Shown here: piece after piece, positions 1 through 33,329 of the stretch | How positions within the stretch are numbered: the stretch's first letter is position 1 | How the letters are laid out: each line of letters starts with the position of its first letter | Assembly: GCA_029062895.1 (NCBI GenBank) | Contig: JAIDPF010000093.1 | Span: forward strand, 1-33,329 | Direction: 5' to 3' | Origin: Lachnospiraceae bacterium | GTDB lineage: Bacteria; Bacillota; Clostridia; Lachnospirales; Lachnospiraceae | DNA: 33,329 nt | The notes under the pieces: model-generated | Database searches by the model: none | What the model was told of the DNA's origin: nothing | What the model saw: the letters and a program-made list of their open reading frames with translations, nothing else | Program-made: the position numbers and the translations under genes

Positions 1-34
1 TTCTCGTTGGCTCTTAGATTTGTATAAGAGACAT
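1..34 (+). other. Illumina Nextera Read 2 adapter remnant (sequencing artefact)
   Basis: The first 34 bases align without gaps to the Nextera Read 2 transposase adapter ending in the mosaic end (TGTATAAGAGACA is intact at 21-33). There are 28 matches. All six mismatches, at positions 1, 8, 14, 15, 20 and 34, are T where the adapter has G, a one-directional pattern typical of read errors rather than evolution. These bases should be trimmed, and the window starts at a contig end. Confidence 0.9.
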
Positions 35-90
35 AGATGTAATCATAAACTAAAGATCATTTTTGTATAACGCATATATAACAGGGAAGA

Positions 91-1251
91 ATGAATTGGA
101 AAACAAATTTTAAAAAAAATAAAAAAGCTGAAATGAGGAAATTTATGATACCTGATTTTGATGATGAAGATTTAGAAAAAATCGATCTAGGCTCTCCAAT
201 CACTGAATATGAGCCGGAAATATATGATGAGGACGAAGATTACAATATTCAGGATGATGAGGAAGAAGAGGTCAATTCCAATCTGTCAAAGATCGTGCAG
301 ATCATCCTCCTCTCCGCAATCGCTGTAATCCTGTTTACTTCTATCTTCCTTCTGGTACGCTGGCAGCGCGGCAGCGCGCCGGATGTTACGGATAATAACG
401 GCAATCCTGCCTATGATGTGGAATCCGCAGATTATTTTGTACCGTTCAATCCCTCCGCCATCGAAGGCTACGTTGATGACGGCGAAAAGAATATCGTTAT
501 ATTGGGCGACGACACCATTTTGCACGCGCAGGGCGAAAACGGGATTTCCGATCTACTTGCGGAAGCAACCGGCGCCAATGTCACCACGCTTGCGTTAAGC
601 GGAAGCACTATCGCATTGCAGGAGCTTTCCTATACTCAGGAATACGCGGAGGACGCTTATAACTTATATTATATCATATCCGCTATCTGTGCCGGAGATA
701 TGGGAAATTATGATCTGCAGTTTTCCGCGCTTAATGAAATAGAAGATAACAGCGTTTATTATGATTACTGGGACAAATTACACGTCATCGACTTTGACAA
801 AACAGATACCCTAATCATCTGTTATGGTTACTGCGACTATCTTGCCGGCAGACCATTGACCGCCGGCGACGTTTACAGTGGGCAGCCCTATGGGCACGAG
901 AACGGCACTGCCGGTTCTCTTGACGACTGCCTGAAACTGCTCCGAGAGCGATTTCCTTATATGCAGATCATCATCTCTTCACCAAGCTATTGCTTCGTAA
1001 CCGATGAAAACGGAGAAATGATCGGCGCAGATGTCTATTTCAATTCAGAAAGAGCCACAATGGGCGACTATGTACTCAATGCAAAAAATGCTGCGGAATC
1101 AAATCATGTTTCCTTTGTAGACAATTATTTCTTTGAACACTATAATTACGCAAACCATGAAGATTATCTGGAAGAAAATGGAGCTTTTCCCAACGAGGCG
1201 GGACGCCGCCTAATCGTTGCCCATATCATGGAATTTATTAATGAAAGCTAA
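91..1251 (+). CDS. Single-pass membrane protein with degenerate SGNH/GDSL-hydrolase-like outer domain
   Basis: 386 aa. Residues 1-65 are a highly acidic cytoplasmic tail, about 68-91 one transmembrane helix, and 118-386 an extracytoplasmic domain. That domain has the layout of SGNH hydrolases: block I at VILGDD (136-141), a block III-like YGYCDY (245-250) and a block V-like NGAFPNEAG (363-371). SGNH enzymes need Ser in GDS and Asp and His in DGxHPN. Here the Ser is Asp, the Asp is Asn and the His is Phe, so classical acyl-hydrolase activity is unlikely. It may bind cell-wall glycan, or the fold may be wrong. GGGAAG lies very close to the ATG, so the start is not certain. It converges on the DUF6077 gene with 27 bp between stops. 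Confidence 0.7.
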   Translation: MNWKTNFKKNKKAEMRKFMIPDFDDEDLEKIDLGSPITEYEPEIYDEDEDYNIQDDEEEEVNSNLSKIVQIILLSAIAVILFTSIFLLVRWQRGSAPDVTDNNGNPAYDVESADYFVPFNPSAIEGYVDDGEKNIVILGDDTILHAQGENGISDLLAEATGANVTTLALSGSTIALQELSYTQEYAEDAYNLYYIISAICAGDMGNYDLQFSALNEIEDNSVYYDYWDKLHVIDFDKTDTLIICYGYCDYLAGRPLTAGDVYSGQPYGHENGTAGSLDDCLKLLRERFPYMQIIISSPSYCFVTDENGEMIGADVYFNSERATMGDYVLNAKNAAESNHVSFVDNYFFEHYNYANHEDYLEENGAFPNEAGRRLIVAHIMEFINES

Positions 1252-1278
1252 TACGGCATAGACAGATACGTGTAAACG

Positions 1279-2064
1279 TTACATATTTTCAAGTTCCTCA
1301 CGCCGCTGTTCCCAGTCAATTTCCGTATATTCATATACCCGATAGACCCCGGATGTAAGCAGCAGCTGATAGCCGTTCTCCTCCGGGTCATTGAGGTATC
1401 CTTTTCTGGCATCCACAATAATATACCTTGTGTAATTGTAACGGCACTTTTCCGCCAATGCCGCAAAATCCACTGTTGGAGCATACATCAATTGATAAAA
1501 TCCATTGGGTTCACTCCAATTTTCTTCCCATCTTTCCCTGCCATACGGCATTCGGAGTTCTATATCATACTGTCTGACAAATCCCAACAGTTCCGCCGGA
1601 AAGGCAGCATGCACCACGCCTTCGTCATATTCCTCCAGAAAATCAATGATGGTGATAATCTCCTCCGGAATTTGATAGATATTCTCTGTTTTTCTGAAAT
1701 TAGGATTGCTCGTATACACAAATTCTCCCCCCAGCAGCAGGATCAGAAAGACCATGCAAAAGCCGGTCAGACGATGTTCCGCAATCAACTGTGTCCCTAC
1801 ATAGGCCAGTCCGATCCCCACCGGCAAAATCCACCACATTCTCCAGTAGGTTGTAGCATCTACATAACTGACATACGCATGATAAACCGGCGGCAGGAAG
1901 ATAAGTATAACAATCTCCACGCTTCCATATAACAGGATCGTCCGAACCGTACGCTTTTTCTCTGCCAAAGCCAGATAGAAAAGGGAAACGAAAAAAAGCG
2001 CCATCAAGATACCCCTGCCGCTATACCTTGAATACACATTAAAAATCTCTTCCATCACTTCCAT
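1279..2064 (-). pseudogene. C-terminal part of an interrupted DUF6077-type membrane protein
   Basis: 261 aa open frame with about four membrane helices in residues 17-110 and a soluble C-terminal domain. It lies in the same frame as the upstream 2107-3204 ORF. Between the TAA at 2107-2109 and this ATG are 14 sense codons with no other stop, so the two pieces read as one protein of about 640 codons broken by a single nonsense codon. GAGGAAG lies 8 nt before this ATG, so separate translation is possible. The helix-rich N part followed by a soluble tail ending in a VYRVYEYT strand resembles GT-C glycosyltransferases, but this is inference. It could also be a genuine two-gene arrangement or an assembly error. 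Confidence 0.7.
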
Positions 2065-2106
2065 CCGGTCTTCCTCAGACCTCCAATCACTAAAGTTTCC
2101 AACTGT

Positions 2107-3204
2107 TTACCACAATACATAAATTAAGATATAAATAACGCACGGCAACATGCTGACCATCCCCGTCGGAATAACACTAAACCGTTTATTTCTCACAGCA
2201 ATAATCAGCAGGAACAGGCCTTCTAAAAAACATAAAAGCAGAAGCCCCAGACTGCTCGCCAATGCCCCAACCAGATTCACCGCAAACAGCACTATCATCA
2301 GACGGGGCAACTTCGTCCCATATTCCATATCTTCATCCGTCCGTTCTACCTCCGTATACGCACAGATCCTGAGCAGAATATAAAACGCTGCCGGAATGGC
2401 GATATTGGCGAGTACCGACTTGCCCTGCCAGGTTCTTGTTACAAAGAATGTTTCATTGGTATAGATCGAATAACTGCCAAACAACTGCATCCCCACCATC
2501 AGCGTCATGAACACCGATCGTTTCTCCCGTTCATGATCCGGAAAAAGAACAGAAGCAGCTTTATAATAGATCAGATAAGTCAGAAGGATCAACGCAAGTG
2601 GAAGGATCATATGCGCCACAGCAGATGCATGCATATTACTTTTTCTAGAAAGGAATGCGATAAACATTGGAAAGGGTGCCAGCACATGTCTTGCATCGAG
2701 AGCCCCATAGCCGCCGACATAGGCATTTTCCAGATACATTGTATCCTTCTGCGCCGCAATCTGCGCATGCGCCACATAATAGGCGTCATCTCCATCCGGC
2801 GTGCTGATATAGATGGATAAAAAGAGTTGAAAACATACCAAAAAAATGAAAAATATCCAAGTAGCCCGTTCGCTTCCGCTCATCCTTCGCCATGAAGGGG
2901 CAAGAAAATATCCCCGGACAGACTCCCTACTGATCCCTACCAGCATGACGAAACACCCTGCCAGAGCCATAAAATACATAACAGTAGAAAACAGCCATGC
3001 CAGTTCAGACAACGACTGTCTCAATAACACCATAATACTTGCTATGATCTGGAAAAATGCCAGCATGAATATCCAGCCCGACAAATATACCGTACCTATT
3101 CTTTTCTTTCCCTCTTCCAGCAGATAGGATGGGAGTATCCCCGCCAGCATAGGAATCAGACACAGCCACACGATAAAACATACAGCCTGCTGCCATATTG
3201 ACAT
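2107..3204 (-). pseudogene. N-terminal part of an interrupted DUF6077-type polytopic membrane protein
   Basis: 365 aa before a TAA stop, with about nine to ten predicted transmembrane segments. After the third or fourth helix comes a loop with TPDGDDAYYVAHAQ, an acidic first-loop motif of the kind that carries the catalytic Asp in GT-C glycosyltransferases, followed by a conserved-looking GGYGALDARHVLAPFP stretch. I recognise these as typical of DUF6077 proteins, which as I recall are longer than this ORF. The missing C part continues in frame after the stop. The gene starts 24 bp after the manC stop, so the two are probably one transcript, which points to surface polysaccharide work. If the stop is real, this copy is split or inactive. 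Confidence 0.7.
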
Positions 3205-3228
3205 AATACTGCTTTGTCCTTTCTCATC

Positions 3229-4299
3229 TTATAGATAGATATCCCGATTGCATATCTTAAGATTCTCCACGATTTTCTTAATATCAGCGGTGCTGTCTTT
3301 AGAACAGATCAATGTTGCATCCTTTGTATCCACAATGATCAGATCATGAATGCCAATGGCAGCAATCAATTTATCAGAGCCCTCTATAATACAGTTCTTC
3401 ACATTTACTGTCATGGCGTTACCATCCACAACATTGCCGGAATCATTGACCGGCTTCATCCGTTCCAGCGACAGCCATGACCCCACATCATCCCAGCCAA
3501 ACGTCCCTGGCAGAACGTAAATATTGTTTTCTTTCTCCAAAATTCCATAATCAATGGATTCTGACGGGAAAATTTCAAACGCGCCATTAATGACAGCTTC
3601 CTCGTCTTCCGTGCCAATCGCGTCCTCAATTTTCTTTAACCCTTCATAAATAGAAGGAAGCTTGTCCTCCATAGATTTCAAGATGGTGGAAACCTTCCAC
3701 GCAAACATACCGGAATTCCACATATATTCTTCAGATTCCAAATATTCTTTTGCCTTTGTCACATTGGGCTTTTCTACAAATTTATCAACAGCAAACGCCC
3801 TACCCTTGATCACTTCCGGATTGAACTTAATGTATCCATAGCCCGTCTCAGGAGCATTAGGCGTAATCCCCAAAGTAACAAGATTTTCTCCCTCTTCGGC
3901 AATCTTGATCGCCTCTCTCAAAACGTTCAGATACATTCCCTTATACTTGATCTGGTGATCGCTGGGCAGCACCAGCATCACGGCATCCTCATATTTCCTG
4001 CTCATATATATGGCGCCAAGGCCGATACATGGAGCGGTATTGCGCCCTACCGGTTCACATAAAATATTCTCCTCCGGAAGTTCCGGAAGCTGCTCCTTTA
4101 CAAGCTGCTTATAATCCTTATTGGTTGCAACATAAATATCCTCCAGCTCCACCAGTGGACGAATCCTCTCCACTGTCTGCTGGATCATTGTTTTTCCGTC
4201 TCCGGTAAGACAAAGGAACTGCTTCGGATTTTTTTTACGGCTTCTCGGCCAGAAACGCTCTCCCTTGCCGCCTGCCATAATCAGCGCTGTTACTTTCAT
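3229..4299 (-). CDS. manC: Mannose-1-phosphate guanylyltransferase
   Basis: 356 aa from the chosen ATG. It makes GDP-mannose from mannose-1-phosphate and GTP in the cytoplasm, the donor for mannose- or fucose-containing surface glycans. Evidence is the N-terminal nucleotidyltransferase signature MAGGKGERFWPRSR with following KNPKQF, then EPVGRNTAPCIGL, LPSDHQI, FVEKPN, WNSGMFAW and FGWDDVGSW, all in family order. The C-terminal phosphomannose isomerase domain of bifunctional ManC/AlgA is absent, so this is the short form. The frame extends ten codons upstream to 4329, but family proteins begin at MKVTALIMAGG and GGAAAGG lies upstream of that ATG. It is probably first in an operon with the DUF6077 gene. 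Confidence 0.92.
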   Translation of the reverse strand: MKVTALIMAGGKGERFWPRSRKKNPKQFLCLTGDGKTMIQQTVERIRPLVELEDIYVATNKDYKQLVKEQLPELPEENILCEPVGRNTAPCIGLGAIYMSRKYEDAVMLVLPSDHQIKYKGMYLNVLREAIKIAEEGENLVTLGITPNAPETGYGYIKFNPEVIKGRAFAVDKFVEKPNVTKAKEYLESEEYMWNSGMFAWKVSTILKSMEDKLPSIYEGLKKIEDAIGTEDEEAVINGAFEIFPSESIDYGILEKENNIYVLPGTFGWDDVGSWLSLERMKPVNDSGNVVDGNAMTVNVKNCIIEGSDKLIAAIGIHDLIIVDTKDATLICSKDSTADIKKIVENLKICNRDIYL

Positions 4300-4381
4300 A
4301 CTAATAACTATACCTTTCCGTAACCTCATATTTCATTTTTGCCTCCATGCTGCGACTGTTTTTTAGGAGCAGCTAATGGCA

Positions 4382-4435
4382 CAGGTTTTGGCGTAGCACA
4401 AAACCTGCAGGTTGAAAAACAAAGTTTTTCAACCT
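4382..4435. repeat. Two adjacent perfect hairpins between divergent functions
   Basis: First hairpin: CAGGTTTTG (4382-4390), 8-nt loop, CAAAACCTG (4399-4407). Second hairpin: a 12-bp perfect stem (4409-4420 with 4424-4435) around an AAA loop, with GTTTTTCAACCT as the right arm. They sit after the stop of the coiled-coil gene (4482, minus strand) and before manC. Neither has a good U-tract on the minus strand, so they are not a textbook terminator. They may be a dispersed palindromic repeat. Confidence 0.7.
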
Positions 4436-4481
4436 TATTATCTGCAAATACCGTCAAAAGATTCGGCAAAAAATAATATCT

Positions 4482-6149
4482 TTATATGATTCCCAAAATA
4501 TTCAATAACGTAAGTACGATATTGATGGAGCTTAAAACAATTGCAATCACCGCAGCTGTCTTTACCCCTTTCACCCTTACAATCATCTGATTGTTGCGAT
4601 CCTCGTTGCCAAGCGCCTGACGATCAATTTTTTCATTAACGACCGCCTGTACATTACGATAAACCTTTACGCTTTCCTTATGCATAAAGTCTTCCAGCGT
4701 TTTGAAGTGTTCTTCCAGAATACGCTGATTCTCAGCCTCTTTCTCCCTCGCTTCGGCCTCTTTTTGCTCCTTTTCAGGGTCTTCTTTTTTGGCCATCAGA
4801 TTGTTGTTCATCCGCTGCATGAATTCAACAATTTCCCTATTGTCCTGCTTCAAGCCATAAATCCCCGATTCAAATGCTGTCTTTAAGCTTGTTTTGGTAT
4901 CGTCCGTGGAGGATTTGAGATTACGTATTCCGGTATTCACCTCTCCAACGGCAGAAGAAATCTCTGACAAACCGCCACGAAGCTCTTCTGACACCACATC
5001 ATGTACGTCGCTGGGCTGCGCCGATGTTTCTACCAAGCTGGCAATAGACGCCTGCATATTATTTATCGTCGTATATAGATCGCCTATGCCTTCCCTGATA
5101 TCCGTCTGGACTCCCTGTATTGTCTCTTGCAGGCCGCTGATGCCTGTCATTCCGGTTTGGATTCCCTGCATACCCTCCTGCAGACTTTCCACACCACTCT
5201 GAATCCCCTGCATCCTCTCCTGCACACCATTGATTCCAACCTGAACCCCCTGCTGCACGTTCTCCTGCAGACCACTCATGCCAGCCTGCACGCTCTGCAT
5301 ACTTTCCTGCAGACCACTCATACCGACCTGTATCCCCTGCATGCTTTCCTGTAGATTGTTGATTCCGCTAATACCGCTCTGGATACCGCCCATGCTCTCC
5401 TGCATGCCGCCCATAGTTGAATAGATACCACTCATGCTTTCCTGCATGCTGCTCATACCGGCATAAACGCCACCGATGCTTTCCTGTACGCTACCCATAC
5501 CAGCGTAAATACCGCTCATCCGCTCCTGCATACTGCCTGCAGCCGAATATACGCCATCCATCTGCACCCTTATATTTCTGACGTCTTCCTGCATTCCAAA
5601 AACTGACTCCCGAAATCCTTCTGTTGACGTCTGTACTTCTACCGCAGTATTTTGAATCTCCGCCGAAGAAGCTGCCAGCGCCTCTGCCGAAAGCTCCAGT
5701 TTCAGCATGGCATCCTTGATGCCCTGCGCCGTACTGCCCACAAGCTCTGTGGACTGCTTCAGTTCTTCTGTCGGTTGTGCCAGAGAAACGGCTAAAGATT
5801 CGCTAAGGGTCTTCGCAACAGTCGCATCCATATTATTCAGCGCTTCATTCAGGGCGGCTGTCACTGCGTCCGACATTTCCCTGGTTACCATCTCCGCGCT
5901 TGCATTCCCCTCCACTGCTTCCAATTGGAGAGTTCTTACCTTTTCAATGCTCTCATCCACAAGAGAATACATTTTCTCCGTAAGCTCCGTGTTTTTATAA
6001 TTTAGCTTACGCATCTCCTGCAGAACCGCCTCATATGCTTCCACCTGTTCCTGAAGATTCTGCATCCTTGCAGCCTCCGCCTGTGCATTTGCCATAATCA
6101 TCTCCTGCGCGTTATATCTCTGTGCCAGCTTATCCATAAAATTATCCAT
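4482..6149 (-). CDS. Coiled-coil, tail-anchored protein with tandem 14-residue repeats
   Basis: 555 aa, no recognised family. Residues 1-190 are helical and polar, rich in Gln, Glu and Ala. About 198-355 hold ten or eleven tandem units of usually 14 residues, of the form G-I-x-x-G-M-S-G-x-Q-E-S-M, some stretched to 15-17. A charged helix rich in Lys and Glu follows near 430-500, and the last 25 residues are a hydrophobic helix (about 531-553), so the protein should be inserted by its tail with the bulk in the cytoplasm. Regular hydrophobic spacing suggests a long rod, loosely like chemoreceptor stalks or phage tape-measure proteins, but no signature of either is present. It is transcribed from its own candidate promoter at 6204-6232. 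Confidence 0.75.
   Translation of the reverse strand: MDNFMDKLAQRYNAQEMIMANAQAEAARMQNLQEQVEAYEAVLQEMRKLNYKNTELTEKMYSLVDESIEKVRTLQLEAVEGNASAEMVTREMSDAVTAALNEALNNMDATVAKTLSESLAVSLAQPTEELKQSTELVGSTAQGIKDAMLKLELSAEALAASSAEIQNTAVEVQTSTEGFRESVFGMQEDVRNIRVQMDGVYSAAGSMQERMSGIYAGMGSVQESIGGVYAGMSSMQESMSGIYSTMGGMQESMGGIQSGISGINNLQESMQGIQVGMSGLQESMQSVQAGMSGLQENVQQGVQVGINGVQERMQGIQSGVESLQEGMQGIQTGMTGISGLQETIQGVQTDIREGIGDLYTTINNMQASIASLVETSAQPSDVHDVVSEELRGGLSEISSAVGEVNTGIRNLKSSTDDTKTSLKTAFESGIYGLKQDNREIVEFMQRMNNNLMAKKEDPEKEQKEAEAREKEAENQRILEEHFKTLEDFMHKESVKVYRNVQAVVNEKIDRQALGNEDRNNQMIVRVKGVKTAAVIAIVLSSINIVLTLLNILGII
5085..5558 (-). repeat. Tandem ~42-bp coding repeats
   Basis: This DNA encodes the 14-residue repeat array of the coiled-coil protein. 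On the + strand it shows recurring ctttcctgca and ctctcctgca steps every 42 bp, with occasional insertions of 3-9 bp. The units are close enough in DNA sequence that copy number could change by slippage. Confidence 0.8.
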
Positions 6150-6203
6150 AATTTAAGAACCATTCCTTTCTCTGGGTTACAAAATCTGCATAAAACTAAG
6201 ATT

Positions 6204-6232
6204 ATTCTATCATTTTCAAAACATTTTTACAA
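6204..6232 (-). promoter_or_regulatory. Candidate housekeeping promoter of the coiled-coil gene
   Basis: On the minus strand, TTGTAA (6227-6232), 17-bp spacer, TAGAAT (6204-6209). Transcription would begin about 50 nt before the ATG at 6149. The same pair of hexamers with the same spacing occurs before the chemoreceptor-like gene. Confidence 0.55.
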
Positions 6233-6402
6233 CCAAAAGTATCAATCTGTCATTTGTGCAAGTTCTATATTTCTTTTTCCAAAAAGCCTTTATTTTTTGT
6301 CAATTTAACACATTTTTAAAACCGTGTTCATATTTCGTTCATATATTTTGTTTATACTATTACTAAATCAATCAAGACATTAAGTAATTTTTTTCATAAT
6401 AT

Positions 6403-6430
6403 GCCTGGATACTTGCAAAAGTATCCGGGC
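6403..6430. repeat. Hairpin, possible terminator
   Basis: GCCTGGATACTT (6403-6414) pairs with AAGTATCCGGGC (6419-6430) around a GCAA loop, with one mismatch. On the + strand ACTCCTCTTTTTA follows, a weak U-tract. On the minus strand there is none. It sits between the relQ stop and the coiled-coil gene promoter. Apart from this, the hairpin at 6502-6543 and the promoter, the 6150-6581 gap holds nothing I can name. Confidence 0.5.
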
Positions 6431-6501
6431 ACTCCTCTTTTTAGGGATCTTTATTTTCCGATAATTCGAATAAATATGCGCAGTAAATTGTATAAACGCA
6501 C

Positions 6502-6543
6502 AAATGGCTGTTATCTGATAAAACGCATCAGTAACAGCCATTT
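6502..6543. repeat. Long interrupted hairpin downstream of relQ
   Basis: AAATGGCTGTTA (6502-6513) pairs perfectly with TAACAGCCATTT (6532-6543). Inside it CTGAT (6515-6519) pairs with ATCAG (6527-6531), leaving one bulged T and a 7-nt loop. It is 38 bp past the relQ stop on the minus strand, where it probably ends or protects the transcript, although no U-tract follows. Confidence 0.6.
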
Positions 6544-6581
6544 CCTTATTTTTCCGAGCCAACGGAAAAATATCCACTCAA

Positions 6582-7244
6582 TCAGATTTCCGTCCAGCAA
6601 TCTCTTTCATCTTCACTCATTAGTTTTTGGATCTCCGTATTTAACTGCATCATCTGGTCATCCAGCGCAGATACCATAAATGCACATTCTACCAGTGATG
6701 TCTTAATATATTCCGGAGCCTTTCCTTCAAATTTATAATATATCTTATGCTCCAGACTTGCCCAGAAATCCATAGCTACTGTCCTAAGTTGAATCTCCAC
6801 TTTTACATCTACCACACGGTTTGATAAGAAAATCGGCACCGTAACCAGTAAATGATAGCTCTTATAACCGCTTGGTTTCGGATTCGCAATATAGTCCTTG
6901 ATACATAACACCTTGATGTCATTCTGTCTTTCCAACATCTCCGCAACACGGTAGATATCTGAAGTGAAGGAACAGATCACTCGGATGCCCGCGATATCAT
7001 TCACATGCTCCACCATATTTTCAATTGTGGATTCCAAACCATGTTTTTTAAGTTTTTTAACTATGCTTTCCGAAGACTTTATTCTGGATTTAATATGCTC
7101 GATCGGATTGTACTTATGTACATGCTGAAATTCATCATTCAGAATCTCCAGTCTCGTCCCGATTTCCTTTAATGCCGAATTGTATACCAAAATTGCTTCT
7201 TTCCATCTATCAACCTCAGAATTCTGCGAGGGTCGAAATTCCAT
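6582..7244 (-). CDS. relQ: Small alarmone synthetase (GTP pyrophosphokinase, RelQ/YjbM type)
   Basis: 220 aa from the chosen start, the usual size of single-domain alarmone synthetases. It transfers pyrophosphate from ATP to GDP or GTP to make (p)ppGpp in the cytoplasm under stress. The RelA/SpoT synthetase domain fills the middle: HIKSRIKSSESIVKKLKK, then NDIAGIRVICSF, KPSGYKSYHL and VEIQLRTVAMDFWASLEHK, with conserved Gly-Tyr and Glu-x-Gln-x-Arg-Thr. No HD hydrolase, TGS or ACT domain is present. The frame opens at 7280, but GGAAGTGAAG directly precedes the ATG at 7244, which I prefer. A promoter with a long leader lies upstream. Confidence 0.9.
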   Translation of the reverse strand: MEFRPSQNSEVDRWKEAILVYNSALKEIGTRLEILNDEFQHVHKYNPIEHIKSRIKSSESIVKKLKKHGLESTIENMVEHVNDIAGIRVICSFTSDIYRVAEMLERQNDIKVLCIKDYIANPKPSGYKSYHLLVTVPIFLSNRVVDVKVEIQLRTVAMDFWASLEHKIYYKFEGKAPEYIKTSLVECAFMVSALDDQMMQLNTEIQKLMSEDERDCWTEI

Positions 7245-7408
7245 AACTTCACTTCCTTTTTGTCTGGTCACTGTTTGCATTGCTTGTTTCTAATTTGCCT
7301 CTCTCCGTATCTCTATCAATACTTTACAGTATCGCCTCCGCGTTTTATAGCCGTCCCTTTTCCCTATAGGCTGCTCTCTATATCCTACTTCCATTACTAT
7401 TTGAGTAG

Positions 7409-7437
7409 ATTATAGCATAAATCTTCCAATTTGTACA
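7409..7437 (-). promoter_or_regulatory. Candidate relQ promoter
   Basis: On the minus strand, TGTACA (7432-7437), 17 bp, then a perfect TATAAT (7409-7414). This would give a leader of about 155 nt before relQ; I see no recognised riboswitch in it. Confidence 0.5.
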
Positions 7438-7618
7438 GATATTACAATAAATTCATAAAATTTACATATTTTTTAGTTATTATTCAATCGTTTTCTCTTA
7501 GTCATTATGATAAACTACTTATACGATAGTGCAATTTTACAATATAATCTTCAAAAATCGCATAAAAATTCAACAAAAGCTTAAGAAATGTCAAAAACAA
7601 CGTTCGCGGAGGTCGAAA

Positions 7619-7885
7619 ATGTTCAGATTATGGGGAAAAATTATAAAAGAAAACCGTTTACTCAAAGATACTGTCATTTGCAACGACGAAAACGACACAC
7701 GCACTCATAAGATATTTCACGCATTAAACGAAGTCTGCAATCAGTTTGATCTCGGCAAACCCCTTTGGCTGGATAAAACAGCCAAAGAGTTTCAACAGTT
7801 TGCCAAAGCACGTTTTTATCAGGACAACTTTATCGAACAGATCGATTTTGATTATCTGGAGATCCAAGTGATTGAAGAAGACTAA
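7619..7885 (+). CDS. Small hypothetical protein, 88 aa
   Basis: The frame is open from 7529, but GGAGGT lies 5 nt before the ATG at 7619, so the protein begins MFRLWGKIIKENRLLKD. It has no signal peptide or membrane segment. A basic N-terminus is followed by a mixed acidic region (CNDENDTRTHKIFHALNEVC, then WLDKTAKEFQQFAKARFYQD) and an acidic end, EVQIVEED-like. I recognise no family with a known function. It is the only + gene between minus-strand relQ and spoVT, and its stop is 20 bp from the spoVT stop. The upstream 7438-7618 stretch is AT-rich with no clear element. Confidence 0.75.
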   Translation: MFRLWGKIIKENRLLKDTVICNDENDTRTHKIFHALNEVCNQFDLGKPLWLDKTAKEFQQFAKARFYQDNFIEQIDFDYLEIQVIEED

Positions 7886-7905
7886 AAAATCATTCGGATT
7901 TCCAC

Positions 7906-8454
7906 TCATGTCGTTTCCATCTGTTTCCCCAGAAAATTCGCCGCCGTCTGTACCAGCTTCTTCTCCGTTCCGGTCATATCCGCCTTCTCTTCTGTCGCAA
8001 GCAGGATCACGGCACCGACCACATCCCCTTCACAGAGGATCGGGCAGATGATTTCCTGCTCATATTCCGCAGAACCGTCCTTATCAATATGGATAAATTC
8101 ACGTTCCGCGCTGTTCGCCATGACGGTCTCCCTGCGGTCCAGTTTCTCTTCCAGCTCTTTGCTAAGATACTGTCCATGTAGCCCTTTGAAACCGCCAGAT
8201 ACTGCGATAAATTGATCTCTGTCCGCGATCACTGCGGTCATGCCGGATATCTGCGCAAGGCTTTCCGCATATTTTTTTGCGAATACTCCCATCTCCCCGA
8301 TCGGAGAATATTTTTTTAGGACGATTTCTCCGTCACGCCCTGTAAATATTTCAATCGAATCACTTTCCCTGATCCTAAGATTTCTACGAATCTCCTTAGG
8401 AATTACAATTCTGCCAAGATCGTCAATCCGTCTTACAATCCCTGTTGCTTTCAT
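7906..8454 (-). CDS. spoVT: Stage V sporulation protein T (AbrB-type regulator)
   Basis: 182 aa, matching SpoVT length. Residues 1-50 are the AbrB swapped-hairpin DNA-binding domain (MKATGIVRRIDDLGRIVIPK, then EIRRNLRIRESDSIEIF). About 55-178 is the GAF-like C-terminal domain with VVGAVILLA near the end. In spore formers SpoVT acts late in the forespore to tune sigma-G genes, so its presence argues that the organism sporulates. GGAGG lies 12 nt before the ATG. It probably stands alone, convergent with the 88-aa gene. Confidence 0.93.
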   Translation of the reverse strand: MKATGIVRRIDDLGRIVIPKEIRRNLRIRESDSIEIFTGRDGEIVLKKYSPIGEMGVFAKKYAESLAQISGMTAVIADRDQFIAVSGGFKGLHGQYLSKELEEKLDRRETVMANSAEREFIHIDKDGSAEYEQEIICPILCEGDVVGAVILLATEEKADMTGTEKKLVQTAANFLGKQMETT

Positions 8455-8602
8455 AATGTATCTTTTCCTCCATTTACAAATATTTCTTTATCATGAATCT
8501 GCTTTTATCTCAGGTTAATTTTCATTTGAAGCAATTCATTTTGGTAATTCTAGTATCTGTAAACGGTGGCATTTTATACCTTAAAAATCATGCAACAAAA
8601 TC

Positions 8603-10111
8603 TTACAATGTTTCATCATCAAAACGCGCTTCCATCACTCTGGCAAGCATATCTATCGCCCTATTCTGCCATGTTTCTCTCAAAACTGCTTTCTGATATC
8701 CGCTTTCCGCGATCTTTTCCGCCCGCTGCGGATCAAGCAGCAACTCCTTGATCCGTCCTGCTACCGCGCCGACATCCTCCAGCGAAACATACAACAGATC
8801 TTCCCCATCTGTAAACCGCTCTTCCAGATAGCTACTCCGATCCGTGACGCAGACCGCATGCGCCAGCATCGCATTGTTGATGCGGTCATGGGTGCCCGCC
8901 TTAAACCACGGCAAAACATTTAATACAAATTTGGCGTCCTGCATTTTGGAGATGCATTCTTTCGCCGGCGCAAAGGAATTCCGGTGAAAATATGGATGAT
9001 CGTCCCAGCCAAGCAGTTCCCAGCCGCCTCCGTAAACCGTCACATGGATTCCCTGATCGATCAGCTGCCGCACCAACTCTTTACGATAAATATACTGCGT
9101 ATTCACATCACAGAAGCGGTAGGTTTCGATCACGCGCCTGAGCAGTTCATCATCTGCCGACGCAGGGTCGCAGCCATCCGCCAAAACAGGAAAAGAAGCT
9201 GCCAATTCTTCCTGTGAGAGATTTCGAAAACATATTTCAATCGCCTCCTCAGCCGTAGAAGCCGTATGACCACTCAGATACAGCATTACTTTTTGGGAAA
9301 AGTCATCATTGACAGCATCGGCAACTCTTTTCAGGCTTCCAGCATACAAAACTTCTATACTGCGCCGCTCCCACGGGATCATTTGCTCCGTCTGAGGTTC
9401 CTCCCCTCCTAACGGCATAAAATAACTATGTTTCAATTCCTTATAAAAGCGTTTTATATAAAAGACATGATATGGGTCCATGCAGACCGGCACACATACT
9501 TTGGGAAGTCCGGGCAACGCTTCAAAGAAAAGATAAGGATGATCAAATAAAATATTCAGACACGGTACGCCCAAAAATTCCCATAGACTGCGCGTCTCAT
9601 CAAACTTAAGCGACAGTCCGTCATTATCTATCGTCAGCACAAAATCCAGCCCATCCTTTACAAACTCCAGAAGATCATTCCCCGTCTCCCGAAACGTCTT
9701 CAGATCCAGCAGATAAATTTCATGCCCTAATTCCTCAAAAACTTTTCGAAAATATTCCAGCGTAAAGTTACAGATTTCCAGATATCCTTTGATGATAACG
9801 ATCCTTAATCTCCGGTTTTGAAAGGAACAATCAACAGGAAATGAAGGCTGTTCTTCCCCCTCTGTCAACAACGAAAACAGTTCCTGAAGCGGTTCATATC
9901 CGGCATCCAGCTTCTTTCCCCTTTCCGTCCAAAAGAGAGCAAGCGGATACTTTCCTTCATAATAACACAGGACAGCTTCCAGATAACATAGCTCTGCATC
10001 ATATTTTACCGCGGTCTTATGGAATGCCAAAAACAGCTCCCGAGCCTCCAACAGCCTGTGTTCCTGCAGCAGACGATGTAAAAGCGTTTTATAGTCCTCA
10101 ATATATCCCAT
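8603..10111 (-). CDS. CgeB/DUF3880-type glycosyltransferase
   Basis: 502 aa, no signal peptide. Residues 1-90 are helical and TPR-like (LLEARELFLAFHK, YYEGKYPLALFWTERGKKLD). About 100-260 is a Rossmann-like DUF3880 region (RIVIIKGYLEICNF, FVLTIDNDGLS, LNILFDHPYLFF, FMPLGG). The last 130 residues are a GT-B C-terminal domain of the Glyco_trans_1_2 kind, with VYGGGWELLGW, HDRINNAMLAHAVCVTDRSS and a run ending in the usual helix. Family members modify cell-surface or spore-surface polymers; the acceptor here is unknown. GGGAG lies 6 nt before the ATG and a strong promoter is upstream. Confidence 0.8.
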   Translation of the reverse strand: MGYIEDYKTLLHRLLQEHRLLEARELFLAFHKTAVKYDAELCYLEAVLCYYEGKYPLALFWTERGKKLDAGYEPLQELFSLLTEGEEQPSFPVDCSFQNRRLRIVIIKGYLEICNFTLEYFRKVFEELGHEIYLLDLKTFRETGNDLLEFVKDGLDFVLTIDNDGLSLKFDETRSLWEFLGVPCLNILFDHPYLFFEALPGLPKVCVPVCMDPYHVFYIKRFYKELKHSYFMPLGGEEPQTEQMIPWERRSIEVLYAGSLKRVADAVNDDFSQKVMLYLSGHTASTAEEAIEICFRNLSQEELAASFPVLADGCDPASADDELLRRVIETYRFCDVNTQYIYRKELVRQLIDQGIHVTVYGGGWELLGWDDHPYFHRNSFAPAKECISKMQDAKFVLNVLPWFKAGTHDRINNAMLAHAVCVTDRSSYLEERFTDGEDLLYVSLEDVGAVAGRIKELLLDPQRAEKIAESGYQKAVLRETWQNRAIDMLARVMEARFDDETL

Positions 10112-10162
10112 TGTTTTCTCCCTGTTTTTATCTGACTGTTTTTACTTGAATTTTGTCTATTT

Positions 10163-10191
10163 ATTATAACGGCTAGAATATCAAAACGCAA
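10163..10191 (-). promoter_or_regulatory. Candidate promoter of the glycosyltransferase gene
   Basis: On the minus strand, TTGCGT (10186-10191), 17 bp, TATAAT (10163-10168), about 50 nt before the ATG. It lies in the 185-bp divergent gap shared with the DUF815 gene, for which I found no convincing promoter. Confidence 0.6.
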
Positions 10192-10296
10192 ATATCCCCT
10201 GCCCTTCAATTAAAGATTTCTTTTCACTGATTTACATTTTGTTTTATTCGTGTTACCTTATAGGAAATAAAAGAAAACAAATTATGGAGAATATTC

Positions 10297-11604
10297 ATGT
10301 ATAATGAAATTGCAAAACTGGTGCTTTATCATGATCTTGGCAGGGACAGCATTATCTGCAGGCTTGCCGACATCTACCGGGCATATGAGAATCAATCCGA
10401 GGAGCCGTCTTCTCTGGTCACACGCATCTATCAGGAGATCAAGCGTCTTCTGGATCTTGCGACGCAGTATGGTTTTGATGAGAATCTCTGGCACAATTAT
10501 CTCGCCTATCTTCTTATCACGAATGAAAATTCCTTCAGCCTGACCTGTGAAAAAAACGGTGCCAGCGACGGAACGGTCAACACTTTTGCCAGAAAGGACT
10601 TTAAGATTTTTAAATCGTTATTTGAATTTGATTTTTCTTCCATTGAAAACGATTTGGGCATCGACTGTTTTTCCACCATTACAAATTATCATTCTATCCC
10701 AAAAAAGGAACAGATGTATAACCGGGAAGTCAGTGAAAAGGTAAAATCCATCAGCCGTCAGATCGAAAACGCAAAGGATGAAAATGAAATCTTTACGATC
10801 ATTACGGATTTTTATAAAGCATATGGCGTAGGAATGTTTGGACTAAACAAGGCTTTCCGCATCACCAGAAAACAAGATCAGTTAGTCTTTATGCCGATCA
10901 CCAACACGGACAGCGTCTTATTAAGCGACCTTGTGGGTTATGAATTGCAGAAAAAAAAGCTAATTGATAATACGGAAGCTTTTGTTCAGGGCAAAAAAGC
11001 CAATAACGTCCTACTATTTGGCGACAGTGGCACCGGAAAATCCACCAGCATCAAAGCGATCATCAATGAATATTATAATCAGGGACTGCGCGTGATCGAG
11101 ATCTATAAACATCAGTTTCAGGATCTTTCCAGCGTCATCTCCCATATTAAAAACCGGAATTACCGCTTTATCATCTATATGGATGATCTTTCCTTTGAGG
11201 ATTTTGAAATCGAGTATAAATACCTGAAGGCGGTCATCGAAGGCGGGCTGGAAACCCGACCGGATAATGTGTTGATCTATGCCACATCCAACCGCCGCCA
11301 TCTGATCAAGGAAAGCTGGAACGACAAGAACGACATGGAGCACAACGGAGAAGTACACCGTTCCGATACGATACAGGAAAAACTCTCCCTTGCGCAGAGA
11401 TTTGGCGTATCGATCTTTTATGCCAAACCACAGCAGGAAGAATATTACAACATCGTCCGTTTCCTTGCAGCAAAGCACCCTGAGATCATGTTATCCGATG
11501 CTGAGCTTTGCGCTAAAGCCACCCAGTGGGAACTTTCCCACGGCGGTATTTCCGGACGGACAGCACAGCAGTTTGTGGATTACCTCGCGGGACAGTGCCA
11601 ATGA
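10297..11604 (+). CDS. DUF815-family AAA+ ATPase
   Basis: 435 aa, soluble. The C-terminal half is the ATPase: Walker [10 protein letters not shown] at about 241-249, Walker [11 protein letters not shown] at about 291-300, then the sensor-like [12 protein letters not shown] and an arginine-rich region around [14 protein letters not shown]. The N-terminal 200 residues are helical and lack known motifs. The family is widespread and poorly characterised, with no assigned reaction. GGAG lies 8 nt before the ATG. It precedes the YitT gene by 57 bp on the same strand, so the two may be cotranscribed. Confidence 0.88.
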
Positions 11605-11661
11605 ATCATTGCCGGCATCCCTATTTTGTAAAATGATATCATATAAAAAAGGAGAATCTTC

Positions 11662-12522
11662 ATGGAAAAATCAAAATGGCAATATGTTTTTCTCACTCTT
11701 GCAGGAATGATCAATGCTTTTGGCATCACCGTGTTTCTTGCTCCGGTAAGATTATATGACAGCGGAATCTCCGGCACATCTATGCTCTTATCGCAGATTA
11801 CGCCGAAGGCGCTTTCTTTGTCAGTATTCCTGATCGTATTAAATATCCCCTTGTTCTTATATGGACTGAAACGTCAGGGCAAGGAATTTACCATCCGCGC
11901 AATCTATTCCGTCGTCATTTATTCCCTAACCGCATGGCTGATTACATATGTTATTCCGGTGGATGTAAGCGACTCATCCCCTCTCGCAGGAACGGATCTT
12001 TTACTATGCTCCGTATTCGGCGGCATCATCTCCGGCATCGGAAGCGGACTCGCAATACGCTTTGGCGGCGCTATGGACGGGATTGAGGTTATGGCTGTGA
12101 TCTTTGCGAAAAAAATCGGCATCTCGGTAGGCACTTTTGTCATGATCTATAACCTGTTGTTATATATTGCCTGCGGCATCATCATGCATAGTTGGACTCT
12201 GCCCCTTTATTCCATCGTAACCTATTTTGCGGCATTAAAAACATTGGATTTTATCGTAGAAGGTTTAGACCGCTCCAAGGCAGCCATCGTTATCACAAAG
12301 AAACCGGATGAAATCGTCAAGGCATTGTCTGAGACCTTTGAATGCGGTGTAACCATATTAGACGCAAAAGGGGGATTTTCCGGCGAATCCCGCTCTTTCA
12401 TTTATTTTGTCGTGAACCGTTTTCAGATCGGCAGGATGCGTTCCATCATACACGGAATCGATTCCTCCGCCTATATCACCATCACCGAAGTTGCGGATAT
12501 ATTCAGCGCAAATCACGGCTAA
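11662..12522 (+). CDS. YitT-family membrane protein (DUF2179)
   Basis: 286 aa. Five hydrophobic segments fill residues 1-200 (for example INAFGITVFLAPVRLYDSGI and the glycine-rich GGIISGIGSGLAIRFGGAMD), followed by a cytoplasmic DUF2179 domain with AAIVITKKPDEI, GVTILDAKGGFSG and SSAYITITEVADIFS. This order is diagnostic of YitT/YpjC-like proteins. The substrate is unknown. AAGGAG lies 7 nt before the ATG. The stop is only 4 bp from the stop of the convergent HAD gene. Confidence 0.9.
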   Translation: MEKSKWQYVFLTLAGMINAFGITVFLAPVRLYDSGISGTSMLLSQITPKALSLSVFLIVLNIPLFLYGLKRQGKEFTIRAIYSVVIYSLTAWLITYVIPVDVSDSSPLAGTDLLLCSVFGGIISGIGSGLAIRFGGAMDGIEVMAVIFAKKIGISVGTFVMIYNLLLYIACGIIMHSWTLPLYSIVTYFAALKTLDFIVEGLDRSKAAIVITKKPDEIVKALSETFECGVTILDAKGGFSGESRSFIYFVVNRFQIGRMRSIIHGIDSSAYITITEVADIFSANHG

Positions 12523-12526
12523 AATC

Positions 12527-13207
12527 CTACTGCGGAGATCCAAGAATCCGTTCCGTAGCATCAGGAAGTTCCGTGATATCTGAAATGAAAGCAGTTCCCT
12601 CCGGCACTTTGCCAAAACCATATGCCGCATGCAGAAACTGGAGTTTTAATGGCGGCCGGAAGCTGCTTACCTCCTGCGCCGCGCGCATGGTCTCCGTATA
12701 GTCTCCCATGGTATCTCCAACATAGACCGCGCTGTCAATGCGATCACGTTCCATGACCAATCGGATATTATCGCCCTTCTGCAGTCCGGTGTTGCCATAA
12801 CTTTCGATATCCTGAAAATAGTTTTCCATATGGTGGTATGTTAAAAACGCTTCGATATATCCCTTCTGACAATTGCTGACAATCGCAAGGAAATAGTTTT
12901 CCCGCAATTTTTTCAGCGTATCCTCCAGTCCATCAAACAGCCTTCCGCCGTTTCGCAGGATATAAGCGTTCTCATTGGCCATACAGATATCCATCAGTTC
13001 CAAAGCCCGCGGCTTCGACAGACCTTGAAAAAACGCATAAGCAATCTCATCCATGGGCATACCCATATAAGACTGCATCTTTTCCACACTGATCAACTCG
13101 TGAAAATCAGAAAACGTCCTGATCACCTCGTTCCACGACTGCACAACTGCTTCAGAAGAATCCCAAAGCGTACCGTCCAGATCAAATATAATTCCCTGTC
13201 GAAACAT
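12527..13207 (-). CDS. HAD-superfamily phosphatase
   Basis: 226 aa. The four HAD motifs are visible: FDLDGTLWDS (motif I, nucleophile Asp), IVSNC (motif II), a Lys in GLQKGDN (motif III) and YVGDTMGDYTETM (motif IV). The helical cap between motifs I and II places it in the phosphoglycolate phosphatase-like subfamily. The natural substrate cannot be told. GGAGG lies 9 nt before the ATG. It starts 80 bp after the HD-GYP gene stop, so readthrough from that operon is possible. Confidence 0.85.
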   Translation of the reverse strand: MFRQGIIFDLDGTLWDSSEAVVQSWNEVIRTFSDFHELISVEKMQSYMGMPMDEIAYAFFQGLSKPRALELMDICMANENAYILRNGGRLFDGLEDTLKKLRENYFLAIVSNCQKGYIEAFLTYHHMENYFQDIESYGNTGLQKGDNIRLVMERDRIDSAVYVGDTMGDYTETMRAAQEVSSFRPPLKLQFLHAAYGFGKVPEGTAFISDITELPDATERILGSPQ

Positions 13208-13287
13208 GACATATTTCCTCCGTATAAACTCTTTATCAGTATAATGAAATCATGCCGGGAATTATTGCAGGATTGTCTCCTTACCGC

Positions 13288-14388
13288 TTACTCTTCGTCG
13301 CGGTATAAAACCAACAATTTTTCAAATTCCGCACGCACTTCGGTAAACGCCTTCAGCAATTTGGGTGAAAACGTACCGGTGTGTCCGTTAATGATCATCT
13401 GGTACGCCCGGTCCGGTTCATAAGCGTCTTTATAAACACGTTTGGAAGTAAGTGCATCATATACATCCACCAAGGAAACGATCTGCGCCGCTATGCTGAT
13501 CTCATCACCTTTCAGACCGTCAGGATAGCCATTCCCATCATATTTTTCATGATGATGTCTGGCAATGTCGCATGCATAATCAAAAATATTCTTATCATTT
13601 AGCTGAATAGCCTGTGATATAATTTCCTCTCCCTTAGTAGTATGAGATTTAATCAATTCAAATTCATCTTCCGTCAACCTGCCTGATTTTAAAATAATAT
13701 TATCCGGGAGCGCAATTTTCCCGATATCATGGAGGGAGGAAGCCCAGCTGATCTGATCCAGTTTTTCGGGGGTAAGTTCATATTCCGGATAAAGCTTTAT
13801 AATGCTTTTTCCGAGACACTGAACAAACTCGCGAACCCTTTTAATATGCTGCTTGGATTCCAAATTCCTAAATTCCACTATATTGCTGAGGGAATCAATC
13901 AAAATCTCATTCAGTTGGCTTAGCTTCTTCGCTTGCTTCTTTAATCTGTCATTCTGTTTCTGAATGTTATCATTCTGCTTTTTAACCACAACTTCCAGCT
14001 GCATTTTATAATGAAACCAGCCGACCGCATTGCTCACTACCTGCTTTATGACTTCCGCCTGATAAGGTTTTTTAATATAACTCACAATCCCGTATTCATA
14101 ACCTCTTTTTTCAAATTCCCAAGAATCCTGTCCCGTGATCATAATAAACGGAATTTTATTCATAACATTTTTTTCTTTCAGGAATTTCATTACCTCAAAC
14201 CCATCCATGACAGGCATCATATTATCTATCAGGACAACAGCAATCGATTGAAAATTACTGTTTAAAAGTTCGATCCCCTTTTTACCGTTTTCCGCCTCTA
14301 AAATTTTGTATTCCCCACGAAACAATTCCGCCAGAATTTCACGTTCAATGGTATTATCCTCAAAAATTAAAATTGTATCACGTTTCAT
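13288..14388 (-). CDS. Response regulator with HD-GYP phosphodiesterase domain
   Basis: 366 aa from the chosen start. Residues 1-120 are a receiver domain, with acidic pocket FEDN, phospho-acceptor Asp in VVLIDNMMPVMDG and Lys in YIKKPYQ. About 125-165 is a coiled coil, and 165-350 an HD-GYP domain with HDIGKIALPD, HHEKYDGNGYPDGLKG and VDVYDALTSKRVYKDA, all metal ligands and the GYP triad present. It should hydrolyse cyclic di-GMP (or a related dinucleotide) when phosphorylated. A start at 14400 is possible, but GGGGGA lies 4-5 nt before the ATG at 14388. It follows the FapA gene by under 20 bp in one operon; no partner kinase is in the window. Confidence 0.92.
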   Translation of the reverse strand: MKRDTILIFEDNTIEREILAELFRGEYKILEAENGKKGIELLNSNFQSIAVVLIDNMMPVMDGFEVMKFLKEKNVMNKIPFIMITGQDSWEFEKRGYEYGIVSYIKKPYQAEVIKQVVSNAVGWFHYKMQLEVVVKKQNDNIQKQNDRLKKQAKKLSQLNEILIDSLSNIVEFRNLESKQHIKRVREFVQCLGKSIIKLYPEYELTPEKLDQISWASSLHDIGKIALPDNIILKSGRLTEDEFELIKSHTTKGEEIISQAIQLNDKNIFDYACDIARHHHEKYDGNGYPDGLKGDEISIAAQIVSLVDVYDALTSKRVYKDAYEPDRAYQMIINGHTGTFSPKLLKAFTEVRAEFEKLLVLYRDEE

Positions 14389-14407
14389 AAATTCCCCCAT
14401 TCCTTCT

Positions 14408-16504
14408 TTATTTAAACAATGTTACGATTACAACCCGATTGTTCCGGAGTTTAAAGACAACCCGGCTGACAACTGACGTCAGCATGTATTTGATATCGTT
14501 AATCACAATTATGCTGCCCTCGTATGCCTTTCCCCTGATGCAGACAGGCATAAGCATATTCTCGTCCGTCATATGAGCCAGCTTGGATACTTCAGCGTCC
14601 AGTTCAGCCAATTCCTGATTGGTTGCAACAATGGTGGCATGGACTTTCCGCACCATCTCTTCCGGGACCTCTCTCTTGGCAGCAACCAGCTGGGCAAGCT
14701 TTTCCCAACTCTTTTCCAGCGCAGACAGCTCTTTTACAAGCTGTTCCCTTTTTACGGCATATTCCGCCTGCTCCTTATCATACAGTTCATTTCTCCCGAC
14801 TTCCAAAAGTGTTTTCCGGTGGGAACTATTACCCAGATTATAAGTATCCACTCCCTTTACGGCGCAGATCCGTCCACCAAGTAATAAGCCCTTGCTCCCC
14901 GAGATAATGACCCTGCCCATGGTATTGATGTTGCTGTTCATTATATAATTGGCCTTAACATTGCCCCTTGCATTGATATTGGCAGCCTCAAAAAAGCTTC
15001 CCGAAACTTCCCCGCCGGCGTCGATAAAGCAGTCCTGTTTGGAACAGCTTCCTTTTTTAATCATCACGTTCCCGCCGGCAATCAAATGCGCCGTCTCAAC
15101 ATTATGCTCGATGATGATGTCGCCGGTGGCTTTGATATACCCGCCGGAATAAATACTGCCGATCACATATACAGAACCATCCACCTCCAGCTTGCCCGTC
15201 ACCGAAGTAACGTCTTCACGGACAATCAGCATATTGGTAATGATAATCCGGCCGTTGATATATTCAAATTTTCCATTTAATCTGGAGACATAAGTCACTC
15301 CATCAGACTCAATCTGGAATCCTTCCCCACGCAGAGGTTTCTTATCTTTTCCGTTTTCCCCATGAATGGTTTCCCCATAGATATTCTTTCCGTCAGTTCC
15401 TTTTCCCGCATGGTGATATAGTGCTATTTTCTCGCCTTTCTCAACCATTTCAAAAGCCTCGATATTAACATAATCCACACTGCCATCGGGAAGAGGCGCA
15501 GGGATCCGAGGCAAATCCAGTCTGACAAAAAACTCAAACCAGCCGTCCTCGCCCGTTTTAGGCGGGATTCCCTCGGCAATCAAAACTTTCTCATTCATCC
15601 GGTGATTTTCTATCAAATCAGAAATAGCGTCGTCTTTGATACCAAAGACGATTCCCCGCCTCCCCAGATCAAAATAAATATCTTCCTTTGCTACCGTATT
15701 TCCGGGTGTCCATGGGATATACGCATACGCTTTATTACCGTTGTTCTCCACTGAAATAACAAATTCTTTTTTTCGGTATGCCGCCAGATCCATGCCTTTC
15801 CCTTGTTCAACCGCCGTTTTGGGAATCTTACCATTAATAAGCTCTAAACGCTTTTCCCTCATATCTGTTGCGGAAAGGACAAGACTGCAATAAGAGGATA
15901 CATCCAGACCGGCCTCCATCCCAAGGCGGATCTCTTTCATCTGCCAGTGACTATACAGGGCGTTGGCATAGACGGAGACATCCAGTTTCTTTTCCAGCCC
16001 CAAACGGATTTCATACATCTGCATCCAATTATACTTTGTGTCACAATAAGCGGAAATATCTAACTGCTCGCACAACCCTATCCGGATTTCATGGATTTGT
16101 GGCGCACACATTTCATCTTTCAGCCATTCATCAATCGGAATCTTATTCATCAGGGCCATCCGAATCTCCTCCAGAGAATCGTCCTTAAACCCTCTGTGAA
16201 GATAAGGAATAAGATCGATACCGGAATAGAGTGAAAGCCGGATCTGACGCATGGTATCATAGTTGTACTTCGGATGCGCATATAGGGAAGCATCTACCCC
16301 GTCCTTAAGCCCCATCCGGATCTGCTCCATCTGCAGCCAGTTAAATTCCGGATTTTCATACAGGGAAACATCCAATCCCTCTTCTCTTCCGCGTTCAATT
16401 TCCTGATCTTGCGCTTTCAGATATTCAGAATGTTCCATCATAGGAAAATGCAGTTCCTGCTGTTGTTTCCTATCAGAATCCAAGTTACCCATATCTATTA
16501 CCAT
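14408..16504 (-). CDS. FapA-family (DUF342) protein with seven N-terminal 26-residue repeats
   Basis: 698 aa from the chosen ATG. Residues about 43-223 are seven repeats of exactly 26 residues, of the pattern G-L-D-V-S-x-Y-x-x-P-x-Y-N-W-x-Q-M-x-E-I-R-x-G-L. Then comes the FapA body: a domain with IPWTPGN and PPKTGEDGWF, a right-handed beta-helix rich in Gly-x-I/V turns (SVYVIGSIYSGGYIKATGDI, AHLIAGGNVMIKKGSC), a coiled coil and a C-terminal beta domain. FapA proteins act in polar assembly or surface sensing in other bacteria. A TTG start at 16537 is possible, but it lies under 10 nt from the likely transcription start, so the ATG is preferred. The downstream HD-GYP gene suggests a joint c-di-GMP role. 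Confidence 0.85.
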   Translation of the reverse strand: MVIDMGNLDSDRKQQQELHFPMMEHSEYLKAQDQEIERGREEGLDVSLYENPEFNWLQMEQIRMGLKDGVDASLYAHPKYNYDTMRQIRLSLYSGIDLIPYLHRGFKDDSLEEIRMALMNKIPIDEWLKDEMCAPQIHEIRIGLCEQLDISAYCDTKYNWMQMYEIRLGLEKKLDVSVYANALYSHWQMKEIRLGMEAGLDVSSYCSLVLSATDMREKRLELINGKIPKTAVEQGKGMDLAAYRKKEFVISVENNGNKAYAYIPWTPGNTVAKEDIYFDLGRRGIVFGIKDDAISDLIENHRMNEKVLIAEGIPPKTGEDGWFEFFVRLDLPRIPAPLPDGSVDYVNIEAFEMVEKGEKIALYHHAGKGTDGKNIYGETIHGENGKDKKPLRGEGFQIESDGVTYVSRLNGKFEYINGRIIITNMLIVREDVTSVTGKLEVDGSVYVIGSIYSGGYIKATGDIIIEHNVETAHLIAGGNVMIKKGSCSKQDCFIDAGGEVSGSFFEAANINARGNVKANYIMNSNINTMGRVIISGSKGLLLGGRICAVKGVDTYNLGNSSHRKTLLEVGRNELYDKEQAEYAVKREQLVKELSALEKSWEKLAQLVAAKREVPEEMVRKVHATIVATNQELAELDAEVSKLAHMTDENMLMPVCIRGKAYEGSIIVINDIKYMLTSVVSRVVFKLRNNRVVIVTLFK

Positions 16505-16550
16505 ACTTTCTCTGCCATCGCAGGCTGCTTCACGCAAAACATATATATTT

Positions 16551-16579
16551 ATTATATCAATCGCCTATTCAAAAGTCTA
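16551..16579 (-). promoter_or_regulatory. Candidate promoter of the FapA/HD-GYP operon
   Basis: On the minus strand, TAGACT (16574-16579), 17 bp, TATAAT (16551-16556). Its start point near 16544 supports the ATG at 16504 over the TTG at 16537. Confidence 0.5.
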
Positions 16580-16707
16580 CTGTCTTTCCATCGACGTTTA
16601 TTGATCAAACAGTCATTTTACAGGGTTTCCCGCACTCCTGTTAAGTGATCAATTCCAAAGTTTGCTATTTTATTATCCGCCATTCCACGATTTTAACATA
16701 TATTAAA

Positions 16708-16731
16708 AGGATGCTTCCAAAGAAGCATCCT
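16708..16731 (-). terminator. Rho-independent terminator of the aldo/keto reductase gene
   Basis: AGGATGCTTC (16708-16717) pairs perfectly with GAAGCATCCT (16722-16731) around a 4-nt loop. On the minus strand TTTTAATAT follows. It starts 10 bp after the stop codon. Confidence 0.8.
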
Positions 16732-16740
16732 CCAGAGAAT

Positions 16741-17886
16741 TTAACATCCAAATAATTCCGCTGTTCTTTTCATTCTTTCCGCAATCGGGACTTCAAACGG
16801 ACATCTGGATTCACAAGCATGACAGCCTATACATTCTGAGGCTTTATGTCCCAGCAGCATATAATGAGATTTTACCGTCGCCGGCACTTCCGGCTGCATC
16901 GTCGCAAGGTCATAATACTTATTGATCATTGCAATATCCAACTCTGCTACACATGGTTTACAGTGTCCGCAATAGGTACATTCGCCTTTATAAGAATGAA
17001 GTGGCGCATTGGCAATCACTGACGCATAGTCCTTTTCTTCCGTAGAAGCCGTTTCATATGCCAATGCAGCATCCACCTGCTCTTTTGTATCATAACCGCA
17101 TAGAATGGAAGAAACCCCCGGACGCGTAAGCGCATAATGAATACACTGTATCGGAGTAAGGCTTACACCAAAAGGAGATCGCTTTTCATCAAACAACCTG
17201 CCTCCGGCAAATCCTTTCATCACCGTAATGCCGATATCATTTTGTTCACAAAGCTTATATAACTCAACTCTGTCAGGATCTATTCCGGTCAGTTTCTGAT
17301 CATATTCTTCGGCCATCATATCATCAAAGTTTTCACTGGCAGGAAGCATATCAAACGCGGGATTGATACTAAACAGTATCATCTCAACAAGCCCTGACTG
17401 TGCAGCAAGCTTCGCAATCTGCGGATTATGGGAACTCATGCCAATATGACGTATCTTCCCCGCCTCCTTAAGCCCATGGACATACTCTATAAATTCAGAA
17501 TTCATAATATGATTCCAGTCTTCCATAGAATCCACAAAATGAATCATTCCCAGATCTATATAATCCGTCTGAAGTCGTTCTAACAAATCTTCAAAAGCAG
17601 GCTTAACAACTTTCATATCCCTGGTGCGCACATATTGTTCCTTCTGCCATGTAGATCCTATATGTCCCTGCACATACCACTGCTCTCTTTTTCCTAACAT
17701 TGCCTTTCCTATGATATCTCTTGATTTTGGATCCGGCATCCAGCAGTCAATAATGTTAATACCCTTTTCCCCTGCATATCTGATTAATTCCACAGACTCA
17801 TCTTCGGGATGGCGTTCCAGCCATTCTCCGCCAAAACCGATTTCACTTACCATTAAATTTGTTTTGCCTAAACGTCTCTTCTTCAT
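16741..17886 (-). CDS. Aldo/keto reductase with C-terminal 4Fe-4S ferredoxin domain
   Basis: 381 aa, cytoplasmic. Residues 1-270 form the aldo/keto reductase barrel: RRLGKTNLMVSEIGFGG, INIIDCW, YIDLGMIHFVD, GKIRHIGMSSHNP, GITVMKGFAGG and RPGVSSILCGYDT. The catalytic Tyr usually found in the DTA.xYG motif is not evident (DCWMPDPKS there), so activity may differ from classical members. Residues about 300-365 carry two cysteine clusters, CTYCGHCKPC and CIGCHACESRCPF, as in iron-sulfur oxidoreductases of anaerobes. The substrate is unknown. GGGAAGGGTGAG precedes the ATG. It is a single gene with its own terminator. Confidence 0.9.
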   Translation of the reverse strand: MKKRRLGKTNLMVSEIGFGGEWLERHPEDESVELIRYAGEKGINIIDCWMPDPKSRDIIGKAMLGKREQWYVQGHIGSTWQKEQYVRTRDMKVVKPAFEDLLERLQTDYIDLGMIHFVDSMEDWNHIMNSEFIEYVHGLKEAGKIRHIGMSSHNPQIAKLAAQSGLVEMILFSINPAFDMLPASENFDDMMAEEYDQKLTGIDPDRVELYKLCEQNDIGITVMKGFAGGRLFDEKRSPFGVSLTPIQCIHYALTRPGVSSILCGYDTKEQVDAALAYETASTEEKDYASVIANAPLHSYKGECTYCGHCKPCVAELDIAMINKYYDLATMQPEVPATVKSHYMLLGHKASECIGCHACESRCPFEVPIAERMKRTAELFGC

Positions 17887-17929
17887 GATCTCACCCTTCC
17901 CATAGAAAAATTTAAGATTCTTTTTAAGG

Positions 17930-18358
17930 TTAATTCGTTCCCACCAAACGAAGCATCTCCTGCAAACGTTGGTTCTCCGCTTTTTACTCGGCTAACTCTG
18001 CCGCCTGTTTAACATTCTCCGCTTTCTGCTTAGCTATCTCCGTCTCCTGCTTGGCATTTTCCGCCTTTTGCTTGGCAAGCTCTTCCTCTAAAATTAATAT
18101 AACTTCCGCCAGATACTCTGTCAATTCCTTTTCCGTAATCTTCTTTTTCCGTCTTAACCGAGATCGGAAACGGAGCATCTCGTATGGGTGATCGCGAAAT
18201 GCACGTCATAGGCAAACATACGGATCACCATTTCATGATCGTTTTTCATCTGACATTCCAGATGATAATAATCCGTGCCGCCTACCAGAAGCGCAATATC
18301 CATAAACAGCGGTTTGTGTCGTCAGAGTTTTTTCTGACATATGATCATCCTTTTATTT
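17930..18358 (-). pseudogene. Remnant of an Rpn/PD-(D/E)XK-nuclease transposase-like gene
   Basis: Read on the minus strand, fragments join in order: YVRKNSDDTNR, a frame change near 18310, FMDIALLVGGTDYYHLECQM and the following EMVIRMFAYDVHFAI, a frame change and probable internal deletion near 18185, then YEMLRFRSRLRRKKK, KELTEYLAEVILILEEELAK and a Lys-Gln-Lys-Ala-Glu repeat tail. TAA at 17984-17986 interrupts the tail, after which 17 more codons run to the TAA at 17930. The blocks are typical of Rpn recombination-promoting nucleases common in Lachnospiraceae. From memory of those proteins, several dozen residues are missing at the second break. At least three lesions make it non-functional. 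Confidence 0.7.
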
Positions 18359-18366
18359 TTTCTTTT

Positions 18367-18454
18367 GCTGCAATGCTTAAGTCATTGAAATCTTTTCCTG
18401 CAACAGTTAAAACTTTGCAATCTTTTTCCTGCAACGCTTAAATCACTGCAAACG
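18367..18454. repeat. Three imperfect ~30-bp direct repeats
   Basis: Units begin at 18367, 18397 and 18428 and share a pattern of TGCAA, 3 nt, TTAA, then a C, TTG or CTG, and AATCTTTT. They lie just upstream of the Rpn-like remnant. Spacers are absent, so this is not a CRISPR array. Confidence 0.6.
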
Positions 18455-18771
18455 CTAACGGGTTACCTTAAAACTGTGAAATGTGGCGAAACGCCAGAAT
18501 GTTTGGGCTGTCCAGACGGCAGTCGCAAATGTTTTTCACGTGTGCCAAGTATATCATCTATGATAGGACTTGTAAACAAATTTTTCAATTTTTAAAATTC
18601 ATTTTTGGATTTCCAAATTCAATTTGCAGGATTCCATAATTCATTTTTATATGGCAGAAAAGGTTCTGTTCATGAGGCGAAAAGGCAAAGATAATTTTCT
18701 CATAAAAAAGGACACAATTTCAGTTCTTTACATACTTTTTTCCAAATTACATTTCTTTCTCTTAATTATAT
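18455..18771. other. Intergenic stretch without recognised genes
   Basis: AT-rich sequence downstream of the first sigma fusion gene and upstream of the Rpn remnant. A 64-codon + frame inside it has no Shine-Dalgarno site and low-complexity composition. A short palindrome, TATCATCTATGATA, is at about 18552. From 18805 to 19000 I also see nothing further. Confidence 0.6.
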
Positions 18772-18804
18772 GTTTACTTCTGGACAATTTGTCCAGAAGT
18801 AAAC
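18772..18804. promoter_or_regulatory. 33-bp perfect palindrome
   Basis: GTTTACTTCTGGACAA (18772-18787) is the exact reverse complement of 18789-18804, with a single central T at 18788. No U-tract follows on either strand, so a terminator is unlikely. It could be an operator for a dimeric regulator or the ends of a lost mobile element. It is about 200 bp past the stop of the sigma gene at 19001. Confidence 0.65.
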
Positions 18805-19000
18805 TCCCATCTTCTTGACGTTCTTTTAGTATATATTATATTATCAACTAAGCTAATGCGTGTGTTCTCTTTGAGATACTTTTCCCTATAGAATAAAGCA
18901 TTTTACTGGTTTTTCTATGTTTTACACCAACGCCAATCATCTTTTTAAATAAATAAAAAAGTTAGCCCTGCTTCATTATCCTCTTTAGTATAACATTAAT

Positions 19001-20563
19001 CTAGTTATTATACCTATTATACTCTACATAAACCCATTCAATATCATCTACAAAAACTTCAAATGCCTCCGGACACTCTTCTGTAGCCCTCCTTAAAAAA
19101 TCAAACATATTTTCATTAACTTCTCGCTCTAATCCTGCATCTGTTAAAGAATCAAATCGCGTATAATAAATTACAATAAAATCTCCATTTTCATTTAAAT
19201 ATCCCTTCAAATAGTGGCTTTTAGTTCCTGAAAATCCGGATGTTTCAGTATCATAGATTGTATAAATTTTTGTATCCGAATCATATATATAATCAAAATA
19301 TACACTTCCAGCATCAAATGAACTAAGTATATACTTATCTATGTATATGTCCGATCCTTCATCCAGAAGATCCCTGCAAATATAACTTGCAGCAGGAAAA
19401 ATCCCTTCCGGATATCCTTCCTCTAACTGTTGCGCCCGTTCTTCCGCCTCTCGCTGGTCAACTTCGATTGCGGCATTGATTTCCGCATTCAGCATTTCCA
19501 GCGCTTCATCCGCTGTCTGCCCCTGAGCATTATCTCCTGTTCCACTCCCTGCCGTCTGTTCCTGCACGAAATCTCTCGTTCCTCCATTTGACGCTTCCTC
19601 GTCTTTGCTATTATTCATAAAAAATACTGCACCTACAGCAATTACCGCCACGATTGCTGCTGCTATTCCTATTTTAGCTATTAATGTATTCATTCCTGCT
19701 TTCATAATTCCTCCTTTTATACTATTCGCGCTACCGCTTATCGTATTTTGCACCGCTTCTCCTGTGGCTGCGGTGCTTCCTGTTGTTCCCGCCGCTTCTC
19801 CTGCGGCTGCGGCGCTTGCCGTTGTTCCCGCTGTTTCTCCTGCGGCTGCAGCGCTTCCCACTGCCCCTGCTGCCAGATGTACCCTGATGGCTTCCATAAT
19901 GTTGTGAAGCATATCCGGCACTGCCATGGATTCCGCTTCCTCATAAAGCAGCCTCATCAGCAGCGGCAGTCCCACAACAGAGTAAAGCTTGTCGCCGCTT
20001 TTGTTTTCGTATGCGTCTACGCCGTCCCTGATCTTAGCACGGGCAACACTCAGCCTATTCATTACTGTTCCCGGCAGACATTCCATGATATCTGCGATCT
20101 CACTGATCGCTAATCCGTTGAAATAATAAAGTATGACCGTTTTGTACTGGATATCAGAAAGCGTATTTCTCATAATATCCATCACAAGTTTCCTTTTTTC
20201 TTTTTGGGTGATATACTCCTCCGGAAGAAAATTTTCATTTTCTTCTGTCAGCTCATCAACTGCATCATCAATCTCCATAAAGACTGCAGCTTTTTTCATT
20301 AGTATTTTCTTGCAACGATTTACTGCTATTCTGTTGATCCATGGAACAAATTTTTCAGCATCATTCAGAGAAGCAAGTTTCTCATAGGCAGTGGTATATA
20401 CCTCCTGCATCACATCCCTTGCATCCTCCTCATTGCCAAGAAAGTTAATGCAGGTAAAATACACCTTTTTGCAGCTGATTGAATACAGTTCTTCAAATGC
20501 CGCATGATCTCCCTGTTTCGCCTTATCAACTAACTCTCTCAATCGTTTTTCTTCCATTTTCAT
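19001..20563 (-). CDS. ECF sigma factor fused to a transmembrane helix and outer domain (paralog 1)
   Basis: 520 aa. Residues 20-90 are sigma region 2 (FEELYSISCKKVYFTC, NEEDARDVMQEVYTTAYEKL, FVPWINRIAVNRCKK). About 120-182 is region 4 (LSDIQYKTVILYYFNGLAIS, EIADIMECLPGTVMNRLS). Then follow a conserved KLYSVVGLPLLMRLLYEEAE block (192-211), an Ala/Gly/Thr linker with 13-residue repeats (232-282), a transmembrane helix (295-316) and an outer domain (320-520) unlike that of the other paralogs. Ordinary ECF factors end near residue 180-200. The fusion should hold the sigma part at the membrane, perhaps until cleavage or a conformational signal. The Pro-Gly in region 4 has Leu-Pro instead of Pro-Pro of paralogs. 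An internal ribosome site is at 19703-19714. GGAGGAG lies 4 nt before the ATG. Confidence 0.88.
   Translation of the reverse strand: MKMEEKRLRELVDKAKQGDHAAFEELYSISCKKVYFTCINFLGNEEDARDVMQEVYTTAYEKLASLNDAEKFVPWINRIAVNRCKKILMKKAAVFMEIDDAVDELTEENENFLPEEYITQKEKRKLVMDIMRNTLSDIQYKTVILYYFNGLAISEIADIMECLPGTVMNRLSVARAKIRDGVDAYENKSGDKLYSVVGLPLLMRLLYEEAESMAVPDMLHNIMEAIRVHLAAGAVGSAAAAGETAGTTASAAAAGEAAGTTGSTAATGEAVQNTISGSANSIKGGIMKAGMNTLIAKIGIAAAIVAVIAVGAVFFMNNSKDEEASNGGTRDFVQEQTAGSGTGDNAQGQTADEALEMLNAEINAAIEVDQREAEERAQQLEEGYPEGIFPAASYICRDLLDEGSDIYIDKYILSSFDAGSVYFDYIYDSDTKIYTIYDTETSGFSGTKSHYLKGYLNENGDFIVIYYTRFDSLTDAGLEREVNENMFDFLRRATEECPEAFEVFVDDIEWVYVEYNRYNN
19703..19718 (-). promoter_or_regulatory. Internal Shine-Dalgarno and ATG inside sigma paralog 1
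   Basis: On the minus strand AAAAGGAGG (19710-19718) is followed 4 nt later by ATG (19703-19705), in frame, at Met287. Translation from here would give a helix-plus-outer-domain protein without sigma. The spacing is slightly short. Paralog 2 has the same arrangement. Confidence 0.5.
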
Positions 20564-20564
20564 C

Positions 20565-20600
20565 TTACTCCTCCTTGCCTACTTCGGCAGCTCCTTTCAT
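20565..20600 (-). CDS. Short coupled upstream ORF of sigma paralog 1
   Basis: ATG AAA GGA ... GAG TAA, 11 codons (MKGAAEVGKEE), ending 1 nt before the sigma ATG. Its first codons are also part of an AAAGGAG site, so conservation with the other leaders may reflect that rather than a peptide. Translation is not shown. Confidence 0.25.
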   Translation of the reverse strand: MKGAAEVGKEE

Positions 20601-20700
20601 AGTCTGCGGTTTTCGTCCGTCTGCCGCAATTTTACCTCCTCATATATATAGATACCTTTTTTTAACAAAATATTAGATTTTTCTTCAAATTTATCAGGAA

Positions 20701-20730
20701 ATAACAGGCAAGAACTTTCCTGCCTGTTAT
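20701..20730 (-). terminator. Terminator hairpin after the coiled-coil gene
   Basis: ATAACAGGCA (20701-20710) pairs with TGCCTGTTAT (20721-20730), extendable inward past one mismatch. On the minus strand ATTTCCTG follows, a weak U-tract. A near copy lies at 30255-30284 before sigma paralog 3. Confidence 0.6.
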
Positions 20731-20778
20731 CATAATAGCCAGAGAGCCCCATTTATACAGAATACCATCTATCAAAAA

Positions 20779-20871
20779 AACCTCCAAACTGGTAATGAAC
20801 TGACCCCCAATTGTTAAACTTAAAATCCTAACAATCGGCAGTCAGTTCATTTTTACTCCAATTTGAAGGTT
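20779..20871. mobile_element. MITE-like inverted-repeat element
   Basis: Two arms of about 40 bp, 20779-20816 and 20829-20871, face each other around 12 bp. TGAACTGAC...TTGTTA in the left arm matches the reverse complement of the right arm with 3 mismatches in 21, and the outer AACCTCCAAACTGG matches CCAATTTGAAGGTT reversed with 2. No coding content. It looks like the joined ends of an insertion sequence, or a MITE, lying between a gene and its terminator. Confidence 0.55.
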
Positions 20872-20899
20872 CCTAAATACTTTGGAATACTGTTGTCTT

Positions 20900-21796
20900 C
20901 TATAGTTCTTTATCCACCAGCAGACCCTTAACATCCTCTGCTGCCAGCTGCAACTCGCCTACCACCAGTTCCAGAGACTTCTTCATATCCGGAAGGTTGC
21001 TGTTTTCCTGCTGCTTGCGGATCTCTTCCTGTTCCTGCTGAAGCTCCACCAGATCCTTCGTATCCTTCTCGATCCTGTCGTCCTTTTCTTCCCGTCTTTC
21101 TTTTGCCGCTTCGATCCTTTCTTCCAGCAGTTCCTCTTCTTCCTTCTTCTCTTCTGCTTTTTCTTTTGTCTCTTCCATATCCTGATCGACTTTATTCTTA
21201 ACTTCTTCTGTCAGAATACCGATCACATTTTTCTCCGCAGCTTCCAGAATCTCTTCGCCCTGCTCCTGCGCATCCAGCATATCATGATGCTTTAAACGCT
21301 CTAACTTCATACCACGTGCAACAGCATATGCTGCGCGCATATCATCCTCCTGCCTGGCTTTTTCTTCCTGCAAGTCTGCCAATGCACCTTCCAGCATCTT
21401 TTTCTTCTCTGCCGCATCCTTATCGTCAGGATCCACATCTTCCAGTTCCGCAAGATCCCTTTTAGCAGCTCCGATCCTCTCATCCGTTTCCTTTGCGAGT
21501 GCTCTAAGCTCCTCAGCGTGGGCATTCTGCTCATCTATCTCCGTAAGCTCCGCCTGATCCTTTACCTTTACCTTATCCACGAGATACTGGGCGATCTCCT
21601 TCGCCTTTCTTCTTTCCTCTTCAACCTTATCCTGTCCCAGTCCCCACCAGCGCAATTCTCCGGAATAGATCGCACCGCTTTGCTTCTTCTGATTTTTCTG
21701 ATCGTCTTTGATCTCCTGCAGCGATCTTGTACGTCCCCCCACGGTATCCGCCGTCGTCTGCAGCTGTCTTTCATTACCATTATTTACAATCTTCAT
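20900..21796 (-). CDS. Coiled-coil hypothetical protein
   Basis: 298 aa, no family recognised. There is no signal peptide or membrane segment. After an N-terminal polar region and a short GELRWWGLGQDKVEEERRKA motif (about 47-66), the protein is nearly all charged helix, very rich in Glu, Lys, Asp and Arg (for example KEKAEEKKEEEELLEER-like runs), ending in a less charged tail LQLAAEDVKGLLVDKEL. It should form an elongated cytoplasmic coiled coil. GGGAGGCGGAG sits directly before the ATG. It lies between sigma paralog 1 and the HAD/ATPase pair; a role with either is unproven. Confidence 0.75.
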   Translation of the reverse strand: MKIVNNGNERQLQTTADTVGGRTRSLQEIKDDQKNQKKQSGAIYSGELRWWGLGQDKVEEERRKAKEIAQYLVDKVKVKDQAELTEIDEQNAHAEELRALAKETDERIGAAKRDLAELEDVDPDDKDAAEKKKMLEGALADLQEEKARQEDDMRAAYAVARGMKLERLKHHDMLDAQEQGEEILEAAEKNVIGILTEEVKNKVDQDMEETKEKAEEKKEEEELLEERIEAAKERREEKDDRIEKDTKDLVELQQEQEEIRKQQENSNLPDMKKSLELVVGELQLAAEDVKGLLVDKEL

Positions 21797-21941
21797 ACTC
21801 CGCCTCCCTGCATTTAATTTATCTGTGGTTATAAATGTAGTTATAAAATATCCATCCGTGGATATACTACATATTTTTTATCGGCATGAATGAAGAAAAC
21901 CTTAATATTTTGTCCCCATATTAATAAATGCTTTTCATCAA

Positions 21942-22673
21942 TCACTCCGAAAAAACTGCTCTTGGAGGAGTAGCATCCCCCAACTTCCCCAGCAGTTCCA
22001 TAATATCCTCCGCCTGCTCTGCAAACTGCAGATCTGCTCCGTACTCACCCTGCAGGTCTGCCTGCAGTCTGTCCCATGTCTGCTCCAAAAACGCCCTTTC
22101 GCGAAATCCCCATAAAACTGCCATGCAGGGCAATCCTGCATTGACTGCCGTAGCAAGATCCACGTCGGAATCTCCGATATAGACTGCTTCTTCCTTACTG
22201 CTGCCAAGTTCCTTCAATGCCTGCCATACAAGATCGGGGGCCGGTTTTTTCTTTCCCGTTTCTGTCGAACCGATGGCAACCTGTATCTCAGGCGCAAAAA
22301 AATGACGGTTCAGTTCCTTTACCGCATGATCTGCCTTGTTAGATACGATCGCCATATGAAAACCCTTTTGGTACAGTTTCCTGATCAGTTCCGGAACGCC
22401 CCGATATGCCCTCGTCTTATCCATACAGTGGATATCATAATATTCCTTGAAGTATGCATATACCCTATCCGTCAGCTCTATAGAAGCATCTGTGGGAACG
22501 GCGCGTTCTATCAGCCTGCGGATGCCGTTGCCCACAAAGCTTCTGACCTCGTCGATACTTCTGCCCGGACAGCCGCATTGCTCCAACGCGTAGTTGACGG
22601 CATCCGTCAGATCCTCCAGCGTATCCAAAAGCGTACCATCCAGATCAAATATAACGGTTGTTATCTTTTTCAT
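21942..22673 (-). CDS. HAD phosphatase, phosphoglycolate phosphatase-like
   Basis: 243 aa. Motif I FDLDGTLLDT (residues 9-18), a helical cap with GNGIRRLIERA, motif II MAIVSNK, motif III Lys in GKKKPAPD and motif IV YIGDSDVDLATAVNAG are all intact, close to Gph-type enzymes in order and length. It should dephosphorylate a small phospho-metabolite in the cytoplasm. It starts 18 bp after the ATPase stop, so both are likely on one transcript. GGGAG lies 10 nt before the ATG. Confidence 0.88.
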   Translation of the reverse strand: MKKITTVIFDLDGTLLDTLEDLTDAVNYALEQCGCPGRSIDEVRSFVGNGIRRLIERAVPTDASIELTDRVYAYFKEYYDIHCMDKTRAYRGVPELIRKLYQKGFHMAIVSNKADHAVKELNRHFFAPEIQVAIGSTETGKKKPAPDLVWQALKELGSSKEEAVYIGDSDVDLATAVNAGLPCMAVLWGFRERAFLEQTWDRLQADLQGEYGADLQFAEQAEDIMELLGKLGDATPPRAVFSE

Positions 22674-22691
22674 ATTTCAATTTCTCCCGGA

Positions 22692-24092
22692 TCATTCTAT
22701 AATTTTTTCTAAAAGATCTTTATACTGCACCAGCGTAACATTTTCTAACTTACCCGCGGCTTCCGCACAGCCCTTTGTAAACCCATTTTTTGCAAATAGA
22801 TAAAAATGCATTTCGCTATAATGGAATATTTGGCTTCGCCTTACCAGCGTTTCTAAAACACTCGCATCTACCTTTTCATTTGTCCATTTACATTCGCCAA
22901 ACAATGCGGTATCTTTATCCTGTTCACCCATAATATCAATCTCCGCCTGACCATGGGTGGATGGATCAGTCCCCCACCAACGCCCAAGTTCCTTGAACTC
23001 TATAGGAGATTCACCGCATAATAATAGTTTCCAGAGATACTGCATACATATCTCCTCAAATACCTTCCCCATATAATGTGACAGGTATGGTTCGATCCGT
23101 TTATAGGCTAAATCCGTTACTCCACGGCCAATCATTGAATGATTCTCTGGTACAAACCGATACCAAAATCGAAACATATTATCATCGATAGTGTAAATCG
23201 ACTTTCGAGATTCCTTTTCTCCATAAGGGGTTTCCTTTTGAATCAATCCCAACGTCATTAGATTTTTCAAATAAGCAGCGCAGACGCTGGTATCCTCGCC
23301 AACCTTTGCAGATATTTCTGACATACGGGAAGCTCCTGCTGCAATAGCCGTTATAATGGCATTATAAAGCGCAGGCTCCCGTACCTCCTGCTTCAATAGA
23401 TTTTCCGGCTCCTCAAAGAGCGAGGATGTTGGATTCAGGAATGTATTCTTAATGTTCTCCTCAACGCTTCTTCTGTCATCCATTTGCAACAGATACTGCG
23501 GCGTTCCTCCCACCATGCCGTAAACCAGAGCTTTGTCTTCGCCGGAAAAATTTTTGAAATACCGGCATGTATCTGCAAAATCAAATGGCAAGATCTTCAT
23601 TTGCGATGTCCGTCTGCCATAAAGCGGCGCTTTGTAGGCAAGCACATGGTCTTCCATATAAGACATTGAGGATCCACAGAGAATCAGCATCAATTTTGAA
23701 CTGTCTTTATATTTATCAATAAAAAGCTGTAAAGTAGACGCAAGACTCTTGGAAGACCGCGCCACATATGGATATTCATCGATTGCTAAAATGAGACGGT
23801 CTTTTTCCGCCAGCTTAAAAACATATTCTAATGCTGCCTGAAACGAAATAAAGGCCGTTTCAACCGGAATATCTGTTCCAAATTCCATAATAGTTTTACT
23901 AAAATTTTCCAGATTCTGTTTTTCGTTACTCTCTACCCCCATAAAGTAGATTGCCTTCTTATCCCTAATAAATTGAGTGATGAGCGCGGTTTTTCCCACA
24001 CGACGTCGTCCATAAATAACTGCAAACTCAAATTTATCAGATATATATAATTTATCAAGGGCTGCCAGCTCACGCTCTCTACCAATAAACAT
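22692..24092 (-). CDS. ATP-binding protein, archaeal-ATPase / DUF234 family
   Basis: 466 aa, soluble. The N-terminal ATPase domain has MFIGRERELAALDKLY, Walker A IYGRRRVGKTAL (27-37) and Walker B LILAIDEYPYVA near residue 100. A winged-helix-like segment (about 250-300) follows, with SEISAKVGEDTSVCAAYLKN. The C-terminal DUF234 part contains EIDIMGEQD and ALFGECKWTNEKVD, a D...ExK arrangement as in PD-(D/E)XK nucleases. Such proteins are common, often near mobile or defence genes, with no settled function. ATG follows GGAGG by 7 nt, and a promoter with direct repeats is upstream. Confidence 0.9.
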   Translation of the reverse strand: MFIGRERELAALDKLYISDKFEFAVIYGRRRVGKTALITQFIRDKKAIYFMGVESNEKQNLENFSKTIMEFGTDIPVETAFISFQAALEYVFKLAEKDRLILAIDEYPYVARSSKSLASTLQLFIDKYKDSSKLMLILCGSSMSYMEDHVLAYKAPLYGRRTSQMKILPFDFADTCRYFKNFSGEDKALVYGMVGGTPQYLLQMDDRRSVEENIKNTFLNPTSSLFEEPENLLKQEVREPALYNAIITAIAAGASRMSEISAKVGEDTSVCAAYLKNLMTLGLIQKETPYGEKESRKSIYTIDDNMFRFWYRFVPENHSMIGRGVTDLAYKRIEPYLSHYMGKVFEEICMQYLWKLLLCGESPIEFKELGRWWGTDPSTHGQAEIDIMGEQDKDTALFGECKWTNEKVDASVLETLVRRSQIFHYSEMHFYLFAKNGFTKGCAEAAGKLENVTLVQYKDLLEKIIE

Positions 24093-24120
24093 ACTATTGC
24101 CTCCATTCCTTATTATCTCA

Positions 24121-24149
24121 ACTTTAGCACACAGGTTTCAATTAGTCAA
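24121..24149 (-). promoter_or_regulatory. Candidate promoter of the DUF234 ATPase gene
   Basis: On the minus strand, TTGACT (24144-24149), 17 bp, TAAAGT (24121-24126), some 30 nt before the ATG. Confidence 0.5.
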
Positions 24150-24156
24150 TTACGAT

Positions 24157-24182
24157 TTACTAATTTATATCTTACTAATTTA
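24157..24182. repeat. 11-bp direct repeats upstream of the ATPase promoter
   Basis: TTACTAATTTA occurs at 24157-24167 and 24172-24182, 15 bp apart, just upstream of the -35 box. A partial GATTTAC copy follows at 24184. A possible binding site for a regulator. Confidence 0.45.
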
Positions 24183-24210
24183 AGATTTACCAAAAAAATT
24201 GTTTCCAATA

Positions 24211-24263
24211 TAAAAAAGAGGGTTTCCAGAAAAGTCACACCATGACTTTCAGGACACCCTCTT
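24211..24263 (-). terminator. Rho-independent terminator of sigma paralog 2
   Basis: AAGAGGGT...ACCCTCTT arms (24216-24263) form a long interrupted stem, including GAAAGTCA paired with TGACTTT. On the minus strand TTTTTTA follows directly (complement of 24211-24217). Confidence 0.75.
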
Positions 24264-24298
24264 ATCCAAATTACTTTCCGGAACGAAAACGCTCTCCC

Positions 24299-26245
24299 CT
24301 ATTCAAAATCATATACATCTTGAATGATCTCTAGCGAATCAGGATACTTCTCTTGTATGTACTCATAAACATCCTTTGTAAGATACGTCACAATACAAGT
24401 AGTGCTGCTATAAGAACCGCCAACGGCAATTTCAACAACAGGAATTTGCAGAATATAATCCCCTCTGTCATATACCAGCCGATAACTTATAGTTCCACCT
24501 CCTAAAGATACAGTTTCAGAAAATTCTTCATCTTCCTCTCTGTCTACATACGATAATTGACTATTACGACAATTAGCTACCATCGAAGGTTTCCCAAGGA
24601 TCTCCATAAGCTCCGTAAGCGCCTCTCTGTTATCTGCCAGATTCCCACTATTATATGGCACACCAAACACCGCAAATGCATCCCCATGCGCTGCATTAGC
24701 ATCATATTTAAACTGACCATTCTCTATGCACTCCCAAATCGTCACCTCGGAATCTGTCAAATTGTAAATTTGAACCTTCATTTGATCGCTATAATTATCC
24801 TCCTCCGTATAACACCAAATGTCTAAAGAATTATAATATCCTGCTCCTATCGTATTTGTGTTTGCCCATTCTTTAAACTCCTCTAGAGAATTTAAAGCCG
24901 GTACATAAGTTATAAACCCACTGTCATTGGGAGAGCAATACTCATGTATACTAAAATTGTTATATGAAGATATCATTTCCTCCAAACTTGTGCCAAATGC
25001 AAACTTATCATAAAACATAAGATTGCTAAAATCCATCTCCTCCAGCATCCCCAGATTGGCATACTTAAACCAGAACGGTGGGTAACCGCTCTCCTCAATC
25101 ATATCCCAGTCGCCGGAAAATTCCACCACCTGACCCTGTGTATCATCTCCTGCACCGCTCCCTGACACTTGGTCCTGTGCATCACCTTCCGATCCATGCC
25201 CTGACGTCTGTCCCTGCGCATCGTCACTCCCTGATGTCTGCTCCTGTGCGTCGTCTCTCCTTCCCCTGCCTGACGCTTCCTCTTCTCCGCTATTTCTAAT
25301 GAGAAATACCGCTCCTACGGCAATTACCGCTACGATTGCTACTGCTATTCCTATTTTCGCTATTAATGTATTCATTCCTGCTTTCATAGTTCCTCCTTTT
25401 ATACTATTTGCGATACCGCTTATCGTATTTTGCACTGCTTCTCCTGCGGCAGTACCGCTTTCTATCGTTCCCGCTGCTTCTCCTGCGGCTGCTGTGCTTT
25501 CCGTTGTCCCTACAGTTTTTCCCACAGCTGCAGCACTTTCCACCGCCCCTGCTGCCAGATGTCCTCTGACGGCTTCCATAATTTCCTGCAGCATATCCGG
25601 CACCGCCCTAGATTCCGCTTCCTCATAAAGCAGCCTCATCAGCAGCGGCAGTCCCACAACAGAATAAAGCTTTTCTCCGCTTCTGTTTTCATATGCATCC
25701 ACGCCGTCCCTGATCTTGGCACGGGCAACACTCAGCCTATACTTTACCGTTCCTGGCGGACATTCCATAATATCCGCGATCTCATCAATCAACAATCCGT
25801 TAAAATAATAAAGTATGACCGTTTTGTACTGAATATCGGAAAGCGTATTTCTCATGATATCCATTACCAGTTTTCGTTTTTCCTTTTGGGTAATGTACTC
25901 CTCAGGAAGGAAATTTTCGTTTTCCTCCGTCAGCTCGTTGCCGACCTTCTCAGCGTCCGTAAAAACCGCCGTTCTTCTCATCAGAAGCTTCTTGCACTTA
26001 TTTACCGCGATCTTGTTTATCCATGGAATAAATTTTTCAACATCGTTAAGCGAAGTAAGTTTCTCATAGGCGGTGATGTAAACATTCTGCATCACATCCT
26101 TTGCATCCTCCTCATTGCGAAGAAAGCTGATACAGGTAAAATACACCTTTTTGCAACTAATAGAATACAGTTCTTCAAATGCCGCAGGATCTCCCTGTTT
26201 TGCCTTTTCAACTAACTCCCCTAATCGATTTCCTTCCATTTTCAT
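24299..26245 (-). CDS. ECF sigma factor fused to a transmembrane helix and outer domain (paralog 2)
   Basis: 648 aa. Sigma region 2 is at 20-90 (NEEDAKDVMQNVYITAYEKL), region 4 at 120-182 (EIADIMECPPGTVKYRLS), then the KLYSVVGLPLLMRLLYEEAE block, an Ala/Gly/Thr/Glu linker, a transmembrane helix at 295-318, a Gly/Ser/Asp/Gln linker with DAQxQxSG repeats to about 375, and a C-terminal domain. That domain starts YPPFWFKYANLG, carries NLTDSEVTIWECIENGQF, and ends YDFE; it is shared with paralog 3 and the sigma-less gene at 26439. The sigma parts of paralogs 1-3 are nearly identical in long blocks. Met287 follows AAAAGGAGG. Own promoter-like motif at 26311-26340 and terminator at 24211. No anti-sigma gene adjoins it. 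Confidence 0.9.
   Translation of the reverse strand: MKMEGNRLGELVEKAKQGDPAAFEELYSISCKKVYFTCISFLRNEEDAKDVMQNVYITAYEKLTSLNDVEKFIPWINKIAVNKCKKLLMRRTAVFTDAEKVGNELTEENENFLPEEYITQKEKRKLVMDIMRNTLSDIQYKTVILYYFNGLLIDEIADIMECPPGTVKYRLSVARAKIRDGVDAYENRSGEKLYSVVGLPLLMRLLYEEAESRAVPDMLQEIMEAVRGHLAAGAVESAAAVGKTVGTTESTAAAGEAAGTIESGTAAGEAVQNTISGIANSIKGGTMKAGMNTLIAKIGIAVAIVAVIAVGAVFLIRNSGEEEASGRGRRDDAQEQTSGSDDAQGQTSGHGSEGDAQDQVSGSGAGDDTQGQVVEFSGDWDMIEESGYPPFWFKYANLGMLEEMDFSNLMFYDKFAFGTSLEEMISSYNNFSIHEYCSPNDSGFITYVPALNSLEEFKEWANTNTIGAGYYNSLDIWCYTEEDNYSDQMKVQIYNLTDSEVTIWECIENGQFKYDANAAHGDAFAVFGVPYNSGNLADNREALTELMEILGKPSMVANCRNSQLSYVDREEDEEFSETVSLGGGTISYRLVYDRGDYILQIPVVEIAVGGSYSSTTCIVTYLTKDVYEYIQEKYPDSLEIIQDVYDFE
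25385..25400 (-). promoter_or_regulatory. Internal Shine-Dalgarno and ATG inside sigma paralog 2
   Basis: On the minus strand AAAAGGAGG (25392-25400), 4 nt, ATG (25385-25387), in frame at Met287. The downstream residues MKAGMNTLIAKIGIA align with the start MKEGKNTLIAKIGIA of the sigma-less gene at 27407. Confidence 0.5.
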
Positions 26246-26262
26246 CTTGTTTCTCCTTTCAT
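26242..26262 (-). CDS. Short coupled upstream ORF of sigma paralog 2
   Basis: Six codons, MKGETR, whose TGA overlaps the sigma ATG (ATGA). Same position and MKG start as before paralog 1. It may be only the AAAGGAG site read as codons. Confidence 0.25.
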   Translation of the reverse strand: MKGETR

Positions 26263-26310
26263 GGTCCGCGAATTTAGCCCATCTTACGCAATTTTACCTC
26301 CTTAATAAAG

Positions 26311-26340
26311 ATAGATTCTTTTATTTAATTAAAAGGTTGG
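26311..26340 (-). promoter_or_regulatory. Candidate ECF-type promoter of sigma paralog 2
   Basis: On the minus strand CCAACC (26335-26340), 18 bp, ATCTAT (26311-26316). The AAC core at -35 and a short -10 fit ECF promoters in general. Paralog 3 has the same motif with a 17-bp spacer. Downstream of both is AAGGAGG, then a leader of about 55-65 nt. Confidence 0.45.
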
Positions 26341-26364
26341 AATTTTTTTATTTTTTACCCAAAA

Positions 26365-26393
26365 ATCCCTATGCCTTCCTCCGGCATAGGGAT
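26365..26393 (-). terminator. Rho-independent terminator of the sigma-3 operon
   Basis: ATCCCTATGCC (26365-26375) and GGCATAGGGAT (26383-26393) are perfect arms with a 7-nt loop. On the minus strand TTTTT follows. It separates the sensor-only gene from the paralog 2 promoter. Confidence 0.8.
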
Positions 26394-26438
26394 CCTTTTC
26401 TGTTTCAATGCGGGTTCCTGTTACGCTCTTTCTCTCTC

Positions 26439-27407
26439 CTATTCAAAATCATAATGTTCCATCTCCACACTCTCCAATGTTTCCCCCGACAAATACTCAA
26501 AATAGCCACTTGTATAATATGACAGTCGACATAAAATTTCGTAAACACCGTCATGGCAATTCTCAACAACCCCAATGTCCAGAATATATTCCCCTCTTTC
26601 ATACATCAGATGATATCTTATACTTCCGCCGCCTCTAAATACGGTTTCAGCAAATTCTTCCTCGCCCTCTCTGCCCGTTTCCGATATATCATTAGAGGAA
26701 GCCAGTACCATAGTTGGCCGTCCCAAAAGTTCTACCAGTTCCGTCAATCCTTCTTTGTTATCCGTATATTGCACATATGGAACAGGAATGCCGAAAATTT
26801 CCCATCCAATTGTATAAGGACTTTCATATACGAATTGGTTATTCTCTATACATTCCCAGACCGTGACCTCGGAATCCGTCAGGTTGTAGATCGAAATTAT
26901 CATATCACCAATACCGCTTTCCTTCTCAACATGACAGTTAAATGCCGTGTCGCGGCCATCCATCGTTTCCGCGGTTGCCCATTCCTTAAACTCTTCCAAA
27001 GAATCATAATTACTAAAAGGAGGGTCAGATTCAAAAGCAACAAAATAATCATAAGCTGATATCGCCTCTTCCAGACTTATGCCAAATGCAAACTTATCAT
27101 AAAACATAAGATTGCTAAGATCCTTCTCCTCCAGCGCCCCAAGATTGGCATACTTTAACCAGAACGGCGGGTAACCATACTCCTCAACAGCATCCCAGTC
27201 AACGGATGATCCTGATGCCTGCCCCTGTGCATTACTTTCCGATTCATGCCCTGATGTCTGTTCCTGTGCGTCGTCTCGCGTTCCCCCGCCTGACGCTTCC
27301 TTTTCTCCGCTATTTTTAATAAGAAATACCACTCCTACGGCAATTACCGCCACGATTGCTACTGCTATTCCTATTTTAGCTATTAATGTATTCTTTCCTT
27401 CCTTCAT
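26439..27407 (-). CDS. Membrane-anchored outer-domain protein, sigma-less paralog of the sigma fusions
   Basis: 322 aa from the chosen ATG. It begins MKEGKNTLIAKIGIAVAIVA, matching Met287 onward of sigma paralogs 1 and 2, so it has the same transmembrane helix (about 8-31), a short Gly/Ser/Gln linker (DDAQEQTSG) and the same C-terminal domain (YPPFWLKYANLG, NLTDSEVTVWECIENNQF, final HYDFE), but no sigma factor. A TTG start at 27428 is in frame, yet GGAGAAAG fits the ATG better. It is third in an operon after paralog 3 and a polytopic membrane protein, 24-45 bp downstream. It could compete with, or form dimers with, the sigma-linked sensors (inference). Confidence 0.85.
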   Translation of the reverse strand: MKEGKNTLIAKIGIAVAIVAVIAVGVVFLIKNSGEKEASGGGTRDDAQEQTSGHESESNAQGQASGSSVDWDAVEEYGYPPFWLKYANLGALEEKDLSNLMFYDKFAFGISLEEAISAYDYFVAFESDPPFSNYDSLEEFKEWATAETMDGRDTAFNCHVEKESGIGDMIISIYNLTDSEVTVWECIENNQFVYESPYTIGWEIFGIPVPYVQYTDNKEGLTELVELLGRPTMVLASSNDISETGREGEEEFAETVFRGGGSIRYHLMYERGEYILDIGVVENCHDGVYEILCRLSYYTSGYFEYLSGETLESVEMEHYDFE

Positions 27408-27452
27408 AATTTCTTTCTCCGATCTCAATTCTTCCTTACTTTTATGATATAG

Positions 27453-28358
27453 CTACAATGCCGGATTTTCCTCTTTTGCCTTTCCAAAAAGCTCCTTAAA
27501 TTTACCGGACAGTTTACACAGTTTATCATAAAGGTCATATGTAATCTGAGTCGAAGGCGCAACCTCCATGTAGGATACCATCATTTTAACCAACATCCAG
27601 CTGTCGATAAACGCAGATTTTAACGCTACGGCAAACATCAACGCAAGTAATACGGCACCTAACATATTCCAATCACATGCGCGGAAGACCGCACCAAAGA
27701 GCCCGAAGGGAACCACCCAGCATAAGAATGTCCCAATCATAACGATTACTGTAGTAATGAGCGCATCCTTTAACAGCTTCTTTGCATTCTGGAAATAAAT
27801 CACCACGCCGTCACAGGACGCCTTGAATGCGCCTTCTTCTTTTTTGATAAAGCAGTATCCCAGACAACATTCATCCACATAACCAAGGGCAATGCCGATA
27901 AACGTCTGTAGAAATTTGGTCAGCGTATCCATCCCCGGAATGGCATCCAGCATCCCGCCGACTTTGCCGACAGCTTTTTTCAGCTGGCTTACTGCCCCGC
28001 TCACCAGACGGTCAACCACAAAATATACATTGCTTGCAACAAAACGGGACTTCACCATCTCCTTACCATACTCAAACTGGTTCTCCGGCAGTTTCCCGGT
28101 TGTCACTGCTTCCGCAATCACCGCAACATGGCCGGCCTTGACAAGATACCCAAAATAGTGCATGAAAACATTATATATAACCCCAATACATGCCGACCAG
28201 ACAATAAACATTATGTATAGACCTGCACCCCCAAAAAGCGAACCGAGCAGCATAAAAAGAGCAAGCAGAATAGCTCCCACAAGCGTTACTGCAACTCCCA
28301 TCCCCAGTTTTATCCAGACGAACTTCATCGTCCCAAAATAAACGTCCTTTGCTTTCAA
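27453..28358 (-). CDS. Polytopic membrane protein of unknown function
   Basis: 301 aa with about five to six hydrophobic segments: two near 13-75, weaker ones near 140-175, then 200-222 and 226-262. A short cytoplasmic-looking tail ends FKELFGKAKEENPAL. The sequence between helices is basic. I do not recognise a transporter signature; the repeated small-residue helices recall choline-transporter-like proteins only vaguely. It starts 17 bp after the stop of sigma paralog 3 and ends 24-45 bp before the sensor-only gene, so the three are one operon. Its link to sigma control suggests it could be a partner or target of the sensor. Confidence 0.75.
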   Translation of the reverse strand: MKAKDVYFGTMKFVWIKLGMGVAVTLVGAILLALFMLLGSLFGGAGLYIMFIVWSACIGVIYNVFMHYFGYLVKAGHVAVIAEAVTTGKLPENQFEYGKEMVKSRFVASNVYFVVDRLVSGAVSQLKKAVGKVGGMLDAIPGMDTLTKFLQTFIGIALGYVDECCLGYCFIKKEEGAFKASCDGVVIYFQNAKKLLKDALITTVIVMIGTFLCWVVPFGLFGAVFRACDWNMLGAVLLALMFAVALKSAFIDSWMLVKMMVSYMEVAPSTQITYDLYDKLCKLSGKFKELFGKAKEENPAL

Positions 28359-28375
28359 TATTTTATCCTCCTTAA

Positions 28376-30118
28376 TTATTCAAAATTATAAATCTTATCG
28401 CTCATGATATATGAAGCATTATAAAAATATGAAACATGTGAAGCTGCATGAATAGCGCTGTCGTTCTCCAGCAGATAATCATAAACGTCCTGCGTCAGGT
28501 AAAACAAATCCACCCATGTATCAGCTCCCGCTGGAGTAATATATTCGCTAATACGCAAGCTCAGAATATGATCTCCTTTGATATATACTATATTATAGTA
28601 GATCCATCCGCCGCCTTTAGAGACTGTCTCAGCAAATGTCTCTTCCTCTTCATCCCTCACCTCCCACCAAGAATTACTGTCATATGTTACCATGGTTGGT
28701 TTTCCCAAAATTCCTACCAGCTTCGCAAGTTCCTCTCTTTTATCAAAGTCAAGTAACGTACCAAGCATGGCGTTGTTTGCATTACAGACAAACCAATCAT
28801 TTTCTATACACTCCCGGATCGTGGCCTCGGAATCTGACAGATTGCAAATTGCTATGCTTACATCATTGTCATAGTTTCCCTCCTCAGTATAACAACCTAG
28901 CTCCACCATCTCATTTGGACCCAGCGTATGATCGTCAGCATATCCCGTCTGTCCTGTGGTAAAATCACATTCCTCACCATCCACCCGAATATAATGATAC
29001 GATGGCAATATCTCCTCCAGACTTGCGCCATATGCAAACGTATCATTGATCATAAGGCTGCTAAAATCATTCTCCTCCAGCGATCCTAAATCGGCATACT
29101 TTAAATAGAACGGAAGGCAGTCATATTCCTCAACAGCGTACCAGTCAACGGATGGTTCCTGCTCCGGTTCATTTTCACTTACTGACGGCTGCTCCGGTTC
29201 ATCTTCACTTACTGACGGCTGCTCCGGTTCATCTTCTACCATGTCCATGTCCGGTGCTTCCTCTCCACCACGGTTTCTAATGAAGAATACAGCGCCTACA
29301 GCAATTACCGCTACTACCGCCGCCGTTATTCCTATTTTAGCCATTAATGCACTTTTTCCTGCCGTTTTTCCGGCTGCTGTAGCGCTTTCCGTCGTTCCTC
29401 CCGCAGCTCCAGTAACTTCCGCCGCCCCTGCTGTCAAATATGACTTGACGGCTTCCATCATTTCCTGCAGCAGATCCGGCATATTCATAGAATTGGCTTC
29501 CTCATAAAGCAGCCTCATCAGCAGCGGCAGTCCCACTACAGAATAGAGCTTGTCACCGCTCCTGTTTTCATATGCATCTACACCGTCTCTGATCTTGGCG
29601 CGGGCAACGCTCAGCCTGTACTTTACCGTTCCGGGCGGGCATTCCATAATGCTCGCGGTTTCCTCAATCGACAATCCGTTAAAATAATAAAGTATGACCG
29701 TTTTGTACTGGATATCGGAAAGGGTGTTCCTCATGATATCCATCACCAGTTTCCTTTTCTCCTTTTGGGTGATATACTCCTCAGGAAGGAAATTTTCGTT
29801 TTCCTCCGTCGGCTCATCACCTGCATTTTCAACATCCATAAAAACCGCTTGTCTTTTCATCAGAAGCTTTTTGCACTTATTCACTGCAATTTTGTTCATC
29901 CATGGAATAAGTTTTTCCGCATCGTTAAGCGCGTTAATCTTCTCATAAACAGTGATATAAACGTCCTGCATCACATCCTTTGCATCCTCCTCATTGCGCA
30001 AGAAACTGATGCAGGTAAAATATATCGACCTGCTGCTGACGGAATACAGTTCCTCAAACGAAGTCTGATCCCCCTGCTTGATCTTATCAACTAACTTACT
30101 TAACTGATCTTTATCCAT
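28376..30118 (-). CDS. ECF sigma factor fused to a transmembrane helix and outer domain (paralog 3)
   Basis: 580 aa. Sigma region 2 is at 20-90, region 4 at 122-180 (SIEETASIMECPPGTVKYRL), then the KLYSVVGLPLLMRLLYEEAN block, a shortened linker (230-258), a transmembrane helix at 261-281, an acidic Pro/Glu/Ser linker with 10-residue repeats (EDEPEQPSVS) to 322, and an outer domain homologous to paralog 2 (LPFYLKYADLG, NLSDSEATIRECIENDWF, final YNFE). The shorter linker has lost the internal AAAGGAGG/ATG found in paralogs 1 and 2. It heads an operon with the polytopic protein and the sensor-only paralog, so here the sensor-only product comes from a separate gene. GGAGG lies 9-10 nt before the ATG. 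Confidence 0.9.
   Translation of the reverse strand: MDKDQLSKLVDKIKQGDQTSFEELYSVSSRSIYFTCISFLRNEEDAKDVMQDVYITVYEKINALNDAEKLIPWMNKIAVNKCKKLLMKRQAVFMDVENAGDEPTEENENFLPEEYITQKEKRKLVMDIMRNTLSDIQYKTVILYYFNGLSIEETASIMECPPGTVKYRLSVARAKIRDGVDAYENRSGDKLYSVVGLPLLMRLLYEEANSMNMPDLLQEMMEAVKSYLTAGAAEVTGAAGGTTESATAAGKTAGKSALMAKIGITAAVVAVIAVGAVFFIRNRGGEEAPDMDMVEDEPEQPSVSEDEPEQPSVSENEPEQEPSVDWYAVEEYDCLPFYLKYADLGSLEENDFSSLMINDTFAYGASLEEILPSYHYIRVDGEECDFTTGQTGYADDHTLGPNEMVELGCYTEEGNYDNDVSIAICNLSDSEATIRECIENDWFVCNANNAMLGTLLDFDKREELAKLVGILGKPTMVTYDSNSWWEVRDEEEETFAETVSKGGGWIYYNIVYIKGDHILSLRISEYITPAGADTWVDLFYLTQDVYDYLLENDSAIHAASHVSYFYNASYIMSDKIYNFE
29161..29236 (-). repeat. 30-bp tandem coding repeat
   Basis: Two full 30-bp units (29161-29190, 29191-29220), differing at one base, and 16 bp of a third. 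They encode the 10-residue EDEPEQPSVS repeats of the paralog 3 outer linker. Confidence 0.85.
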
Positions 30119-30119
30119 T

Positions 30120-30170
30120 TTATCCTAATCCTCCTTTCACGGTCCGCCATTTGTCCCGTCCTTTGTGCAT
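30120..30170 (-). CDS. Short coupled upstream ORF of sigma paralog 3
   Basis: ATG at 30168-30170 after AAAGGAGG, 16 codons, TAA at 30120-30122, 1 nt before the sigma ATG. An internal GTG-AAA-GGA matches the MKG starts before paralogs 1 and 2. Translation is unproven. Confidence 0.3.
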   Translation of the reverse strand: MHKGRDKWRTVKGGLG

Positions 30171-30187
30171 GTTCCTCCTTTTACTTT

Positions 30188-30216
30188 ATAGATTCCAATT
30201 TTTCATAAAAGGTTGG
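30188..30216 (-). promoter_or_regulatory. Candidate ECF-type promoter of the sigma-3 operon
   Basis: On the minus strand CCAACC (30211-30216), 17 bp, ATCTAT (30188-30193), matching the motif before paralog 2. It is about 70 nt before the sigma ATG. Confidence 0.45.
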
Positions 30217-30254
30217 GATTTTGATTAAATTTTTTAAAAATTTTTAAGAAGAAA

Positions 30255-30284
30255 ATAACAGGCAGGAACCTTCCTGCCCGTTAT
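30255..30284 (-). terminator. Terminator hairpin after the J-domain gene
   Basis: ATAACAGGCAGGAA (30255-30268) pairs with TTCCTGCCCGTTAT (30271-30284), one mismatch. ATTTTCTTC follows on the minus strand. It is a near copy of the hairpin at 20701-20730. Confidence 0.65.
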
Positions 30285-30330
30285 CATCATCCCATTAGGT
30301 ATAATAATATCCTAATACTATAATTTCTAA

Positions 30331-31014
30331 TCATGACTCTTTTATCAGCCTGTTATATTCTTCTGTAATTTTATTGAATACCTCAGAAGATCCATTCCCG
30401 GCATCCGGATGATAAACCTTGCACAAATCTCTATAGCGTCGCTTGATACTTGCGGCGTCCTTACAGCCGTTAAAAAATCCAGGAGAAGGTGCTTCCGATC
30501 TCTTACGTTCCTGCATTTGGCGTTCCTGCCATTCCCTTCTGGCCTGCTGTCTCTGATACTCCTCATATGCCTCATCATCTACTTCATCATCTTCATCGCC
30601 GTAATCTTCATAATCCGCCATTTGAGAAAATAAATTCTTTTTCAAAATGAAATATCGGATAATCGTGAAAACATCCAACACCGGTCCGCCAAAGCAGATC
30701 ACCGCCCCGATCAGCGTATACCATACTTCGCCCATTTTTTCCATATTGTATTGCCATACGCCAATTAGAACGACGGCGACGATGATGCCAATTAGATAAT
30801 TACCGGTCATTTTGATCAAAAGCCCAAAATAAGAAAGGACACCGTAAATCATAAAAAAAGAAACAATCGTTTCCAGAATATTTTCCTTAAATCTATCCAT
30901 ACTAAACTGACACATAGCGCCCGCAACGATCAGAAAAGTGAGTATCAGTTTCCCCGGAATACCTGCCATCCGGCTTCTCAACTCCGCCAATTTTACTATC
31001 TTTAGTTCATCCAT
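30331..31014 (-). CDS. Membrane protein with C-terminal J domain
   Basis: 227 aa from the chosen ATG. Four or so hydrophobic segments fill residues about 18-130, followed by an acidic and Gln/Arg-rich linker (DYGDEDDEVDDEAYEEYQRQ) and a short J domain at the end: DAASIKRRYRDLCKVYHPDA, with the HPD tripeptide that stimulates DnaK. The C-terminal J domain behind a membrane part would recruit Hsp70 to the membrane. The frame opens at 31065, but GGGGGAG lies 7 nt before the ATG at 31014, 4 bp after the thioesterase stop, so the two genes are coupled. No function beyond this is evident. Confidence 0.8.
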   Translation of the reverse strand: MDELKIVKLAELRSRMAGIPGKLILTFLIVAGAMCQFSMDRFKENILETIVSFFMIYGVLSYFGLLIKMTGNYLIGIIVAVVLIGVWQYNMEKMGEVWYTLIGAVICFGGPVLDVFTIIRYFILKKNLFSQMADYEDYGDEDDEVDDEAYEEYQRQQARREWQERQMQERKRSEAPSPGFFNGCKDAASIKRRYRDLCKVYHPDAGNGSSEVFNKITEEYNRLIKES

Positions 31015-31018
31015 TGTC

Positions 31019-31462
31019 TTACTCCCCCTTTCTTTCATCCTCCGCCTCTTTTGCCAGTTCCTCAAAGATCTGGTATACTTCCGGCTGCACGCGGGCGAAA
31101 CGGACGATCTTCATATCCTTATTCAGCAGGCAGTGTTCCGATGTGCCTGTCACCACCAGATGTCCGGTACCCATATGATACATCTCATACCCTGCCGTAA
31201 ATTTTACGGGATTTACTTTTAGGACCTTTACCTCTATCCTGATCTCATCAGAAAATGTCGTAGGCTCATGATATTCGCAGGATACCGAAAGCACCGGGCA
31301 GAGCAGTCCTTCCTTTTCCGTTTTATCATAGGGCCAGCCAATCTGCTCTAAAAAATCCGTCCTTGCTTCCTCCATCCAGCGGATATAATTAGAATGATGG
31401 GTAATCCCCATCTTGTCCGTTTCATAATACTGCACTTTGTGGATATATGGTTCTATTCTCAT
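31019..31462 (-). CDS. Acyl-CoA thioesterase, YbgC/FadM-type hot-dog protein
   Basis: 147 aa, one 4HBT hot-dog domain. The N-terminus has VQYYETDKMGITHHSNYIRW, where the Asp in the ETD/MG motif and the following His-His-x-Asn are the usual catalytic surroundings of this family, then EARTDFLEQIG and VLSVSCEYHEPTTFSDEI. It should hydrolyse a short or aromatic acyl-CoA in the cytoplasm. It is cotranscribed with the J-domain gene; GGGAG lies about 11 nt before the ATG. Confidence 0.88.
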   Translation of the reverse strand: MRIEPYIHKVQYYETDKMGITHHSNYIRWMEEARTDFLEQIGWPYDKTEKEGLLCPVLSVSCEYHEPTTFSDEIRIEVKVLKVNPVKFTAGYEMYHMGTGHLVVTGTSEHCLLNKDMKIVRFARVQPEVYQIFEELAKEAEDERKGE

Positions 31463-31504
31463 TATAATATCGCTCCCTCCGCCTGCGAAAATACCGACAG
31501 CAAG

Positions 31505-32323
31505 TTATAATTTTACGTCGTTCTCCAGTTCGTTCGCAATAGCAATTGTCTGTTCCAGTACCGTTTTGATGGAACTTATATTATCCATATAACTTTCCGC
31601 CACGTCGTTGGCTTCTTTAATGGATTTCATGATGGCCTCCAGATGGCTTACGATGGCGGACAGCGTGGTCTTGATCTCCGTTGCGGAATTGCCGCTGTCC
31701 TTTGCAAGTTTTCCCATCTCTGTTGCCACAACGGTAAATCCCCTCCCGGCTTCTCCGCTTCGCGCCGCCTCGATCGATGCGTTCAATGCAAGGATATTGG
31801 AATGGGATGCATTACTGCTGATCTTATTTACGACATCCGACGCCCCGTTGACGTCCTGTTCTACGTCCGAAGTCATCCTATTCATACTTGTAAGCATGCC
31901 AAATAACGTCTCGATACCGCTGACAAAGTCCTGAACGGAACTGTCGATCTCCTGCATGGATTCCTGAAATCGTGTGGCAATCTCCTTAACCTTTTCCTTT
32001 CCTTCCACGGAATAAGTGCATATGACACATCCCACAACCTTCCCATCGTCCTTCACAGGAACCAGATTGCCCTCCACCGGAAAGCCCATGACCTCCTTAG
32101 GAAGATAATTATGTTTTGTAATGCCCTTGGCGATCACCTCGTCAAAGATTCCGCTTGGATCTTCAAACACGGAACCAACTTCCGCCTGCGGCGGCATTCC
32201 CTCCGGCAGTGAAAACCCTTGCACTACCTTATCCCTGTCCATAACGGATATAATCACGTCTTTATCATACAACTGCCTTATAAGATCAAGATTATCAACA
32301 ATACTCTGCAGCTTCTCATTCAT
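31505..32323 (-). CDS. Small soluble methyl-accepting chemotaxis-like protein
   Basis: 272 aa from the chosen ATG. The N-terminal 120 residues form a PAS- or Cache-like sensor domain (YDKDVIISVMDRDKVVQGFS, VGCVICTYSVEGK) with no membrane helix, so it senses a cytoplasmic signal. The rest is a shortened chemoreceptor signalling coil with the hairpin ILALNASIEAARSGEAGRGF and TVVATEMGKLAKDSGNSATE. It probably signals to CheA if one exists. The frame opens at 32386, but that ATG lies at the predicted transcription start, while GGGGGTG precedes the ATG at 32323. Confidence 0.82.
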   Translation of the reverse strand: MNEKLQSIVDNLDLIRQLYDKDVIISVMDRDKVVQGFSLPEGMPPQAEVGSVFEDPSGIFDEVIAKGITKHNYLPKEVMGFPVEGNLVPVKDDGKVVGCVICTYSVEGKEKVKEIATRFQESMQEIDSSVQDFVSGIETLFGMLTSMNRMTSDVEQDVNGASDVVNKISSNASHSNILALNASIEAARSGEAGRGFTVVATEMGKLAKDSGNSATEIKTTLSAIVSHLEAIMKSIKEANDVAESYMDNISSIKTVLEQTIAIANELENDVKL

Positions 32324-32390
32324 AGTATGCACCCCCAACCTTATTTCCAACTCATTTGTAAACGCCGGCTTACTGTCGCCGGACATGCTA

Positions 32391-32420
32391 ATTCTAACAT
32401 AATATCATTGTAATTACAAT
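32391..32420 (-). promoter_or_regulatory. Promoter with overlapping 14-bp palindrome
   Basis: On the minus strand TTGTAA (32414-32419), 17 bp, TAGAAT (32391-32396). A perfect palindrome ATTGTAATTACAAT (32407-32420) covers the -35 box, a likely place for a repressor or activator dimer. Confidence 0.5.
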
Positions 32421-32457
32421 TTTAATTATTCTTTTCATTAGCGGTAAAAATTAAAAA

Positions 32458-32489
32458 AGCCGGAACGGCACACTCGCCCGGTTCCGGCT
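32458..32489 (-). terminator. Rho-independent terminator of the NUDIX gene
   Basis: AGCCGGAAC (32458-32466) pairs with GTTCCGGCT (32481-32489). On the minus strand TTTTTTAATTTTT follows. It starts about 12 bp after the stop codon. Confidence 0.85.
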
Positions 32490-32501
32490 CCTTTATGATT
32501 T

Positions 32502-32966
32502 TTATCCGTAAATCCTCGTCTTATGCTCCACCAGCTGCTCCCCATCGTACACCAGCTTAATGGTGAAAAAACGTTTTTCATCCTCCAATAGATATTTTAA
32601 GAAAATGGCGTCCCCTGCCCATGTGGGCAGATCCGGCACTTCGCTCTTAGGAATCCAGCAAAGCTCCCCTTCCTCACATTCAGCAAGCTCTCCCGTGAAT
32701 CCATCCGCCGTAAACAGGCACATCCCCTCCGGCTCGCACTGGTCACTGATAAATGTGATCAGTCCTCGGAACTGCCATGAAGTCAATGTCAGTCCGGTCT
32801 CTTCCTTCACCTCGCGCAACAGACATTCCTCCGGGCTTTCTCCCTCCTCGAAATGTCCGCCTACACCGATCCATTTGCCTTCATTGATATCCTTCTCTTT
32901 CTTCACACGATGCAGCATCAGATACCGGTCATCTTTCTCTATATAACAGAGGGTTGTTATTTTCAT
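32502..32966 (-). CDS. NUDIX hydrolase, MutT / 8-oxo-dGTPase-like
   Basis: 154 aa from the chosen ATG. The NUDIX box is complete at about 38-60: GGHFEEGESPEECLLREVKE followed by ETGL, giving G-x5-E-x7-R-E-x2-E-E-x-G. The N-terminal MKITTLCYIEKDDRYLMLHR and the C-terminal half fit 8-oxo-dGTP diphosphatases, which clean oxidised nucleotides, although substrate cannot be fixed from sequence. The frame could start at a GTG two codons earlier, but AAGGA has better spacing (9 nt) to the ATG. It is followed by its own terminator and lies 22 bp after the glycyl-radical gene, so the two may share a transcript. Confidence 0.9.
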   Translation of the reverse strand: MKITTLCYIEKDDRYLMLHRVKKEKDINEGKWIGVGGHFEEGESPEECLLREVKEETGLTLTSWQFRGLITFISDQCEPEGMCLFTADGFTGELAECEEGELCWIPKSEVPDLPTWAGDAIFLKYLLEDEKRFFTIKLVYDGEQLVEHKTRIYG

Positions 32967-32988
32967 AGGCACAAATCCTTATAGCGTA

Positions 32989-33228
32989 TCAGATCGCCTC
33001 ATGAAATGTTCTGCTGATAACGTCTGCCTGCTGTTCCGGCGTCAGCTTGATAAAATTCACTGCATATCCGGATACACGAATCGTCAGCTGTGGATAATTC
33101 TCCGGGTGTTTCTGCGCATCCAAAAGAGTATCTCTGTTCAATACGTTGACATTCAGATGATGACCTCCTTTTTCTGCATACCCGTCTAAAAGATTTACTA
33201 AGTTATCAACCTGTGCTGAACTTGCCAT
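32989..33228 (-). CDS. Free-standing glycyl-radical domain protein (GrcA/YfiD-like)
   Basis: 79 aa. It equals the C-terminal end of pyruvate formate-lyase: [20 protein letters not shown], then [20 protein letters not shown] with the radical Gly54 in RVSGYAV, ending in the helix [15 protein letters not shown]. In other bacteria such pieces (YfiD/GrcA) replace an oxygen-damaged radical domain of pyruvate formate-lyase. The present protein is shorter than E. coli GrcA, as I recall, and is nearly only the radical domain. It is not the tail of a split enzyme: AGGAGG lies 7 nt before the ATG and a promoter is directly upstream. The nearest full enzyme is not in the window. Confidence 0.9.
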
Positions 33229-33291
33229 AACTAATACCTCCTAAATAATGATTATTTTTAAAAATAGTAACTATTACTGTTTTCTGAAATA

Positions 33292-33320
33292 ACTATACTA
33301 CAGTTTGTTTTGAAATGCAA
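33292..33320 (-). promoter_or_regulatory. Promoter of the glycyl-radical gene
   Basis: On the minus strand TTGCAT (33315-33320), 17 bp, TATAGT (33292-33297). The leader of about 55 nt contains an imperfect AT-rich inverted repeat around 33250-33275. Confidence 0.6.
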
Positions 33321-33329
33321 GTAATTATT

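Follow-up and report, generated by a model that had tools for sequence, protein, structure and literature searches.

Probable membrane-tethered ECF sigma factors with exchangeable outer modules in a Lachnospiraceae genome

The locus raises the question of whether one protein can act as sensor, membrane anchor and sigma factor at once, and which promoter such a protein would serve. A preliminary description of the window, i.e., the whole stretch of 33,329 nucleotides analyzed here, had reported three genes, each coding for an entire ECF sigma factor followed by a linker, one transmembrane (TM) helix and an outer domain. Closer examination confirmed this architecture, with outer parts of 204 to 332 residues, and the coordinates of the three open reading frames (ORFs) were right, while the strand is minus for all of them. 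We consider it probable that the proteins act as self-contained ECF sigma factors, tethered to the membrane and equipped with extracellular sensor modules that can be exchanged.

Architecture of the fused genes and their surroundings

The three fused genes are here named W1, W2 and W3. W1 (19001..20563, minus strand) encodes 520 amino acids, with the ECF sigma factor at residues 1 to 185, a linker, the TM helix at 298 to 316 and an outer domain at 317 to 520 (204 residues) that is unlike that of W2. W2 (24299..26245, minus strand; 648 amino acids) has the same layout up to the helix (sigma 1 to 185, linker, TM 298 to 316), followed by an outer domain at 317 to 648 (332 residues). W3 (28376..30118, minus strand; 580 amino acids) consists of the sigma factor (1 to 183), a juxta-sigma segment and linker, the TM helix (262 to 280) and an outer domain of 300 residues (281 to 580). 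None of the three contains an internal stop.

Scans of the sigma and outer parts revealed Sigma70_r2 and Sigma70_r4_2 in each protein, both above the Pfam cut-off, with TIGR02937 also above its cut-off. The proteins thus carry sigma-70 regions 2 and 4 without region 3, which defines them as ECF sigma factors, and the closest solved chain to the sigma part is SigW (5wuq, residues 11 to 179). Over the linker and outer part of W1 to W3, no Pfam family exceeded its cut-off. The linker is rich in Ala, Gly and Thr, as previously described, and spans 63 residues in W1 and W2 and 27 in W3. Hydropathy analysis with a Kyte-Doolittle script, the only topology tool applied, found one hydrophobic helix per chain, with Lys/Arg before and acidic residues after it; the predicted topology is N-in/C-out with a single helix. 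A location of the outer domain outside the cell is supported by the occurrence of the W2-type domain in proteins with lipoprotein-like signals, recognized by eye (LTGC in L150, VIGC in L152). A structure model of the W2 outer domain (residues 377 to 648) reached a pLDDT of 83.6.

Outside the sigma domains, the most conserved stretch in family alignments is KLYS....P.L..LL..EA....VP, located after region 4. This conservation would fit a built-in anti-sigma domain that is displaced upon signaling. However, no anti-sigma family in Pfam matched, and the zinc signature Hx3Cx2C was present in 0/47 members; we regard such a domain as rather unlikely. The full-length structure model (pLDDT 47) was too poor to bear on this reading.

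The claim that no anti-sigma gene adjoins the fused genes held for the five neighboring proteins scanned with Pfam (20900, 22692, 26439, 27453 and 30331), none of which matched an anti-sigma family. One of them (26439..27428, minus strand; starting with TTG at 27428 or with ATG at 27407) is a sigma-less copy that comprises a TM helix and a W2-type outer domain, its outer part being 49% identical to the W2-type domain. Another (27453..28358, minus strand; 301 amino acids), 18 bases after W3, resembles a membrane protein and has no Pfam match; its pairing with W3 is also kept in L018/L193 and L054. A hairpin with a T run (26361..26393, minus strand), which separates the sigma-less copy from the W2 promoter, looks terminator-like by eye. 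No RNA family reached its gathering score at 18000 to 31000.

Family spread and exchange of outer domains

In the same genome, a draft of 115 contigs, further fused copies were found on C94, C3 (two, one of which runs into the contig end) and C21, and contig C1 carries a contig-end fragment of a family gene. These four additional fused genes and the sigma-less copy were absent from the preliminary description. Beyond this genome, 79 related loci were identified. For 55 of them, which were examined first, one or more helices were predicted downstream of the sigma part in 43, whereas 3 are truncated at a contig end and 9 are ordinary short ECF sigma factors. All 57 matches (E up to 1e-38) in 397 same-family genomes lie within long frames of 369 to 951 codons and lack internal stops. 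A draft assembly might give rise to an assembly or gene-calling artefact or contain decayed pseudogenes, but this reading is ruled out by the intact architecture in 40/397 genomes, including the single-contig genomes G073, G270 and G303. Sigma regions 2 and 4 are matched by 47/47 aligned members, and a helix with positive-inside charge is likewise present in 47/47. The fusion is a family trait and not a product of chance or misassembly. As to mobility, a candidate feature that was rejected, the family was matched by records of two plasmids and one phage (E up to 1e-20; 31.5 to 32.8% identity).

The outer domains of the family are diverse, including leucine-rich repeat and SH3 domains, and mostly unnamed. 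On the DNA level, W1 and W2 are 67 to 94% identical (25-codon bins) as far as alignment codon 350 or so, shortly beyond the TM helix, after which they are unrelated. The outer part of W1 is 55% identical to that of the C21 copy (L011), the sigma part of which is only 45% identical to that of W2. Conversely, W1 and the C94 copy share 87% identity in the sigma part, with no homology detected outside it. These comparisons indicate that outer domains have moved from one conserved sigma chassis to another.

Candidate self-promoters and internal start sites

ECF sigma factors typically bind promoters with an AAC-type -35 element, in many cases also that of their own gene. Predicted ECF-type promoters were found upstream of all three window genes on the minus strand: CCAACCTTTT-n13-ATCTAT for W3 (30188..30216), CCAACCTTTT-n14-ATCTAT for W2 (26311..26340) and CTAATATTTT, with a changed -35 element, for W1 (20648..20676). 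The CCAACCTTTT-type pattern matched twice in the window vs 0 times in 100 shuffles, and 28/60 upstream regions of family genes scored at least 13 vs 22/1200 shuffles.

Region 4.2 of the sigma part varies together with these sites. After 32 of the 60 genes had been dropped for weak sites, residue 169 (Tyr or not) was associated with -35 bases 2 and 3 (CC or not; 13/3 vs 0/12, P = 1.5e-5) and residue 168 (Lys or not) with base 7 (C or not; 20/3 vs 0/5, P = 5.7e-4), relatedness being ignored in both tests; the crossed residue/base controls gave P values of 1.0 and 0.69. On a tree built without the helix, 4.8/5 and 3.3/4 independent pairs on supported branches changed in the same direction and none in the opposite one, the pairs being too few to reach 0.05 and the sites including 6 added and 4 re-placed by hand. 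Imperfect sites occur in L009 and L017 (KY) and L011 (KS), with T at base 7, and in L042 and L059 (KY), with CA instead of CC at bases 2 and 3. The distant members tested have no recognizable self-promoter; L191, which has one, is a close relative of L011. Taken together, there is good computational evidence that the sigma part of core-clade members probably recognizes the promoter of its own gene, pointing to self-activation. Both the domain layout and these putatively self-recognizing promoters lend good support to the proposed one-protein signal transduction.

The preliminary description had also suggested several parallel inputs. This holds for W1, which has its own promoter class and the helix LPGTVMNRL, but not for W2 and W3: both have the helix PPGTVKYRL and the same -35 class and should therefore feed one promoter class. 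The C94 copy is identical to them in this helix.

Convincing promoter targets besides family genes were not found in this genome with either a strict or a looser pattern. The strict pattern gave 4 matches, 2 of them at family genes (reversed control, 2), and the looser one 38, of which 5 precede family genes (reversed control, 17). Of the 33 non-family looser matches, 26 were positioned: 21 lie inside ORFs of at least 100 amino acids and 5 do not (L106, L110, L114, L115 and L124). Among these 5, only L124 has an ORF of at least 100 amino acids (189) that starts within 250 bases downstream.

A second feature of the core genes is a candidate internal Shine-Dalgarno sequence with an in-frame ATG just before the TM helix, predicted at residue 287 of both W2 (25385..25400, minus strand) and W1 (19703..19718, minus strand). 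Such a strong site was present in 26/47 core genes vs 77/1503 other in-frame starts. Synonymous shuffling with the protein fixed gave 14.7/47, so that the observed number is about twofold higher. With this start, the same mRNA could also give rise to a sensor that lacks the sigma part, and by eye the sigma-less copy has an ATG at the matching position. One might go further and regard the outer domain as the main product, made in many sigma-less anchored copies, with the rarer full-length chain as a gauge that adjusts its own expression. The enrichment of the internal start, the natural sigma-less gene and the lack of convincing promoter sites outside the family in this genome would fit this view. 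In contrast, shuffling alone already accounts for a good part of the signal, and the start occurs in 0/31 more distant members and is missing in W3, in its relative L018 and, by eye, in L054. We therefore consider this view unlikely.

Relation to known systems and proposed mechanism

In Pseudomonas putida, the part fused to the sigma factor in IutY is the membrane anti-sigma factor of an iron cell-surface signaling system, of the FecR type. The present proteins likewise join sigma to a membrane-spanning C-terminal part; unlike IutY, W1 to W3 did not match a FecR-type family at E values up to 1, and the host is Gram positive. IutY (ECF243) is freed by regulated intramembrane proteolysis via Prc and RseP (PMC8999054). 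ECF52, ECF48 and ECF53 are likewise described as single chains of sigma and a membrane-spanning extension; they contain a proline-rich region and a cytoplasmic zinc finger, which in ECF52 lies between sigma and the TM helix, whereas W1 to W3 show no zinc-finger match and Hx3Cx2C occurs in 0/47 members. SCO4117 of Streptomyces (ECF52) combines ECF sigma, TM helix and outer binding domain, its truncated form switches on its own gene, and positive autoregulation has been suggested (PMC5826349 and PMC8999054). The predicted TM helix and outer domain of the present chains resemble this layout. However, ECF52 is reported from Actinobacteria only and the present family is clostridial, with different, exchanged outer modules and several paralogues per genome.

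Clostridial groups with extensions are listed in Table 2 of PMC8999054, namely ECF262 (Ruminococcus albus) and ECF288 (Blautia producta). ECF262, which was considered here through its table entry, may include the present family. ECF288 is described in that source as cysteine rich, whereas any Cys occurs in just 3/47 cytoplasmic extensions here. In the literature searched, which did not include Casas-Pastor 2021 and Pinto 2020, we found no prior account of the clostridial family. Novelty is nevertheless lower than initially thought, since described ECF groups already unite sigma and a membrane-spanning extension; with SCO4117 and IutY known, the family is a variant and not a new principle.

Release by proteolysis is plausible. 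At rest, sigma would be kept at the membrane by its own chain. A signal on the outer domain would trigger two cuts, the first outside by a site-1 protease and the second inside the helix by a site-2 (M50) protease, as in RsiV/sigmaV of Clostridioides difficile, where site-1 and then site-2 (RasP) cleavage frees the ECF sigma factor (PMC9044953). RsiV also has an outer sensor and a single TM helix, yet there two proteins share the roles that one chain unites here. The freed sigma would join RNA polymerase and transcribe its own gene or operon, and through this positive feedback more of the same sensor would be produced. Cross-activation would also be expected among W2, W3 and the C94 copy, given that they share one and the same region 4.2 helix. 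The genome encodes one M50 site-2 protease homologue, as do 14/14 control genomes.

Among first downstream genes, no recurring protease gene was seen, which would also suit a tethered sigma that acts uncleaved, with the signal altering conformation or clustering and polymerase being recruited at the membrane. One-component regulators of the ToxR/CadC type act from the membrane without cleavage, and a long flexible linker could let an anchored sigma reach DNA. A sigma factor, however, has to move with polymerase into initiation, and the single-chain membrane ECFs with data, IutY and SCO4117, are activated by proteolysis or truncation. Action without cleavage appears improbable.

Tentatively, each gene may even represent a full circuit in one frame, with sensor, anchor, sigma, self-matched promoter and a second start for a sigma-less sensor. 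Lineages would then diversify by module swaps past the helix and joint changes of region 4.2 and the -35 element, resulting in orthogonal circuits. If the proposed function is true, the family would let gut bacteria use one gene in place of a two-component system or a sigma/anti-sigma pair, with sensors swappable on a fixed chassis and changes in region 4.2 specificity legible from sequence. Its sigma/promoter pairs would be candidate natural orthogonal parts, and the internal start, if real, would reveal how the proportion of sensor to signaling chain is set by a single gene.

Sigma-helix-outer genes in the window and their spread

Closer examination bore out the preliminary description of three single-chain genes that join an ECF sigma factor, a membrane helix and an outer part. 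W1 (19001-20563, 520 amino acids), W2 (24299-26245, 648 amino acids) and W3 (28376-30118, 580 amino acids), all on the minus strand, are intact open reading frames (ORFs) with a hydrophobic helix at residues 298 to 316 (W1 and W2) or 262 to 280 (W3), flanked by Lys/Arg on the N-terminal side and by acidic residues on the C-terminal side. Pfam comparison of sigma parts and outer domains found Sigma70_r2 and r4_2 above cut-off in each, and no family above its cut-off beyond about residue 180 of W1 to W3. The nearest solved chain is SigW, matching residues 11 to 179. We consider the sigma-helix-outer architecture of the predicted chains demonstrated from sequence. An archaeal-type ATPase gene (ATPase_2/DUF234; 22692-24092, minus strand) lies between W2 and a HAD-phosphatase-like gene.

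The genome containing the window as contig C109 (3.07-Mb draft, 97.9% complete) harbors four additional fused genes, on contigs C94, C3 (two, one running to the contig end) and C21, plus a family fragment on C1 cut by the contig end. The window also carries a sigma-less copy (26439-27428, minus strand), consisting of a helix and a W2-type outer domain. By eye, a more distant sigma-helix-outer gene was seen on C30 (L013:1972-3318), followed by a gene whose 284-amino-acid product carries a lipoprotein-like signal and has an outer part resembling the first (L013:3366-4220). On C70 (L014:2201-4543), a sigma gene is followed by one for a 566-amino-acid protein, the two resembling a SigI/RsgI-type pair by eye.

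One scan of genome contigs yielded 79 loci, with the best matches among named records in uncultured Lachnospiraceae. Of the 55 ORFs examined from these loci, one or more helices were predicted beyond the sigma part in 43, a contig end truncates 3, and 9 are ordinary short ECFs. All 47 aligned members (7 from the same genome, 40 from other loci) match sigma regions 2 and 4 and have a helix with positive-inside charge; LRR_5 (five members), SH3_3 (five) and DUF5640 (one) occur as outer families, and no firm outer family was found in the remaining aligned members. With a profile built on the sigma part plus the following segment (E up to 1e-38), at least 40 of 397 genomes of the same family gave matches, and all 57 of these matches lie in frames of 369 to 951 codons; the counts are lower bounds because the first look scored at most seven candidates per genome. 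Within the genus, 6 of 35 genomes were positive, as were 17 of 392 in other families of the order (E up to 1e-45). Two close relatives (L017, L046) come from a bin whose record title reads Bacteroides sp.; judging from neighboring matches, it is probably clostridial and wrongly named. Three loci (L036, L049, L052) are tandem pairs, with a second family gene in the same direction about 160 to 210 bases downstream.

Exchange of outer modules and known systems

Single linkage of the outer parts of the 47 members and the sigma-less copy gave 14 sequence clusters, the largest (20 rows) still joining W1-type and W2-type parts. W1 and W2 share 67 to 94% of DNA per 25-codon bin as far as a point beyond the helix, near alignment codon 350, and are unrelated after it. 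The outer part of W1 is 55% identical to that of the C21 gene over 177 amino acids, and the C21 sigma is only 45% identical to that of W2. The sigma part is 87% shared between W1 and the C94 gene and 83% shared between L048 and L049; no outer homology was detected in either pair. The W2-type outer domain is also placed behind lipoprotein-like signals (L150, L152), which argues for a location outside the cell.

The novelty expected earlier has to be narrowed, as the review PMC8999054 already lists single-chain membrane ECFs (ECF48, 52, 53 and 243, the last being the group of IutY) and ECF262, a clostridial group bearing an extension; PMC5826349 describes SCO4117, of group ECF52. In contrast to ECF52/SCO4117, the zinc-finger test was negative here (Hx3Cx2C in 0 of 47 members), and in contrast to IutY, so was that for FecR in W1 to W3. 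We therefore regard it, on comparison with the published descriptions of the ECF groups, as a variant on an established theme, with unusual modularity.

Candidate promoters and internal starts

Upstream of W2 and W3 we found CCAACCTTTT-n13/14-ATCTAT, with two exact matches in the window compared with none in 100 shuffles, and related sites precede many members. Their -35 bases track the dipeptide at residues 168 and 169 of the recognition helix, which we take, from sigma-E structures, to contact the -35 element. KY mostly goes with CCAACC, MN (W1, L021) with TCTAATA, TY with CCCAATA (L010a, L037, L016) or CCCAACA (L030), KS with ATGAAC(C/T), KK with TTTCACC and KA with TTAAACC; imperfect fits, all KY, are CCAACT (L009, L017) and GCAAACC (L042, L059). 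For a covariation test, sites were picked without the tested -35 bases at a score limit passed by 28 of 60 genes (32 dropped) versus 22 of 1,200 shuffles; for L030, L042, L056 and L059, the site picked this way is not the one in the dipeptide comparison, or lies offset from it. Among the 28 genes, residue 169 was associated with -35 bases 2 and 3 (13/3 versus 0/12, p=1.5e-5) and residue 168 likewise with base 7 (20/3 versus 0/5, p=5.7e-4); no association appeared in the crossed pairs (p=1.0 and 0.69). In a phylogeny from which the helix was left out, with six sites below the score limit added and the same four loci re-placed by hand, independent pairs on supported branches agreed in 4.8 of 5 and 3.3 of 4 cases and never disagreed, numbers so few that this test is unable to reach p=0.05. 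L191, close to the C21 gene and outside the covariation tests, combines KS with ATGAACT as expected; no such site was seen upstream of the other distant members. In the core clade, this covariation supports recognition by the sigma part of its own gene's promoter.

By eye, the 5' leader between ECF promoter and gene holds a Shine-Dalgarno sequence together with a very short ORF that often reads AAGGAGGTAAAATTG... (26274-26305, minus strand, in the window); the same arrangement lies upstream of W1, W3, L009, L012, L018, L021 and L026 and recurs in the close clade.

Many genes encode GG-x-M just before the helix (DNA such as AAAAGGAGGAACTATG in W2, residue 287). GGAGG or AGGAG precedes an in-frame start there in 26 of 47 genes, versus 77 of 1,503 other in-frame starts, a control containing some true gene starts. 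Two serious caveats apply. When codons of the same proteins are shuffled synonymously, 14.7 of 47 carry such a site (by lineage, n=16, 7.1 were observed versus 3.3 from shuffling), and none of 31 distant members has it. In the sigma-less copy, the ATG at 27407 matches this point, and similarity to W1 and W2 begins approximately there (by eye). The strong site is also absent from W3, its relative L018 and, by eye, L054. On these sequences, a working internal start is about an even call; alternatively, the GG-x-M site would be left over from an ancestral operon of two genes.

Gene neighborhood and proposed mechanism

A looser promoter pattern gave 38 hits in the genome (five at family promoters, 33 elsewhere), versus 17 in a reversed control. 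Positions were checked for 26 of those 33: ORFs contain 21, and of the 5 outside only L124 precedes an ORF of at least 100 amino acids (189); no convincing non-family target was seen among these 26. Downstream of W3, at a distance of 18 bases, comes a gene for a 301-amino-acid membrane-protein-like product, and then the sigma-less copy. The W3/301-amino-acid gene pair is conserved in L018/L193 and L054; in L193, a 210-amino-acid lipoprotein-like gene (L193:3179-3811) replaces the sigma-less copy. Between the W3 gene set and W2's own promoter lies a hairpin with a T run (by eye). Across loci, no recurrent downstream partner was found besides this set and a few same-family tandem genes.

The genome encodes one M50 protease, and such a protease is present in all 14 control genomes. 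We infer membrane holding of sigma and its later release, modelled on RsiV/sigmaV of C. difficile (described in PMC9044953) and, for single chains, on IutY and SCO4117. In the scheme we judge most likely, the sigma would be tethered to the membrane by the chain it belongs to, cleavage and release would follow a signal on the outer module, and the released sigma would transcribe its own gene and those of its class-mates.
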